Made by a program: the position numbers and the translations under genes. Shown piece after piece: positions 1 through 64,000 of a stretch of 64,000 nucleotides of DNA. A model generated the notes under the pieces. It had not been told where the DNA came from, did not search any database, and was given only the letters and a program-made list of their open reading frames with translations. Numbering within the stretch: the stretch's first letter is position 1; each line of letters begins with the position of its first letter. The stretch is from Gammaproteobacteria bacterium (GTDB lineage Bacteria; Pseudomonadota; Gammaproteobacteria; JAADJB01): assembly GCA_013151035.1 (NCBI GenBank), contig JAADJB010000010.1, positions 1 through 64,000 of the forward strand, read 5' to 3'.

Positions 1-9
1 CCAAAAAAA

Positions 10-882
10 TCATTTCAAGAGTATTTTGAAGTCTGGGTCATTCTTTCGGAAAAAATGGTTTCCTCCCTTGTGGATAATCCCGCCATCTGAAATCGGGATG
101 TTTTTTACGAGTTGGCGTGATTGGGAGATAGACCCCGAAAGATTGACCTGTCGAGTTTTCATGCCAAGCATTGCTTTACGGTTATAGCTCACCATTTCAT
201 CTGTAAATCGTTCCTTGTATGCGGGGATTCCAGTATCCATTTTGAGATCGTTAAACGCATTTAATCCATGACATCCAAAACAGTTTTTTCTAACAAGAAT
301 TGGAATGATTTTTTTGGCAAAAAACTTTTCATTTGATGTTAAAGGGCGTGGGGGTGTTTCTCTTCTGAATTCAATTTCTTCTTTAACCCAGGACAGCATT
401 TTTTTGAAATCAGGATCATTTACAGAGGAAAATATTTCAGGATGTCGAACTCCTGAAAAGTTATTTGCCAGTGGCACCCTCAGAATGGGGCTGGCGAGAT
501 GGTCATTCCTGAATCCGAGAGGGGAGAATTTTCTCGATGATTTTTTATTCGTATATGTGAAGCGAGTATATGCGATTCTTTGTTGCGGTAATGTTTCGAG
601 ATCACCGCTGGCATTGACTTCCCATTTTGCAAAGGGAATTGTGTCCAGGTTTTTTTCGACTTGCTTGTATTTTTTCGTCTCAAGTGCATGGCAATTATTA
701 CATCGAACATTTAAAACAGGCACTATTTCGGAGCTAAATTGATTGAACAGGCGCTCTGTCCGGGTAATGGTTTTTTGTGGTGTACTATCATTGAAAAATA
801 AATAGTTCCCGGCCACAAAAGTGAGTAATAAAATAGTGACTAGATAGACTGTATGAATTTTATAAGGCATTCGATTTCCCAT
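10..882 (-). CDS. Membrane-anchored dihaem c-type cytochrome-like protein
   Basis: Putative periplasmic c-type cytochrome. An N-terminal hydrophobic segment (about residues 8-30) looks like a signal anchor. Two CxxCH haem sites are visible: CNNCH at residues 61-65 and CFGCH at 201-205. The two halves look like diverged repeats, each ending in NDPDFK. The start overlaps the end of the upstream haem gene by about 40 bases, so the pair is probably one translationally coupled operon. A second possible start is the ATG at 870. The TGA stop (bases 10-12) falls where the first repeat has Trp165 (TGG), so the C-terminus may be cut short by a nonsense change. The gene is AT-rich and next to an IS remnant. 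Substrate and redox partner are unknown; a haem-c electron-transfer role is inferred from the motifs only. Confidence 0.7.
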   Translation of the reverse strand: MGNRMPYKIHTVYLVTILLLTFVAGNYLFFNDSTPQKTITRTERLFNQFSSEIVPVLNVRCNNCHALETKKYKQVEKNLDTIPFAKWEVNASGDLETLPQQRIAYTRFTYTNKKSSRKFSPLGFRNDHLASPILRVPLANNFSGVRHPEIFSSVNDPDFKKMLSWVKEEIEFRRETPPRPLTSNEKFFAKKIIPILVRKNCFGCHGLNAFNDLKMDTGIPAYKERFTDEMVSYNRKAMLGMKTRQVNLSGSISQSRQLVKNIPISDGGIIHKGGNHFFRKNDPDFKILLK

Positions 883-3812
883 ACTGATAGATGTGAGGTT
901 ACTCCATGAATATCCGGTACTCCATTGAGTTCATTTAGCCCTGTCTCCATATTTCCCGGTCTGGACACATCCTTTCGTTCTGTAGCAAAATGTCTTAATG
1001 CGATGTGTTTAGGTGTGGTTATAACTTCGCGTAAACTTACTGCATGTCCATGGTGTAAAAATCGAGGGGGTCTTGCCCAGATGCCGCGTAAGGATGGGGC
1101 TACATAGAATCCTTCATGTTCCTCAACCCTGCCTTTATCCTGTTTATCCCACTCTCGAATATAACCATTTAAATAGTCAATTCGGTCGGCGCTTATGAGG
1201 GTGTGAATATTGTCACGCTTTGCAGGCGTAACAAGGGGAGGAAATGATTTATTCTGGTTGTAGACATTAATTTTATCTGTAAATGCTGGCGCAGGATGAC
1301 AACCCGCACAACCAACCTTTGGGGAGTTAAATAATTCCTTGCCAATTTGAACCATTAAATCATTCTTATCCATGGGATTGGGTAAAAGGCGAGATGCGCC
1401 TGCTTGATAAACACCGATAAATTTTTGAAAATCACGAAATGAATAGGATGTTCCAAAATATTTTTTAGAGAGGGTTTCAAAGAATATCTCCCGTCGCTTT
1501 ATAAGATCAGATAGATTTATTCCATTGAGTTTGAGAGCCGCAGTTGTGGCGACAACAATACTGTCAGCAGATTTCTGGTTTGTCGTGTCAGAAAATATAT
1601 CCGTAAGGTCAGCAACAGGTGTTTTTTCTGAAAAATCGATTAATGGATTGTGTTCCATCATCATTGTTAATGGTTCATCAATAGAGAGTATGCCTTCCAG
1701 AAATAAGGGTATTTTTTGTGTCAGAATGCGAATATCGGGGATTTCACGACTACCGCCGGTTCGTTCTTTACCGTTGCGGGTTTGCCCCATTACCTGACTT
1801 ACACTCCATGCCTTGCCATCTGATGTATCACGATAATGACAATGAACACAGCTTTGATCCTGATCAGCAGAAAAAATACTGGTTTGAACGAAAAATTCTC
1901 CCCGTTCAAACTCATTAGAGGGGAATTCGGGTGCGTCTTCTCTTAAAGAAATATTTGTTGATTCCCCGCTTTCCAGGTTAATAAATGTAATGGAGTCACT
2001 AAGTTGATTTAATACAATCAGATGACCATTAGCAAAGCTTATTCCGCCTGGTTTGAATTCGGTCTTGAAAATTCTTAGTGGATGGAGGTGTGAAGCTGTT
2101 TTTTCACTTCGATCGACTTCCCATTCCTGAACCTCAAACGTTCCGGACATTGATACGTAAATCCTGTTTTTTACGTTAACAATTTGTTCAGGAAATGCCC
2201 CTACGACTTTCATCAACTCTTTGTCGACATCTCCTTTTGTATCTCCCGCCATGGATTCAAATGAATCGGATGTATAGCGAGTAAACAATCTTGTTGTTTT
2301 ATAGCTTGCGACATTGTCTGCATCTGGATGCAGGATAACCAGGTCATTTGTAATATCCCTGAATTTTTCCTGAGCCGTTCCATCAATATCATCAAATTCA
2401 CCGAGTGGGACTTGCTGTTCTAAAGGGAGTGGTTTTCCGGTGTTCTTGTCTCGAAAAATAGAAAACTCCGTTTGTGGGTTATTTCGATCCAGGCTCTCAC
2501 GTCCTGAATCATGTTGTTTTGGATGTCCTGAACCTACGCCAAGCGTGGCAATAATGATTCGTCCATCGACCCAAACCAGATCGTTAACCGGTGAGCGAGT
2601 AAAAATTCTTTTTGTTTCGCTCATTGTTTTAATATCAATCACTGAAATATCCAAAGATCCGGTATTCGCAACATAGAGCGTACTTCCGTCTGGAGATAAC
2701 AGTAAATCCCGTGGTTTATTTCCGACTGCAATGCCTGGCCCTTCATCTCCATTTGCAATCCAGTCGGCTATCCTTTTGTAATCGGAATTATTTTCCAGAT
2801 CCTCGAAAATAACGCCTTTTGGATGGTGGCGACCATCAACACCATCAGCCCATCCTCCATCTTTTGTGGAAATAACCGAAGCAAGAAGAGTAGCAGAATG
2901 AATAGCGGCGCTACGAAATGATTCCTCTTTATCATTACCCGCATAAAATCCGGCAGTGCGGTACATATGGCACTGCGTTGTCCCGCATGAGGCGCGTAAA
3001 ATACTTCCGACGCCGGTTTTTTCGTGGATAATGGTTTCAATATCCTGGCTAACCATTTTATGGCCACACTGTTTACACTTTGTTTCGGTTTTGCTTCTCC
3101 ATCCGCAGATTTCACAGACATGCCATTGTTCGGATTTTATTTTTTGCGATCCGAAAAAATCCACTCTATCGAAACCGAGGTGCCTGAGTTTTCCTGTTAA
3201 TTTTTGATTTGATACATTTATATCAACAACGATAACCTGGTTTTTCCAGAAATTTGAAATGAATAGCATTTTGCCATTTTTTGAGAATACAAGATCATCG
3301 CAATAAAATGGCACAGGGATTTCAGCTTCTACCGTTTGATTTTCTGTATTGATGACTGAAAGGAAATTTGAAAACCGATTTGTTACGACCACCCATTTTC
3401 CAGAGGGATGAGACGCGATTCCATAAGGGGCAATGCCCACTTTTATTTTCGTCTCTATTGTTCTGGTTTTAGTATCAAGAAGGGCAACCTTTGATCCAGG
3501 GTAATTTTCAGTTCCAGGAAGTGTGATGTAGGCTTTTGTAGTGCCCTGAATATTAGCTATCCGATAAGGACGATTGCGAAAAGGGCGCGAAGATGTTCCG
3601 GGGTTATGGTCAACGACAGGCGTAAGGTTTTTACGTTCCCAGCTTTTTTCCAAACTTATTTCCTTTGGTGTTACTGTTGACTCAAGGGGATACTTTGTTT
3701 CCTTCATAATTGTTGTTGGAGAGAGAAACAAGCTAAGCGCGATAATGGTGATTGGCACAAAAAAAACAGCAGCATTCCTGATTTTCAGAAAATACCTTGT
3801 GATATGTTTCAT
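840..3812 (-). CDS. Large beta-propeller/MauG-like multihaem protein with embedded zinc ribbon
   Basis: About 990 residues. Order of parts: N-terminal signal anchor (about 10-35); YVTN-type beta-propeller repeats (about 95-200), with motifs such as YVANTG later at about 379-384; a zinc-ribbon-like insertion with CEIC (233-236) and CKQC (246-249); an unusual CX4CH site (C276, C281, H282); more propeller; then a C-terminal dihaem-peroxidase/MauG-like domain with CVHCH (655-659), CAGCH (835-839) and the PSLRGIWARPP motif typical of that family. I chose the ATG at 3812 because an AGGTT-like ribosome site precedes it; the ATG at 3827 has none. The protein should face the periplasm. It is probably co-transcribed with the dihaem gene downstream. 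The MauG/peroxidase relation is a family inference; the reaction is unknown. AT-rich compared with the core genes further right. Confidence 0.75.
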   Translation of the reverse strand: MKHITRYFLKIRNAAVFFVPITIIALSLFLSPTTIMKETKYPLESTVTPKEISLEKSWERKNLTPVVDHNPGTSSRPFRNRPYRIANIQGTTKAYITLPGTENYPGSKVALLDTKTRTIETKIKVGIAPYGIASHPSGKWVVVTNRFSNFLSVINTENQTVEAEIPVPFYCDDLVFSKNGKMLFISNFWKNQVIVVDINVSNQKLTGKLRHLGFDRVDFFGSQKIKSEQWHVCEICGWRSKTETKCKQCGHKMVSQDIETIIHEKTGVGSILRASCGTTQCHMYRTAGFYAGNDKEESFRSAAIHSATLLASVISTKDGGWADGVDGRHHPKGVIFEDLENNSDYKRIADWIANGDEGPGIAVGNKPRDLLLSPDGSTLYVANTGSLDISVIDIKTMSETKRIFTRSPVNDLVWVDGRIIIATLGVGSGHPKQHDSGRESLDRNNPQTEFSIFRDKNTGKPLPLEQQVPLGEFDDIDGTAQEKFRDITNDLVILHPDADNVASYKTTRLFTRYTSDSFESMAGDTKGDVDKELMKVVGAFPEQIVNVKNRIYVSMSGTFEVQEWEVDRSEKTASHLHPLRIFKTEFKPGGISFANGHLIVLNQLSDSITFINLESGESTNISLREDAPEFPSNEFERGEFFVQTSIFSADQDQSCVHCHYRDTSDGKAWSVSQVMGQTRNGKERTGGSREIPDIRILTQKIPLFLEGILSIDEPLTMMMEHNPLIDFSEKTPVADLTDIFSDTTNQKSADSIVVATTAALKLNGINLSDLIKRREIFFETLSKKYFGTSYSFRDFQKFIGVYQAGASRLLPNPMDKNDLMVQIGKELFNSPKVGCAGCHPAPAFTDKINVYNQNKSFPPLVTPAKRDNIHTLISADRIDYLNGYIREWDKQDKGRVEEHEGFYVAPSLRGIWARPPRFLHHGHAVSLREVITTPKHIALRHFATERKDVSRPGNMETGLNELNGVPDIHGVTSHLSVWEIECLIKFIQSI

Positions 3813-3927
3813 TATGATAACCTGCATGTTAAAAGTGTGGATCCCATTACTGACACAATCAATTGCTTTTCTTAAGTGGTATCCCTGACATCTATTTCAT
3901 GCAGCAATCGGTAGTCCCGAAGGTAGA

Positions 3928-4463
3928 TCATAATATACCTGATCGGGTGTCATTCTGCCAAGGCCTGCATCCAGGGTATTTCTCAATCGCCATGACGCAC
4001 CTTCCTGGAATTCCAGTCCATGATCGCGACCAGATATAGAAAATTTTTACGCATGGGGCACTATAAGTCAAATCGGTGCACCATACCTGATTCACCCGGT
4101 TAATATCCAGATCCCGCAACAAATAGGGGTAAACCTTATGCTGAAGGTTTGGCCGCGTTGTCTTCGCACCGGGATACAGTGCACGTATACCCATTATCCT
4201 CATCAACCGTTGTACACGCTTACGATTGATACACAGGTCATAAGTATCCCATAGATCGTCACATAAACGGCTGATATTCAGCACTTTACACTGCCGACTG
4301 ATCGGTAGTTCATGTGATCGATTAATCTTTGTTTTGCGCTCAGCCGTATTCAACGCCCGAGCACTTTTGCTAAAAAATCATTCTCCAGCGTCAGCTCACC
4401 AATTTTAGCATGTAAATCCTTTAACTGACTTTCTTCCGCAGACTTGCGTTCCTGTTATCGTGG
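3928..4463 (-). mobile_element. Degenerate IS3-family insertion sequence (orfA end plus broken orfB)
   Basis: Remnant of an IS3-family transposase. Bases of about 4350-4463 (minus strand) encode the typical C-terminus of OrfA (KDLHAKIGELTLENDFL), ending in TGA at 4350-4352. OrfB follows from 4353 in a shifted frame: it keeps an ISRQC motif, INRKRVQRLMRIMGI and the start of the integrase core (NQVWCTDLTY). OrfB lacks the usual stretch between the ISR and NRKRV motifs, an internal deletion. It is then frameshifted after the first catalytic Asp region; the expected FLYLVAIMDW sequence can be read in another frame. The rest of the DDE domain is missing. It cannot be an active element. I could not define terminal inverted repeats. 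Confidence 0.85.
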
Positions 4464-4526
4464 GGGAAAAGGGCGAGGCTCTGGGCTGATCAGGGATAAA
4501 CTGGAAAACAGTATTCAATGGGCTGT

Positions 4527-5675
4527 TTAGAAGAGATCAATCTCGCCGCTATTTTCCTTGTTGGAGTTAGCCTGGGATCCATTCGACAGAATCTCCAGTT
4601 GCTCTCCCAATTTACCTAATTCCATACTCGATGCCTCCATCTGTTCTATATGGTCAACGGTTCGTTGACTGATATCCTTGATTTGTTCAAGTGTGTTGAC
4701 GGTGTGGCTCGCTGTGTCCTGCTCGTTATGAGTGGATGAGGCCAGTGTTGTTCCCAGACGACTGACCTCGGACATGTAACCGACAATCTCGGAGTAGGAA
4801 ATAATTACATTTTCTATCATCTCATCAGAGCTTCTGGCCAGATCAACACTGCTTTTAATTGCCTTAACAGCGATACTTACGTGTTCATGCAGGGTGTCAA
4901 TGATAACTCTGATTTCTTCTGTTGAGTCATGGGTTTTATTGGCCAGTCCGCGTACCTCGTCAGCGACCACGGCAAAACCACGTCCATGCTCACCTGCCCG
5001 TGCTGCCTCAATGGCAGCATTCAGTGCCAGCAGGTTGGTTTGATCAGAGACATTACGGATGACGTTGACGATACCATTGATGGCCTCGCTATCCTCTCCC
5101 AGATGCTGGATAATCCTTTCCATACCATTGACCTCATCTGAAAGATTACTGATTTCACTCATTGCCTGGGTCATTACCAGTTTGCCACTATTGCCTTCCT
5201 GTTCGGAATTATTGGCTACCCTGACTGTTTCATCGGCGGTATTGCTGGCATGTTTAAACACATTATTTAAACCATCCAGTTGTTGTTTGGCAACCTGGAT
5301 CATCTTGTCCTGCAAGGACATCTGCAAATGAATCTCTTCGGCATTTTTGGATAACTCATGGGCGTGGGATGCCAGTTGTTGTGATACATTGACAAATAAT
5401 GATTTGTTAGCTGATACAGCATTAATTGTTTGATTAAAGAGATTGATGAATTCATTCGACGCATGGTCTGTACTAACCGCTTGATGGGGCGATTCTTTTG
5501 ATTGTTGAATATCTTGCAGGCTGATAGTTATTTCTTCGATAAGTCGAATCTTGTTTTTCTTTTGGCTATAAAAAAGATAGGAAAAACACAGTAACAGAAG
5601 CACCTGGGCGATGAAGAACAGGGTCATTTGAGTGCTATTCAGATGTGTTTGAACTAATATCCCGCTGCCAATCAT
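4527..5675 (-). CDS. Methyl-accepting chemotaxis protein
   Basis: Chemoreceptor-type signalling protein. A hydrophobic segment at about residues 17-37 is followed by a long coiled-coil region and the conserved receptor hairpin tip ([19 protein letters not shown], 211-229), which contacts CheA and CheW. No periplasmic ligand domain and no clear HAMP domain are present, so it probably senses from the membrane or cytoplasm. The ATG at 5675 has no ribosome site. A good AAGGAG lies about 60 bases upstream, before an ATG in another frame. One extra base in an A6 run would join that start to this frame and add a first membrane segment (see findings). No other chemotaxis genes are in the window. Confidence 0.85.
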
Positions 5676-5766
5676 GATGACAAGGATAGTCGTCCATAAT
5701 ATATTATCGATGGATAAATATTTTTTGATAGCATCAACTCCTTAAATCTAAAACATCCGTGGTTTA

Positions 5767-7164
<1,398 letters not shown>

Positions 7165-9834
7165 CTAGGCTGCTAGTTGGCGTAGCACATACTGCAGGAT
7201 ACCACCATGACGATAGTATTCAATTTCTTGCGGTGTGTCGATGCGGACGCGTACTGTTAACTTGATTTCAGTGCCATCAGCCTTGACTGCGCGGACTTCC
7301 AGACTCTTGACCGAGCCATCACCCAGGCCTTCAATGTGGAATACCTCGCTACCGTTGAGCCCCAGGCTAGCGGCTGAGTCACCTTTATTGAACTCTAACG
7401 GCAGGATACCCATACAGACCAGATTGGTGCGATGGATGCGTTCGTAGCTTTCGGCAATAACAGCGCGCACACCTAACAGGCGGGGGCCCTTAGCGGCCCA
7501 GTCGCGGGATGAACCGGAACCATATTCCTTTCCTGCCAGCACCACCAGTGGCGTATTGTCATCACGATATTTCATTGCCGCATCATAGATCGGCATCTCT
7601 TCATCCGATGGCTGGTGACGGGTAATGCCACCCTCTGTACCGGGCGCCATTAGATTGCGCAGACGAATGTTGGCAAAGGTACCGCGCATCATGACTTCAT
7701 GGTTGCCACGGCGTGATCCCAGTGAATTAAAATCCTTTTGCTCGACACCTTGTTGTTGCAAATAAATGCCTGCCGGGCTATCAGGTTTGATGGCACCCGC
7801 CGGTGAGATATGGTCGGTGGTCACGGAGTCACCGAGCACAGCGAGTACCCGTGCATGGGTGATATCGGTGATGGTATCCGGCTCTTTGGGCATGTCATCA
7901 AAATAAGGGGGATACTGGATATAGGTTGAATCTGCATTCCAGCCAAATAGCTGACCCTCAGGGGCGTTTAATTCCTGCCAGCGTTTTTCACCTTGATAGA
8001 TATCCTTATAGACCGTGGTAAAGTTGTCACGCTTCAGGGCACTATCAATGGCATTGTTGATCTCTGCCTGAGTGGGCCAGATGTCCTTGAGGAAGACATC
8101 CTTTCCATCCTGATCCTGTGCAATAGCATCGCTTGCCAGATCAATATCCATGGTGCCAGCGATGGCATAAGCGACGACCAGTGGTGGTGAGGCAAGATAA
8201 TTCATGCGTACCTCAGCATGGACGCGCCCCTCAAAATTACGGTTGCCGGATAATACGGCACAAGCCGATAGATTGCCTTCAGCAATGGCAGCGGATACGG
8301 GTTCAGGTAGTGGGCCTGAGTTGCCGATACAGGTAGCGCAGCCATAGCCGACAACATTAAAGCCCATTGCCTCCAGTGCGGGCATCAGTCCGGCATTATT
8401 CAAATATTCGGTAACAACTAATGAGCCAGGGGCCAGTGAGGTCTTGACCCAGGGTTTAACCTTAAGGCCTTTTTCTATTGCCTTTTTTGCCACCAGTCCG
8501 GCACCTAACATGACGGAGGGGTTAGAAGTGTTGGTACAGGAAGTGATGGAGGCAATAACAATGCAGCCATCATTAAGGGTAATGGATTGACCATTAATTT
8601 CGCTACTGACAGGCTGACTAACCAGTTTGCGTTCTGCCTTCATCTCGCTCAGAGCCTGAGCAAAGTTATTCTTGCTCTGGCTTAACAGGATGCGATCCTG
8701 TGGGCGTTTAGGGCCGGAGATGCAAGGTTCAATGCTGGAAATGTCCAGTTCAACCATACTGGAGTATTCTGCCTCGGGCTGATCGTCCAGTAGGAACATA
8801 CCCTGCGTCCTGGCGTAGGCCTCAACCAGGGCAATCTGTTCTTCGGCACGGCCTGACAGATTGAGGTAACGCAGGGTCTCTTCGTCAATCGGGAAGATGC
8901 CACAGGTGGCACCATATTCAGGTGCCATATTGGCCAGGGTGGCACGATCGGCCAGTGACAGGTGTTTAATGCCTTCACCACAAAACTCGACAAACTTGCC
9001 AACCACACCGTGTTTGCGCAGCACCTCAACAATAGTCAATACCAGATCGGTTGCGGTGGCACCTTCGGGTAATTCGCCATTCAGCCGACAGCCAACGACC
9101 TGTGGAATTAACATGGAGACCGGTTGTCCCAGCATGGCGGCCTCGGCTTCGATACCACCAACGCCCCAACCTAATACACCGAGCCCGTTGACCATCGTGG
9201 TATGAGAATCGGTGCCCACCAGGGTGTCGGGGTAAGCTTGTAATACACCGTTGTTTTCCTGAGCAAATACAGTGCGAGCCAGAAACTCCAGATTGATCTG
9301 ATGGATGATGCCGGTATCCGGTGGAACCACGCGGAAATTGGAGAAGGCATTTTGTCCCCATTTGAGAAAGCTGTAACGTTCCTGGTTGCGCTGATATTCC
9401 ATATTGGCATTGATGTCAGCAGCATCATTGTTACCAAAGGAGTCAATTTGCACCGAATGATCAATCACCAGTTCAGCCGGTTGCAATGGATTGATCTTGT
9501 CCGGGTCACCACCGAGTTTCTTCATGGCGTCACGCATGGCGGCCAGATCAACCAGTGCGGGTACCCCGGTAAAGTCCTGCATTAAGACACGGGCAGGGCG
9601 GTAGGCAATCTCTTTGCTCGGGGTTGCCTTGGGATCCCATTCAGCACAGGCGCGAATATCATCGGCAGTAACGGTGATGCCATCTTCATAACGTAACAGG
9701 TTTTCCAGCAGTATCTTTATAGAGTAGGGTAACCTGGATATGTGGTATTGTTCTTCCAGTGCATCCAGACGAAAGATTTCATATTGTTGTTGACCAACAG
9801 TTAATTGGCTACGTGAGGAAAAGCTATCGTTCAT
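7165..9834 (-). CDS. acnA: Aconitate hydratase A
   Basis: TCA-cycle aconitase interconverting citrate and isocitrate in the cytosol, IRP/AcnA type. The 889-residue length and domain order fit AcnA: aconitase core, then a C-terminal swivel domain with [11 protein letters not shown]. The [4Fe-4S] cluster ligands are C433 (SCTNTSNP), C499 and C502 (CATC). Substrate-binding motifs such as VGTDSHTTM (about 206-214) are intact. It lies between mnmA and purB on the same strand; a hairpin repeat sits in the 127-base gap to mnmA, so it may have its own promoter there. Like other AcnA proteins it could bind RNA when the cluster is lost, but nothing here tests that. Confidence 0.97.
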
Positions 9835-9909
9835 AGGTGCTCCGCTGATGATTTAATTCGATGACATACGATTATACGGATTCAGTCACCCATAGGCTAC
9901 ACCGAACCC

Positions 9910-9940
9910 GGGGTCAGAGCCGGTTTTTGGCTCTGGCCCC
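9910..9940. repeat. Hairpin repeat with GGTTTTT loop (copy 1)
   Basis: Near-perfect inverted repeat: GGGGTCAGAGCC, loop GGTTTTT, GGCTCTGGCCCC. It lies between mnmA and acnA and is followed about 11 bases later by GTACCACA. A second copy at 25348-25378 has the same loop and downstream word but different paired bases. It resembles REP-type palindromes more than a terminator because no U-tract follows on either strand. Confidence 0.75.
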
Positions 9941-9961
9941 ACGATAGAATGTACCACAAAC

Positions 9962-11056
9962 CTAGCGGGTCGCATTAATAACCCCACCCCCCAGACACTC
10001 ATCACCATCATAAAAGACAATAGACTGTCCGGCGGTAATCGCGCGTTGTGCCTGTGTAAATTCAACTTTACAGCTATCCCTATGTAAAGACACAATAGTA
10101 CAGGCCTGATCCGCCTGTCGATGCCTGATTTTTGCCTGTAGTCTACAGGGGGCAGCGGGTGGATTACCACAGCTCCAGCGGAGTTGGCTGGCAGTTAAAT
10201 GTCGGGTAAACAGCTCTGGATGATCGTGACCCTGGGCAACGCGCAATATATTATTCTCCTGTTCTTTACCAATAACATACCAGGGTTGACCTGAGCTTCC
10301 TTGTTGACCACCAATGCCCAACCCCTGACGTTGTCCGATAGTGTGATACATAAGCCCTTGATGTTGACCCATTAGTTGATTGTTACTGTCACGAATATCA
10401 CCCGGTTGTGCGGGCAGATAACGTGACAGAAAGTCCTTGAACTTGCGTTCGCCGATAAAACAGATGCCAGTGCTATCCTTTTTATCCTTAACCGGGAGAT
10501 TGATGTCGTGAGCAATTTCACGAACCTGTGTCTTGTGCAGGCCCCCAATGGGAAACAGAGTCTTGCTGAGAGGGTGCTGACCCAAAGTGTAGAGAAAATA
10601 GGTTTGATCTTTGCCATCATCGATGCCTTTTAACAGACGGTATTTTCCCTCCTGTCGCTTGATGCGGGCATAGTGTCCGGTAGCAATGCAATCGGCTCCT
10701 TGATCCAGTGCGTAATCAAGGAAGGCCTTGAATTTTATTTCCTGATTACAAAGGATGTCGGGGTTAGGAGTGCGTCCGGCACGGTATTCGTTGAGAAAAT
10801 GCTCAAATACACGATCCCAGTATTCTGCGGAGAAGTTGATTGAGTGCAGGGGGATATCAAGCTGTTCGCAAACCGCTTGGGCATCCGCTAAATCCTCGGC
10901 AGCATGGCAGTATTCTTCGGTATCCTCTTCATCCCAGTTTTTCATAAACAGGGCCTCGACATGGTGTCCTTGTTGCTTTAACAGGTGGGCTGAAACTGCG
11001 GAATCAACACCGCCCGAGAGACCGATAGTAATCTTTAGCTTATTCTTTTTAGACAT
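9962..11056 (-). CDS. mnmA: tRNA-specific 2-thiouridylase MnmA
   Basis: ATP-dependent thiolase that puts sulfur on U34 of Lys, Glu and Gln tRNAs, in the cytosol, taking sulfur from the IscS/Tus relay. The PP-loop SGGVDS is at residues 14-19. Catalytic cysteines are C103 ([10 protein letters not shown]) and C199 ([12 protein letters not shown]). Length 364 fits the family. In many gammaproteobacteria mnmA is followed by hflD and purB; here acnA takes the place of hflD. About 300 bases of AT-rich sequence separate its start from the divergent gene at 11364. Confidence 0.97.
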
Positions 11057-11363
11057 TTATTTCTTTATTTACCTTTGTTTTACAATCAATTAAATGATTA
11101 TGTTAATGTGGTTGTTTATGTTAATCAGTACCCTGATGATAATGAATTTATAAAATTTATGCGAAAAGTTTGATTGATCTATCTTCTTGTTTCAATAGAA
11201 ATAATACACGAATATGCCGTAATATTTATGATGAAATTAGTGGCTGATTTCTCTTCAGGGGTGGTACTTGCGTTCAATTTGGATATAATCACACTATTCA
11301 TGGAGATGAATGTTTTTAGTTTTACTATTTTTATAAAAAAATCCAGTGTTGGAGGAGTATTAA
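11057..11363. other. AT-rich divergent intergenic region (mnmA / exported unknown)
   Basis: About 307 bases without a credible gene. It must hold the promoters of mnmA and of the gene at 11364. A good -10-like TATAAT is at 11284-11289, but I see no matching -35 hexamer at 16-18 bases. A strong ribosome site (GGAGGAG, about 11350) precedes the right-hand gene. Possible ORFs crossing it look like shadows. Confidence 0.5.
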
Positions 11364-12407
11364 ATGAGAAGTCTATTGAAGAGCGCCCTAGTGGCGTGGG
11401 TGTTTCTGTTTGCCATGAGCTCGGCTCATGCAGATCAGGAATATGGTATTTTTGAACGTATCCTGGCAGCATCCGGTGATTATACCAGCACTGTTGCTGC
11501 TTTTGAAAAAGCTCTAGCGGCATCAAGTCTGACGTTGCATGCTAAACGTGACATCTATGTTCCTGAAGGCAAGCAGAGAGCGAAGATTTACATCGTTACC
11601 TCGCCTGCTTACATGGCAGCGGCAGCGGGTGAAGAAGCGAACACCGCTTCTGCTCAGATCCTGCGTATTGGTATCTACGAATATGGTCCAGGTAAGAAGA
11701 CCTTTATCAATATGGCCAATCCGGTTGCTCATGCCCACGTATTCTATAGTGAAGGTGACAACCTTAACAAGATGTTAGCTGCGGCTAACAAGGTTGCTGC
11801 CGAGATTCGTGCTATTGCTGCACAGGTTCCTGGTACACCGGAACGTAAGCAGTTAGAGCCTATTCGTGAAGTGGATGCGCTGGAAGGCTTCAATGGTGAT
11901 GGCCCTGCCAAGATGATGACTGGTTTCTCTGATTTTGAAGGCAATCAGAACCCAATGGTTGAAGACGAAGAAAACTTTGCTGAAGTTGTGGCCAAGGTTG
12001 AGAAGGCAATCAAGGCAGCGCCTGAGTCAGGTGATGTGGATGAGTCTTCAGGTTGGACATTGTTGACCAAGATTCAGGTTAATCCTAATGCCGTTTATTT
12101 TGGTATTATCAATGATTACACTCAGGATCGTACTCTGCGTATTAACTCTGATTTCCGTAGCGATGGCAAGACTGATGACGCTCCGATTCCTGGTGTTGAT
12201 CACATCACAGCAATGCCTATGGAAGTATTGGTGCTGAATATGGATGGCGAAGTATCCGTTATTCAATATGGTGAGATGTGGCGTATGCAGTTGTATTTTT
12301 GGGATTCAGGTTACTTAGCCTTTACCAAGAATGCAATTATCCCTGCAATTATCGAGAGCGCAATCGAAGAAGCGGTTGGTGAAGATAGTGGTTTGTGGGA
12401 TATGTAA
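11364..12407 (+). CDS. Exported protein of unknown function (possibly DUF302-like N-terminal half)
   Basis: 347 residues with a clear Sec signal peptide (about 1-23, ending SSAHA). The mature protein is acidic and lacks cysteines. Residues about 37-110 (a predicted helix followed by a KIYIVTSPAY strand and an FINMANPVAHAHVF stretch) resemble DUF302-type folds, but this is a weak impression. I do not recognise the C-terminal half. It has a strong GGAGGAG ribosome site about 8 bases before the ATG and a strong intrinsic terminator 40 bases after the stop. It therefore looks like a well-expressed single-gene unit. Codon use resembles the highly expressed rpsB and tsf genes. Function unknown. Confidence 0.8.
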   Translation: MRSLLKSALVAWVFLFAMSSAHADQEYGIFERILAASGDYTSTVAAFEKALAASSLTLHAKRDIYVPEGKQRAKIYIVTSPAYMAAAAGEEANTASAQILRIGIYEYGPGKKTFINMANPVAHAHVFYSEGDNLNKMLAAANKVAAEIRAIAAQVPGTPERKQLEPIREVDALEGFNGDGPAKMMTGFSDFEGNQNPMVEDEENFAEVVAKVEKAIKAAPESGDVDESSGWTLLTKIQVNPNAVYFGIINDYTQDRTLRINSDFRSDGKTDDAPIPGVDHITAMPMEVLVLNMDGEVSVIQYGEMWRMQLYFWDSGYLAFTKNAIIPAIIESAIEEAVGEDSGLWDM

Positions 12408-12445
12408 TGTTGGATAGCAAGGTGTGCTATGCATCTTGATACAGG

Positions 12446-12473
12446 AAACCCCGGCCTTGGTCGGGGTTTTTTT
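12446..12473 (+). terminator. Rho-independent terminator after the exported unknown
   Basis: AAACCCCG, an 8-base loop and CGGGGTTT are followed by a run of T. GC-rich stem plus T-tract is the classic intrinsic terminator, 40 bases after the stop at 12407. Confidence 0.9.
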
Positions 12474-12545
12474 ATGTCTGAAGAAGTAAATCTAAATCCG
12501 AGGCAGGGGTTACTCCTTTTTTCTGGGAACCTTGCTTCCGGTAAA

Positions 12546-12669
12546 GTTCGAGACATGCATCACTCTTCTCTAACAGAGACACGCCGTGAATACATCCGTG
12601 TAGGCTCCATGCCCGCGTCCATGCGGGCAAGGGTCTCTGTTAGAGAAGAGCAATTCCTGTCTCTTGAGT
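12546..12669. repeat. 124-bp palindromic element (copy 1)
   Basis: Long imperfect palindrome. The arms CTCTTCTCTAACAGAGAC and GTCTCTGTTAGAGAAGAG are exactly complementary. Inside are two smaller hairpins, ACACG/CGTGT and GCCCGC/GCGGGC (around GTCCAT). A copy of identical length lies at 59725-59848 and a partial one at 37012-37046. No coding sequence is inside, so it is a small non-autonomous (MITE- or REPIN-like) element or a structured RNA. Confidence 0.9.
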
Positions 12670-12699
12670 TAATTGTGTTGCAATGTGTGGGAATATATA

Positions 12700-12993
12700 A
12701 TGTCTGAATCGACGGCGATTACTATGATCGAGTTATCTCCAACTCAGTCGGTGGTTGATTATAAGGAGGCGATGCAGTTGGCTGCTAATGAGGCTGAGGC
12801 ACGATTGGGTGAATGTATGTTGATATCCTGGTATGACCGGGATCGGGATTTTGAATCACCACAGCATTCATCAGAATGTCATCAGGATAGTGCCATTCCG
12901 GGCTATGTTGATTATGCTATTAGTCATGGTGCTACCTTGAAGATTGATATTGAACAGGGGCGGTTTGTATTTTTTTATATGGATATTGCCTAG
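12700..12993 (+). CDS. Small acidic conserved protein (DUF5619/AF1514-like)
   Basis: 97 residues, cytosolic, no signal peptide. It has an N-terminal helical part (EAMQLAANEAEARLGE), then SWYDRDRDFESPQH, a SECH motif, PGYVDYAISHGATLK and a C-terminal strand. This resembles the small AF1514-type domain of unknown function; I am moderately sure of that link and no role is known. The ATG at 12700 is preferred over the upstream ATG at 12673, which would add only a short poorly conserved tail. The gene is alone, between the 124-bp palindrome and a bidirectional terminator. Confidence 0.75.
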   Translation: MSESTAITMIELSPTQSVVDYKEAMQLAANEAEARLGECMLISWYDRDRDFESPQHSSECHQDSAIPGYVDYAISHGATLKIDIEQGRFVFFYMDIA

Positions 12994-13010
12994 GTTCTCT
13001 GGCGAACTTA

Positions 13011-13050
13011 AATAAAAAGAGGCCAGCAATTATGCGGGCCTCTTTTTATT
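13011..13050. terminator. Bidirectional terminator between the DUF gene and csp
   Basis: AATAAAAAGAGGCC, a 12-base loop, then GGCCTCTTTTTATT. The stem is perfect and flanked by A and T runs, so it can end transcription from both the plus-strand gene (stop 12993) and the minus-strand cold-shock gene (stop 13082). Confidence 0.92.
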
Positions 13051-13081
13051 TGCGAGGTTTCCGTTAGAAAACCCAGACCAC

Positions 13082-13285
13082 TTAACCTTCGGTTATCTTA
13101 CTGGCCTGAAGCCCTTTAGGACCATCTTCAACTTCAAACTGAACCTTTTGCCCTTCAGTTAAAGAGCGGTATCCATCCATTTCAATCGCAGAAAAGTGTG
13201 CAAATACATCTTCTCCACCGTCATCGGGAGCGATGAAACCATAACCTTTGCTATTACTAAACCATTTTACCGTACCAGTGGCCAT
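13082..13285 (-). CDS. Cold-shock domain protein (CspA/CspD family)
   Basis: 67-residue single OB-fold RNA/DNA chaperone of the CspA family. RNP-1 (KGYGFI, about 13-18) and RNP-2 (VFAHFS, about 27-32) are intact. It is divergent to clpS, the position of cspD in E. coli (cspD-clpS-clpA), so CspD is the likely orthologue, though sequence alone does not separate CspD from other Csp proteins. The upstream 5' region (13286-13456) could hold a long leader, as is usual for csp genes. Confidence 0.93.
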
Positions 13286-13522
13286 ACTTCGTATACCTCT
13301 ATTTCCCCGGGTTATCCCGGCTGTTATATCTTTACTGCCTCCCCCGGATGCCCTTTAACCGAGCGGGTGAAAACAAACCTTAATCAAATCAGATTTGATT
13401 AGTACCTAATTAGAATTCATCTTACAGAGCGAGTCAAGCTATTGGCTATAATTTAGGTGATATTCATGCCCGTGCGGGTTACTATTATGGTTGTTAAGTC
13501 TTTAGTGTGTGGATGTAGGTGT

Positions 13523-13849
13523 ATGAACAGGTTTGAGGATCATTCAGGAGGAGATGAAGGGCTTGCCTTGCAGGAAGCACCGACGACCTTGAAACAACCG
13601 CCGCAGTATCAAGTGCTACTGTTGAATGATGATTACACACCAATGGAATTCGTGGTGGAGATACTGGAGCGTTTCTTTTCCATGAGCAGGGAACAGGCGA
13701 CCCGTGTTATGTTGCAGGTGCATACCGAGGGTAAGGCGGTATGTGGGGTTTTTACTCGGGAGATTGCCGAGACTAAGGTCTCTCGTGTTAATGAATATGC
13801 ACGTGGCTACCAGCATCCATTGTTGTGTAGTATGGATGTTATTGATTGA
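13523..13849 (+). CDS. clpS: ATP-dependent Clp protease adaptor ClpS
   Basis: N-recognin adaptor that delivers proteins with N-terminal Leu, Phe, Tyr or Trp to ClpAP. From the ATG at 13523 it is 108 residues, the family size; the 22 codons upstream are poorly conserved. [10 protein letters not shown] (about 35-44) and the His of [10 protein letters not shown] (H67) form the N-degron pocket. It lies 24 bases before clpA. The enzyme that creates its substrates (Aat) is encoded at 23.6 kb. Confidence 0.96.
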
Positions 13850-13873
13850 TGTATGTATGGAGTAATGTGATTC

Positions 13874-16129
13874 ATGTTGAGTAAAGAACTGGAGTTTACC
13901 CTGAACCTGGCATTCAGGAATGCGCGTGAGGATCGTCATGAGTTTATGACGGTTGAACATCTGTTGTTGGCGTTGCTTGATAATCCGGCTGCGGCACAGG
14001 CATTGAGAGCCTGTGGTGCGAATCTTGTGCAACTACGCGATGAGCTGATTCGGTTTCTTGATGAGTCCAGTCCACGTCTGTCATCGGATGATGACCGTGA
14101 AACACAGCCTACGTTGGCCTTTCAACGTGTATTGCAGCGCGCGGTATTTCAGGCGCAGTCCTCGGGTATCAAGGAGGTTAGCGGGGCGAATGTGTTGGTG
14201 GCAGTTTTTAGTGAGCAGGATTCACAATGCACCTATTTTTTGCAGAAACAGAATGTCAGTCGACTGGATATGACGAATTATATCTCACACGGTATTGAAA
14301 AGGATGAGCCGGAACTGAGTGAATCAGTCACACCTGGGACGGGGGTTGAGGCTGCTGAGGATAGTGCCGAACAGGCCTTGCATAACTTTTCCAGAAATCT
14401 GAATATAATGGCAAAAGAGGGTCGGATTGATCCTCTGATTGGTCGGGATCATGAGATTCAGCGCACCATACAAATTCTGTGTCGACGGCGTAAAAATAAT
14501 CCCCTGTATGTTGGTGAGGCGGGTGTTGGTAAGACTGCGCTGGCCGAGGGTCTGGCCAAAATGATTGTCGATGAAGAGGTTCCTGAAGTGTTAAAGGATG
14601 CAGTGATTTATTCATTGGATATGGGCGCACTGGTTGCCGGCACCAAGTATCGGGGTGATTTTGAGAAACGCCTGAAACTGGTGCTGAAGCAGATTCATAA
14701 AGAACCGGGTGCGATACTCTTCATCGATGAGATTCATACTATTATTGGTGCCGGAGCAACCTCGGGTGGGGTGATGGATGCCTCTAACCTGATTAAACCT
14801 GTGCTAGCTTCGGGTGAGTTAAAATGTATCGGTTCGACCACCTATCAGGAATATCGCGGGGTCTTTGAAAAGGATCATGCCCTGGCTCGACGTTTTCAGA
14901 AGATTGATGTCGCCGAACCTAGTGTTGAACAGACGATAAAGATTCTGAAGGGTTTGAAGACGCGTTTTGAGGACCATCATCACATCAAGTATTCGCCTCG
15001 CGCTTTGCGTGTCGCTGCAGAGCTTTCAGAGCGTTATATTACCGACCGTCATTTACCGGATAAGGCCATTGATGTCATTGATGAGGCGGGAGCCAGTCAA
15101 CAGTTATTACCGGCCTCCAAACGTAAAAAAACAGTGGGTGTGGCGGATATTGAACGCATCATATCCAATATTGCCCGTATCCCGGAAAGAAGTGTGTCAT
15201 CCACGGACAAGGACAAGCTACGTACCCTGGAGCGCGATCTTAAATTAACGGTGTTTGGTCAGGAGGAGGCGATTATCTCTCTCGCCTCTGCCATTAAGAT
15301 GTCACGCTCGGGTTTGAGGGATGAACGCAAACCTATTGGTTCATTCCTGTTTGCCGGGCCAACCGGTGTCGGCAAAACCGAGATTACGCGTCAATTGGCA
15401 CTATCATTAGGGATTGAGCTGATTCGATTGGATATGTCCGAGTATATGGAGCGTCACACCGCCTCACGGCTGATTGGTGCGCCCCCCGGCTATGTTGGCT
15501 ACGATCAGGGCGGTTTGTTAACAGAAGAGGTACTCAAGCATCCTCATGCAGTATTGTTGCTGGATGAGATAGAGAAGGCACATGCGGATGTCTTTAATCT
15601 CCTGTTGCAGGTGATGGATAATGGCACCCTGACCGATAGCAATGGTCGTAAGGTTGATTTTAGAAATGTCATCCTGGTCATGACGACTAATGCCGGTGCC
15701 CAGGAAATGGGTCGTGCTTCAATTGGCTTTTCGCAGCAGGATCATTCCTCCGATGGTATGGAGGCCATTAAACGCCTGTTTACTCCTGAGTTCCGTAACC
15801 GACTGGATGCCATTATTCAATTCAATGCGCTCGATTCTTCTGGTATTGCTCAGGTGGTTAACAAGTTTATTGATGAGTTGGAGTTGCAACTACAGGAAAA
15901 ACATGTGGCATTGAAGGTTGATGATGAGGCGCGTCTATGGATTGCCGAGCATGGCTATGATAGCAAAATGGGTGCAAGACCGATGGCGCGTACGATACAG
16001 GAATATATCAAGAAGCCACTGGCGGACGAATTACTATTTGGCGATCTATCCAGTGGTGGCGAGGTTAGTGTGTTTGTGAATGAAGATAAGAAACTGGACT
16101 TTGAGGTGAAGGCTCTGGTCAAAGCCTAA
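13874..16129 (+). CDS. clpA: ATP-dependent Clp protease ATP-binding subunit ClpA
   Basis: Double AAA+ unfoldase that feeds substrates to ClpP. The N-terminal ClpN repeats (about 1-140) are the ClpS docking site. Walker A motifs are GEAGVGKT (about 214) in D1 and GPTGVGKT (about 495) in D2; Walker B FIDEIH and LLDEIEKAH follow them. The ClpP-binding IGFS loop is at about 617-620 ([10 protein letters not shown]). 751 residues, normal length. clpP is not in the window. Co-transcribed with clpS. Confidence 0.97.
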
Positions 16130-16160
16130 GGGGTAAATACCGCACGATGCATTTGAGACG

Positions 16161-16182
16161 GTAGGTGCCCGCACTGCGCACC
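16161..16182 (+). repeat. Degenerate GTAG-type REP palindrome
   Basis: GTAGGTGCCCGCACTGCGCA followed by CC. It matches the REP form GTAG + GGTGCGC...GCGCACC seen at 17991 and 18864, with a small insertion in the left arm. It sits between the convergent clpA and infA genes. Confidence 0.6.
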
Positions 16183-16186
16183 ATAA

Positions 16187-16405
16187 TTAACGCTCGCGAT
16201 AAGTAATACGACCCTTGCTCAAATCATAAGGAGTCATCTCTACCGTTACTGTGTCACCGGTCAGGATGCGGATGTAATGCTTTCTCATCTTGCCTGATAT
16301 GTGGGCGGTAACCACATGGTCATTTTCAAGCTTTACGCGAAACATAGTATTGGGTAATGTTTCCATTACGGTTCCACTCATCTCGATCTGATCTTCTTTT
16401 GCCAT
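16187..16405 (-). CDS. infA: Translation initiation factor IF-1
   Basis: 72-residue OB-fold factor that binds the ribosomal A site with IF-2 and IF-3. The sequence [20 protein letters not shown] is the canonical IF-1 start, and [20 protein letters not shown] the canonical end. It converges on clpA, as in E. coli, where infA lies between clpA and aat. Here about 7 kb of other genes separate it from aat. Confidence 0.98.
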
Positions 16406-16596
16406 TGAAACTATCCTGCCTGTAAATAATATCCGGACAATTATACCCTATTTAAGTTCCGTTGTGCGAAACTATTTATCACAATGCAGGGGATGTATAG
16501 TCATCCTCGCGTATGCGGGGAGCTTTATTGACGTTTGCTTAATCGTAACAGTGCAATCAGACCACCAATCCCGCTTTTGGAACCGAAGAGCTATTA

Positions 16597-17196
16597 TCAC
16601 CTTTGGAACATATTACTTTTTCTGGCAAAACCAAACAACACAAGTAAGCCAGACCCCGTAAGGAAAAAGGTTGGCGGGAGTGGAACAGTTGATATTGTTC
16701 CCTGATATTCCCAATTATTAACAAAAGGAGGAAAAGAACCGCTACCACCGTAACCAACGGTAGTACTGATGCCAAAAATGTCATTCAATGGAGTATAATC
16801 AGTTAGAAGCGCAATACCCGGCGTCCAACCAAAAGTAAAATCAGTATCTCTAATCTCAATACCATTTATAGCCAACGAACCTGAAAAAAAACTAATATTT
16901 TCGGCTGGTGAAAACAAGCCAGGAACACTAAAAGCTCCTGCTTGCGGGCTACTGATTTCAAAAAAACTAACTATCGAAGAGTCATAGTTCCCCGACAATA
17001 TATCTGTTTCTGTGGTATCCAGAACAAGACGTCCCTCCCAGTTGGTTATATATTGGAAAGGAAGATTACCGTTCGCAGGCGGCTGCGAAGCACGAGACCA
17101 TGTGCCAGTATAGCTGTATAAAAGAGCGGCACTGGCGGTATTGATAGTAAAAAACATAAGAGCAAGCATTAAAAACATTGATTGAAGTGCTTTCAT
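16597..17196 (-). CDS. PEP-CTERM-like exported protein
   Basis: 199 residues from the ATG at 17196, which has a strong GGGAGG ribosome site; an upstream ATG at 17223 lacks one. There is an N-terminal signal peptide (ending about TASA). The C-terminus is a sorting-type tail: VPLPP, a hydrophobic segment (FLTGSGLLVLFGFA), then basic RKSNMFQR. This is the PEP-CTERM/VPLPA-type signal read by exosortases. The middle is rich in Ser, Gly and aromatic residues, as in secreted surface proteins. No exosortase is in the window. Its role is unknown; surface or biofilm association is typical of the class. Confidence 0.8.
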   Translation of the reverse strand: MKALQSMFLMLALMFFTINTASAALLYSYTGTWSRASQPPANGNLPFQYITNWEGRLVLDTTETDILSGNYDSSIVSFFEISSPQAGAFSVPGLFSPAENISFFSGSLAINGIEIRDTDFTFGWTPGIALLTDYTPLNDIFGISTTVGYGGSGSFPPFVNNWEYQGTISTVPLPPTFFLTGSGLLVLFGFARKSNMFQR

Positions 17197-17602
17197 GAGA
17201 AACCTCCCTAACTTTGAGCACAATTAAAATATCAATTTGCGACTTATATGGCAATATGGAGAGCCACTAACAATTTAGACAAGCAATTTTCAGGCCAACA
17301 TGATGATACTGTGAAATTAGTGGGCGTGGTCTGAAGCAATTAATAGAGGAGCTCTTAAGTGTAAGATTATCCGATGTAATAAAATCCTAGGGCAATAATG
17401 ATATGCTATTTAACTATTTGTTAAACAATTGATTTTTATGTATTTTTCCGAGGGGATGGTGGGCAACTACTTTAATGTAAAAAAAGCCGGCATATTTTTA
17501 TGTGATTAGCTCAGGTAATGCGGGAATTTATGGTGTTTATATAATGTTTACAAGGAGGTACACGCACCTGCGAATACAGAAAAAGTGTAAGGATTAAGGT
17601 AT
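17197..17602. other. AT-rich non-coding stretch upstream of the PEP-CTERM gene
   Basis: About 400 bases with no credible gene. It contains the presumed promoter of the PEP-CTERM gene on the minus strand. I looked for a sigma-54 -24/-12 site, known for some exosortase-linked genes, and did not find a convincing one. Confidence 0.5.
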
Positions 17603-17833
17603 TTAGCTCGCAATGGAATGCTTCAATGGATTCCAGCCGACATGTGGATGTACCACAGTTCGATCCAGTAAAAGATCCATATCCAGATGTTTCAGGATAC
17701 ATGCGATATCCATATTCTGATCAAATGAGTCTTGTAGTTGTTGCAGATGTTGGGGGCTAAGATACAGTGTGTTGGGAAGGAAGCCATGATTCTTTTCAAA
17801 ACTTTGATTTAGATTGTATATGAAACTTAGCAT
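17603..17833 (-). CDS. Small conserved protein of unknown function
   Basis: 76 residues. The open frame extends upstream to 18217, but a strong AAGGAG ribosome site lies just before the ATG at 17833, and the upstream part runs through REP palindromes, so I use 17833. The protein has FEKNHGFLPNTLYLSPQHL, a leucine-rich middle and a C-terminal VHPHVGW. Similar small proteins with an N-terminal FE..HG..PN.LY motif and a late HPHV motif occur in other gammaproteobacteria as I recall them; no function is known to me. Cytosolic, no membrane segment. Confidence 0.65.
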   Translation of the reverse strand: MLSFIYNLNQSFEKNHGFLPNTLYLSPQHLQQLQDSFDQNMDIACILKHLDMDLLLDRTVVHPHVGWNPLKHSIAS

Positions 17834-17940
17834 AATAAACTCCTTGATAAGGCTCGTTGCCTGGGTGCTGAGAAATAGCTTGTTTCCGATACTTGAATAC
17901 GCTAACGACCTTGTTGGATTATTCTTTAATCTTGTTAAAT

Positions 17941-18012
17941 GGTGCGCAGTGCGCACCCTACCGTGATCCGGGCGTGGGTGCATACCCTTCGGTAGGGTGC
18001 GCATTACGCACC
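17941..18012. repeat. Pair of inverted GTAG-type REP palindromes (BIME-like)
   Basis: Two REPs face each other. 17941-17962 is the reverse copy (GGTGCGCAGTGCGCACC then CTACC) and 17991-18012 the forward copy (GGTAGGGTGCGCATTACGCA then CC). Each is a hairpin with GTAG at its foot, the hallmark of REPs handled by RAYT transposases. They lie just upstream of mlaF. Confidence 0.85.
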
Positions 18013-18055
18013 ATTGACATATAATCAAGCGAATAAAATAATTGCAGGATTGGAC

Positions 18056-18862
18056 ATGTCTGAAAACAAGCAAGACACAGTGATTGAAGTTCGTAATCTG
18101 GTGACGCATTACGGCGACAGAGAGATCCTGAGCGGGGTTGATCTGGATATTAATCGTGGTGAGATCCGGGTTATTATGGGCGGTAGTGGTTCGGGTAAAA
18201 CAACATTGTTTCGGCATCTACTCGGTTTAAACAGACCCAGTTCCGGGGTTATTAAACTGTTAGGAAAAGATATTAATGCGATTAAGCGGTCTGAACTTTA
18301 TCAGCTACGCAAGGAACTGGGCGTTGCTTTTCAGAATGGTGCCTTATTAGGTTCCTTATCGGTGGGTGAAAATATCCGCTTGCCATTAAAGCAACATACC
18401 GATCTGGATGACAACATCACGAATATTATGATGCGTCTGAAGCTAGAGTTGGTCAGCCTGTCCGGGTTTGAAGATCTGATGCCTTCAGAACTCTCAGGAG
18501 GTATGTTGAAACGTACGGCGCTGGCACGGGCGGTGATTATGGATCCGCAGTTATTGTTCTTTGACGAACCCTCAGCCGGGCTTGATCCGGTGGTATCAGC
18601 GGAGCTTGATGAGTTGATTCTGCGCCTGCGTGATTCTCTCAATATGACTATTGTGGTGGTGACGCATGAGCTGGATAGCGCATTCAAGATTGCCGACCGC
18701 ATCACGGTTCTTGGTGCAGGTAAGGTGTTGACGACAGGAACTGTCGATGAGGTTAAAAATAGTGACAATGAACATATACAGAATATGCTGAACCGCCGAC
18801 CAGGCGATGATGTGGTGAATGCCGAAGAATACTTACAGCGCCTGACCGGCGGTAAATGCTAA
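18056..18862 (+). CDS. mlaF: Phospholipid ABC transporter ATP-binding protein MlaF
   Basis: Cytosolic ATPase of the MlaFEDB complex of the inner membrane, which moves phospholipids between the inner membrane and periplasmic MlaC. From the ATG at 18056: 268 residues. Walker A GGSGSGKTT (about 44-52), Q-loop (FQNGAL), signature LSGGM, Walker B LLFFDEP and switch His (THE) are all visible. The C-terminal extension after about 245 is the region that in MlaF contacts the partner subunit. Oddly it is on the plus strand, converging on the other mla genes, with REP palindromes at both ends. Confidence 0.93.
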   Translation: MSENKQDTVIEVRNLVTHYGDREILSGVDLDINRGEIRVIMGGSGSGKTTLFRHLLGLNRPSSGVIKLLGKDINAIKRSELYQLRKELGVAFQNGALLGSLSVGENIRLPLKQHTDLDDNITNIMMRLKLELVSLSGFEDLMPSELSGGMLKRTALARAVIMDPQLLFFDEPSAGLDPVVSAELDELILRLRDSLNMTIVVVTHELDSAFKIADRITVLGAGKVLTTGTVDEVKNSDNEHIQNMLNRRPGDDVVNAEEYLQRLTGGKC

Positions 18863-18863
18863 T

Positions 18864-18885
18864 GGTAGGGTGCGTATCACGCACC
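18864..18885 (+). repeat. GTAG-type REP palindrome between mlaF and mlaC
   Basis: GGTAGGGTGCGTATCACGCA followed by CC, same family as 17991-18012. It starts one base after the mlaF stop codon and ends 6 bases before the mlaC stop, filling the convergent gap. Confidence 0.85.
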
Positions 18886-18891
18886 ACATAA

Positions 18892-19491
18892 TCAGGGGTT
18901 TAACTCATTCACCTTATCGCGCATAGTGGCGAGCAGGCCATCAAAACCATTCTTTTTAATCAGTGACTGATAGGTGCTGCGATAGTTACTGATCAAGCTG
19001 ATCTTTTCGATCTCCACATCATAAACCAGCCAGTTTCCATTCTTCTGTATCAATTTATACTTGATTGGAATATCAGCGCTCTTGGTAACGATCATAGTCT
19101 TGATGATGGCCTTTCTGCCCTTGGTCTTACTTTTTAGATAACGGACTTTTTCATCGGTATAGGCCTCAAGCCTGCCGATATAGGTGTTTTGTATCAGCTG
19201 CTGAAATAATTCAGTGAAATCTTTTTTCTGTTGCGGGTTGGCCTTTCTCCAATTGGTTGCCAGGGCGCGTTGTGACATGCCGGTAAAATCAAATGACTGG
19301 CTGATCCTGTCTATGATGACCTTACGTTTTTCCTGCTTGCTGATGGAATCATCTTTAAGGGTGGTGAGAATATGATCAATAGTGCCTCTGACCTGTTCCA
19401 TCGGGGCTGATTCATTTGCCGCAAGAGGGCTGCTAATGCTGGCAATAATCAGGCTCAAAGAAAGTAGTATGTTTTTTAATAATAGAGTCAT
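18892..19491 (-). CDS. mlaC: Periplasmic phospholipid-binding protein MlaC
   Basis: Periplasmic shuttle carrying phospholipids between the outer-membrane MlaA complex and inner-membrane MlaFEDB. Signal peptide at about residues 1-24 (ending SSPLAA). The body matches the Tol-Tol-Ttg2 (MlaC) family: DFTGMSQRALATNWRKANP and the C-terminal NYRSTYQSLI motifs. 199 residues, close to the 211 of E. coli. It starts 3 bases after the end of mlaA and is the last gene of the operon. Confidence 0.95.
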   Translation of the reverse strand: MTLLLKNILLSLSLIIASISSPLAANESAPMEQVRGTIDHILTTLKDDSISKQEKRKVIIDRISQSFDFTGMSQRALATNWRKANPQQKKDFTELFQQLIQNTYIGRLEAYTDEKVRYLKSKTKGRKAIIKTMIVTKSADIPIKYKLIQKNGNWLVYDVEIEKISLISNYRSTYQSLIKKNGFDGLLATMRDKVNELNP

Positions 19492-19494
19492 GTC

Positions 19495-20208
19495 TTACTC
19501 CTCAACCTTGCCCTGGCGATGTTGAGCATAGGCATCACGGATGAATAGATATGGATCCAGTTGTTCCTTTTTAATGGATTCGTAGGTGTCCTTGTCCAGC
19601 GATACTTCATTGATGATGATGCCTGTTTGAGCGATATAATAGTCTCTCTCTGGTGACAACAGGGATAATGGATCCATATAGTAATTAGCAACCAGACCAA
19701 TACTATCCCTAAGGCTGGAAGGGCCAATAAAGGGAATCACTAGATAGAAGCCTTGTCCTACGCCATAATAGCCAAGGGTTTGACCGCTATCCTCATCCTT
19801 CTTGTAGATGTCCATCTCTCTGGCGGGATCAAAAAGCCCGAGGATACCAATGATGCTATTGATGGCAAAACGGCCACCTTCGGTGCCAGCATCACTGAAT
19901 TTCCCCTGTAATAATGAATTAATGAAGCGTATCGGAGTGGTCAGGTTGGAGACGAAATTCTTGAGTGCGATGCGGGCGGGTTCCGGGATATAACGAACGG
20001 CTTTAGCAACAGGTTTCAGTGCGTAGGAATACAGTATGTCATTAAAGCCAAAAAAGGCGCGATTGATCGGCTCCAGAGGGTCGGCGATCTCGATGATCTC
20101 TTCATCATCAAATTCATCATCGAGGATACTTTGTTCCATGTTGGCTGCGAGCGACAGGGCAGGGAAGAGCATAAATAGTGGCAGCAGGATGTGGTATATT
20201 TTTTTCAT
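19495..20208 (-). CDS. mlaA: Outer-membrane lipid asymmetry protein MlaA (VacJ family)
   Basis: VacJ/MlaA protein, which removes mislocalised phospholipids from the outer leaflet of the outer membrane. I chose the ATG at 20208 (AAAGGA ribosome site) over 20232. Core motifs DPLEPINRAFFGFND and GLFDPAREMD are intact. The signal peptide ends ALSLAAN and has no lipobox cysteine, whereas MlaA is normally a lipoprotein. In E. coli mlaA is unlinked; here it sits inside the mla operon between mlaD and mlaC. 237 residues. Confidence 0.94.
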   Translation of the reverse strand: MKKIYHILLPLFMLFPALSLAANMEQSILDDEFDDEEIIEIADPLEPINRAFFGFNDILYSYALKPVAKAVRYIPEPARIALKNFVSNLTTPIRFINSLLQGKFSDAGTEGGRFAINSIIGILGLFDPAREMDIYKKDEDSGQTLGYYGVGQGFYLVIPFIGPSSLRDSIGLVANYYMDPLSLLSPERDYYIAQTGIIINEVSLDKDTYESIKKEQLDPYLFIRDAYAQHRQGKVEE

Positions 20209-20218
20209 GGGATGTCCT

Positions 20219-20665
20219 TTATTTGCTTTCAAAGATATATTTGCTAATGAGTTCTTCCAGACTAATGGCGGATTCTGTCTCTGTTATTTCGTCATTATTC
20301 GATAGATAGATATCTGAGCCCCCGGGTTTAATCACAATGTAACGATCACCAATAATGCCTGCGGTACGGATGGCAGCGATGCTGTCCTCCTGTAATTTCA
20401 CCTGCTTACTAATGGACAGGGTAACAACGGCTTCATATTCCTCATTATCAAGAATAATGTCGGAGACCTTACCGATGTTGACACCCGCCAGTTCAATATT
20501 GGCACCTTCCTTTAATCCTGATATGGAGGTGAATCGACTCTGTAACTGGTAACTGTCATTATTAAGCAGGGCAATGTCCCCCATCTTGACAGCTAGATAG
20601 GCGAAACTTAAAAGCCCAACAATAATGAATAGGCCGACATTGAGTTCGATATTTTTTTTGTTCAT
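20219..20665 (-). CDS. mlaD: MCE-domain substrate-binding protein MlaD
   Basis: Single-pass inner-membrane protein with one MCE domain; in the Mla system a hexameric MlaD ring forms a lipid channel above MlaE. One membrane helix at about 8-25, then the MCE domain (FTSISGLKEGANIELAGVNI, about 45-64). 148 residues, shorter than E. coli MlaD (183), lacking much of the C-terminal tail. It starts 14 bases after mlaE ends. Confidence 0.95.
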   Translation of the reverse strand: MNKKNIELNVGLFIIVGLLSFAYLAVKMGDIALLNNDSYQLQSRFTSISGLKEGANIELAGVNIGKVSDIILDNEEYEAVVTLSISKQVKLQEDSIAAIRTAGIIGDRYIVIKPGGSDIYLSNNDEITETESAISLEELISKYIFESK

Positions 20666-20679
20666 GGTGTTGTATAACC

Positions 20680-21465
20680 TTATAACAGAAGGGTGCCAAT
20701 GATGTAATCAAATATTAATACGGATATGGATGACATAACAACAGCATCGGTGGTCACTTGACTGACACCCTCGGCACCAAAGACATTCTTGTTGAGGTGT
20801 AAAAAGAAGCCCTTGTAGGTGGCAATCAAGGCGATCAATAAGCCGAAAAAGGCTGACTTATAGATACCAAGAAGGATATCAGACATCATCACACTATCGT
20901 ACATGCCCTGAAAAAAAGCACCTTCACTGACACCTTCGAGTATCACCCCAACAAAATAGCCGCCCCATATCCCAAGGATATCGAAAATAAAGGTGAGTAG
21001 AGGAAGCGAGATAATGGCGGCAATGAATTTGGGTGCGATGAGGTATTTATAAGGGTCAATAGCCATGCATTCCAGTGCGTCGATCTGTTCAGAATGACGC
21101 ATAATGCCGATCTCGGCACAGATGGCTGATCCGGCACGTCCAATCACCATTAATGCCGTTAATACCGGGCCGAGTTCCTGAATTAGGCTCAGGGCTACGG
21201 CTGAACCTAGTAGCTCTTCAGAACCAAATTTCGCCAGATTATGATGACCTTGCAGACCGAGCACCATGCCCGTGAACAGACCGGTAACAATAATGACAAA
21301 ACTGGATCGGGAACCAATAAAGTAGATCTGCCGAATAATCGGTCGCCACTCATAAGGCGGATGCACAATACTGCTGAGGATGGCTGTTAGAAACAGACCC
21401 AAACGTCCGATATTGGTTGTAAAGTCAAGGAAGCGACGCCCCGTCTGTTCAATAAAAAGACGCAT
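20680..21465 (-). CDS. mlaE: Phospholipid ABC transporter permease MlaE
   Basis: Inner-membrane permease of the MlaFEDB complex. Five or six hydrophobic segments and the MlaE family motifs LGLQGHHNLAKFG, SLIQELGPVLTALMVIGRAG and EIGIMRHSEQIDALE, the last forming the coupling contact with MlaF. 261 residues, normal length. It begins 3 bases after the STAS gene ends, so the two are tightly coupled in one operon. Confidence 0.96.
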   Translation of the reverse strand: MRLFIEQTGRRFLDFTTNIGRLGLFLTAILSSIVHPPYEWRPIIRQIYFIGSRSSFVIIVTGLFTGMVLGLQGHHNLAKFGSEELLGSAVALSLIQELGPVLTALMVIGRAGSAICAEIGIMRHSEQIDALECMAIDPYKYLIAPKFIAAIISLPLLTFIFDILGIWGGYFVGVILEGVSEGAFFQGMYDSVMMSDILLGIYKSAFFGLLIALIATYKGFFLHLNKNVFGAEGVSQVTTDAVVMSSISVLIFDYIIGTLLL

Positions 21466-21468
21466 TTT

Positions 21469-21795
21469 TTAGCCCTGTAGCGCCTCATCAAGGGAAAGAA
21501 ACATACTGAACACCTTGTCCAGACGTGAGAGTTCCAGTACACGCAGAGCGGCATCACTGGTGGCAATTAGAGAGAAGGGTTGTTGTTTCTTTCTTGATTC
21601 CTGTAACGCCTCAACCAGGGTGGCAATGCCTGAGCTATCGATATAACTGACATCCTGCAGGTTAACCAGTACCTGGGTGGATTGTTGGACGGAATCCAGC
21701 AGGATCTTGCGTGATTGAGGCGAGTTTGACAGATCGATGTCTCCGCTAAAAGACACCAGAATGTAATCGTTCTCAATCTGTGTTGTATAATTCAT
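21469..21795 (-). CDS. STAS-domain protein, MlaB-like / anti-anti-sigma-like
   Basis: 108-residue STAS protein. In the Mla system the STAS protein MlaB binds MlaF and is needed for its activity; this gene has that position, 3 bases before mlaE. It also keeps the full phospho-switch motif of SpoIIAA/RsbV proteins, YIDSSGIATL, with the expected phospho-acceptor at Ser55. The gene directly upstream encodes a matching kinase and the next a matching phosphatase; it overlaps the kinase gene by 23 bases. It may therefore be an MlaB whose binding is gated by phosphorylation, or an anti-anti-sigma-type switch that only happens to be linked. Ribosome site AAGGGAA before the ATG at 21795. Confidence 0.85.
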   Translation of the reverse strand: MNYTTQIENDYILVSFSGDIDLSNSPQSRKILLDSVQQSTQVLVNLQDVSYIDSSGIATLVEALQESRKKQQPFSLIATSDAALRVLELSRLDKVFSMFLSLDEALQG

Positions 21796-22234
21796 AGATT
21801 CCCTTGTTAATCTTTTTGGATAAAAAAAGTATATTCCCCGTATTATCCGGTACGGGAAGATATTTGACTACATCCATGATTTTCTGGATCAGTAGAATGC
21901 CCAGACCACCTGGACTCAGTTTTTCTTTTTCTGTTGGCACTAGTATAGCCGGATCCACTTTTTTTGCATAATCCCGAATCCTGATCTCTATGGATGAGTC
22001 ATGGTACTGGATGTCGATATCGATTATACCTGATTCATTATCGTTGTAGGCATAACGGACAATATTCTGGCAGCTTTCATCAACCGCGATGATAATATCA
22101 TGGGTGTCTCTTGCTGTGCAGGCAAAGGCGGCGCAGGCACGATTGACCAGTTCACGAATGGATTTAAGCTGGTCAGCCCGAGCGGGGATCTGTGATCGAC
22201 GATAGACCTGTGGCTGAGGGATATCAGCGTTCAT
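21773..22234 (-). CDS. RsbW/SpoIIAB-like serine protein kinase (HATPase_c)
   Basis: 153-residue single GHKL ATPase domain, the fold of anti-sigma kinases. N-box VDESCQNIVRYAY with E53 and N57; G1-box D88 (DYAKK, where DxG is usual); G2-box PGGLGILLI (about 108-116). In partner-switching systems such kinases phosphorylate a STAS protein on the DSSG serine. The STAS gene overlaps its 3' end and the phosphatase gene overlaps its 5' end by 11 bases, so the three are translationally coupled. No sigma factor gene is nearby, so its binding partner other than the STAS protein is unknown. Confidence 0.88.
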   Translation of the reverse strand: MNADIPQPQVYRRSQIPARADQLKSIRELVNRACAAFACTARDTHDIIIAVDESCQNIVRYAYNDNESGIIDIDIQYHDSSIEIRIRDYAKKVDPAILVPTEKEKLSPGGLGILLIQKIMDVVKYLPVPDNTGNILFLSKKINKGIYELYNTD

Positions 22235-23534
22235 CCTTAAGACTCATGATGGTTATGTCATCGTGTAGTTCGGTATTGGATTGTTGTAACAGAGAACAGA
22301 CATGGGCAATCTGTTCACGATTTGAAACATGTTGCTGATCAATGAGTTCCTGCTTCAGTCGGTCAATGCCCAAACGGGTACTGGTATCAATTCGGCCTTC
22401 AGTAACACCATCACTGAATATATACAGGCAACCGCCATCAAGCATGATTTCCTGTTCAGCAATGGTTTCATCCTGCGTTAGGGGCGGGACAATGCCTAGT
22501 GGTGGCGCACTGGCCTCAATACTGGTGTATTGCATGGCCTGATTGAGGAAAAGTGCGGGTTCGTGACCCGCATTGGCCAATATTGTCCTGCCTGTTGCAG
22601 GATCATAGGTGCCACAGAGCATGGTGACAAACATACCCCGGGTAGCCGTCTCACAGATCTCAACATTAATCTTGGCAAGTAGCTTGCCAGGCTGGTGAAT
22701 ATTCTTGCCCAGGCAACGAAACAGGCTGGCGGTCTTTGCCATTAACAAGGCAGCATTCATGCCCTTGCCCGAGACATCACCCAGGCTAAAATAGATACGC
22801 CCATCATCTAAGACAAAATAATCGTAGAAATCACCGGATATTGTTCTGGCGGGGATGTTGATACCAAAAATGGGTAGTTTGTCATCGGCAACGGGTAGCA
22901 GGCTACGCTGGATCTCGGCAGCCATATCGATTTCTTGCTGTACACGTTGTTGTTCCATTAATCTTTCAGCCATGCGTGTATTGGCAATGGCCATTGAGGT
23001 GGCAGATGCCAATGTTTGCAACATAAGCAGGTCGGACTCGGTAAAACGCGTATCTTTTTCTCGTCGATTAACCAGTTCGATGGCGCCGATTTTTTCATCA
23101 TGGGTCACCAACGGGGCGCACAGGATAGATTCGGTCTTGAAGCCGGATTCTTCATCCACCTCAGTGATAAAATCAGGATCTTGACTAACATCGCGTACGA
23201 TTTTGCCCTGGCCGGTGGTAACACAGTGACCAATAATGCCCTGATCGGCATCAATTTTGATCCCGGTAATATCAATCGGGCCGACCGATGCCTTACAGGT
23301 GAGACGGCTGGCATCATCCTCCAGGATGAACAATGAGCCGGCCTGGGCATTGACATAATGGGCAATCAATACCAGTGCGCGCTCAATAGTGTCGGTCACA
23401 TTGCTATTACTAGAGGCAAGATGACTACTCATCTCGGCAAGTAATTGCAGGTGCCCGGACAGTTGGTTACGTGTCCTACGATCGGATTGATCCGGGTTTC
23501 TGCGTTCGTGTTGGCTTATAGTGTTTTCTAACAT
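22224..23534 (-). CDS. GAF-domain PP2C phosphatase (RsbU/SpoIIE-like)
   Basis: 436 residues. A GAF sensor domain (about 30-190) is followed by a linker and a PPM/PP2C-type SpoIIE phosphatase domain (about 200-434). Metal-binding acidic residues are in place: D235 and D238 (SGDFYDYF), D253 (LGDVSGKGM), D375 (FSDGVTE) and D425/D426 (HDDITIM). This class dephosphorylates phospho-STAS proteins. The GAF domain would set the input (small ligand or redox); its ligand cannot be read from sequence. First gene of the partner-switch/mla operon. No membrane segment. Confidence 0.92.
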   Translation of the reverse strand: MLENTISQHERRNPDQSDRRTRNQLSGHLQLLAEMSSHLASSNSNVTDTIERALVLIAHYVNAQAGSLFILEDDASRLTCKASVGPIDITGIKIDADQGIIGHCVTTGQGKIVRDVSQDPDFITEVDEESGFKTESILCAPLVTHDEKIGAIELVNRREKDTRFTESDLLMLQTLASATSMAIANTRMAERLMEQQRVQQEIDMAAEIQRSLLPVADDKLPIFGINIPARTISGDFYDYFVLDDGRIYFSLGDVSGKGMNAALLMAKTASLFRCLGKNIHQPGKLLAKINVEICETATRGMFVTMLCGTYDPATGRTILANAGHEPALFLNQAMQYTSIEASAPPLGIVPPLTQDETIAEQEIMLDGGCLYIFSDGVTEGRIDTSTRLGIDRLKQELIDQQHVSNREQIAHVCSLLQQSNTELHDDITIMSLKDER

Positions 23535-23575
23535 GTCCTAATGGTAGCGAAAAAAGGGGGTGGAGTCTCATTTTT

Positions 23576-24235
23576 TCAACAATATTGCTCCAGATATTGA
23601 ATAAACCGACTACGTGGAATAACGCTAGCACCTAAACGACTCAGATGCGCTGACCCCACCTGGCAATCAATTAGCTCAAGTTCCCCTTGATTAAAGTACC
23701 GAACCAGATGCACCAGGGCAATCTTGGAGGCATCGGATTGTCGGCTAAACATGGATTCACCAAAGAATACTTGTCCAATATGAATGCCATAGAGCCCACC
23801 GATGAGTTGTCCTTGCTGCCACACCTCAACCGAGTGCGCATGACCAAGTTTATGGAGCTGGGCGTAGGCCTCGATCATCGCGCTATTGATCCAGGTGCCA
23901 TTTTGTCCGGGTCGGGGTTCGCTACAGGCCTGGATGACGGCATTAAAGGACTGATTAAAACTGATTTCAATGACCTTGTTGCGTAGGCTCTTGCCAAGAC
24001 TGCGAGAGACCTTTAGCTGATTGGGAAATAACACTGTGCGCGGATCAGGTGACCACCAGAGTATCGGTTCACCCTCGTTATACCAGGGGAAGATACCCTG
24101 ACGATAGGCACTTAACAGACGTTCAGGGCTGAGATCGCCACCAAAGGCCAATAGGCCATCGGGTTCCTGTAATGCCTGTGTAACAGCAGGGAAACACAGG
24201 GTGTCATCTAACAGGGTAATCGGTAACGGACTCAC
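23576..24235 (-). CDS. aat: Leucyl/phenylalanyl-tRNA--protein transferase
   Basis: Adds Leu or Phe to proteins with N-terminal Arg or Lys, creating N-degrons read by ClpS for ClpAP. Family motifs are intact: FPWYNEGEPILWWSPDPRTV (about 50-69), GTWINSAMIEAY, and SMFSRQSDASKIAL. 219 residues, normal. In E. coli aat follows infA; here it lies downstream of trxB and is separated from infA by the PEP-CTERM and mla genes. Confidence 0.97.
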   Translation of the reverse strand: MSPLPITLLDDTLCFPAVTQALQEPDGLLAFGGDLSPERLLSAYRQGIFPWYNEGEPILWWSPDPRTVLFPNQLKVSRSLGKSLRNKVIEISFNQSFNAVIQACSEPRPGQNGTWINSAMIEAYAQLHKLGHAHSVEVWQQGQLIGGLYGIHIGQVFFGESMFSRQSDASKIALVHLVRYFNQGELELIDCQVGSAHLSRLGASVIPRSRFIQYLEQYC

Positions 24236-24266
24236 CAGCGGGAACCTCTCAGGGGTTGGGATACCC

Positions 24267-24290
24267 GGGGACAGACTTCAAGTCTGTCTC

Positions 24291-24291
<1 letters not shown>
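24267..24291. repeat. Short perfect-type palindrome between aat and trxB
   Basis: GGGGACAGACTT CA AGTCTGTCTCC. It ends at the trxB stop codon. Similar in size to the GGTTTTT hairpins but with a 2-base loop and no GTACCACA word, so perhaps a separate family. Confidence 0.6.
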
Positions 24292-25301
<1,010 letters not shown>

Positions 25302-25347
25302 TCATTAAGAATAATAGAGACCGCCCCACCCCGCACCACTCCGAAGT

Positions 25348-25378
25348 GGGGACATAGCTGGTTTTTAGCTGTGTCCCC
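25348..25378. repeat. Hairpin repeat with GGTTTTT loop (copy 2)
   Basis: GGGGACATAGCT, loop GGTTTTT, AGCTGTGTCCCC, then GTACCACA about 10 bases later. Same architecture as 9910-9940 with different paired bases. Lies between trxB and ccmI. Confidence 0.75.
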
Positions 25379-25404
25379 TCAAGCGCGTACCACAGACCTT
25401 TATT

Positions 25405-26661
25405 TTAAGGTGACACCCGATCAATAATAATCGTAACCGCTTCCTGCCCTACAGTGATGTCCTGCACCTCACCAATCAAATCCCCGCTATGGGTGATAGC
25501 ATCACCCGAGTAGGAGATCCTTGCACCAACGCGTATCTGTTTAAAGTTGGATAATTTTGCTGTAGCCATAACGGCATTAGAGTCATCCAGTGTGATCGTT
25601 AGCGGTAGATCCTTTACCTGATAGCGGGCAGCAGCAAGCGGGAAACGTGGGCCTTGCATGGCCTTGGCATAGATGAATAGAGTCTCTTCACCCTTTACCT
25701 TACCAGCGAGAACCTTATCAATCTGTATGCTGAGTTTGATGCTGGCTCCAATATTGCCGGTATTGTTCGGATTGGCGGATGTGGTTGTCAGTAACTGTGA
25801 TACATCCTTATTGAGTTTCCCGGCAACACGTTTAATTAAACGGTCGAGTGCTTCGACTTCTTCAGGCATCGCACTTAGCAGCGGACGTAGACGTAGCCAT
25901 AAATCGAGTGCCTTTTCATTTTCGCCCTGTTCCTCTGCAATCATCCCTGCCATCCATAATCCAGTGCTATGGTTCGGGTCTATGGCAATGGCAGCAAATA
26001 CCAGTTCGCTCGGCCTACCTGTCATATCGCCGCCCTGAGCCATGGTTATGGCATCGGCCAGTGCCAACATTACGGTGGGTTCATTGGCGGCGAGGCGGTT
26101 GGTCTTTTCATAGGCATCAACTGCACCGGTATATTTCTTCATCGACATCAGGGTGCGTCCCATCAGATACCAGCCTTGAGCATTGTCGGGATCTTGTTCC
26201 AGTTTTCGTTGCAGATTGGCAACCATTTGTTCAAGGCTGGGGAGTGGGGAGCCGCTGTGTTGTGCTGGCATCGTGGTGGTGCTGGCATCGATGAATTGCG
26301 GTGTACCAATCTGTTGGTAAAGCAGTATGGTTAACAGCGGAATTGCAATTAAAACAGCAATGAATCCCATTTTTCCAGCACGGGAATGCTTGTTTGCTTG
26401 AGCTATTGTCCCTTGCTCCTCCAGGTCGAATAGCAGGGTTTGTTCGATCTCCAGCTTTGACTGATCGTAGAGTGCGGGTGTCAGCGTGCCATTGGCCAGT
26501 TCCTCATCAAGGTCATGCAGGTGTTCACGCGCGATAGCGACATTCTGTCCATCACGGTATTCCTTGCCTTCACTCTGTTGTTGTTTGCGCAGCAGGGCCG
26601 GTGCAATAAAGGCGATGGCTAATGCGATCATTATGGCGCTGATTATCCAGAAAGTCATCAT
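25405..26661 (-). CDS. ccmI: Cytochrome c maturation protein CcmI
   Basis: Haem-ligation chaperone that holds apocytochrome c for CcmF/CcmH (equivalent to the C-terminal part of E. coli CcmH, or CycH). Two membrane helices (about 2-20 and 93-112) flank a cytosolic loop; TPR repeats fill about 140-270 (GWYLMGRTLMSMKKYTGAVD). The C-terminal periplasmic domain matches the CcmI C-domain. 418 residues. Start ATG overlaps the ccmH stop by 4 bases. Confidence 0.93.
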   Translation of the reverse strand: MMTFWIISAIMIALAIAFIAPALLRKQQQSEGKEYRDGQNVAIAREHLHDLDEELANGTLTPALYDQSKLEIEQTLLFDLEEQGTIAQANKHSRAGKMGFIAVLIAIPLLTILLYQQIGTPQFIDASTTTMPAQHSGSPLPSLEQMVANLQRKLEQDPDNAQGWYLMGRTLMSMKKYTGAVDAYEKTNRLAANEPTVMLALADAITMAQGGDMTGRPSELVFAAIAIDPNHSTGLWMAGMIAEEQGENEKALDLWLRLRPLLSAMPEEVEALDRLIKRVAGKLNKDVSQLLTTTSANPNNTGNIGASIKLSIQIDKVLAGKVKGEETLFIYAKAMQGPRFPLAAARYQVKDLPLTITLDDSNAVMATAKLSNFKQIRVGARISYSGDAITHSGDLIGEVQDITVGQEAVTIIIDRVSP

Positions 26662-27143
26662 GGTTGTTTGGTGTCCTGATCTTCGCCAAGCAGACGTTTG
26701 GCACGTTCGAGATCTTCTTTACTGATCTCAGGGTCGGTGACCTGATTACGTCCACGGATATATTTGAGTAGACCCAGTAAGGCCAGGGCAAGGATGATAA
26801 AGGGGCCTAACCAAAGTAGCAGGGTGGAACTTTGAAAGGGTGGGCGATAGAGCACGAAATCGCCATAGCGTTGAACCATGTAGTCGATAACGTCGGCCTT
26901 TGATGCACCCGCTTGTACCATCTCATAAGTCTGCTGACGCAGGTCGATGGCGAGCTTAGCATTAGAGTCTGCCAGATTTTGATTTTGACAAACCAGGCAA
27001 CGTAGCTCACTAACGAGTTCTTTGTAGAGCCCTTCCTTGTTGCTGTCATCAAAGTTGTGGGTCTCAATACCGGCCTGAGCCGTTGAGCCAAACATTAAGA
27101 ACAGCAGGACAAAACATCTAAATGCTTGCCTGAGCTGAATCAT
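26658..27143 (-). CDS. ccmH: Cytochrome c maturation thiol protein CcmH
   Basis: Membrane-anchored periplasmic thiol-disulfide protein that reduces the CxxCH of apocytochrome c. Signal peptide about 1-24; redox motif LRCLVCQNQN with C49 and C52; a C-terminal membrane helix (about 103-123). 161 residues: the short form, with CcmI separate. Overlaps ccmG by 4 bases. Confidence 0.95.
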   Translation of the reverse strand: MIQLRQAFRCFVLLFLMFGSTAQAGIETHNFDDSNKEGLYKELVSELRCLVCQNQNLADSNAKLAIDLRQQTYEMVQAGASKADVIDYMVQRYGDFVLYRPPFQSSTLLLWLGPFIILALALLGLLKYIRGRNQVTDPEISKEDLERAKRLLGEDQDTKQP

Positions 27144-27676
27144 GATGCCCCCGATTTTAGCTTGCGAATCAGCGGCAGGATGATCTCGGCAACGGCCTGG
27201 TCGGTGACCGGGCCAATCTGTTTGTAGCGAATAATACCGTGTTGGTCGATAACAAAGGTTTCCGGTACACCATAGACCCCGTAGTCGATACCGGTGCGTC
27301 CCTTCAGATCAGAGACGGATGCGGCGTAAGGGTTACCGAACTGTTGTAGCCAGCGCAGAGCATCGACACGTTCATCCTTATAATTGAGACCGATAATATT
27401 GACCTCACGGGTGTTGGCAAGGGCGGTAATGACCCGATGTTCAGCACGACATGAGACACACCATGAGGCCCACACATTGAGTAACCAGACCTGACCTTTC
27501 ATATCCTTGGGAGTGAGCCTGAGGGTGTTATCGTATAACTGTGGTAGATCAAAGGCGGGAGCCGGTTTATCGATAAAGGGCGAGGGTACCTTGCGTGGAT
27601 CAAGGGTCAGCCCAATGCCGAGCAGGACGACCAAAGCCAGAAAAATGGCCAGTGGAATCAGGTGGCGTGACTTCAT
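27140..27676 (-). CDS. ccmG: Thiol:disulfide interchange protein CcmG (DsbE)
   Basis: Membrane-tethered thioredoxin-fold protein supplying reductant to apocytochrome c through CcmH. N-terminal anchor (about 7-24), active site WCVSC (C73, C76), cis-Pro in YGVPETFVID. WCVSC is a slight variant of the common WCPTC. 178 residues. Start abuts the ccmF stop. Confidence 0.95.
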   Translation of the reverse strand: MKSRHLIPLAIFLALVVLLGIGLTLDPRKVPSPFIDKPAPAFDLPQLYDNTLRLTPKDMKGQVWLLNVWASWCVSCRAEHRVITALANTREVNIIGLNYKDERVDALRWLQQFGNPYAASVSDLKGRTGIDYGVYGVPETFVIDQHGIIRYKQIGPVTDQAVAEIILPLIRKLKSGAS

Positions 27677-29613
27677 TAGCGCGTCCTCTGCCTTGAACGG
27701 AAATAACGCTTGTCACTGGCACCGAGCAGTCCGCCGAGTGCCATTAATATACCGCCCATCCAAATCCAGCGAATATAAGGTTTGTGGTAGATGCGCAGAC
27801 TCCAGGCACCCTCATCACCCAGGGGTTCACCGAGGGCAACAAAGAGGTCGCGGGTAATCCCGGCATCAATGCCGGCTTCAGTCATCGGCATACCGGAAAG
27901 ATAATTTCTCTTTTCCGCGTGCAAGGTTGCAATATGTTGCTTATCACGGCTAACAACGATTTCTCCCATAGCCCCGCTGTAGTTAGGGCCCTGGAAGTCA
28001 GTGGCACCATTAAACTGGAAGTCAAAACCACCGAGTTGATAGTGTTCCCCCGGGGCAAGACGGACATCTTTTTCGGTACTGTAAACCGAGACCAGGGTGA
28101 CACCAATGATAAAGACAGCAATACCTGTGTGCCCGCTGATCATGCCCCAACCACCGCGTGAAATGCTACTCAGGGCATGTCCCCAGCCTTTTCTTTCACT
28201 ACGTTGTTGAATCCATACCAATGTGGTAAACATTACCCAGAACGCGAGCACCATACCCAGTGCCGCAGACGCGCTATAGTATGGCATGGTGAATGGGAAC
28301 AGCAGTCCCAGGGCGATTGCCAAGATTGCCTGTAGACGTAGCTTTTTGGCGATGACCGAGACCTTGTCCTGCTTCCAGCGTAACAGGGCGCCGATACCGA
28401 CTAATAGTGCCAACGGTATGGTAAGCGGGATAAAGACACTATTGAAATAAGGTGGGCCGACCGAAATCTTGCCAATACCGAGGGCATCAATAATAAGCGG
28501 ATAGAGGGTGCCCAGCAGGATGCTTGCCGCTGCCACCACCAGCAGAACATTATTAATAAGCAGACCACTCTCGCGTGAAAACAGGGCAAATTTGACGGTG
28601 GAACGAATCTGGCTGGCACGCCATGAATAAAGCACCAACGAACCGCCGATCACCACCACCAGGAAGATCAGGATAAAGATCCCGCGTTCGGGATCTGTAG
28701 CAAAGGCATGTACCGAGGTGAGTACACCGGAACGCACTAAGAAGGTGCCGAGTAGACTCAATGAAAAGGTGAGAATAGCCAACAGCACTGTCCACGCCTT
28801 GAATGCTCCGCGTTTCTCGGTGACTGCCAGCGAATGAATCAGCGCTGTACCGACCAGCCAGGGCATGAATGAGGCATTCTCCACCGGATCCCAGAACCAC
28901 CAGCCACCCCAGCCCAATTCGTAGTACGCCCACCAGCTACCGAGCACAATGCCCAGGGTCATAAAGACCCAGGCGATATTGGTCCAGGGGCGTGACCAGC
29001 GTGCCCATGCCGAGTCGAGACGACCACCGAGCATGGCAGCAATAGCAAAGGCAAAGGCCACTGAGAAACCCACATAACCCATGTAGAGCATGGGTGGATG
29101 AATCGCCAGACCGGGGTCTTGCAATAATGGATTAAGATCACGACCTTCTAGCGGCACCGTGAGCAGCCGATCAAAGGGGTTGGAAGTGAGCAGCATAAAG
29201 AGCAGGAAGCCGACGCTGACCATGCCCATGACACCGACCACGCGAGCGACCATCAATACGGGAACACTGCGACTGAAAAAGGTGACTGCGGCTGTCCAGA
29301 CCGAGAGAATAACAGCCCATAACAGCAGTGAACCTTCGTGCCCACCCCAGACACCTGAGACCAGGTAGAGCGTGGGTAATAAGCTGTTGGAATTGGCAGT
29401 GACATATTTAACTGAAAAATCATGTACCAGAAAGGCATAGACAAGCAGGCCAAAGGCAAACAGCATAAAGACGACCTGTGCCTGTGCTGCCGGTTTGGCA
29501 ACCGCAATCCATGAGTCGATTCCCTTATGTGCGCCAATGGTGGGTAGAATCGCCTGGATCAGTGCCATGCACAGGGCCAGGATGAGGGCTATTTGTCCAA
29601 GCTCCGGGATCAT
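27676..29613 (-). CDS. ccmF: Cytochrome c haem lyase subunit CcmF
   Basis: Polytopic haem-handling protein that transfers haem from CcmE to apocytochromes. The tryptophan-rich haem-binding segment GWGGWWFWDPVENASFMPWL starts at about residue 234, with WWFWD at 238-242. Conserved histidines such as HEGSLLLW (about 92) and IHPP (about 171) are present. 645 residues, normal. Overlaps ccmE by 4 bases. Confidence 0.97.
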   Translation of the reverse strand: MIPELGQIALILALCMALIQAILPTIGAHKGIDSWIAVAKPAAQAQVVFMLFAFGLLVYAFLVHDFSVKYVTANSNSLLPTLYLVSGVWGGHEGSLLLWAVILSVWTAAVTFFSRSVPVLMVARVVGVMGMVSVGFLLFMLLTSNPFDRLLTVPLEGRDLNPLLQDPGLAIHPPMLYMGYVGFSVAFAFAIAAMLGGRLDSAWARWSRPWTNIAWVFMTLGIVLGSWWAYYELGWGGWWFWDPVENASFMPWLVGTALIHSLAVTEKRGAFKAWTVLLAILTFSLSLLGTFLVRSGVLTSVHAFATDPERGIFILIFLVVVIGGSLVLYSWRASQIRSTVKFALFSRESGLLINNVLLVVAAASILLGTLYPLIIDALGIGKISVGPPYFNSVFIPLTIPLALLVGIGALLRWKQDKVSVIAKKLRLQAILAIALGLLFPFTMPYYSASAALGMVLAFWVMFTTLVWIQQRSERKGWGHALSSISRGGWGMISGHTGIAVFIIGVTLVSVYSTEKDVRLAPGEHYQLGGFDFQFNGATDFQGPNYSGAMGEIVVSRDKQHIATLHAEKRNYLSGMPMTEAGIDAGITRDLFVALGEPLGDEGAWSLRIYHKPYIRWIWMGGILMALGGLLGASDKRYFRSRQRTR

Positions 29614-30047
29614 TGCGGGTTCCCCTGCTGCCGTCCCTTTTCCAGTGCCTCGGCAACTTCGGGTGGCATATAGTTTTCATCATGTTTGGCGAGCACTTCT
29701 TCGGCGATAAAGATGCCATCAGTCCCCATTTTGCCCTGAGCAATAACCCCCTGACCCTCAGCGAAGAGGTCGGGCAGGATGCCAGTATAAGCGACGGATA
29801 CCTGGTTGGCATTATCGGTTACGTTGAAACGAACGGTGAGTTCCTTGCCACGTTGCAGTGAGCCGGATTCCACCAGACCACCCAGTCGAAACAGATGCCC
29901 CTTAGGTGCCTTTCCTTCTGTCACCTCGGTCGGTGAGAAGAAGTAAGACATATTGTTGCCCAGAGCGTTGAATACCAGCCAAGTGGCTAATATAATCACC
30001 ACAACACCGATGGAGAGGAGGATAAATCGTTTTTGTCTAGCTTTCAT
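29610..30047 (-). CDS. ccmE: Haem chaperone CcmE
   Basis: Periplasmic haem chaperone that binds haem covalently and delivers it to CcmF. N-terminal membrane anchor (about 8-27), OB-fold body, and the haem-attachment motif HDENYMPPEV with His122 and Tyr126. 145 residues. About 20 bases downstream of ccmD. Confidence 0.97.
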   Translation of the reverse strand: MKARQKRFILLSIGVVVIILATWLVFNALGNNMSYFFSPTEVTEGKAPKGHLFRLGGLVESGSLQRGKELTVRFNVTDNANQVSVAYTGILPDLFAEGQGVIAQGKMGTDGIFIAEEVLAKHDENYMPPEVAEALEKGRQQGNPQ

Positions 30048-30067
30048 ACAGTGGATTCTATGTGGGC

Positions 30068-30244
30068 TTATTGTTTCTGTCGGACATGCAGTGTGGCTAT
30101 TCGTTTCATTCTTTTTTCAGTGGCTATCTTTCGTTTTTTCAGGATGACGGGTTCAGCAATCATCATCAGCGCGGTAACACCAAAAGATCCCCAGACATAG
30201 AGAGCATACCCTCCCATATAAAAAAACTCAGCCACACTATTCAT
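30068..30244 (-). CDS. ccmD: Haem exporter accessory protein CcmD
   Basis: 58-residue single-helix protein that helps release haem-loaded CcmE from CcmABC. I place the start at the ATG at 30244, which overlaps the ccmC stop as ATGA; the longer frame to 30274 is not needed. Helix YALYVWGSFGVTALMMIAEP with a basic cytosolic tail fits CcmD. Confidence 0.9.
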   Translation of the reverse strand: MNSVAEFFYMGGYALYVWGSFGVTALMMIAEPVILKKRKIATEKRMKRIATLHVRQKQ

Positions 30245-30990
30245 GATGGATCTCCAAACAGATTGCGTACCCATGAGGTATTACGTTCTCGTTCAAGAAT
30301 AATAAGGCGTACCCGCATCAAGGATACGGCAATGGTGTAGGCCCAGAAGCCGAGTGCCATAATCAGCATGGTCATAAGCATGACCTCATCCATAGAAGTG
30401 CCTGATTGCGCCGCGATGGATGAGCCTTGATGCAGAGTATTCCACCACTGCACCGAGTAATAGATAATCGGGATATTAACCGCGCCGACAATGGCTAGTA
30501 AGGCTCCGGCACGGTCGGCACGGCGTGGATCATCAATCGCTGATTTCAGGGCAATAAAGCCGATGTAGAGGAATAACAGGATCAGTTCAGAGGTGAGTCG
30601 GGCATCCCAGACCCACCATGCGCCCCACATCGGTTTACCCCAGAAGGCGCCTGTCCACAGGGCTAAAAAGGTAAACATAGCACCGGTCGGGGCAAGTGCT
30701 GAGGCCATCATTGCTGACAAACGGGTATTAAAGACCAGACCGAGGAAGGACCAACCCGCCATAATCAGATAGATAAACATCGACATCCAGGCAGCACCGA
30801 CATGAATGAATATGATGCGATAGCCTTCACCTTGTTTGTAATCTGTTGGCGCGACAAAAAAGCTGAGGTAGAGCCCGATAGCCAGCAGAATAATGGCTAT
30901 CCAGCCAAACCAGGGGATCATCCTGCCTGCCAGGGTATAGAATGTGGCAGGGGAAGCGAATTTGAACCAGTGTGTTAATTGCGATTTCAC
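30241..30990 (-). CDS. ccmC: Haem exporter protein CcmC
   Basis: Six-helix membrane protein that loads haem onto CcmE. The WWD motif WGAWWVWDARLTSE (about 122-135) and flanking histidine IHVGAAW (H63) are intact. 249 residues. Overlaps ccmD by 4 bases and follows ccmB by about 10 bases. Confidence 0.97.
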   Translation of the reverse strand: MKSQLTHWFKFASPATFYTLAGRMIPWFGWIAIILLAIGLYLSFFVAPTDYKQGEGYRIIFIHVGAAWMSMFIYLIMAGWSFLGLVFNTRLSAMMASALAPTGAMFTFLALWTGAFWGKPMWGAWWVWDARLTSELILLFLYIGFIALKSAIDDPRRADRAGALLAIVGAVNIPIIYYSVQWWNTLHQGSSIAAQSGTSMDEVMLMTMLIMALGFWAYTIAVSLMRVRLIILERERNTSWVRNLFGDPS

Positions 30991-31000
30991 GATGTATCAG

Positions 31001-31669
31001 TTACTCGGTCGATATTCTGAGTGCAATGGCCGCGACCAAGGGCGCGAAAAACAGTGATATTAGCATAATTGCGCCCAGCATGTAGAGATGTCCCGTTCCT
31101 CCCAACCCCGAGACACTCGCCTCAACCGCACCCGCACCAAAGATCAGTACCGGAATGGTTAATGGGAGTACCAGTAGTGAGATCAATACACCACCGCCCC
31201 TCAGCCCCAAAGTAAGGGCTGCCCCGATAGCCCCGATCAGGCTTAACACGGGGGTGCCGAGTAGCAGGGTGATGATCAACATCGCCAGAGCATCCAGCGA
31301 GAGATCGTATTGCAGCCCCAGAACCGGAGACATCAGTACCAGTGGTAGCCCCGTGAGTAGCCAATGGGCAATAATCTTGCCCAGCACCAGGATATAGAGA
31401 GGCTGTGGCGTTAACAGCAATTGTTCCAGCGTACCATCGGCAAAATCAATGGAAAACAGTCGTTCCAGCGCCAGCATCGAGGCGAGTAGAGCCGCCACCC
31501 AGACAATGCCCGGCGCAATCAGACGCAGGGTATCACTCTCGGGGCCAATACCCAACGGAAACAGGCTCACCACGATGACAAAAAAGAACAAGGTAGAGAA
31601 GACATCCGATGGATGACGTAGAGCCAGGGTGAGATCACGACGAATGATGGTGGTAAAGGCGTTAAGCAT
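31001..31669 (-). CDS. ccmB: Haem exporter permease CcmB
   Basis: ABC permease subunit of the CcmABCD complex that releases holo-CcmE. Six hydrophobic segments; family motifs such as FADGTLEQLLLTPQP. 222 residues. Its normal upstream partner ccmA is separated from it by a reversed EAL gene, so ccmB must be transcribed from a promoter in the 151-base gap 31670-31820. Confidence 0.95.
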   Translation of the reverse strand: MLNAFTTIIRRDLTLALRHPSDVFSTLFFFVIVVSLFPLGIGPESDTLRLIAPGIVWVAALLASMLALERLFSIDFADGTLEQLLLTPQPLYILVLGKIIAHWLLTGLPLVLMSPVLGLQYDLSLDALAMLIITLLLGTPVLSLIGAIGAALTLGLRGGGVLISLLVLPLTIPVLIFGAGAVEASVSGLGGTGHLYMLGAIMLISLFFAPLVAAIALRISTE

Positions 31670-31820
31670 GGGGGGATTTTATAGGATTCAAGCGAATGCT
31701 GCACTTCTGAGTGCGGTTAAATAAAATTGCCTAATGTGTTTTCTATGATAAAGTGATGATCGTTAAGCGAATTAAATTTTAAAGTATTTATCTTTGTGAA
31801 ATGGGAAAACGAAAGAATAT

Positions 31821-32627
31821 ATGTCAAATTTAAAAAATATAATTGATGTGGATAAATTATTAATACATGCACAACCAATCATTAATTTGAAAAGTAATGA
31901 CGCAAATCTACAATATTTTGAGATCTTGAGTCGATTTTTAAATAACGAAGGTAATATGTTATATCCTGACGAGGTATTCCCTAAATTAAACAGTGATAGT
32001 TTAATTGAATTAGATATATTGATTTTGGAAACCACCTATAAAAAATTAAATCAAATGTCTTCTATATTAAATAAAGATTATATGGCGACAATAAATATTT
32101 CTGCTGAAACCATTAAAAATAAACTTGATTTTTTTGATTATTTAAAACAATTAGAAGAAAAACACGCTATTAATTCTGAAAATATAACCTTAGAAATTAA
32201 TGAAAAATCGAATGAAGGTTTAACTGATTTTGTAATAAAAACATTAACTAATAATTATTCTTTGGCTATTGATGATTTTGGAACCAAGAATTTCCCCATT
32301 CAAAAGTTGAGGTACGATGTTTTAGTTGAAGTTGAAAAAGAAAGCCCTGCCTTATTAAAAAAAGTAAAAGTGAAACTAGATCAGTCTTTCATTAAAAACC
32401 TGGATATAGATAACGCACTGGATAATGCTATTGATCATGCCTTCATAGATATGATTTTAACGGTGAAAAATAGATTCAAAGGCATTGAAATAGTTGCGGA
32501 AGGTGTTGAGACATTAAATATTGCAAATTTACTCAGCAACAAAGGGATTGATTTTGGACAGGGTTATTTTTGGAAAAAACCTGCATTATTAGATGAAAGT
32601 TATTCCCAGCCTTTGTTTGAAAGGTGA
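31821..32627 (+). CDS. Stand-alone EAL-domain protein (putative c-di-GMP phosphodiesterase)
   Basis: 268 residues, a single EAL domain with no sensor or membrane part. EAL enzymes cut cyclic di-GMP to pGpG. The metal and catalytic residues appear present: E34 (EIL in place of EAL), N92, E125, D151-D152 (DDFG), K185, E227/E230 (AEGVET) and Q247 (GQGYFWKKP). It is therefore plausibly active, or a c-di-GMP receptor. It is conspicuously AT-rich with many Lys and Asn codons, unlike every ccm gene around it, and stands backwards between ccmB and ccmA. This points to recent acquisition. Converges on ccmA with 5 bases between stops. Confidence 0.9.
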   Translation: MSNLKNIIDVDKLLIHAQPIINLKSNDANLQYFEILSRFLNNEGNMLYPDEVFPKLNSDSLIELDILILETTYKKLNQMSSILNKDYMATINISAETIKNKLDFFDYLKQLEEKHAINSENITLEINEKSNEGLTDFVIKTLTNNYSLAIDDFGTKNFPIQKLRYDVLVEVEKESPALLKKVKVKLDQSFIKNLDIDNALDNAIDHAFIDMILTVKNRFKGIEIVAEGVETLNIANLLSNKGIDFGQGYFWKKPALLDESYSQPLFER

Positions 32628-32632
32628 TGAAT

Positions 32633-33274
32633 TCAAAAAGACTGGTTATCATTGACCTTTCTTCCTAGATGTAACTGTTTAACCTCACCACGGGTAAGTG
32701 TCACCTCTTGGTGTGTAGTCAGGATCACCATGCCCTTATTGCCAATATGTTCGCGGATGATTTGTTGTAGATCGGTTACTGCGTCTTTATCGAGCGCAAC
32801 AAAGGGTTCATCAAGAATCCATAGCGTTGCTGCGCTGAGCAGTAGTTGTGCCAGGGCAACGCGTCGTTTTTGCCCTTGTGACAGGAGTTTAACGGGTAGA
32901 TCCTCAAATCCTGTTAGCCCCATTCTTGCGAGGGCATTTGAGGCCTGTTCTTCATTAATCGGTGTACCATTGAGGGATAAGGCTATCGTCAGGTTTTCTA
33001 TCGCGCTGAGGTCGTCCTTGATGCCTCCTTTGTGGCCAATATAGAGTAGGTTTTCAGCGAATTCTTCTCTTAGTTCATGGATGCTTTGGCCCTTCCATAA
33101 AATATCACCCTCGGTGGGCTGGAAGAGGCCACAGAGCATGCGTAACAATGTTGTCTTACCCGAACCGTTCTCACCGTGAACATGTAGCAGTTCCCCTTCG
33201 TTGAGTTCGAGTGATATATTGCTAAAGAGATGACGGTCGCCACGTTCGGCACTGAGTTTTTTAAGTGTTAGCAT
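32633..33274 (-). CDS. ccmA: Haem exporter ATP-binding protein CcmA
   Basis: ATPase of CcmABCD. Walker A GENGSGKTT (about 34-42), signature LSQGQKRRVALAQ, Walker B LWILDEP, switch His TTHQEV. 213 residues, normal. It starts 7 bases after dctM ends, so it probably shares the TRAP transporter transcript and no longer that of ccmB. Confidence 0.96.
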   Translation of the reverse strand: MLTLKKLSAERGDRHLFSNISLELNEGELLHVHGENGSGKTTLLRMLCGLFQPTEGDILWKGQSIHELREEFAENLLYIGHKGGIKDDLSAIENLTIALSLNGTPINEEQASNALARMGLTGFEDLPVKLLSQGQKRRVALAQLLLSAATLWILDEPFVALDKDAVTDLQQIIREHIGNKGMVILTTHQEVTLTRGEVKQLHLGRKVNDNQSF

Positions 33275-33281
33275 GCTGCTT

Positions 33282-34544
33282 TTAATCTCTCCACCACAAA
33301 GACAGGACTGGGAAATAGGTGATCAGGAACAACCACAACAGCATGATACCAAGGAACGGAATGGCGGCGGCAAATAATGATAATACCGGTCGGTTAAAAC
33401 GTTGGCTGGCAATAAACAGATTAATGCCCACCGGGGGTGTGGTGTAACCAATCTCCAGGTTGGCCAGAAACAGGATGCCGAGGTGAACCGGATCAATACC
33501 AAAGCGTTGTGCCAAGGGTAAAATCAGTGGCACGACAACAACGGTAGCAGAGAAGATATCCATCATACAACCGACGACGAGTAAAAACAGATTGAGCAGG
33601 ATCAGGAACTGTAACTGGGTGTCTACCCGTTGTTCCATCCATGCCAGCAGGCGCATGGGGATCTCGGCATCAATCAGCAAGTTGGTTAGCCCCATGGCAA
33701 CGCCGAGGATGATGAGAATACTACCGACTAAGGTGCTGGTGTCACGCAGGATCGGGATCAGTTGTTGGCGTGGGTCGATATTTTTGTGAATGACGATCTC
33801 TAATATGAGCACATAGATGGCAGCAAAGGCGGATGCCTCACTTACCGTGACATAGCCGCCGAATATGCCAGCGATGATGCCGGTGGGTAACAGGATATCC
33901 CAGATGCCTTCACGCAACGCCTTCTTTAAGGACTCCGATGAGAAGGTGTGGCGCGGCATATCCTGATTATTGCCAGTATAGATACTGTAGGTTGCCAGCA
34001 TGACTAACAGGATGACACCGGGTACGATACCGGCCAGAAATAGTTCATCAATATTAACCCCGGCAACGATGCCGTATAACAGGATGGCGAGACTGGGGGG
34101 GAATAATAGACCGAGGGAACCGGATGAGGTGAGCAGCCCCAGAGAGAAACGTTCGTTATAACCTTGTTTGGTGAGCATCGGGAACAGCAGTCCACCGAGT
34201 GCCAGGATGGTGACACCGGATGCCCCGGAGAAGGCGGTGAAAAAGGCACATACGCACAGGGCAACGACAGCCAGCCCACCGGGTAGCCAGCCAAATAGGT
34301 TGTTAAACAGTGTTACCAGTCGTTTAGGTGCGCCACCCGCGGCGAGAACCACGCCCGCCAGGGTGAACAAGGGGATAGCCGACAGATTTGGGGAAGATGC
34401 CAGACGGTTGAGTTCAATAATCAATACCGCAGGATCAAGCTCAGATATCTGAACCGATAGCAGCCCACCAGCCCCTAGTACGACAAACAAGGGTAGACCG
34501 AGGGTGGCCAGTAGCACCAGAATAAGGATGAAAATACTAGTCAT
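33282..34544 (-). CDS. dctM: TRAP transporter large permease (DctM family)
   Basis: Twelve-helix inner-membrane permease of a tripartite ATP-independent periplasmic transporter, driven by an ion gradient. I use the ATG at 34544, which overlaps the dctQ stop as ATGA; the frame upstream to 34670 lies inside dctQ. Family motifs such as FSGASGVTILALGGLLFP and NLEIGYTTPPVGINLF are present. 420 residues. The substrate is unknown; the symbol marks the family, not proven dicarboxylate use. Confidence 0.93.
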   Translation of the reverse strand: MTSIFILILVLLATLGLPLFVVLGAGGLLSVQISELDPAVLIIELNRLASSPNLSAIPLFTLAGVVLAAGGAPKRLVTLFNNLFGWLPGGLAVVALCVCAFFTAFSGASGVTILALGGLLFPMLTKQGYNERFSLGLLTSSGSLGLLFPPSLAILLYGIVAGVNIDELFLAGIVPGVILLVMLATYSIYTGNNQDMPRHTFSSESLKKALREGIWDILLPTGIIAGIFGGYVTVSEASAFAAIYVLILEIVIHKNIDPRQQLIPILRDTSTLVGSILIILGVAMGLTNLLIDAEIPMRLLAWMEQRVDTQLQFLILLNLFLLVVGCMMDIFSATVVVVPLILPLAQRFGIDPVHLGILFLANLEIGYTTPPVGINLFIASQRFNRPVLSLFAAAIPFLGIMLLWLFLITYFPVLSLWWRD

Positions 34545-35059
34545 TGATGATTGAGGTCGGACAGGTTGGCGCTGTCTTTTGTCTTGGGCCCGAGTATCGC
34601 TGCCAATAGAAAATGTAATGTCAGCAGACCGAATCCGAGTGGGATGATGAGGTTCATTGCCGCAATCCATTCAGCCCCTGGCGCGGCATAGTTCCATCCG
34701 TCATACCAGAAATCAATGGCGGCGAGGGTGAACAGATAGCAAATGATACTGCCTATCAGGTGTAGTGGTCGGAATAATCGAGCCTTCCATGGTGATGATA
34801 ACCAGGCGGCAAGTACATCAATCTTGATGTGACGTTGATCTTCTGTTGCCAGTATCGCGCCAAAGAAGGCAATATAAATCACCATATGTCGGCTGATGGT
34901 GTCGGCCATGGGGAAGCCGGTGGCAAATAGATTGCGGGCGATAATCTGTGCCAGTGAAAGACCGAGCAGCAATAGTAACGCGGATGAGGCTAATATGATC
35001 TCGCTTTTTGTCAGGTACTTCTGCAATGATCTCAACGTAACATTGAGCTGCTTAATCAT
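34541..35059 (-). CDS. dctQ: TRAP transporter small permease (DctQ family)
   Basis: Four-helix small membrane subunit. The motif RHMVIYIAFFGAILATEDQR (about 63-82) with a following HIKIDV is typical of DctQ. 172 residues. It overlaps both neighbours (dctP and dctM) by 4 bases, so subunit synthesis is coupled. Confidence 0.93.
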   Translation of the reverse strand: MIKQLNVTLRSLQKYLTKSEIILASSALLLLLGLSLAQIIARNLFATGFPMADTISRHMVIYIAFFGAILATEDQRHIKIDVLAAWLSSPWKARLFRPLHLIGSIICYLFTLAAIDFWYDGWNYAAPGAEWIAAMNLIIPLGFGLLTLHFLLAAILGPKTKDSANLSDLNHQ

Positions 35060-36099
35060 GGCATCCCCGGGTTGTTGGCTGTCATCTCACGGTGATGTTT
35101 GAGTAATACGCGGGTGGTATCAAAGAAGGATTGTGGGAGATAGTTATCCTTAATGAGTTCTTTGGCTGCGTTATCCCTGATCTCGATCATTGCCTGTTTA
35201 TCAATATCCTCAGGATCAAGCACAAACTTTAGTCCTTCTTGTTTGAGGATGTCGATACTGGTCTCATTATCAATACGGGTTGCTTTGATTAGACGCTCAC
35301 CAATAATCTTACCGCTGTCTTTGAGTATCTTTTGCAGGTCTGTGGGTAGCTTGTTGAAGAAGCGGTTGGATACCACGATGGCACCCATGGCATTAAGCAT
35401 GGGAACATTAGTGACATATTTGGTCTTGGTATACCACTGCATGGCAATCGAGGCGAGGGGGGTGGAGTACACCGTATCGAGCAGACCGGTTGATAGTGAG
35501 GTGAAGACATCAATAATGGACAGTGGCACCGGAGCCAGACCACTGGCCTTGAAGAACGCCTCGCCTAAACGGTCACCTTGCCATAGCCAGATGCGTCGAT
35601 TCTTCAGGTCATCCATGTTGTAGATGGGTTCCTTGGAGAAAAAACGGACAAAGCCAATTTCCATCCAGCCGAGTAATTCATAACCGTTTTTACGGAAGCC
35701 ACGTTCAAAGTCGGGCATAAAATGATGACGTACCATGTCGATCTCGGCATGATCATCAAACAGGAACGGAATCTCCATGATGCGAGCAGGTGAATAAATG
35801 TTGCCGATACCATAGCCGGAGAAGGCAGCACCCTGAAGTTGCCCAAAGCGTATCTTTCTGAGTACATCCGGTTCATCACCTTGCACACCACCCGGATAAA
35901 ATTTGAAGATAATTTGACCGTGGGTCTTTTCTTTGACCTCGGCGGCCCATTCCTCCAACAAGTTCATCCAGGTGGTGCCACTAGGTGCGAGGGTGGCAAA
36001 TTTCAGGGTATAGGTTTTAGTCTCGGTGGCATGAGCGGGCAACATAGTGAACAGGCTCATGCACAGAAAAATAATGCTCGATTTAATAATAGAACGCAT
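35056..36099 (-). CDS. dctP: TRAP transporter periplasmic solute-binding protein (DctP family)
   Basis: Periplasmic binding protein with a signal peptide (about 1-24 from the ATG at 36099, ending PAHA). The start overlaps the TatT stop as TGATG; a second ATG at 36108 is possible. DctP-family core: LKFATLAPSGTTWMNLLEEW, an Arg at RRIWLWQGD where the organic-acid-binding Arg usually lies, and NAMGAIVVSNRFFNKLP. TRAP receptors linked to TatT have been connected with hydrophobic ligands in Treponema, so the cargo may not be a dicarboxylate. Confidence 0.92.
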   Translation of the reverse strand: MRSIIKSSIIFLCMSLFTMLPAHATETKTYTLKFATLAPSGTTWMNLLEEWAAEVKEKTHGQIIFKFYPGGVQGDEPDVLRKIRFGQLQGAAFSGYGIGNIYSPARIMEIPFLFDDHAEIDMVRHHFMPDFERGFRKNGYELLGWMEIGFVRFFSKEPIYNMDDLKNRRIWLWQGDRLGEAFFKASGLAPVPLSIIDVFTSLSTGLLDTVYSTPLASIAMQWYTKTKYVTNVPMLNAMGAIVVSNRFFNKLPTDLQKILKDSGKIIGERLIKATRIDNETSIDILKQEGLKFVLDPEDIDKQAMIEIRDNAAKELIKDNYLPQSFFDTTRVLLKHHREMTANNPGMP

Positions 36100-36983
36100 C
36101 AGAACCACTCCTCTTCATATTGCAGGAGCTTATGCGCCCGTTCGCGTGCAATCTGGTTGGCTAACGCCATCTCCGGGAAGTATCCCTGGGGAGTATTGAT
36201 GACTGCCATCAGGCGATTATGGAAGGCCTGTTTATCCAGTTTTTGTCGTGCGAGATATTCGGCATAGAATACATCGACGATCAATAAGCGACCCTGAGTT
36301 GTCTTTTTTGCCCGTTCGAAGTATTGCTCCGAGAGTTCAAAATTACCCCCGAACATGGGCGCGCGTGCGCCATAATAAATGGCAAAGAACAGATTGGGGC
36401 CACCATAGTAATAGTCTTCATTCAGTTCCACTACGCGGCGCATTAGTTTAGCGGCGCGTGTGATTTGGGCAATGGCCTCAGGCTTGTCACGACTCATGTC
36501 ACTCCATTTGGCCCAGCAGGATGCGGTCCAGAACAGGGCGGGGATAGCGCTTTCATCAAGCTTGTCCAGACTGCTGCGGAGTTCTTCTAATGAGGTGTTG
36601 TAGATGTCGACATCCAGGCCTGAGAGCCTTAATGCAATACTGGCATGTTTTAGTCCGCGTTGATAAAGACGGGCAGCACGTTTGAAATTTTGCATTTCGA
36701 CAAAACCAAAGGCATAACCATAGAAGGCTTGTGCAACATAAATGCGAACATCAATGTTGTCCGGGTCAGCCTCCAACATGCCTTCCATCATCTTGATGGT
36801 AGCGGGGATTGCGCTATGGGCGAGTTCAAGATCGGTTTCCTGATTCATGGCTACTAAACCACCATCCATGATGGGGGCAGAGCCACGGACAACCACTTGT
36901 CCCATAGAGCAACCATAGCTACCGATGGTGAGTGATAACAAGAGCAAAATGAGACGATAAGAGCGCTTAATAAAGTTATTCAT
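36099..36983 (-). CDS. TRAP transporter TatT component (TPR lipoprotein)
   Basis: 294 residues with a lipoprotein signal (lipobox IGSYGC, Cys25). The mature part is helical, with tetratricopeptide-like repeats: AYGYAFGF..NFKRAARLYQRGLKHA, then a C-terminal helix pair. This is the TatT family (TRAP-associated TPR protein; Treponema TP0956 type), which binds the solute receptor as an oligomer. First gene of the operon tatT-dctP-dctQ-dctM-ccmA. Anchoring in the outer or inner membrane cannot be decided. Confidence 0.88.
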   Translation of the reverse strand: MNNFIKRSYRLILLLLSLTIGSYGCSMGQVVVRGSAPIMDGGLVAMNQETDLELAHSAIPATIKMMEGMLEADPDNIDVRIYVAQAFYGYAFGFVEMQNFKRAARLYQRGLKHASIALRLSGLDVDIYNTSLEELRSSLDKLDESAIPALFWTASCWAKWSDMSRDKPEAIAQITRAAKLMRRVVELNEDYYYGGPNLFFAIYYGARAPMFGGNFELSEQYFERAKKTTQGRLLIVDVFYAEYLARQKLDKQAFHNRLMAVINTPQGYFPEMALANQIARERAHKLLQYEEEWF

Positions 36984-37011
36984 TATTGAATCCAGAAAAT
37001 AGTGCCTGATG

Positions 37012-37046
37012 AGTTAGAGAAGAACAATCCCTGTCTCTGGAGTTAA
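37012..37046. repeat. Partial copy of the 124-bp palindromic element
   Basis: GTTAGAGAAGAACAATCCCT followed by GTCTCTGGAGTTAAC. It closely matches the right arm of the copy at 12546-12669 (about 12640-12673). The left arm and centre are absent, so it is a decayed or half copy. Confidence 0.75.
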
Positions 37047-37093
37047 CGGAACAGGAGTTAACACTATAACAAAGAATGATTAAGTACGCTTCC

Positions 37094-37810
37094 TTAATAT
37101 GGGGCTGATTTTTTCAGTAAAAAAATGGCATCAATACGCTCTGTTATTTCAATCAGGCCCGGTTCAAATGCGGTGTTATTGGCTATCTCCTGCACCGAGA
37201 TCCTGGCTACAGGTCGGATTGCCTGACTGGATAAGGCATTAATCGAGTAAACTCCATCCAGTGCCTGGGAGATGCTGGCAGCAATGAGTTCCGCCTTATC
37301 TTTGGCATCCTGTATGGCTCCCTTGAGTGCCTGTTTTCTCAATTCTTCTTGTTTAGAATTGAAGAGTTGTGTGTTATTAATTCTACCTACTCTGGCATCC
37401 AGTATGAGCTGGATTAATTGATTGTAATTATCCAGATTACGCAGGGTTAGTTTAATGATTCGCGTGACCTCGGTGCCGGTTAAAATCTGTTCCTGGTTTT
37501 GCCACTTGTAGCGAGGGGTGATACGAAGTTCTGTTGCCTGTATATCTTCAGGCTTAATGCCTATGCCTTTAACACGAGTGATTAGCTTTATTGAACGAGT
37601 CTCAACCGATTGGCTGGCGCGCGCCAGTTCGAGCTGGGTATCACTGATATTGAGACTGAGCTGTAATTGATCCGGTTCTACCCGTAAGGTATGACTACCG
37701 CTGACGATAATATGAGGCTGATCAGGATACTCACCGGCCTGTGATGTATTGATTAGACAGAACGAAGCAAGTAGCAAGAGGTAATGTAGCGGTGATTTAA
37801 TCATTTTCAT
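37094..37810 (-). CDS. SIMPL-domain (DUF541) periplasmic protein
   Basis: Exported protein with a signal peptide (about 1-22, ending TSQAG) and one SIMPL domain, start ATG 37810 or the in-frame ATG at 37804. Family features: IIVSGSHTLRVEPDQ at the N-terminus, IQATELRITPRY in the middle and ALKGAIQDAKDKAELIA at the C-terminal helix. SIMPL proteins form oligomeric rings in the periplasm or outer membrane and are linked to oxidative stress (E. coli YggE), role unclear. The start overlaps the end of the cysteine-rich gene upstream, so the two are coupled. Confidence 0.88.
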   Translation of the reverse strand: MKMIKSPLHYLLLLASFCLINTSQAGEYPDQPHIIVSGSHTLRVEPDQLQLSLNISDTQLELARASQSVETRSIKLITRVKGIGIKPEDIQATELRITPRYKWQNQEQILTGTEVTRIIKLTLRNLDNYNQLIQLILDARVGRINNTQLFNSKQEELRKQALKGAIQDAKDKAELIAASISQALDGVYSINALSSQAIRPVARISVQEIANNTAFEPGLIEITERIDAIFLLKKSAPY

Positions 37811-38261
37811 CGTTTTTCCTTGAACGGCGTTTGCGCCTTTTACTTTGCAGGATATAACGTACGATTTCACTATAAGGCAGTTTGTCCAGATCACCAAATG
37901 TATCTATGGCCTGCGTGTATATCTCATGGATATCCGGCTTATTAACATCCTTGTGATGATTCAGCATCATGGCAATACCTCTGATACCACCGATCTGTAC
38001 CTGAATCTCCTTGTTGTGAGGCAGGGTGCCGGCAATATCGGGCATGTGCAGGACAAATTGTGCGGCTGTGCGGAGCTTTTTTATCAGCGCAGTGCAGTGT
38101 TGATGATCATTGGCATTACTGCAATTGAGTGCAATACGGTCGGCAATCTGTATCTTTCTGACCTGTTGGCAGGAGCAACTTGTTGAGTTAATAGCCTTAG
38201 CGAATACACAAGGGTAATCGACCAGTTTATTGTAGCTTGAACGGTATTCGTTTTCTTCCAT
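37797..38261 (-). CDS. Cysteine-rich conserved protein of unknown function
   Basis: 154 residues, cytosolic. Five cysteines lie in the first 60 residues: C18 (DYPCVFAKA), C29 and C31 (SCSC), C47 and C56. This spacing suggests a zinc or iron-sulfur site. The C-terminal tail is very basic (KRRKRRSRK), which may bind RNA or membrane. I recall similar genes near dap genes in other gammaproteobacteria but know no function. It lies 12 bases after dapE and overlaps the SIMPL gene. Confidence 0.72.
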   Translation of the reverse strand: MEENEYRSSYNKLVDYPCVFAKAINSTSCSCQQVRKIQIADRIALNCSNANDHQHCTALIKKLRTAAQFVLHMPDIAGTLPHNKEIQVQIGGIRGIAMMLNHHKDVNKPDIHEIYTQAIDTFGDLDKLPYSEIVRYILQSKRRKRRSRKNDEND

Positions 38262-38273
38262 TTTCGCAGGCCA

Positions 38274-39401
38274 CTAGAACAACAGACGTTCCATAATGCG
38301 CTGATAGATGCGTGACAGGCGATCTAACTCATCGACGGATACACATTCATTAACTTTGTGTATGGTGCTGTTAACCGGGCCTAGTTCGATAACCTGTGCC
38401 CCGGTGGGTGCAATGAAACGACCATCGGAGGTACCACCACTGGTGGATAATTCGGTCTCTATCTCGGCAACATCACGAATAGCCGCGCATGTGGCATCGA
38501 TCAGTTCGCCTCTTGTGGTTAGAAAGGGTTTGCCGGAATGAAACCATTCGATGTTGTAATCAATGTGGTGTTTATCCAGTAGTTGCTCAACCCGGTTCAT
38601 TATTTCTTGCTGATTGGTTTCGGTTGAATAACGCAGGTTAAATTCTATTAGCAATTCACCTGGAATAACATTGCCGACACCGGTGCCAGCATTGATATTA
38701 GATATCTGGAAGCTGGTGGGTGGAAACGATTCATTGCCTTTATCCCATTCACAGGCACACAGCTCGGTCAGGGCAGGGGCGAAATGATGTACCGGGTTAT
38801 TCGCTAGATGAGGGTAGGCAACATGGCCTTGTATGCCGTTGATGCATAAACTGGCACTGAGTGAACCACGACGACCATTTTTGATGATGTCACCAACCCA
38901 GCCGGTGCTGGTCGGTTCACCGACCACACACCAGTCGATGGATTCCTGACGTTTTGACAAGTGCTCAATAACCTTTACCGTACCATCACGGGCCGGGCCT
39001 TCCTCATCACTGGTAATGAGAAATCCGAGTGAACCTTTGAGTGCCGGGTTCTTGGATAACATCCGTTCACAGGCAGTAATCATGGCGGCAATACTGCCTT
39101 TCATATCGGCAGCACCTCGACCATAGAGATAACCGTTGTGAACAGTAGGTTCAAAGGGGGGGAAGTCCCATTGATCGGCAGGGCCGGGGGGGACGACATC
39201 GGTATGACCGGCAAACACCAGTAATTCACCTTGTTGATTCAGGCGTGCCCACAGATTATCAACCTCGCCATAACGCAGTTTTTCAATATGAAAACCCATC
39301 GCTTGCAGGCGTTCGGCAATCAGTTGCTGGCAACCTTGATCATCCGGGGTGATGGAAGGACGGGCAATCAGTTGCTGTGCAAGTTCGAGTGTTGCTGACA
39401 T
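38274..39401 (-). CDS. dapE: Succinyl-diaminopimelate desuccinylase
   Basis: Dizinc M20-family hydrolase making LL-diaminopimelate for lysine and peptidoglycan. Metal and catalytic motifs: [10 protein letters not shown] (about 65-74), [10 protein letters not shown] (bridging Asp) and TSDEEGPA (catalytic Glu pair). 375 residues, normal. Two bases separate its start from the ArsC-like gene, in the order dapD, arsC-like, dapE. Confidence 0.97.
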
Positions 39402-39403
39402 GA

Positions 39404-39760
39404 TCAGAGTTTTCCCAATTGTTGTTGATAGATTGATTCGTTAAAACCAATCAGTAACTGTTGCTGATGTGATAATACCGGACGCTTGATCAGGGTGGGG
39501 TGTTGTAGCAGTAAAGCACCGACATTGGTTTTATCCACGCTATTACGTTCATCGGCACTGAGTTGTCGCCAGCTTGTGCTGCGTCGATTGAGTAATTGTT
39601 CCCAGTCCACCTGTTGTAGCCAGCCCTCGATCTGTTTATTGCTCAAGGGTTGTTTGCGTATATCCACGAACGCATACTCAATGGCTTGCTGTTGCAACCA
39701 GTTTCTGGCCTTGCGTACCGTGTCACAGTTACTGATACCGTATAGAATAACCTTGTTCAA
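39404..39760 (-). CDS. ArsC/Spx-family reductase-like protein (YffB type)
   Basis: 118-residue thioredoxin-fold protein of the ArsC family. It has the N-terminal [14 protein letters not shown] motif with Cys12 and the C-terminal KRPVLSHQQ motif. YffB-type proteins sit beside dapE in many gammaproteobacteria; their substrate is not established, and arsenate reduction is unlikely in this context. Confidence 0.88.
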
Positions 39761-39768
39761 AACGGGGC

Positions 39769-40590
39769 TTAGATATCACGTAATAATTCATTAATGCCTA
39801 CTTTGGAACGTGTCTTCTCATCCACACGCTTCACGATAACGGCACAATAGAGGCTGTATTTGCCATCCTTTGATGGCAGCGAGCCAGATACCACAACGGC
39901 ACCGGCAGGGACACGACCATAGATAATCTCATCATTTTCCCGGTCATAGATGCGTGTGCTTTGCCCGATGTAAACGCCCATTGATATAACAGCACCTTCC
40001 TCAACAATCACGCCTTCGACAACCTCGGAGCGCGCACCGATGAAGCAGTTATCTTCAATAATGGTCGGGCGACCTTGTACCGGTTCCAGCACACCACCAA
40101 TACCGACACCCCCCGAGAGGTGAACGTTTTTGCCAATCTGGGCACAGGAGCCCACGGTAGACCAAGTATCAACCATGGTGCCTGAATCGACATAGGCACC
40201 AATATTAATGTAAGAGGGCATCAAGATAGCGCCAGGTGCGATGTAAGAACCCTTTCTTGCCGTTGCTGGCGGCACGATACGAACGCCCGCTTCACGGAAG
40301 TCACGCGAGTTAAAATCAGCGTATTTTGACTGCACCTTATCGTAGTAGTTGGTGAATCCACCCTTGAGGAATTCATTGTCTTCGATACGGAATGATAGTA
40401 ATACCGCCTTTTTGAGCCAGTCATTCACCACCCATTCACCGTCTTTTTTCTCAGCAACACGCATCTTGCCGGAATCGAGGAGGTTGATTGCCTCATGTAC
40501 GGCCTCTTTCACATGGGTATCGACACTACGCGGGGTTATTTCTGCACGACGTTCAAAAGCTTCGTCGATAATTGTCTGGAGATCACTCAT
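39769..40590 (-). CDS. dapD: 2,3,4,5-tetrahydropyridine-2,6-dicarboxylate N-succinyltransferase
   Basis: Trimeric left-handed beta-helix enzyme transferring succinyl from succinyl-CoA in diaminopimelate synthesis. Hexapeptide repeats run through about 105-220 ([20 protein letters not shown]). 273 residues, typical. First gene of dapD-arsC-like-dapE. Its substrate-side partner dapC lies 2 kb away at 42.3 kb. Confidence 0.97.
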
Positions 40591-40696
40591 TAATACAAGA
40601 TCCTTAATTTAAACGGTTAAACAGGCGGAATAGCCCAATGGGGTGATTATTTCATAAATTGCTGAAAACTGCGATTCTTAAATCGAGATTGAGGCA

Positions 40697-40746
40697 AGGT
40701 GCGTATTACGCATTAAAGAGCGTTGGTGCGCAATGCGCACCCTACC
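40697..40746. repeat. REP palindromes (one intact reverse, one degenerate forward)
   Basis: 40725-40746 is an intact reverse REP (GGTGCGCAATGCGCACC then CTACC). 40697-40714 (AGGTGCGTATTACGCAT) is a worn forward copy that lost its GTAG. They lie in the 268-base gap between dapD and the phosphatase gene, which also holds both promoters. Confidence 0.75.
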
Positions 40747-40858
40747 GGGTGTTCTCGACACTAAAACTGGAACCTTGTTTGTTTTGCGTATGGGAGTACG
40801 ATAGTATTCTGATGATTCTGTAAGGTATACGTGGTCAAGCGGTGACTCAGGAGGCCCC

Positions 40859-41593
40859 TTGAATAATCAGGAGTTAACAGAGGCGGCAGAAATCCACTAT
40901 GGTTTTTTACCGGAAAACTACCTCGACGATAATATTGATATAGCGATAACTGTCAAGCCACACGGTTATGTCGGTGGTGACTATTGCAGTGTGATACCAC
41001 TGCCCAGTGACAATGTCTTTGTCTGTATGTGTGATGTCGCGGGACATGGCATAAGTTCAGCATTATTTGCAGCGAGAATTAATGCCTTTGTTGCGGCACA
41101 AACGCATATCAGCCTGTGTCCCTGTGAATTAACCATTCGGTTAAATGCGCTGGTATGCGAACACATTCTATCAGCACGTATATTAACCACCTTTTATACC
41201 GCTATATTTAATTTCAAGACCCATCAGGTTTCCTATGTTGGCGCAGGTCATCCGCCCATGCTTCATTATCAGAATAGAACACAACAGATTAATCAACTGG
41301 CATCGACGACGACTCCAATAGGGATTGAACACCCCTTGCCGATACAATGTCAGACGGGACAATTAACATTTGAATCCGGGGATCAGTTTTTTCTGTATAC
41401 CGATGGTGTGCACGAGTCTCGTAATGCGGATAAAGAACAGTTTGGGTTAACACGTTTATCTGAGTTTATACTTGCCAATACACACTTATCCACCCATGAA
41501 TATAATGCGGCATTACTAAAAGAGTTAACCGGCTTTGGTGGTGATGAATTCGACGATGACCTTTTATTGATGTCGATGCATATTCGTGTATAA
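40859..41593 (+). CDS. PP2C (SpoIIE-type) phosphatase, stand-alone
   Basis: 244 residues, one PPM/SpoIIE phosphatase domain without GAF or receiver. Acidic residues for metal binding: D41 (VGGDYCSV), D59 (CDVAGHGISSA), D182 (YTDGVHE) and the D232-D234 cluster (FDDDLLL). Start is TTG at 40859 with a strong AGGAGG four bases upstream. Such enzymes dephosphorylate STAS proteins. It could act on the STAS protein of the mla operon or on one elsewhere. Alone, with a bidirectional terminator right after the stop. Confidence 0.88.
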   Translation: MNNQELTEAAEIHYGFLPENYLDDNIDIAITVKPHGYVGGDYCSVIPLPSDNVFVCMCDVAGHGISSALFAARINAFVAAQTHISLCPCELTIRLNALVCEHILSARILTTFYTAIFNFKTHQVSYVGAGHPPMLHYQNRTQQINQLASTTTPIGIEHPLPIQCQTGQLTFESGDQFFLYTDGVHESRNADKEQFGLTRLSEFILANTHLSTHEYNAALLKELTGFGGDEFDDDLLLMSMHIRV

Positions 41594-41628
41594 AAAAGAA
41601 GTCTCCGGTGATGCGAGACCTCTTTTTT
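41592..41628. terminator. Bidirectional terminator after the phosphatase gene
   Basis: AAAAAAGA, stem GTCTC/GAGAC around a 9-base loop, then TCTTTTTT. A and T runs on both sides allow use by the phosphatase gene and by the facing broken PEP-CTERM gene. Confidence 0.88.
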
Positions 41629-41640
41629 AATCCGTATGGG

Positions 41641-42202
41641 TTAACTGATTTTACGTCTTGTGAAACAAAGTAGCCCCAAAAGACCTGAGCTAAACAGCCA
41701 CACAGCAGCAGGAACAGGAACGACACCTGTACCGACATCACCTGAGTGTACGGCCCACGCATAGATAAGAAAGTTTTTATAATTGGTGGTCTGTTCTCCA
41801 TTACCTATTTTGAAGTACCAGGCGGTGCTACCGCCAGGCACATATTCTGTAGCCGACCAATAAGAGTGCATGATATTGCTAAATGGCGATGTGTTCGTTA
41901 ATGAACCCGCACTATTTCCTAGTATATTGTAAAACAAATCACCCATCTCACTACCTGTGCAGTTGTTACCCGAACAGGTGTCTGAGTTGGGTAAACGCCA
42001 ACCTGTAACACCTAAAATATCTAGATTTCCTGCCCAGCTATTGGCTATATCCCAGGTTAATTTTCCTGGTCAGGTCTGCAATATCATCGTAGAATGCCAG
42101 TCCGCCCAAACGCGAAGCCAATGAGGATGTATTCACTATTGATGAAACCACTGTCGCAATAATCAATAAGCCAGTCGTTGCTAATTTCGTTAGTATCTTC
42201 AT
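41641..42202 (-). pseudogene. Broken PEP-CTERM/DUF1566-like exported protein gene
   Basis: The gene starts at the ATG at 42202 (GAGGAGAG ribosome site) with a signal peptide and RLGGLAFYDDIADLT, then stops at TGA 42038-42040 after a frame change. The other frame continues as GKLTWDIANSWAGNLDILGV, then TGWRLPNSDTC and EMGDLFYN, down to a sorting tail (VPVPAAVWLFSSGLLGLL and basic end) at 41641. Intact relatives carry about 15 more residues between DLT and the LTWD motif, so a small deletion near 42070 caused the frameshift. Not functional unless the break is an error. Such proteins resemble secreted DUF1566 proteins with exosortase tails. Confidence 0.85.
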
Positions 42203-42335
42203 TTTTTCTCTCCTCAAACGATTAGTTAATAAACACAACTTATTTATTATGGTTAAGGGAAGTGAAAAAGCAATGTGATATTTATGTGGGTAGGTATAGC
42301 ACGAGGCTAAAGACCCCACTTCTGAAAAATGAAAT

Positions 42336-43541
42336 TTATAGCCGGGTGTTTTTGATAATATAGTCACGAATGCGATGGGCGGCCTCAATACATTCATCAA
42401 TCCCGGCAACCAGTGCGATACGAATGTAGTTTTTACCAGGATTTCCACTGGCAGTGTTGCGTGACAGATAACTGCCGGGCACCACGGTGACGTGTTGTTG
42501 TTCAAATAACTGCTGACAGAATATCTCATCATCAATTGGGGTCTTAAGCCATAGATAAAACCCGGCATTTGGGGCATTGACATCGATGGCTGCTGACAGA
42601 ATCTTGATAACAGCGGTAAATTTCTCACGGTATTGATCCCGATTTTTCTTAACGTGTCCCTCATCCTGCCATGTCAGGGTACTGGCCTTTTGTGTCGCTA
42701 AGGACATGGCACATCCCTGATAGGTACGATAGAGATGGAACACCTGCATGACCTCGGCATCGCCTGCGACAAAGCCGGAACGCAGGCCGGGCAGGTTGGA
42801 TCGTTTGGACAGGCTGTGGAAAACCAGGCAACGAGAAAAGTTTTTATTACCCATCGTCTGTGAGGCTGTCAACAAGCCACTGGGCGGGTTGTTCTCATCG
42901 GGATAAATTTCGGAGTAACACTCATCGGAGGCGATAATAAAATCATGTTGATGAGCCAATCTAATTAGTCGCTGCAAACATTCCAGGCTTAGCACCTGTC
43001 CGGTGGGATTGCCCGGTGAACAGATATAGAGTAACTGACATTGATCCCATACCGAATCACTAATGCTGTTAAATAGATCAATATCTTTTTTAGTCAGATC
43101 TGAATTAATAAAGAAGGGCTGGGCACCCGCTAATAGACAGGCCCCTTCATAGATCTGATAAAAGGGATTGGGCATGGCAACAATGCTGTCCTTACCAGGG
43201 TTTATCAGACACTGAGCAATCGCAAACAGAGCTTCGCGGGTGCCAGTGACCGGGAGTATATGCTGGTTAGCATCAAGGCTCCCGGTGGGTAGTTGAAACC
43301 GTTTAGATAACCATTTAACAATGCTGGTGCGTAACTCAATACTACCGCGTGTCACCGGATATTTACCCAGATCCTGACGTTGTGCGTACATTTCTTCGGC
43401 AACAAACTCAGGTGGTTGATGGCGCGGTTCACCAATGGATAGATTGATGTGGGAGAGTGTGTCAGGTGGTTGCACCCCATCCTTCAGCCTTGCCAGACGT
43501 TCAAACGGATAGGGTTGTAAGCGGTCAAGATCCGGGTTCAT
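42336..43541 (-). CDS. dapC: Succinyldiaminopimelate transaminase
   Basis: PLP aminotransferase class I making N-succinyl-LL-diaminopimelate, the step between dapD and dapE. PLP-Lys motif SLSKRSNLPGLRSGFVAGD (Lys about 236). 401 residues. The start overlaps the glnD stop by 4 bases. It sits beside dapD and dapE, consistent with DapC rather than another aminotransferase. Confidence 0.95.
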   Translation of the reverse strand: MNPDLDRLQPYPFERLARLKDGVQPPDTLSHINLSIGEPRHQPPEFVAEEMYAQRQDLGKYPVTRGSIELRTSIVKWLSKRFQLPTGSLDANQHILPVTGTREALFAIAQCLINPGKDSIVAMPNPFYQIYEGACLLAGAQPFFINSDLTKKDIDLFNSISDSVWDQCQLLYICSPGNPTGQVLSLECLQRLIRLAHQHDFIIASDECYSEIYPDENNPPSGLLTASQTMGNKNFSRCLVFHSLSKRSNLPGLRSGFVAGDAEVMQVFHLYRTYQGCAMSLATQKASTLTWQDEGHVKKNRDQYREKFTAVIKILSAAIDVNAPNAGFYLWLKTPIDDEIFCQQLFEQQHVTVVPGSYLSRNTASGNPGKNYIRIALVAGIDECIEAAHRIRDYIIKNTRL

Positions 43542-46252
43542 TGTTTAGCTTGTTCCTGTTCAGATTCCAGAGACTGTATGAGTTGTTGATGCAGTTTATC
43601 GAGCCTGTCTTGATCGTTAATGGGTCTGTTACCATGATCTGTAATATAAAAGACATCCTCTGCCTTTGAACCAAAGGTGGCAATCTTGGCATTATGTAGC
43701 CGTATATCCGATTGTATAAAGACCTGCCCAATCTGTGATAACAGACCAGGATGATCGCCGGTTATAATTTCAACGATGGTGTATTTTTCAGCCGCCTTGT
43801 TAATGATATCAATTCGAGTCGATATTCTGAAATGCTTGAATTGTCTTGGATTGTTGCGTGATATTTCACTAAAACTATTGTTAATATCAAGTAGACGTTG
43901 TTTGACACTGGCTTGAATTTGCTCAAGACGATGTTGATCCCGGATGTCTTCTCCTGAACTTTCCAATACCACAAAAATCTCCATTGCATAGCCGTTCTTC
44001 AATGTGACGGTACGTGCATCAGCAATGGTTAAGCAGAGTTGATCAAGTTGGTGCGCGGTTATGGTAAACAGGCCATCGCGGTTCTTTGTGTAGATAAAAA
44101 TCTCGGTGCCACCACGTTCTGAATCATGACGAAAATCAACCAGCGGTTCATTGCTACCCTTATGTTTAATCAAAGTCATGGTTTGCCAACAGATCTGTTC
44201 AGCGGTGTTTCTGACGAAATACTCATCATTTAACCACTGCCATTGTTCATCAATGGCCTGATCAGTCACCTGCCTTTCGGATAGCAATGATCGCGCATCG
44301 GTCTTGATGGCATCAATGTGTTGTTGATGGTCAACCGGATTATCCAGGCCGATACGCAAGGCGCGGGTGGTTGCTATGTGCAATTCCTGTAACAGTGATC
44401 CCTTCCATGATGTCCATAGCTTGGCATTGGTTGCGCGGATATCGGCAACGGTTAGCAGATACAGATAATTCAGGCGTTGAGGATTCTCGACCAGGGCAGC
44501 AAATTCACGAATAACATCAGGGTCACTGATATCTCTACGTTGCGCCGTTGTCGACATTAATAAATGGCTCTGTACCAGCCATGCAATCAGATTAGTATCA
44601 TAACTACTGAGGCTATGTTGCTGACAAAAACGGGTCACTTCAATGGCACCCAGTTCGGAGTGATTACCTCCTCTGCCTTTGGCGATGTCATGAAAGATAC
44701 CGGCAATAATCAGTAACTCCAGTTTAGGTATGCGTTTGATAATGTCACTGCAATAGGGGAGTTCTTCGGAGAATTCATCAATGGTTAGACGACGGATATT
44801 TCTTACCACAAAAAGGGTGTGTTCATCGACGGTATAGGCATGAAACAAATCGTATTGCATCTGTCCGACAATATGGTTGAATTCCGGTAGATAAGCAGCC
44901 AATACACCATATCGATTCATCCGTCGGAGTTCATGGGTAACACCTAGTGGCTGACGGATAATCTCCATAAACAGACTGCGCGAGCGTAGATCCTGACGAA
45001 AATCATCATTAATCAAGTGTAGATGAGCGCGAATCAGTCGAATAGTCGATGCCCGTACGCCCTTAATCTCAGGATGTTGTGCCATCAACAGGAAGATCTC
45101 CAGCAAGGCAAAAGGGTAGCGTGCGAATACTTGATCATCACTGACCTCAAGAAACCCGTGGATAACATGAAATCTGCGATTAAGGATATGTGCCGGACAC
45201 TGATTGCCAGTGTATAGAATCGCCTCCTGGAAGTGTTGTAATAACATATCATTCAGGCGTTCCAGTTCCATCACCGTGCAATAATACTGTTTCATCAGGC
45301 CTTCGATGGCCTTGTTGCCCTCACCGCTATAGCCTAGCTTTTCTGCCAGGTTGCGCTGGTAATCAAATAATAGCCTGTCTTCCCGTCTGCCGGTCTGCTG
45401 GTGCAGGGCGTAGCGCACCTGCCACAGGAAACACTGTCCCTGCCACAGGGCGTGATATTCATCCTCGGTGAGAAAATCGTGTGAGATCAGTTCTTTTAAT
45501 GTCTCGGCACCAAAATGGCGTTTGGCAACCCAGCCAATCATCTGTATATCACGTAGTCCTCCAGGACCTTCCTTGATATTGGGCTCAAGGTTGTAAGCGG
45601 TATCGTGATATTTGGCATGACGCAGTTGTTGTTCCTTGCTTTTTGCCTCAAAAAAATCACGGCTGGTCCATATATCATCACTGGTGGCGATCTGTTTTAA
45701 TTCCTTATACAGCGTTTGATCACCATAGATGAGGCGTGATTCCATAATGTTGGTGGCAATGGTGATGTCTTGCCGGGATTGCTCGATACAGTCCTGCAAG
45801 GTACGGACACTATGTCCCACTTCCAGACCAATATCCCATAGAAATTGCAGGAAGGAGGCCATGGCTGCATTCGGGATATTCTCTTCCGATGGCAACAGGA
45901 TCATTAGATCAATATCCGAACCGGGTAGTAGCTCTGAACGGCCATAGCCGCCAACGGCAAGTAAGGCTAGATTATTGGCATCATTCTGTAGCCAGTACGC
46001 CCATATCCGGCGTAGAATTTCATCAATAAAAAAACTACGGCAATGAACCAGGTTCTCAATCGCATCACCTTGATCAAAGTGCTGGTGAAGATGCTTGTTG
46101 GCAAGTGTTAACGCATCACGAAAAGATGAAATCAGCGTGGCTTGATCCTGTGGTCTATCGATAACAGGGATCTCACACAGGTCGATTAATGCTTGAGGAA
46201 TAATCGGGTAATCATTGGCCGATAAATTTTTAGCTGTCATATTAAATTCCAC
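43538..46252 (-). CDS. glnD: Bifunctional uridylyltransferase/uridylyl-removing enzyme GlnD
   Basis: Nitrogen sensor that adds and removes UMP on PII. Parts in order: nucleotidyltransferase (GGYGRSELLPGSDID, 101-115), HD hydrolase domain (IFHDIAKGRGGNHSELG, about 520), two C-terminal ACT domains (about 710-895) that bind glutamine. 904 residues. Start may be the GTG at 46252 or the in-frame ATG at 46240; neither has a strong ribosome site. Lies between map and dapC, the usual order. Confidence 0.97.
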   Translation of the reverse strand: MEFNMTAKNLSANDYPIIPQALIDLCEIPVIDRPQDQATLISSFRDALTLANKHLHQHFDQGDAIENLVHCRSFFIDEILRRIWAYWLQNDANNLALLAVGGYGRSELLPGSDIDLMILLPSEENIPNAAMASFLQFLWDIGLEVGHSVRTLQDCIEQSRQDITIATNIMESRLIYGDQTLYKELKQIATSDDIWTSRDFFEAKSKEQQLRHAKYHDTAYNLEPNIKEGPGGLRDIQMIGWVAKRHFGAETLKELISHDFLTEDEYHALWQGQCFLWQVRYALHQQTGRREDRLLFDYQRNLAEKLGYSGEGNKAIEGLMKQYYCTVMELERLNDMLLQHFQEAILYTGNQCPAHILNRRFHVIHGFLEVSDDQVFARYPFALLEIFLLMAQHPEIKGVRASTIRLIRAHLHLINDDFRQDLRSRSLFMEIIRQPLGVTHELRRMNRYGVLAAYLPEFNHIVGQMQYDLFHAYTVDEHTLFVVRNIRRLTIDEFSEELPYCSDIIKRIPKLELLIIAGIFHDIAKGRGGNHSELGAIEVTRFCQQHSLSSYDTNLIAWLVQSHLLMSTTAQRRDISDPDVIREFAALVENPQRLNYLYLLTVADIRATNAKLWTSWKGSLLQELHIATTRALRIGLDNPVDHQQHIDAIKTDARSLLSERQVTDQAIDEQWQWLNDEYFVRNTAEQICWQTMTLIKHKGSNEPLVDFRHDSERGGTEIFIYTKNRDGLFTITAHQLDQLCLTIADARTVTLKNGYAMEIFVVLESSGEDIRDQHRLEQIQASVKQRLLDINNSFSEISRNNPRQFKHFRISTRIDIINKAAEKYTIVEIITGDHPGLLSQIGQVFIQSDIRLHNAKIATFGSKAEDVFYITDHGNRPINDQDRLDKLHQQLIQSLESEQEQAKQ

Positions 46253-46261
46253 TGTTCTCTG

Positions 46262-47044
46262 TTAAATGATCAGATCTTCCAGGTTGTGACCTTCAGCTAG
46301 TGTCAATACCTCACAGCCATCATCGGTAACCACCAGAGTGTGTTCCCATTGTGCTGACAGGCTATGATCTTTGGTCACTACCGTCCAGCCATCATTGAGG
46401 AGTTTGATGTTGCGCTTACCGGCATTCACCATCGGTTCGATGGTGAATGTCATACCGGCTTCTATCCATAGACCTTCACCGGGGATACCATAATGGAGTA
46501 CCTGAGGGGCCTCATGAAAAACCTTGCCGATACCATGACCGCAATACTCTCGTACGATAGAGAAATTGTTCTTTTCGGCATGGCTTTGAATGGCGTGTCC
46601 GATGTCACCCATGCGTATCCCTGGTTTAACGATTTGTATCCCTTTAACCATGCATTCATGGCTGATCTTGATGAGCCGTTTAGCAAGCACTGAGGGTTCC
46701 CCGATCACAAACATCATGCTGGTATCACCATGATACTCATCCTTGATAACGGTGATATCAATATTAACAATATCACCATTTTTTAATTGTCGTTCACCGG
46801 GTATGCCATGACAGACCTGATGATTGAGGGAGGTGCATATTGATTTGGGGAAACCATGATAATCAAGCGGGGCCGGGATGGCCTGTTGCACCTCGGTGAT
46901 GTATTGATGGCAGATTTGATCCAGTCGATCGGTGGTGATACCGGCCTTAACATGGGGTCGGAGCATGCTTAATACATCAGCGGCAAGCCGCCCGGCTACA
47001 CGCATTTTTTCAATTTCTTCTTCAGTTTTCAAAGTGATACTCAT
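46262..47044 (-). CDS. map: Methionine aminopeptidase
   Basis: Type I dimetal peptidase removing the initiator Met from new proteins. Metal-ligand regions: HGFPKSICTSLNHQVCHGIP, DITVIKDEYHGDTS (two Asp) and EYCGHGIGKVFHE, and a C-terminal EHTLVVTDDG. 260 residues. Divergent from rpsB, the conserved arrangement; 10 bases before glnD. Confidence 0.97.
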   Translation of the reverse strand: MSITLKTEEEIEKMRVAGRLAADVLSMLRPHVKAGITTDRLDQICHQYITEVQQAIPAPLDYHGFPKSICTSLNHQVCHGIPGERQLKNGDIVNIDITVIKDEYHGDTSMMFVIGEPSVLAKRLIKISHECMVKGIQIVKPGIRMGDIGHAIQSHAEKNNFSIVREYCGHGIGKVFHEAPQVLHYGIPGEGLWIEAGMTFTIEPMVNAGKRNIKLLNDGWTVVTKDHSLSAQWEHTLVVTDDGCEVLTLAEGHNLEDLII

Positions 47045-47075
47045 TGATTTATGGGTCCCGTATTGGCGATAATTG

Positions 47076-47104
47076 TTGTTGATGGGGCTATTTTATGGTA
47101 TAAA
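47076..47104 (+). promoter_or_regulatory. Putative sigma-70 promoter of rpsB-tsf
   Basis: -35 TTGTTG (47076-47081), 17-base spacer, -10 TATAAA (47099-47104) with a TGG just before it, followed by a G/C-rich start region. It gives an rpsB leader of about 140 bases. Assigned by eye. Confidence 0.65.
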
Positions 47105-47109
47105 GTGCG

Positions 47110-47249
47110 GCTTGTTAAGGTTGATAACCCCTTGTTATCTGCTTTTATTTCAAACATGCACCAAAAAATGTAGAGTTGGGTGCCTTGGCATTGTCCGGGT
47201 TGACTCTATCAGGTGCATGAGGATTAACCCTAAATACTGGAGTATTTTT
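47110..47249 (+). promoter_or_regulatory. rpsB leader with nested stems (putative S2 autoregulatory site)
   Basis: Long leader before rpsB. Outer stem ATGCACC (47156-47162) with GGTGCAT (47212-47218); inner stem TAGAGT (47171-47176) with ACTCTA (47203-47208); a small hairpin TGCC/GGCA at 47181-47190. In E. coli S2 represses its own operon through a structured rpsB leader; this fold has the same position and nesting. Exact match to that RNA family is not tested. Confidence 0.65.
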
Positions 47250-48086
47250 ATGTCAAACATGACCATGCGTCAAATGTTGGAAGCTGGTGTGCATTTCGGC
47301 CATCAGACCCGTTTCTGGAACCCAAAGATGGCACCTTATATCTTTGGCGAACGTAGCAAAATTCATATCATCAACCTGGAAAAGACCCTTCCTTTATATA
47401 AGGATGCTGCCAATTTTATTGGTAAGCTGGCCGCTAAGGGTGGCACTGTTCTTTTCGTAGGCACTAAACGTGCCGCACGTAATGTGATTCGTGAAGAGGC
47501 AGAACGTTGTGGTATGCCTTATGTTAACCATCGCTGGTTGGGCGGTATGTTGACCAATTATAAGACGGTACGTCAGTCTATCAATCGTCTGAAAGATCTT
47601 GAAAAGATGTCCGAGACCGGTAATTTCGAGGTAGCTAACAAGAAAGAAGGCTTGATGTTGCAACGCGAGATGGCGAAGTTGAATCTGAGTCTTGGTGGTA
47701 TCAAGAACATGAAGGGCATCCCTGATGCAATGTTTGTTATTGATGTGGGTTATGAGAATATTGCTATTGCTGAGGCACGTAAACTCCAGATACCGGTTAT
47801 AGGTGTTGTGGATACCAATAACAAACCTGATTATATCGATTACGTTATTCCCGGCAATGATGATGCGATTCGTTCTATTCAGCTGTATGTCAGTGGCATC
47901 GCTGATGCAGTACTGGATGCACGTTCAGCGAGCGTTACTGCGGTAGTGGATAGCGGTGATGACTTCATGGAAGTGGATGAATCTGCTGTTGCTGATGAGG
48001 TTGTAGCACCTGCACCGGCGGCACCTGAACCTGCTGCACCTACAGAAGATGCTGCAAAACCTGCAGAAAATCAGGATGCTTCCTAA
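47250..48086 (+). CDS. rpsB: 30S ribosomal protein S2
   Basis: Ribosomal protein of the small subunit. The start at 47250 ([20 protein letters not shown]) is the canonical S2 N-terminus; the longer frame to 47073 runs through the promoter and leader. 278 residues with an Ala/Pro/Glu-rich C-terminal tail (about 245-278), longer than in E. coli (241). First gene of rpsB-tsf. Confidence 0.98.
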
Positions 48087-48124
48087 TCTCGATTTAATTT
48101 AATGTTGTAAGAGGAATTATTGTA

Positions 48125-48994
48125 ATGGCAATTACTGCTGCACAAGTAAAAGAACTGCGTCAACGCACCGGTTCAGGCATGATGGAGTGCAAAAAGGCAC
48201 TAGTTGAGGCTGATGGGGATGTGGATACTGCCATCGAGTCGCTGCGTAAGACGGGGCTGGCCAAGGCCGACAAGAAGGCAGGGCGCGTGGCTGCTGAAGG
48301 TCTTATCGTTATGAAAAAGAGTGATGATGGCAAGGGTGCTGTTATTGTTGAAGTGAATTCCGAGACAGATTTTGTTGCCAAGAAAGAAGAGTTTCAGACC
48401 TTTGCGAACAAGGTTGCTGAAAAGGCGCTTGCTGCTTTAACTGATGATGTTGCAGCATTGATGTCTGCCGATGGTGATGACCTGGAAAATGATCGTAAAG
48501 AACTGATCGCCAAGCTGGGTGAGAACATTAATGTACGTCGCTTTGCCAGGATTTCATCTTCTGCCAATATTGCTGATTATCTGCATGGTGTCCGCATTGG
48601 TGTGCTGGCGGAGGTTGAGGGCGGTGACGAAGATCTGGCACGTGATGTTGCCATGCATATTGCGGCCAGTAATCCGGCATTTATTTCAGAGAAGGATGTT
48701 GATCCGGCCGTTCTTGATAAAGAGAAGGCTATCCTGGTGGCTCAGGCTGCCGAGAGTGGTAAGCCTGATAATATCATCGAGAAGATGGTTGAAGGTCGGA
48801 TCAAGAAGTTCCTTGCCGAGATTACCTTGCTGGGGCAACCCTTTGTTAAGGATCCTGATGTAACCGTGGGTCAATTACTGGAGAAGGCCGGGGCAACTAT
48901 GCTTGCTTTTAATCGTATCGAATTAGGTGAGGGTATCGAGAAAAAGGAAGAAAACTTTGCCGAAGAGGTGATGGCTCAGGTCAGGGGCGAATAA
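48125..48994 (+). CDS. tsf: Translation elongation factor Ts
   Basis: Guanine-nucleotide exchange factor for EF-Tu. UBA-like N-terminus ([20 protein letters not shown]), then the TDFV motif ([11 protein letters not shown], about 80) that contacts EF-Tu. 289 residues. Lies 38 bases after rpsB with an AAGAGGA ribosome site. Confidence 0.98.
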
Positions 48995-49020
48995 AGACAA
49001 GATTCGTTATTAAATCTGTA

Positions 49021-49053
49021 ATACAATGGGGTCGCTATGCGGCCCCATTGTAT
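49021..49053. terminator. Inverted repeat after tsf (terminator or attenuator-like)
   Basis: ATACAATGGGG, an 11-base loop, CCCCATTGTAT: perfect 11-base arms 27 bases after the tsf stop. The T-tract is short and interrupted, so full termination is uncertain; it may be an attenuator or mRNA-stabilising hairpin before pyrH. Confidence 0.6.
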
Positions 49054-49110
49054 ATCTGCAGTATAAATAATGTGCGTAGTTAGTTGATAACATACAATAA
49101 AAAGGTGTTT

Positions 49111-49845
49111 ATGAGTAATAAAGACAATATGTATCAGCGTATTCTGTTAAAACTGAGCGGTGAGGCTCTGAGTGGCACACTGGATTCCGGTATTGATCCT
49201 CAGGTGCTGGCAGCATTTACCAGTGAGATTAAACAGTTGGTCGATGATGGCGTGCAGGTTGGTCTGGTTATTGGTGGTGGAAATATCTTTCGTGGTGAAC
49301 AATTAGCCGCAGCAGGAATGGATCGTGTGGCAGGTGATCATATGGGTATGCTGGCGACGGTAATGAATGCTATTGCCATGGGTGATGCTTTCCGACGCAT
49401 CGGGATTGATGCACGGGTTATGTCCGCTTTTCCCATTGGCTCGGTTTGCGAAACCTATCGACGTGATGATGCGGTGCGTCATCTCAACAAGAATCGGGTA
49501 GTGATTTTTTCTGCGGGTACTGGCAACCCCTTCTTTACCACAGATTCTGCTGCCAGTTTACGCGCTATTGAGATTGGTGCCGACTTGATGTGTAAAGGAA
49601 CCCAGGTCGATGGTATTTATAGTAGTGACCCAAAGATCGACCCCACTGCAACGCGCTATACCCGTCTGAGTTATGATGAGGCCATTACCCGTAATCTTAA
49701 GGTGATGGATACGACAGCCATTGTGTTATGTCGCGATCATGCTATGCCGTTACGTGTATTTGATATTCATGAGAAGGGTAATTTGAAGCGTGTTGTCAAT
49801 GGTGAAGATGTGGGCACCTTGGTCGAGTGTGGAGATGATTCATGA
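49111..49845 (+). CDS. pyrH: Uridylate kinase
   Basis: Hexameric bacterial UMP kinase. The ATG at 49111 gives 244 residues (E. coli 241); an upstream ATG at 49084 is less likely. Motifs [19 protein letters not shown] and [12 protein letters not shown] are intact. The stop overlaps the frr start by 4 bases. Confidence 0.97.
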
Positions 49846-50399
49846 TAGATGAGATTAAAACAGATGCCGGAGATCGTATGCAAAAGAGCCTTGCTGCCTT
49901 GCGTAATGATCTGCAAAAAATTAGAACCGGTCGAGCACATACCAGTCTGCTCGATCATATTCAGGTTGAGTATTATGGCAGTAATGTGCCCTTGAGTCAG
50001 GTCGCCAATGTTGCTGTTGAGGATTCAAGAACCTTATCGGTAACTCCCTGGGAAAAACCAATGGTGCAGGCTATAGAGAAGGCGATTATGCGTTCGGACC
50101 TGGGCTTGAATCCTTCTTCTGTAGGAACGGTTATTCGTATCCCGTTACCGGCATTAACAGAAGAACGTCGTAAGGACATGATTCGAGTGGTAAGAGGCGA
50201 GGCCGAGGGTGCCCGTGTGGCTATTCGTAATATTCGTCGAGATGCGAATAGTGATTTTAAATCCCTGCTTAAGGAAAAAGATATCTCGGAGGATGATGAT
50301 CATCATGCACATGAGGCCGTTCAACAACTGACAAATACTGCAATTAAGCAGGTTGAAAAGGTGTTGGAAGAAAAAGAAAAAGAATTAATGGAAATTTGA
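49842..50399 (+). CDS. frr: Ribosome recycling factor
   Basis: Splits the ribosome after termination with EF-G. 185 residues; N-terminal helix [20 protein letters not shown] and C-terminal [17 protein letters not shown]. Overlaps pyrH by 4 bases. The conserved order tsf-pyrH-frr-uppS supports the call. Confidence 0.98.
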
Positions 50400-51184
50400 T
50401 TAACGCTATCACCATGTCACTGGACTTTTTTAAACAAAAACAGACCCCGATTGTTGCCGATATGCCACGGCATGTTGCGATCATTATGGATGGCAATGGT
50501 CGCTGGGCAAAGGCTCGTCATCTACCGCGTCCATTCGGTCACAGGGAAGGGGTGAAGGTTGTTAAGCAGATTATTACTGCCAGTCGCGACTGTGGTATTG
50601 AGGCATTAACCTTATTTGCCTTTAGTAGCGAAAACTGGCGCAGGCCGCGTAAAGAAGTTGAAATGTTGATGGACCTTTTTATATCGACATTGCGTAAGGA
50701 AATTGATGAATTGCATAAAAAACAAGTGCGTATTCATTTTATCGGGGAACGTAGCCAATTTAGCGCAAAGATGCGTGACATGATGGATTCAACCGAACAA
50801 TTAACCGCTGATAATAAAGGTATGCATCTGACCATTGCTGCTAATTATGGAGGGCGTTGGGATATCCTGGATGCCACACGTAAATTGGTAAAAAAGGCAC
50901 TGGATGGTGAGATTACAATGCAGGGGATTGATGAAGAGGCCTTTGTCGCAGAGTTAAGCGGTCCTCAATTACCCGAGCCGGATCTTTTTATACGCACCGG
51001 TGGAGAACAACGCATCAGTAATTTTCTGTTATGGCAACTAGCCTATACCGAACTCTATTTTACCGATACCCTGTGGCCAGATTTTGATGAGGCCTGTTTT
51101 AATGATGCACTGATATCCTTTGCGGGTAGGCAACGTCGTTTTGGGCAAACGGGTGATCAGGTGGAGAGCGCAAAAGGTGCTTAA
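50396..51184 (+). CDS. uppS: Undecaprenyl diphosphate synthase
   Basis: Cis-prenyltransferase making the C55 carrier lipid for peptidoglycan and O-antigen. Motif [20 protein letters not shown] (about 28-47) holds the catalytic Asp; [20 protein letters not shown] near the C-terminus. Start is TTG at 50396, overlapping the frr stop as TTGA; the alternative ATG is 50414 but has no ribosome site. 262 residues. Confidence 0.96.
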
Positions 51185-51998
51185 ACAGCGGATCATTACC
51201 GCTTTTATTCTTATTCCATTGGTTGTCTGGGGTGTTCTGGGGCTACCCTCCTTGTGGTTAGCCTTTTTGTTTGCGCCATTCGTCTTTATCGGAGCGTGGG
51301 AGTGGAGTCGCCTTATCCCGTTAAACAGTCACTCAGCACGGCTGTGTTATCTGTTGCTCATGCTTTTATTGTTAATGGCAGTAGGGTATTTCATGCAAAA
51401 TAGCCTGATTTCAACCGGGTTTCCTATGCTGGCTAGTCTCTTTTGGGCGCTGTCGATTTTCTGGTTGGGTGCGGTTCATATCGGCAGAGAGACCTCCGCT
51501 AAATGGGTTATGATCAAGTCCCTGTTGGGCCTTCTAATCCTGAGCAGTTGCTGGCTTAGTGTCTTATTAATTCATGCCATGCCAGCCAATGGTCCGAGTT
51601 TATTATTGACCTTGCTCATCGTGATATGGGCAACCGATAGTGGTGCCTATTTTTCAGGTCGACAATGGGGACGTCATAAACTGGCACCGCAAGTGAGTCC
51701 TAAAAAAACCTGGGAAGGTTTCTGGGGGGGCTGTTTCTCCGGTCTGCTGGTGGCACTGGTTTCTGCAACCATCCTTGGTTGGGAGAATGAGCGATTGCTA
51801 CAGTTTGTCTTGTTAGCCCTGTTTGTGATTATTGCCTCCGTTATTGGTGACTTGTTTGAGAGCTTGTTAAAACGGCACCAGAATATCAAGGATAGCGGTA
51901 ACATTTTCCCCGGACATGGCGGTGTGCTGGATCGTATTGATAGTCTAACGGCGGCTGCCCCTGTTTATCTGTTGGGTCTCTACTGGATTGGTGCATGA
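51177..51998 (+). CDS. cdsA: Phosphatidate cytidylyltransferase
   Basis: Polytopic membrane enzyme making CDP-diacylglycerol. I use the GTG at 51177 (then [14 protein letters not shown], the canonical start), 8 bases into the uppS end, with GGAGAG upstream; an ATG at 51120 would add 19 unlikely residues. Signature SPKKTWEGFWGG and the C-terminal RIDSLTAAAP are intact. 273 residues. Confidence 0.95.
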   Translation: MLKQRIITAFILIPLVVWGVLGLPSLWLAFLFAPFVFIGAWEWSRLIPLNSHSARLCYLLLMLLLLMAVGYFMQNSLISTGFPMLASLFWALSIFWLGAVHIGRETSAKWVMIKSLLGLLILSSCWLSVLLIHAMPANGPSLLLTLLIVIWATDSGAYFSGRQWGRHKLAPQVSPKKTWEGFWGGCFSGLLVALVSATILGWENERLLQFVLLALFVIIASVIGDLFESLLKRHQNIKDSGNIFPGHGGVLDRIDSLTAAAPVYLLGLYWIGA

Positions 51999-53200
51999 TG
52001 GTTAACGCAACGGGAAGCTCCCGGCAAGGTGTTTGCCTATTGGGAGCAACAGGTTCAATTGGTGGCAGTACACTGGATGTTTTGCGGCAGCACAGTGATT
52101 CCTATCAGCTCATTGCTGTGACCGCTAATCGCGATGTGGAAGGGCTGTTTTTAATCTGTCAGCATTTTCAACCACATTATGCTGTGCTTGCAGATGAACG
52201 CTGTGGTGAACTATTCAGACAACGGATTAACGCAGCAGGTCTCACTACTGAGGTGTTGATTGGTCGTCAGGCATTGCTTGAGGTTACTGTGCTGGATGAT
52301 GTGGATGTCGTGGTATCCGCTATTGTTGGTGCGGCAGGTTTGTTGCCAACACTTGAGGCGGTAAAACACGGTAAGCGTGTTCTATTGGCAAACAAAGAGG
52401 CATTGGTGATGTCGGGGCACCTGTTTATCGAAGCCGCACAGCAGTCTGGTGCTCAATTATTACCTGTTGATAGTGAACACAATGCGATTTTTCAGTGTAT
52501 GCCTGCGGATTATATTGTGGGTAACCGGGCAGCAGGGGTGCGGCGGATACTACTGACGGCCTCTGGTGGACCTTTTCGTACCTATGCACTGGATGAGCTG
52601 CGCGATATTACCCCGGATCAGGCCTGTGCCCATCCTAACTGGGAGATGGGTCGAAAGATTTCGGTTGATTCAGCCACTATGATGAATAAAGGTCTGGAAC
52701 TGATCGAGGCCTGTTGGCTATTTGGTATGGGAGTCGATGATATCGATATTATTATCCATCCCCAAAGCGTTATTCATTCAATGGTTGATTATGATGATGG
52801 CTCGGTATTGGCTCAATTAGGTAATCCTGATATGCGTACGCCGATTGCGAATGCCTTGTCCTGGCCTGAGCGTATTCATTCCGGCGTTGAGCCACTTGAT
52901 CTGCCCAAGCTGGCTATGCTGAATTTTGAGAAGCCGGATTTTGAGCGTTTCCGCTGTTTGCAATTGGCACATGATGCATGGAATGCCGGGGGTACTGCAC
53001 CGGCAATATTAAATGCTGCTAATGAACTGGCAGTGGATGCCTTTTTATCGGAACGCATCAGCTTTCTGGCAATTGCAGATATGGTTGATGCAGCAATGGG
53101 TGCCTGTGAGGTTCATGCGGCATCCGATCTTGATCAAATCCTTGATGATGATCGTCTGGCAAGAAACTATGTTGAACAATATATTGGCGGTAAAAGATAA
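51995..53200 (+). CDS. dxr: 1-deoxy-D-xylulose 5-phosphate reductoisomerase
   Basis: NADPH enzyme of the MEP isoprenoid pathway, cytosolic. NADP motif LGATGSIGGSTLDV (about 16-29); metal site DSEHNAIFQ; catalytic loop HPNWEMGRKISVDSATMMNK. 401 residues. Overlaps cdsA as ATGA. It supplies the isoprenoid precursors used by UppS. Confidence 0.97.
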   Translation: MMVNATGSSRQGVCLLGATGSIGGSTLDVLRQHSDSYQLIAVTANRDVEGLFLICQHFQPHYAVLADERCGELFRQRINAAGLTTEVLIGRQALLEVTVLDDVDVVVSAIVGAAGLLPTLEAVKHGKRVLLANKEALVMSGHLFIEAAQQSGAQLLPVDSEHNAIFQCMPADYIVGNRAAGVRRILLTASGGPFRTYALDELRDITPDQACAHPNWEMGRKISVDSATMMNKGLELIEACWLFGMGVDDIDIIIHPQSVIHSMVDYDDGSVLAQLGNPDMRTPIANALSWPERIHSGVEPLDLPKLAMLNFEKPDFERFRCLQLAHDAWNAGGTAPAILNAANELAVDAFLSERISFLAIADMVDAAMGACEVHAASDLDQILDDDRLARNYVEQYIGGKR

Positions 53201-53205
53201 CACTA

Positions 53206-54564
53206 ATGGATATTCTTTTTTCAATACTTTCTTTTGTTGTTGCTATTGGCCTGTTGATTACGGTGCATGAATTTGGTCATTTCTGGGTGGCAAGAAAAGC
53301 AGGGGTACGTGTTTTACGCTTTTCGGTGGGTTTTGGCCAGCCGTTATGGCGTAAAAAAATCTATGGGGGCGAGACAGAGTTGGTGTTGGCTGCAATCCCA
53401 TTAGGTGGCTATGTCAAGATGCTGGATGAACGTGAAGGTGAGGTCTCCAGTGCCGATCTGAAATATGCCTTTAATCGCAAGCCATTGTCATCCAGAATGG
53501 CCATTGTTGCTGCGGGTCCAATCTTTAATTTGTTGTTTGCGGTGTTGTTATATTGGGCGATGTATATCATCGGGGTGTCTGGTTTGCGTCCGGTTATTGG
53601 TGAGGTGCATCCCGATACCATTGCAGCACAGGCTGGAATGACTGCCGGTGATGAAATTGTTTCCGTTAATGGACGGGAAATAAGGATATGGGATACATTG
53701 ATCCCGTTGTTACTGGATGCGGGTATTGAAAAAGAACGCTTAATCGTTGATTTGCTGGATAAAAATAATGGCTTGCGACAGGTGTCTCTGGATTTCACTC
53801 AAATAAACTCGATTCTGGATAAGACGGATCTGCTGGAATCAATCGGGCTGGAGCCCTGGTCGCCGACGCTTCCTGCGCTAATACGTGATGTTGTGGCAGC
53901 AGGTGCGGCAGAAAAGGCAGGACTAAAAAGTGGTGATCTGGTTGTGCAGGCGAACGGTAAGACTATTGACGATTGGTCCGGGTTTGTCGATGAGATCAAG
54001 ACACATCCCGGGCAACAGATGGATGTTGTGATTGAACGAAATGGTCAACAACTGAATATTAATCTGATACCAGAATCAATCATTGATGGCGAACAGACAC
54101 AAGGTCGGATTGGAGCCTATGTTGATGTGCCTGATAATCTGTATAACGAGATGATCGAGATGGTGCGTTATCCTGTGTTAGAGGCCTTTCCTATGGCATT
54201 GAAAAAGACCTGGATAATGAGCAGTCTGACATTAAGAACTTTCGGGCAGATGCTGATGGGGCAGGCCTCATTAAAGAATATCAGTGGTCCGATCACGATT
54301 GCTCGTTATGCGGGTAAAAGTGCAGATAGAGGATTGAGTAGTTTTCTTTCCTTTTTGGCTATTATCAGTCTCAGTTTGGGGATATTAAATTTATTGCCAA
54401 TACCTGTGCTGGATGGTGGTCATTTGCTTTATAATCTTATCGAGATGGTTAAGGGGAGCCCGGTATCTGATTCAATTCAGGCCTGGGGGCAACAACTGGG
54501 AATATCCCTGTTGCTGTTGTTGATGGGGCTGGCTGTATATAATGATCTGCAACGATTGTTTTAG
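53206..54564 (+). CDS. rseP: Site-2 zinc metalloprotease RseP
   Basis: Intramembrane protease that cuts RseA to release sigma-E and also removes signal peptides. Zinc motif HEFGH (21-25), LDGGH near the C-terminus with the third ligand (Asp about 403), two tandem PDZ domains (about 120-300). 452 residues. Starts 5 bases after dxr. Confidence 0.97.
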   Translation: MDILFSILSFVVAIGLLITVHEFGHFWVARKAGVRVLRFSVGFGQPLWRKKIYGGETELVLAAIPLGGYVKMLDEREGEVSSADLKYAFNRKPLSSRMAIVAAGPIFNLLFAVLLYWAMYIIGVSGLRPVIGEVHPDTIAAQAGMTAGDEIVSVNGREIRIWDTLIPLLLDAGIEKERLIVDLLDKNNGLRQVSLDFTQINSILDKTDLLESIGLEPWSPTLPALIRDVVAAGAAEKAGLKSGDLVVQANGKTIDDWSGFVDEIKTHPGQQMDVVIERNGQQLNINLIPESIIDGEQTQGRIGAYVDVPDNLYNEMIEMVRYPVLEAFPMALKKTWIMSSLTLRTFGQMLMGQASLKNISGPITIARYAGKSADRGLSSFLSFLAIISLSLGILNLLPIPVLDGGHLLYNLIEMVKGSPVSDSIQAWGQQLGISLLLLLMGLAVYNDLQRLF

Positions 54565-54584
54565 TTAATTAATAGAGATTTTTT

Positions 54585-56912
54585 ATGAATACCGGATTTT
54601 GTAGTATTGTCCCAGTGAGGGGTCGAATATCATTGGTTTTTATATTGTTGTTGGCAATAAGCATGAAGGTCTGGGCTGTTGGCAATTTTGTGGTTAAGGA
54701 TATTCGTGTTGAAGGGCTGCAAAGAATATCGGTAGGTACTGTTTTCACCTATTTACCGATACGGGTCAATGACTACTTTAATGCGGATTCATCCAAAGAG
54801 GCAGTACGATCATTATTTCGCACTGGGTTTTTCAAGGATGTCAGCTTAGAAAGAGATGGCGGAGTGCTGGTGGTGGTGGTGCGTGAACGCCCGGCAATAT
54901 CAGCGATTAGTCTTAATGGTAATGATGATATTGATACAGAGGCCTTACTGTCATCTTTGAAAGAGGTTGGTTTTGCTGAAGGTCGTGTGTTCAAACGCGC
55001 AATGCTGGAACGGGTTGAACAGGAAATGCGCCAGCAATATTTCAGTCAGGGCAAGTACGCAGTTAAGATTGAGAGCACCGTAACACCTCTGGAGCGTAAT
55101 CGAGTGAGTATTCATATTGAGGTGGTGGAAGGTCAGGCTGCCAAGATAAAACATATTAATATTATTGGTAATACGGCCTTTAATGATGAAGTATTACAGG
55201 ACAATTTTGAATTAAGTGAGCCAACAACTTTTTCCTTCCTGACAGATGTCGATGATTATTCAAAACAGAAACTGGCTGCTGATATCGAGACACTGCGCTC
55301 CTATTATCTGAATCGTGGTTATGTGAAATTCAGTGTCACCTCAACACAGGTAACAATATCACCGGATAAACGCGATATCTATGTCACTATTAATATAAAG
55401 GAAGGTGCTAAGTACCATATTAGTAGTGTTACGTTGGCGGGAGAGTTGGTGGTTCATGCAGAAGAGCTTTTCCCCTATGTTCTGATCAATGAAGGGGATG
55501 TTTTTTCACGTAGTAATATTGCTAAAAGTATTGAGAAAATCAGTGCGTTTCTGGGTACTAAGGGTTATGCCTTTGCCAATGTTAATACGATACCTGAAAT
55601 GGATGATGATAAGGCAGAAATAGCGGTCACCCTGTTTATCGATCCAGGTAAGCGTGTTTATGTGCGTCGAATTAATATGCAGGGCAATACCCGTACTCGG
55701 GATGAGGTGCTAAGACGCGAACTCAGACAGATGGAAGGGGCCTGGTTTTCGGCAGATAAGGTGGAACGATCCAAGGTTCGAATTGATCGTTTGGGGTATT
55801 TTGATAGTGTCAGCGTTGAGATGCCTGCGGTTCCGGGTGCAACCGATGAAGTGGATGTAAACTATACCGTGTCTGAACGTTCTTCTGGCAATCTATCCTT
55901 GGGCTTTGGTTTCTCGCAATCGGCAGGTTTTCTACTTAATGCTAGTGTGAGTCAGAATAATTTCCTCGGTAGCGGTAAACGGGTGGGCTTCGAATTTAAC
56001 AATAGTCAATACAATACCGTTTATAGTTTCTCCTACTTAAATCCCTATTATACGGTTGATGGTGTTAGTCGAGGGTTTGGTGCTTATTTGAGAGAGACTA
56101 ATCTTAGCACTATATCGCTATCAGCCTATACCACTAACAGTATGGGTGGCAACGTCAGTTTTGGTCTACCCATTAATGAATATGATCGAATCAACCTTGA
56201 TATGAGCTTTGAAAATCTGGAGGTTATAGCGGGTAGCGGTTCACCTCTGGAGGTTACTGGTTTTATTGCCAAACATGGCGGCCTATTCAACACCTTCCGT
56301 TTAAATGCCAGTTGGGCGCATGATACCCGTAATCGTCGTATCTTTGCTTCACGCGGTATGTTACAACGGGCTAGTGCGGAGTTTACGGTGCCAGGTATAG
56401 GCTTGCAGTATTATAAAATGACTTACCGTCACCTGCTTTATGTGCCAGTAACCAATGACATTACGCTGTCATTGAATGGTGATGTCGGCGTTGGTAATGG
56501 TTATGGAACCTTCGATAACATGCCCTTTATCAAGAACTTTTATGCCGGTGGTGTGCGTTCGGTGCGTGGTTTTCAGGATTATTCACTGGGCCCCAAAAAC
56601 ACACCGGCTCCTGGTTGGGGTGCAACCCCTTATGGCGGTAGCTTCAAGGTTGTGGGTAATGCAGAACTGATATTTCCTATTCCATTTTTCCCCGAGGTTA
56701 GATCCTTTCGTGTAAGTGCGTTTCTGGATGCGGGTAATGTGTATAAGGATGTGAGTTCTTTTGATGCGGGGGAAATACGTTATTCTACCGGACTTTCTGC
56801 GATTTGGTTATCACCAATGGGAGCATTGCAATTTAGTTTTGCCAACCCTTTGAATGATAAACCGGGTGATAATGTGCAGGTGTTCCAGTTTACCATGGGT
56901 TCCGCATTTTAA
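54585..56912 (+). CDS. bamA: Outer-membrane protein assembly factor BamA
   Basis: Omp85 insertase of outer-membrane beta-barrels. Signal peptide (about 1-31), five POTRA domains (about 32-430), then a 16-stranded barrel ending in a terminal Phe (FTMGSAF). The VRGF motif of loop 6 (SVRGFQDYSLGP) is present. 775 residues, normal. Confidence 0.97.
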   Translation: MNTGFCSIVPVRGRISLVFILLLAISMKVWAVGNFVVKDIRVEGLQRISVGTVFTYLPIRVNDYFNADSSKEAVRSLFRTGFFKDVSLERDGGVLVVVVRERPAISAISLNGNDDIDTEALLSSLKEVGFAEGRVFKRAMLERVEQEMRQQYFSQGKYAVKIESTVTPLERNRVSIHIEVVEGQAAKIKHINIIGNTAFNDEVLQDNFELSEPTTFSFLTDVDDYSKQKLAADIETLRSYYLNRGYVKFSVTSTQVTISPDKRDIYVTINIKEGAKYHISSVTLAGELVVHAEELFPYVLINEGDVFSRSNIAKSIEKISAFLGTKGYAFANVNTIPEMDDDKAEIAVTLFIDPGKRVYVRRINMQGNTRTRDEVLRRELRQMEGAWFSADKVERSKVRIDRLGYFDSVSVEMPAVPGATDEVDVNYTVSERSSGNLSLGFGFSQSAGFLLNASVSQNNFLGSGKRVGFEFNNSQYNTVYSFSYLNPYYTVDGVSRGFGAYLRETNLSTISLSAYTTNSMGGNVSFGLPINEYDRINLDMSFENLEVIAGSGSPLEVTGFIAKHGGLFNTFRLNASWAHDTRNRRIFASRGMLQRASAEFTVPGIGLQYYKMTYRHLLYVPVTNDITLSLNGDVGVGNGYGTFDNMPFIKNFYAGGVRSVRGFQDYSLGPKNTPAPGWGATPYGGSFKVVGNAELIFPIPFFPEVRSFRVSAFLDAGNVYKDVSSFDAGEIRYSTGLSAIWLSPMGALQFSFANPLNDKPGDNVQVFQFTMGSAF

Positions 56913-56950
56913 TTTAAGGAACCTTTGATTAGTTATATTAAGGAGATCTA

Positions 56951-57469
56951 ATGAAAATATTTAATAAAAGTTTATTGGTTATTGCTGCCTTTCTGTTAAG
57001 TACGCATTTGGTATCGGCTGATACCCGTATTGGCTATGTTGATTTTGCGCGTCTTATGGAACAGGCACCGCAGGTCAAGGTTGCTCAAAGCAAGATGGAA
57101 AATGAGTTTAGTCCGAGAGAGAAAGAACTGGTTTCCCTGCAAAGAAGCCTGAAGGAAATGGAAGACCAGTTGGCGCGAGATGGTGCGGTAATGGGTGAGT
57201 CTGAGCGTGCTAAACTTGAGCGGGGTATATTGACCAGTAAACGTGAATTAAAACGTGCGGGTGAAGAATTTCGTGAGGATCTTACTCTGCGACGTAATGA
57301 CGTATTATCCCGCTTACAGAAAAACCTGTATGAGACGGTCGTTGATTTTGCTGAGGGTAATAAATTCGATTTGATCGTTGGGGATGGTGTCTTTTATGCC
57401 AGTAAACAAATTAATATTACCGATCAGGTGCTCAAGGCGCTGGAAAAGGATTTTAAGGTACGTAAGTAA
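56951..57469 (+). CDS. skp: Periplasmic chaperone Skp/OmpH
   Basis: Trimeric periplasmic chaperone for unfolded outer-membrane proteins. Signal peptide 1-23 (ending HLVSA); [10 protein letters not shown] start of the mature protein; long charged coiled coil (about 50-120) forming the tentacles. 172 residues. Between bamA and lpxD, the usual place. AAGGAG ribosome site. Confidence 0.96.
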
Positions 57470-57480
57470 ACTTCGGGGAA

Positions 57481-58485
57481 ATGACTTTGATTCTTTCTGA
57501 ATTAGCTCAGGCGATTGGTGCTGAATTGCATACCGATGATGGGGCTGTTGATATTGAATCGGTGGTAAGCCTGAAACAGGCAACAAGCAAGGATATTAGT
57601 TTTTTATCCAATGCGTATTATAAATCACTGCTGGCAGAGACCCAGGCTGCTGCCATTATATTATCAGAAGAGTTTTTGGCAGATTGTCCGGTGTCTGCAC
57701 TGGTGGTAAAAGACCCCTATGTGGCTTATGCCCGGGTTGTTGAATTAATTAATCCTCGCAGCAAGAGTTCGGCCGGGGTTCATGCGTCAACCATTATGGG
57801 TGAGTCCGTTGATATTGCTGCCGATGTCAGCATTGCGGCGAACTGTGTTATTGGTTCAAATGTTCGTATTGGTGCGGGTGTTGAGATTGGCCCATCCTGT
57901 GTTATTAGCGATCATGTCAGCATTGATGATAATAGTCGCTTAGTGGCGAATGTGACGATATGCTCGAATGTTCGCATTGGTGTACGGGCGATTATTCACC
58001 CCGGTGTGGTTATTGGTGCAGATGGCTTTGGTCTGGCATGGGATAAGGATCATTGGCTAAAGGTTCCCCAGATTGGCGGGGTGTCTATTGGTGATGATGT
58101 TGAGATTGGTGCTAATACCACGATAGATCGAGGCGCATTGGATGATACTATCCTGGGTGATGATGTAAAACTGGATAATCAAATTCAGGTTGCTCATAAC
58201 GTAGTGATTGGTGATCATAGCGCGATTGCGGGTTGTGTCGGAATTGCAGGTAGTGCACACATAGGAAAACACTGCCGCATTGGTGGTGGTGCGGGTATAC
58301 TCGGACATCTGGAGATTGTTGACCACGTTACCGTAACGGCGATGTCATTGGTGAGTCGATCCATTACTCAGGCTGGAGAATACTCATCCAGTATGCCGGT
58401 ACAAAGCAAGGAACTCTGGCAAAGGAATAATGCACGATTACGTCGACTGGATAAAATGATACGCAAAGGTCGTCTGAATAATTAA
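57481..58485 (+). CDS. lpxD: UDP-3-O-(3-hydroxyacyl)glucosamine N-acyltransferase
   Basis: Third step of lipid A synthesis. N-terminal uridine-binding domain (about 1-95), then a left-handed beta-helix of hexapeptide repeats; the catalytic His is probably in QVAHNVVIG (about 240). C-terminal helix of basic residues. 334 residues. 11 bases after skp. Confidence 0.97.
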
Positions 58486-58507
58486 TTAACATATTAGGTG
58501 AAATAGC

Positions 58508-58960
58508 ATGGATAAGGTATTGGATATTAACGAGATTATGGAGCATCTTCCTCATCGTTATCCTTTTTTATTAATCGACCGTGTACTGGAATTTGTACCC
58601 CATGAATCATTAAAAGGCTATAAAAATGTAACCTATAATGAACCCTTCTTTAGCGGGCATTTTCCACAAAAACCTATTATGCCGGGGGTCTTGATTATTG
58701 AGGCACTGGCTCAAGCCACAGGCTTACTCGCCTTTCGTACCATGGAAAAGCATGCAGACAAGAATAGTCTGTATTATCTGGTGGGTATCGATAAGGTGCG
58801 GTTCAAAAATATTGTAGAACCGGGTGATCGTCTGGATCTAGACGTTACAGTGACCAAGGTTAAACGTGGCATTTGGTTATTCAAAGGTATTGCCTCGGTA
58901 GAAGGTAAGATCGTGACGACTGCGGATCTTATGTGTACTGAACGGGAAGTCGAAGCTTGA
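58508..58960 (+). CDS. fabZ: 3-hydroxyacyl-ACP dehydratase FabZ
   Basis: Hot-dog-fold dehydratase of fatty-acid elongation. Catalytic His in [12 protein letters not shown] (about 16) and Glu in [15 protein letters not shown] (about 66). 150 residues. In the lpx cluster it competes with LpxA for 3-hydroxyacyl-ACP. Overlaps lpxA by 4 bases. Confidence 0.97.
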
Positions 58961-59724
58961 TTGATGCCCGTGCGGTTATTGATTCATCCGCAATAATCGG
59001 AGAGGGGGTTAGTATTGGCCCTTTTTCGGTTATTGGTGCTGATGTTGAACTGGGTGATGGCACCTGGGTTGGTCCGCATGTTGTCATTCAAGGGCCCACC
59101 CGAATTGGCAGAGATAATCGTATCTTTCAGTTTTCATCTATTGGTGATGAGCCGCAGGATAAAAAATATGCAGGAGAGAACACCCGCCTGGAGATTGGTG
59201 ATCGCAATACCATTCGTGAATATGTCACCATTAGTCGTGGCACGATACAGGACGAGGGCGTAACACGCATTGGTGATGATAACTGGATTATGACCTCGGT
59301 TCATATTGCCCATGATTGCATCATTGGTAATCAGACTATATTTGCAAATAATGCCACCCTGGCGGGACATGTCACTATTGCTGATCATGTCATTCTGGGT
59401 GGGTTTACCCTGGTGCATCAGTTTTGTGCGATTGGTGAATATGCCTTTACTGCAATGGGTACGGCGATTGGTAAGGATGTGCCGCCCTATATGATGGTAT
59501 CAGGTAATCCGGCAAGGACTCATGGCTTGAATAGTGAAGGGCTGAAACGCAGTGGGGTATCGATTGAAGTGCTTTCGGAATTAAAACAGGCTTATAAGAT
59601 TCTGTACCGTTCCAAACAGAACCTGGATAAGGCTATTGAGGCGTTGGAGCAGCAGGCATCTTGTGATGAGAGTCAGCAGCTTATTTGTTTTTTGAAAAAA
59701 ACATCCCGAAGTATTGTTCGTTAG
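58957..59724 (+). CDS. lpxA: UDP-N-acetylglucosamine acyltransferase
   Basis: First step of lipid A synthesis. Hexapeptide beta-helix with the catalytic His in HIAHDCIIG (about 119-127); C-terminal helices. 255 residues. Start is TTG at 58957, overlapping the fabZ stop as TTGA (then [14 protein letters not shown]), the same arrangement as uppS. No in-frame ATG is nearby. Confidence 0.96.
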
Positions 59725-59848
59725 GTTCGAGACATGAATCGCTTCTCCTTAACAGAGACACGCCGTAAATACATCCCTGTAGGCTCGATGCCCGCGTCCA
59801 TGCGGGCAACGATCTCTGTTAAGGAGGAGCGATTCATCTCTCTTGAGT
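59725..59848. repeat. 124-bp palindromic element (copy 2)
   Basis: Same length and layout as 12546-12669. Arms ATGAATCGCTTCTCCTTAAC and GTTAAGGAGGAGCGATTCAT pair almost fully over 26 bases; the inner GCCCGC/GCGGGC hairpin is identical to copy 1. It starts at the base after the lpxA stop and fills the gap before lpxB, where those genes are usually adjacent. Confidence 0.92.
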
Positions 59849-59876
59849 GTAGGTAGGGGATGGTCGTGTTTTTTCT

Positions 59877-61016
59877 ATGATGCGTATAGGTGTGGTTGCG
59901 GGAGAGGCATCAGGTGATCTTTTAGGTGCGGGGCTTGTTAAAGCCTTGAAACAGCGTTTTCCTGATGCTGAGATCACCGGTATTGCCGGGCCAAAGATGA
60001 TGGCGGCGGGTTGTAAAACACTATTCCCGATGGAACAGTTGTCTGTAATGGGGCTGGTGGAGGTATTGGCTCATTTGCCGCAATTACTTTCTATCCGTAG
60101 CAAACTGTTCCAGTATTTTAAGATGAATCCCCCCGATGTGTTTATTGGTATTGATGCGCCGGATTTTAATCTGGGGCTTGAACGTCGCTTGAAGTCAATA
60201 GGTATACCCACAGTTCATTATGTCAGTCCCTCGGTGTGGGCATGGCGACAATATCGCGTTAAAAAAATTGCGCGCAGTGTTGATCTGATGCTAACGCTGT
60301 TCCCATTTGAGGTGGATTTTTACCGTAAACATAATGTAGACGCTTGTTTTATCGGGCATCCACTTGCTGATGAAATCCCTGAGTCCAGTGATCAGAATGA
60401 GGCAAAGAGATTATTATCAATCAACTCCGAGGCGAAAGTGTTGGCTTTATTGCCGGGTAGTCGCATGAGTGAAATTGAGGCGCTGGCAGCCGATTTTATT
60501 GCAGCTGCGGAGTGTTGTATTCAACATCACCCTGATTTAAAAATTGTGGTGCCGTTCACTAATGAGAAGACACGCCGTTGTTTTCAGGAAAAATTATCGG
60601 GATCAGAAAATCAATCCCGTTTTATTCTTCTTGATGGGCAATCACAGTTGGCGATGACGGCAGCTGATGCGGTATTGATTGCATCGGGGACGGCAACCCT
60701 GGAGTGCTTGTTGATTGGCCGTCCGATGGTGATTGCCTATCGTCTGGCTCCTTTTACTTATTGGCTGGCACGTCGGCTTATTCGTACAAACTTTTATTCA
60801 TTACCCAATTTGTTGGCAGGTCGAATGATTGTGCAGGAAATTACTCAGGATGAGGTGTGTGCGGAAACGCTGGCTGAAGCATTAATGCCTTATCTTGATT
60901 CGTCACAACGACGCATTGAATTGCAGCAGGTGTTTTTAGGAATTCATGCGGCTTTGCGTAATAATGCGAGTGAGGCGGCAGTTAACAGAATTGTTGAGCT
61001 GTTAAGAAACCGCTGA
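59877..61016 (+). CDS. lpxB: Lipid-A-disaccharide synthase
   Basis: GT19 enzyme joining UDP-diacylglucosamine and lipid [17 protein letters not shown] (about 4-19), [13 protein letters not shown], and the nucleotide-binding [11 protein letters not shown] motif. 379 residues. Start ATG 59877 or the next codon (59880); the ribosome site is weak. Confidence 0.96.
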
Positions 61017-61028
61017 CCATCTTGATCA

Positions 61029-61049
61029 GTAGGGTGAGTATCACGCACC
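61029..61049 (+). repeat. GTAG-type REP palindrome between lpxB and rnhB
   Basis: GTAGGGTGAGTATCACGCAC followed by C, same family as 18864-18885 with one changed base in the left arm. It lies 12 bases after the lpxB stop. Confidence 0.75.
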
Positions 61050-61093
61050 ATTTTCACAGTTCATTTTTTATGTGTTTAGTAAGGAGAGTTACA

Positions 61094-61693
61094 ATGGAAT
61101 TTGAACCCGTTGAGTACCCAGAGGGGCTACATGTCGCCGGGGTTGATGAGGTCGGGCGTGGGCCATTGGCGGGGCCGGTGGTTGCGGCTGCGGTGATTCT
61201 TGACCCGAATAATCCAATTGCCGGGCTCAATGATTCCAAGCGTTTGACTGAACGACGACGGGAACAGTTGAATATCAAGATCAGGGAGAAAGCACTGGCA
61301 TGGTCGATTGCACGAGCTGAGGTGGAGGAGATTGATGACATCAATATACTGCAGGCTAGCCTGTTAGCCATGCAGCGTGCGATGAATAGTCTATCAGTGG
61401 TTGCGGAGTATGCCCTGATTGATGGTAATAAGGCACCGGAGTTGAATTGCCCGTTACAGACAGTGGTAAAAGGGGATGCGCGTGTGAACTGTATCAGTGC
61501 GGCTTCTATTATTGCCAAGGTAGAACGTGATCATGAGATGGTGGCAATGGATGAAAAATATCCGGGTTACGGTTTTGCCAGCCATAAAGGTTATCCTACT
61601 AAACAACACCTACAGGCCTTGCAAGTGCTTGGGGTTACTGTAATACATCGTCGGTCATTTGCACCGGTCAGGCGCTGTTTGGAGGGTTACTGA
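61094..61693 (+). CDS. rnhB: Ribonuclease HII
   Basis: Cuts RNA in RNA-DNA hybrids and single ribonucleotides in DNA. Start ATG 61094 has AAGGAG; the frame to 61022 runs through a REP. Catalytic motifs: [13 protein letters not shown] (D and E at about 16-17), DSKRLTE, and HKGYPTKQH. 199 residues. Overlaps the convergent gene by 7 bases. Confidence 0.97.
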
Positions 61694-62430
61694 TTTGCCG
61701 TTGTAAATTGATGGACAGAGGATAATGAACCATGATTAAAATCGCCGAGTAACGGGTCTTCATTAACATCGCGTGCGTGCACCTTCCATTCATACCAACC
61801 ATCGGCCTGGATAAGTCCAAAGGGCAATTCGGCATAGGGTTTATCAAGTAAGTCTGATGTGAATATCAATCGTTCTTCATCCCATAAATCGCGGATAAAC
61901 ACCTGGTAATACAGTGCTCCATCAACCGCTGACCAACTGAGATGAGAAACCGGAGCGGTAAGCTCAGTACCATGAGCCGGTTGCAGGTCTTTCGGTTTGT
62001 CCATGCGTTTGATAATAACGTAGTCGCGAGTCTCATCAACAACCCCGTTTTTGAGTGTGACGAGTGTCTTGTACCAGCCATTTAATGGCTTTTTAGATAG
62101 CTCTACCTGCTTCATGAATACACGCTTATCGGCGTGTTTGTTATCTTTGATAATTCTGTATCGTTCCATGCCAATTATTGTCAGCAATCGATCATCAGGG
62201 GCATAGACCTGGATGGATTCAATATCCTGATAATGAGTAGTCGAGAAAAGGGTGAGCAGAAATAAAGGGCGATTGGGCCAGTGGCAGACATGAATATCAA
62301 AAAAACCAACAGGGGAATAATGTTTATCGTTATCCTCAGCAAGGCTGTTTGTGTTTATTGATAGTAGGCTAATCAGCAAAAAAAATATTGTTATGTGTGA
62401 TTTATAGGTTGCGTTCATGGGTGAATCCAT
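61687..62430 (-). CDS. Exported protein of unknown function with an Fn3-like C-terminal half
   Basis: 247 residues, with a signal peptide ending about [10 protein letters not shown]. No lipobox. The C-terminal half (about 145-245) has a beta-rich pattern [20 protein letters not shown] and [10 protein letters not shown], like fibronectin type III-related folds. I do not recognise the N-terminal half ([15 protein letters not shown]). It ends inside the rnhB stop region and starts 8 bases after the cyclic-nucleotide-binding gene, so it is likely the last gene of a three-gene operon. Confidence 0.7.
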
Positions 62431-62438
62431 AGATCCCT

Positions 62439-62900
62439 TTAAGACTTAATAAGTTTGTTTGCCTCTCTAAGACGCAAACTCATACTTCGTAGTATACCTA
62501 ATGCCAGTTCAGGAAAACGGGAGATCAAGGCGCGCAGGCAGGCCTTTTCCAGAACCAGTAGATGCGATTTCTCAATGACATGAGCGGTGGCAGAACGTGG
62601 CAAATCATCCAGCATCCCCATTTCACCGAAGCATTCACCAGCCTCAAGTATTGCGAGGAAATCTTTGATCGCAGGGTCGGGATTGATTGAGATACCAATC
62701 TTGCCGGATTCAATAATATACATCTGGTCGCCCTGATCATCGATATCACATACTCGTTCACCCGGTATATAAGTCTCTTCAAGTAATTCTCTGGCGACAA
62801 TGCGCAGAGTATCAGTGTTAACCTCGGAGAATACCGCGGAACGTTTAAGCATTAAAACACGTTCGAATAAATCCGGAATGGTCTCAATAATATCAGGCAT
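62439..62900 (-). CDS. Cyclic nucleotide-binding domain protein
   Basis: 153 residues: one cNMP-binding domain with an intact phosphate-binding cassette (GECFGEMGMLDDLPRSATA, about 93-111) and a short C-terminal helix. No DNA-binding helix-turn-helix, so it is not a CRP-type regulator. It overlaps the HEAT-like gene upstream by 8 bases. In some bacteria a cNMP domain follows HEAT repeats inside one large protein; here they are two genes. Confidence 0.85.
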   Translation of the reverse strand: MPDIIETIPDLFERVLMLKRSAVFSEVNTDTLRIVARELLEETYIPGERVCDIDDQGDQMYIIESGKIGISINPDPAIKDFLAILEAGECFGEMGMLDDLPRSATAHVIEKSHLLVLEKACLRALISRFPELALGILRSMSLRLREANKLIKS

Positions 62901-64000
62901 GACTTGCAGGCTCCTGGGTCTTTATCTTGTTTGCACAATGAAATAACCATGGGTCATCAAATGTCTGACACCACTGAATGATATCATGCAGGTTGGTGAA
63001 TAGAGGATGCTCTTTGTTAGAGTCCATACTGTTATCGTGCTTCATATTATTTAGAATTGATAGCAATAGTTGGCTTAAAGACTGGTCTGAAAAGCACTCC
63101 AGCACCTCCAGTGCATTCGCGTAGTGTTGTTGGTCATTGCTGATTAAACCTGCGCGGATGACTGCAACAGCTGTTGGATCTTCACAAAGAGAGACGGCAT
63201 AGAGAGATAAGTCGAGTAATTGTGAGGCTCTTTCATCCAGCAATAATTGCAGCACGCGAGTGGCATAGTCACTCGGGTGTGTATTTGTTAGTGTATGTTT
63301 CGCGGCAAAGAAAGCGGCGGCATCCTTTGCTTTTTTATAGGCAATCCGGCGCAGAACAGGAAGCTCGGGTTCTCTTTGTATCAAGGTGTTTAATACCGAT
63401 GACTGAGCGCGAGGTGAGGCCTGTGAGCTTAATAGCCAGTCGACAATATTGATATTGCAGTATGCGGGGCTGAAGAAGGTGCTGACTGCTGCCGTACGGA
63501 CATCCGGGTGTTCATCCTCGAAGGCCGCTCTTACAATTTGTCGACTACTATTGGCATTAATTTTACCTAATATCGTCATTGTGATTTTACGGATCTCCGG
63601 GGCGGAATGTTGGGCAAGCCCCTGGAGTGATAATAAAAACGGCTCTATCTCATGTTCTGGCCACAGTGATAGTGCGTTAACACACAATAACTGGATACGA
63701 TAATTATCAACCAGGATCAGGCTTTTTAGTTGTTGGCTAAATTCTGTGCGTGGATAGAATGTCAACAGGTCCAGTCCGGCAAGGATCTCGTGCTTATTCT
63801 CACTTTCGAGTAATTCTTTCCACTCATCAAGGGCCGTCTGTTGCAATGATTCGATGGGGTAGTGCAAGGCACCAAAGATTCCTGCAGTACGAATGCGTGA
63901 ACTATTGCTGCGTATGGATGAACGAATCATTGATTTGGCAGTGTTATCTTTCAGGTTAAATAATGCCCGCAGGGATGTTGATCTCAGGTGTTCATCGCCA
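62893..64000 (-). CDS. HEAT-repeat-like protein, 5' end beyond the window
   Basis: The open frame continues without a stop to base 64000, so the ATG at 63930 is probably internal and the gene is cut by the window edge. The visible part (about 369 codons) is a run of helical, HEAT-like repeats: GIFGALHYPIESLQQTALDE, EIRKITMTILGKINA, and HPDVRTAAVSTFF. No membrane segment is in the visible part. It overlaps the cNMP gene. The missing N-terminus could be a transporter domain, since nucleotide-transporter/HEAT/cNMP proteins exist, but this is a guess. Confidence 0.75.
   Translation of the reverse strand, partial: GDEHLRSTSLRALFNLKDNTAKSMIRSSIRSNSSRIRTAGIFGALHYPIESLQQTALDEWKELLESENKHEILAGLDLLTFYPRTEFSQQLKSLILVDNYRIQLLCVNALSLWPEHEIEPFLLSLQGLAQHSAPEIRKITMTILGKINANSSRQIVRAAFEDEHPDVRTAAVSTFFSPAYCNINIVDWLLSSQASPRAQSSVLNTLIQREPELPVLRRIAYKKAKDAAAFFAAKHTLTNTHPSDYATRVLQLLLDERASQLLDLSLYAVSLCEDPTAVAVIRAGLISNDQQHYANALEVLECFSDQSLSQLLLSILNNMKHDNSMDSNKEHPLFTNLHDIIQWCQTFDDPWLFHCANKIKTQEPASHA

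Follow-up and report, generated by a model that had tools for sequence, protein, structure and literature searches.

A partner-switching cassette beside Mla lipid transport genes and its predicted action on an MlaF subfamily

We analyzed a stretch of gammaproteobacterial DNA of 64,000 nucleotides (here, the window) in which genes for a phosphatase, a kinase, and a STAS protein run directly into genes for a lipid transporter. Gene order and co-occurrence make it likely that this cassette is a phosphorylation-controlled partner switch with an ABC lipid transporter as its output, the STAS protein acting on an ATPase of a subfamily that we term MlaF' as MlaB acts on MlaF. A preliminary description of the same DNA had proposed that the cascade targets an ABC lipid transporter through the STAS protein and not a sigma factor. 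Gene order and co-occurrence over hundreds of genomes lend that proposal strong support, with the amendment that the partner that stays with the cassette is MlaF'.

The cassette and its operon

On the minus strand of the window, the list of open reading frames (ORFs) gives seven genes from 23534 down to 18892 in the order PP2C, kinase, STAS, mlaE, mlaD, mlaA, and mlaC. The first encodes a PP2C-type (SpoIIE/RsbU-like) phosphatase of 436 aa with an N-terminal GAF domain (22224-23534; Pfam GAF and SpoIIE, 129 bits), the second an RsbW/SpoIIAB-like serine kinase of 153 aa (21773-22234; HATPase_c_2, 91.5 bits), and the third a 108-aa STAS protein with a DSSG motif, which is the predicted switchable MlaB-like subunit (21469-21795; STAS, 65 bits; TIGR00377 above cut-off). 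These are followed by mlaE, encoding a permease of 261 aa (20680-21465; PF02405, 256 bits; TIGR00056 above cut-off), and mlaD, encoding a single-MCE protein of 148 aa (20219-20665; TIGR04430 OM_asym_MlaD, 162.6 bits against a cut-off of 135; Pfam MlaD, 70 bits). The lipoprotein gene mlaA (19495-20232; PF04333, 224 bits) likely starts at a Met at about 20208, and mlaC encodes a periplasmic lipid carrier of 199 aa (18892-19491; PF05494, 155 bits). The ORFs and Pfam matches agree with the order first described, in which GAF-PP2C, RsbW-like kinase, and STAS (DSSG) genes lead into mlaE-mlaD-mlaA-mlaC, and the ORF coordinates reproduce the reported spacing: neighboring cassette genes overlap by 11 and 23 bases, and 3 bases separate the STAS gene from mlaE.

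While the mlaE-mlaD-mlaA-mlaC operon stands as described, mlaF had gone unnamed. This gene for an ABC ATPase of 268 aa (MlaF' subfamily) adjoins mlaC at 18056-18862 on the plus strand, is convergent with it, and therefore lies outside the cassette operon. Directly upstream of mlaF is a sigma-70-like promoter, TTGACA-17-AATAAT (18014-18042, plus strand), with 11/12 matches, which is a consensus match only. At the other end, another ORF on the same strand (23576-24235, resembling aat) stops 41 bases before the PP2C gene begins, and the operon may therefore extend farther upstream. Profile searches found MlaE, MlaD, MlaC, MlaA, and MlaF all present in the window; MlaD passed its equivalog cut-off, and MlaF, at 205.9 bits, fell below the E. 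coli equivalog cut-off of 441. The window operon has neither a long MCE protein nor a PqiC-like lipoprotein, the marks of the Mpc type, and carries MlaD, MlaA, and MlaC in their place. Elsewhere in the window, at 16597-17223, we noted a small exported protein whose tail (VPLPP...LFGFARK) resembles a PEP-CTERM sorting signal, and a similar tail occurs at locus L038 (7852-8844).

All parts of an RsbU/W/V-type module were found: a GHKL kinase with intact N and G boxes, a STAS protein with an alignable Ser, and a PP2C with a sensory domain. The phosphatase and kinase motifs had been called intact from the outset, and we reached the same result, with the PP2C domain matched by Pfam and residues E53, N57, D88, and G109-G112 retained in the kinase. 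These residues (the N-box Glu and Asn, the G1 Asp, and GGLG) are identical in 142/142 cassette kinases, and the closest PDB folds to the AF2 model of the window kinase are SpoIIAB and RsbW. The window kinase deviates at two near-invariant sites, S54 (Ala in 142/142) and Y61 (His in 140/142). The C-terminal region of the window PP2C is 42-49% identical to the PP2Cs at the same place in relatives. The input domain of those PP2Cs is GAF or HDOD, and the GAF-PP2C of the window is the predicted input phosphatase. In nearly every cassette the kinase, PP2C, and STAS genes are adjacent, and the PP2C and kinase are often fused.

The STAS protein passed the anti-sigma antagonist model TIGR00377 (74.6 bits; cut-off, 53.45) and failed the MlaB model NF033618 (24.9 bits; cut-off, 90). 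Its AF2 model (pLDDT 95) has a TM of 0.86 to RsbV and about 0.6 to MlaB. The C-terminal strand and helix of the model have no counterpart in MlaB and could change the MlaF contact. Judged by sequence and modeled fold, the protein is RsbV-like; it is MlaB-like in its proposed role, and the name MlaB is unsuitable. The earlier statement that the STAS protein is MlaB was thus not right as a family assignment, and a genuine MlaB is encoded elsewhere in the genome, in an MlaFEDCB operon.

Neither serine of DSSG varies among the 141 cassette STAS proteins. In the STAS profile alignment, position 54 falls on residue 52 of MlaB (chain 6xbd_K) and, in RsbV (chain 6m36_B), on the Ser of DSTG; the phospho-sites of RsbV and SpoIIAA are S56 (PMC11418112) and S58 (PMC8256260), respectively. 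Through this alignment the first Ser of DSSG, Ser54 (codon 21634-21636, minus strand), is the counterpart of RsbV S56 and of T52 in E. coli MlaB, which makes it the predicted acceptor. The second Ser, Ser55, had been put forward as the acceptor, and this register rules it out as off by one. MlaB and one STAS-MlaE fusion (DSAG), neither with an adjacent kinase, likewise retain a Ser/Thr at position 54, so its conservation alone is no proof of phosphorylation.

Recurrence of the cassette and its ATPase partner

When 56 relatives were searched with the kinase, the seven top matches in other genomes all came with the cassette STAS; in six of them mlaE and/or mlaF immediately followed the STAS gene, and one was solo. 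Among 370 genomes of the class, we set the threshold of the kinase profile at >110 bits, above a gap down to 81, and found the kinase subfamily in 55. The wider phylum sample had it in just 8/398 genomes, so the 15% frequency is valid for the class sample only. We inspected the loci of all 55 high-scoring kinases and of 22 lower-scoring ones. In 50 of the 54 assessable class loci, mlaE and/or mlaF lay directly after the STAS gene. The 80 named loci in other genomes came from Rhodospirillales, Magnetospirillum, Gammaproteobacteria, and Myxococcota/Deltaproteobacteria MAGs; 77 were linked to mlaE/mlaF (L072 among them on a weak 73-bit ATPase match), one lay at a contig edge, and two were solo. 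A genome search for the cassette followed by mlaE was the check that the preliminary description had suggested, and the recurrence of the same order in these loci indicates that the window arrangement is not chance. None of the 22 low-scoring kinases was near mlaE/F, and one adjoined a sigma factor. As first described, no sigma factor gene appears around the cassette in the ORF list of the window; nor was one found near about 135 related loci with this genome's own sigma proteins as queries, which have limited reach. Upstream of the cassette in three genomes of different families is a gene for a similar cysteine-rich, radical-SAM-like protein (L054, 9489-10448; L056, 9302-10270; L059, 8818-9783), which may point to a conserved chromosomal site or to a link in function.

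The genes downstream of the cassette follow several plans. Most cassettes precede MlaE, MlaF, a long MCE protein, and a PqiC-like lipoprotein in an Mpc-like order. At L056 and L188 they precede MlaF-MlaE-MlaD-MlaA-MlaC, and in the window and at L205, L207, and L215 they precede MlaE-MlaD-MlaA-MlaC with a convergent MlaF; L067 is like the window, and the MlaA search marked no MlaA there. The remaining plans have MlaF alone after the cassette (L057, L148) or nothing. Since the constant partner across these plans is the MlaF' subfamily, we rejected the idea that the cassette is tied to the Mla operon itself.

MlaF' was defined by profile A4 with a self-chosen cut-off (E up to 1e-105) and was present in 57/370 class genomes. 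Kinase and MlaF' occurred together in 54 of the 370, the kinase alone in 1, MlaF' alone in 3, and neither in 312 (Fisher p about 4e-60, kinship ignored). The 54 include three genomes whose cassette and mlaF' are unlinked. The three with MlaF' and no kinase are G063, G212, and G011, the last with mlaF' at a contig start. Two genomes have a cassette without any MlaF', namely G280, the sole such case among the 55 kinase genomes, and Magnetospirillum fulvum (G376), so other outputs are possible. In the unlinked-cassette genomes G043, G106, G362, and Pleionea sediminis, an MlaF' operon lies elsewhere without an adjacent STAS gene, as it does in G170, where the cassette runs off the contig. We also observed a second MlaF' operon (MlaF-MlaE-MlaD, some with MlaA/MlaC) without a STAS gene at L275, L276, L278, and L279, beside one cassette-linked operon per genome.

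The window MlaF is 59-69% identical to the cassette-linked MlaF of relatives, and in the tree it groups with four other convergent mlaF genes (SH-aLRT 96). The C-terminal extension of MlaF' has R247 and Y259 in 105/105 sequences and L263 in 104/105, and in the window protein this extension ends Y259-L-Q-R-L263. In E. coli, the MlaF extension puts Y261, L265, and L266 at the MlaF-MlaB interface (PMC7367683), and the Y-to-L spacing of the MlaF' tail equals that of Y261/L265.

The genome of the window (2.40 Mb, 54 contigs, 97.65% complete) encodes four MlaE proteins. On contig C8 lies a canonical operon, mlaF-E-D-(TolC-like)-C-B; DSAG is the motif of its MlaB, and its MlaF is 40% identical to that of the window. 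This operon rules out the STAS protein as the genome's only MlaB. The preliminary description had set a second canonical mlaB together with a kinase-binding sigma factor against its own reading; such an mlaB exists but belongs with the different MlaF of C8, and the sigma factor was not seen. Between mlaD and mlaC of the C8 operon is a TolC-like outer membrane efflux gene (L035, 5123-6484). Contig C45 has an operon of GAF-HD-GYP, mlaE, mlaF, long MCE, and lipoprotein genes with no STAS gene, and its MlaF groups with alphaproteobacterial and myxococcal cassette-linked MlaF (SH-aLRT 98). This MlaF' without an adjacent STAS gene counts against our model. The GAF-HD-GYP-like gene overlaps the start of the MlaE'-MlaF'-MCE-lipoprotein operon (L036, 7018-9757) where relatives have the STAS cassette, and its product is possibly a further regulatory input to the same transporter type. 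A distant mlaE/ATPase pair lies on contig C20, and the window MlaA was the single MlaA match found in the genome. STAS and kinase genes on contigs C40 and C51 do not adjoin Mla genes. The former belong to a chemotaxis cluster (L037, 5152-7205) with a STAS protein and a response-regulator PP2C bearing a C-terminal HATPase, which resembles the Pseudomonas PA3346/PA3347 pair; the latter form a stressosome-like cluster (L040, 2967-6207; STAS, RsbR-like, HATPase plus PP2C-like, and GGDEF), a separate partner-switching module.

Proposed mechanism and alternatives

In our model, the simplest one for a STAS protein with its own kinase and phosphatase ahead of an MlaF-powered transporter, unphosphorylated STAS would bind MlaF' as MlaB binds MlaF, leading to assembly with MlaE and ATP hydrolysis. 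The RsbW-like kinase would compete for the same face of STAS and phosphorylate Ser54, upon which phospho-STAS would free itself from MlaF' and transport would be off. A signal at the GAF input (HDOD in some relatives) would cause PP2C to dephosphorylate STAS and turn transport on. The direct STAS-MlaF' contact and the phosphorylation of STAS are predictions; that STAS would bind MlaF' and support its ATPase is suggested by linkage and co-occurrence only. We infer the direction, with the unphosphorylated state as on, by analogy, because the T52E variant of E. coli MlaB lowers MlaF binding (PMC7367683). In the same species, MlaB is required for MlaF assembly with MlaE (PMC5016091, PMC7367683), and T52A abolishes ATPase activity (PMC5016091). 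In Bacillus, RsbW and SpoIIAB phosphorylate the aligned STAS position and PP2C enzymes reverse this (PMC8256260, PMC11418112). STAS-MlaE fusions exist among the genomes examined, and Brucella MpcE is a STAS-permease fusion (PMC12436622). It counts for the model that the permease and operon type vary while MlaF' stays; the resemblance of the STAS protein to RsbV, in both sequence and fold, counts against it.

The same RsbW- and RsbV-like sequences and folds of kinase and STAS would suit a classical sigma switch, in which the kinase serves as anti-sigma factor to a sigma factor encoded at an unlinked site, the Mla genes being mere co-transcribed targets or neighbors. The genome does encode seven Sigma70_r2 proteins, all elsewhere. 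In canonical systems, however, the sigma gene typically adjoins the kinase gene, and there was no sigma match near the roughly 135 cassette loci, compared to one among the 22 other kinases. Nor would a sigma switch explain why the cassette co-occurs with a single ATPase subfamily, even where the two are unlinked, and we regard such a switch as unlikely. Gene linkage and co-occurrence fit equally a scheme in which the kinase itself binds and inhibits MlaF' and unphosphorylated STAS relieves this by sequestering the kinase, a direct analogue of RsbW-sigma-RsbV logic. We consider this quite unlikely in view of E. coli, where a STAS protein (MlaB) binds MlaF, and of other systems that fuse STAS to MlaE. 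In addition, the gene adjoining the transporter genes is STAS, and the conserved C-terminal extension of MlaF' is the part that meets MlaB in E. coli.

Finally, the STAS protein might be an unregulated structural MlaB-like subunit, with the kinase and phosphatase acting on something else. Position 54 could have a structural or catalytic role, given its conservation without a kinase in MlaB and the STAS-MlaE fusion and the effect of T52A. However, the adjacency of the three genes, the frequent PP2C-kinase fusions, the invariant catalytic residues of the kinase, and the finding of no other STAS target encoded nearby all speak against this, and we believe it to be very improbable.

Returning to a switch that acts through STAS on MlaF', we offer one tentative extension, toward which we are somewhat skeptical: one diffusible STAS may be a phosphorylation-gated subunit shared by all transporters of the cell that MlaF' powers. 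The Mla-type EDAC transporter of the window and the Mpc-type transporter on C45 would be the two in this genome. If this is true, a single kinase/phosphatase pair would set overall lipid traffic between the two membranes.

Relation to known systems

The preliminary description knew of no characterized system of this kind, and the literature that we searched, with most subscription journals outside its scope, likewise gave no description of a cassette-Mla system. We know of no dedicated MlaB kinase, and none was found in the literature searched. Partner switches without a sigma output are already known, and phosphoregulation of MlaB is proposed, not shown: Thong et al. 2016 and Kolich et al. 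2020 both proposed regulation by T52 phosphorylation, the latter stating that there was no experimental evidence. With a dedicated kinase and phosphatase encoded alongside STAS and transporter in many Proteobacteria, this question becomes directly testable. If our model is true, partner switching would reach beyond transcription to act directly on an ABC transporter, and outer-membrane lipid homeostasis would have a post-translational control mechanism. For some orphan partner switches that have no sigma factor, the arrangement suggests a candidate output.

The cassette shares with RsbU-RsbW-RsbV and SpoIIE-SpoIIAB-SpoIIAA a PP2C with an input domain, a GHKL serine kinase, and a STAS protein with DSSG, and its kinase and STAS folds match SpoIIAB/RsbW and RsbV. 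It differs in that no sigma factor was found in its locus in any relative and that the output gene encodes an ABC ATPase or permease. The Rba system of Rhodobacter capsulatus (RbaV/W/Y) and other sigma-less switches of Gram-negative bacteria (PMC3999984, PMC8256260) also combine a STAS protein, a kinase, and a PP2C and lack a neighboring sigma factor, and STAS is thought to be their output; rbaVW, however, is a two-gene operon for which no MlaE/MlaF link is reported. As in E. coli MlaFEDB, the STAS protein is encoded with MlaF, MlaE, MlaD, and MlaC, and Ser54 aligns with MlaB T52 near the center of the MlaF interface. In contrast, no kinase or phosphatase dedicated to E. coli MlaB is known and no phosphorylation of it is on record, and the RsbV-like cassette STAS fails the MlaB cut-off. 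The operon plan downstream of most cassettes (MlaE, MlaF, long MCE, and PqiC-like lipoprotein) is that of the Brucella Mpc (Mla-Pqi chimeric) system, MpcE-F-D-A (PMC12436622). There, STAS is fused to the permease and the system has four genes only, whereas the cassette STAS is free and comes with a kinase and a phosphatase.
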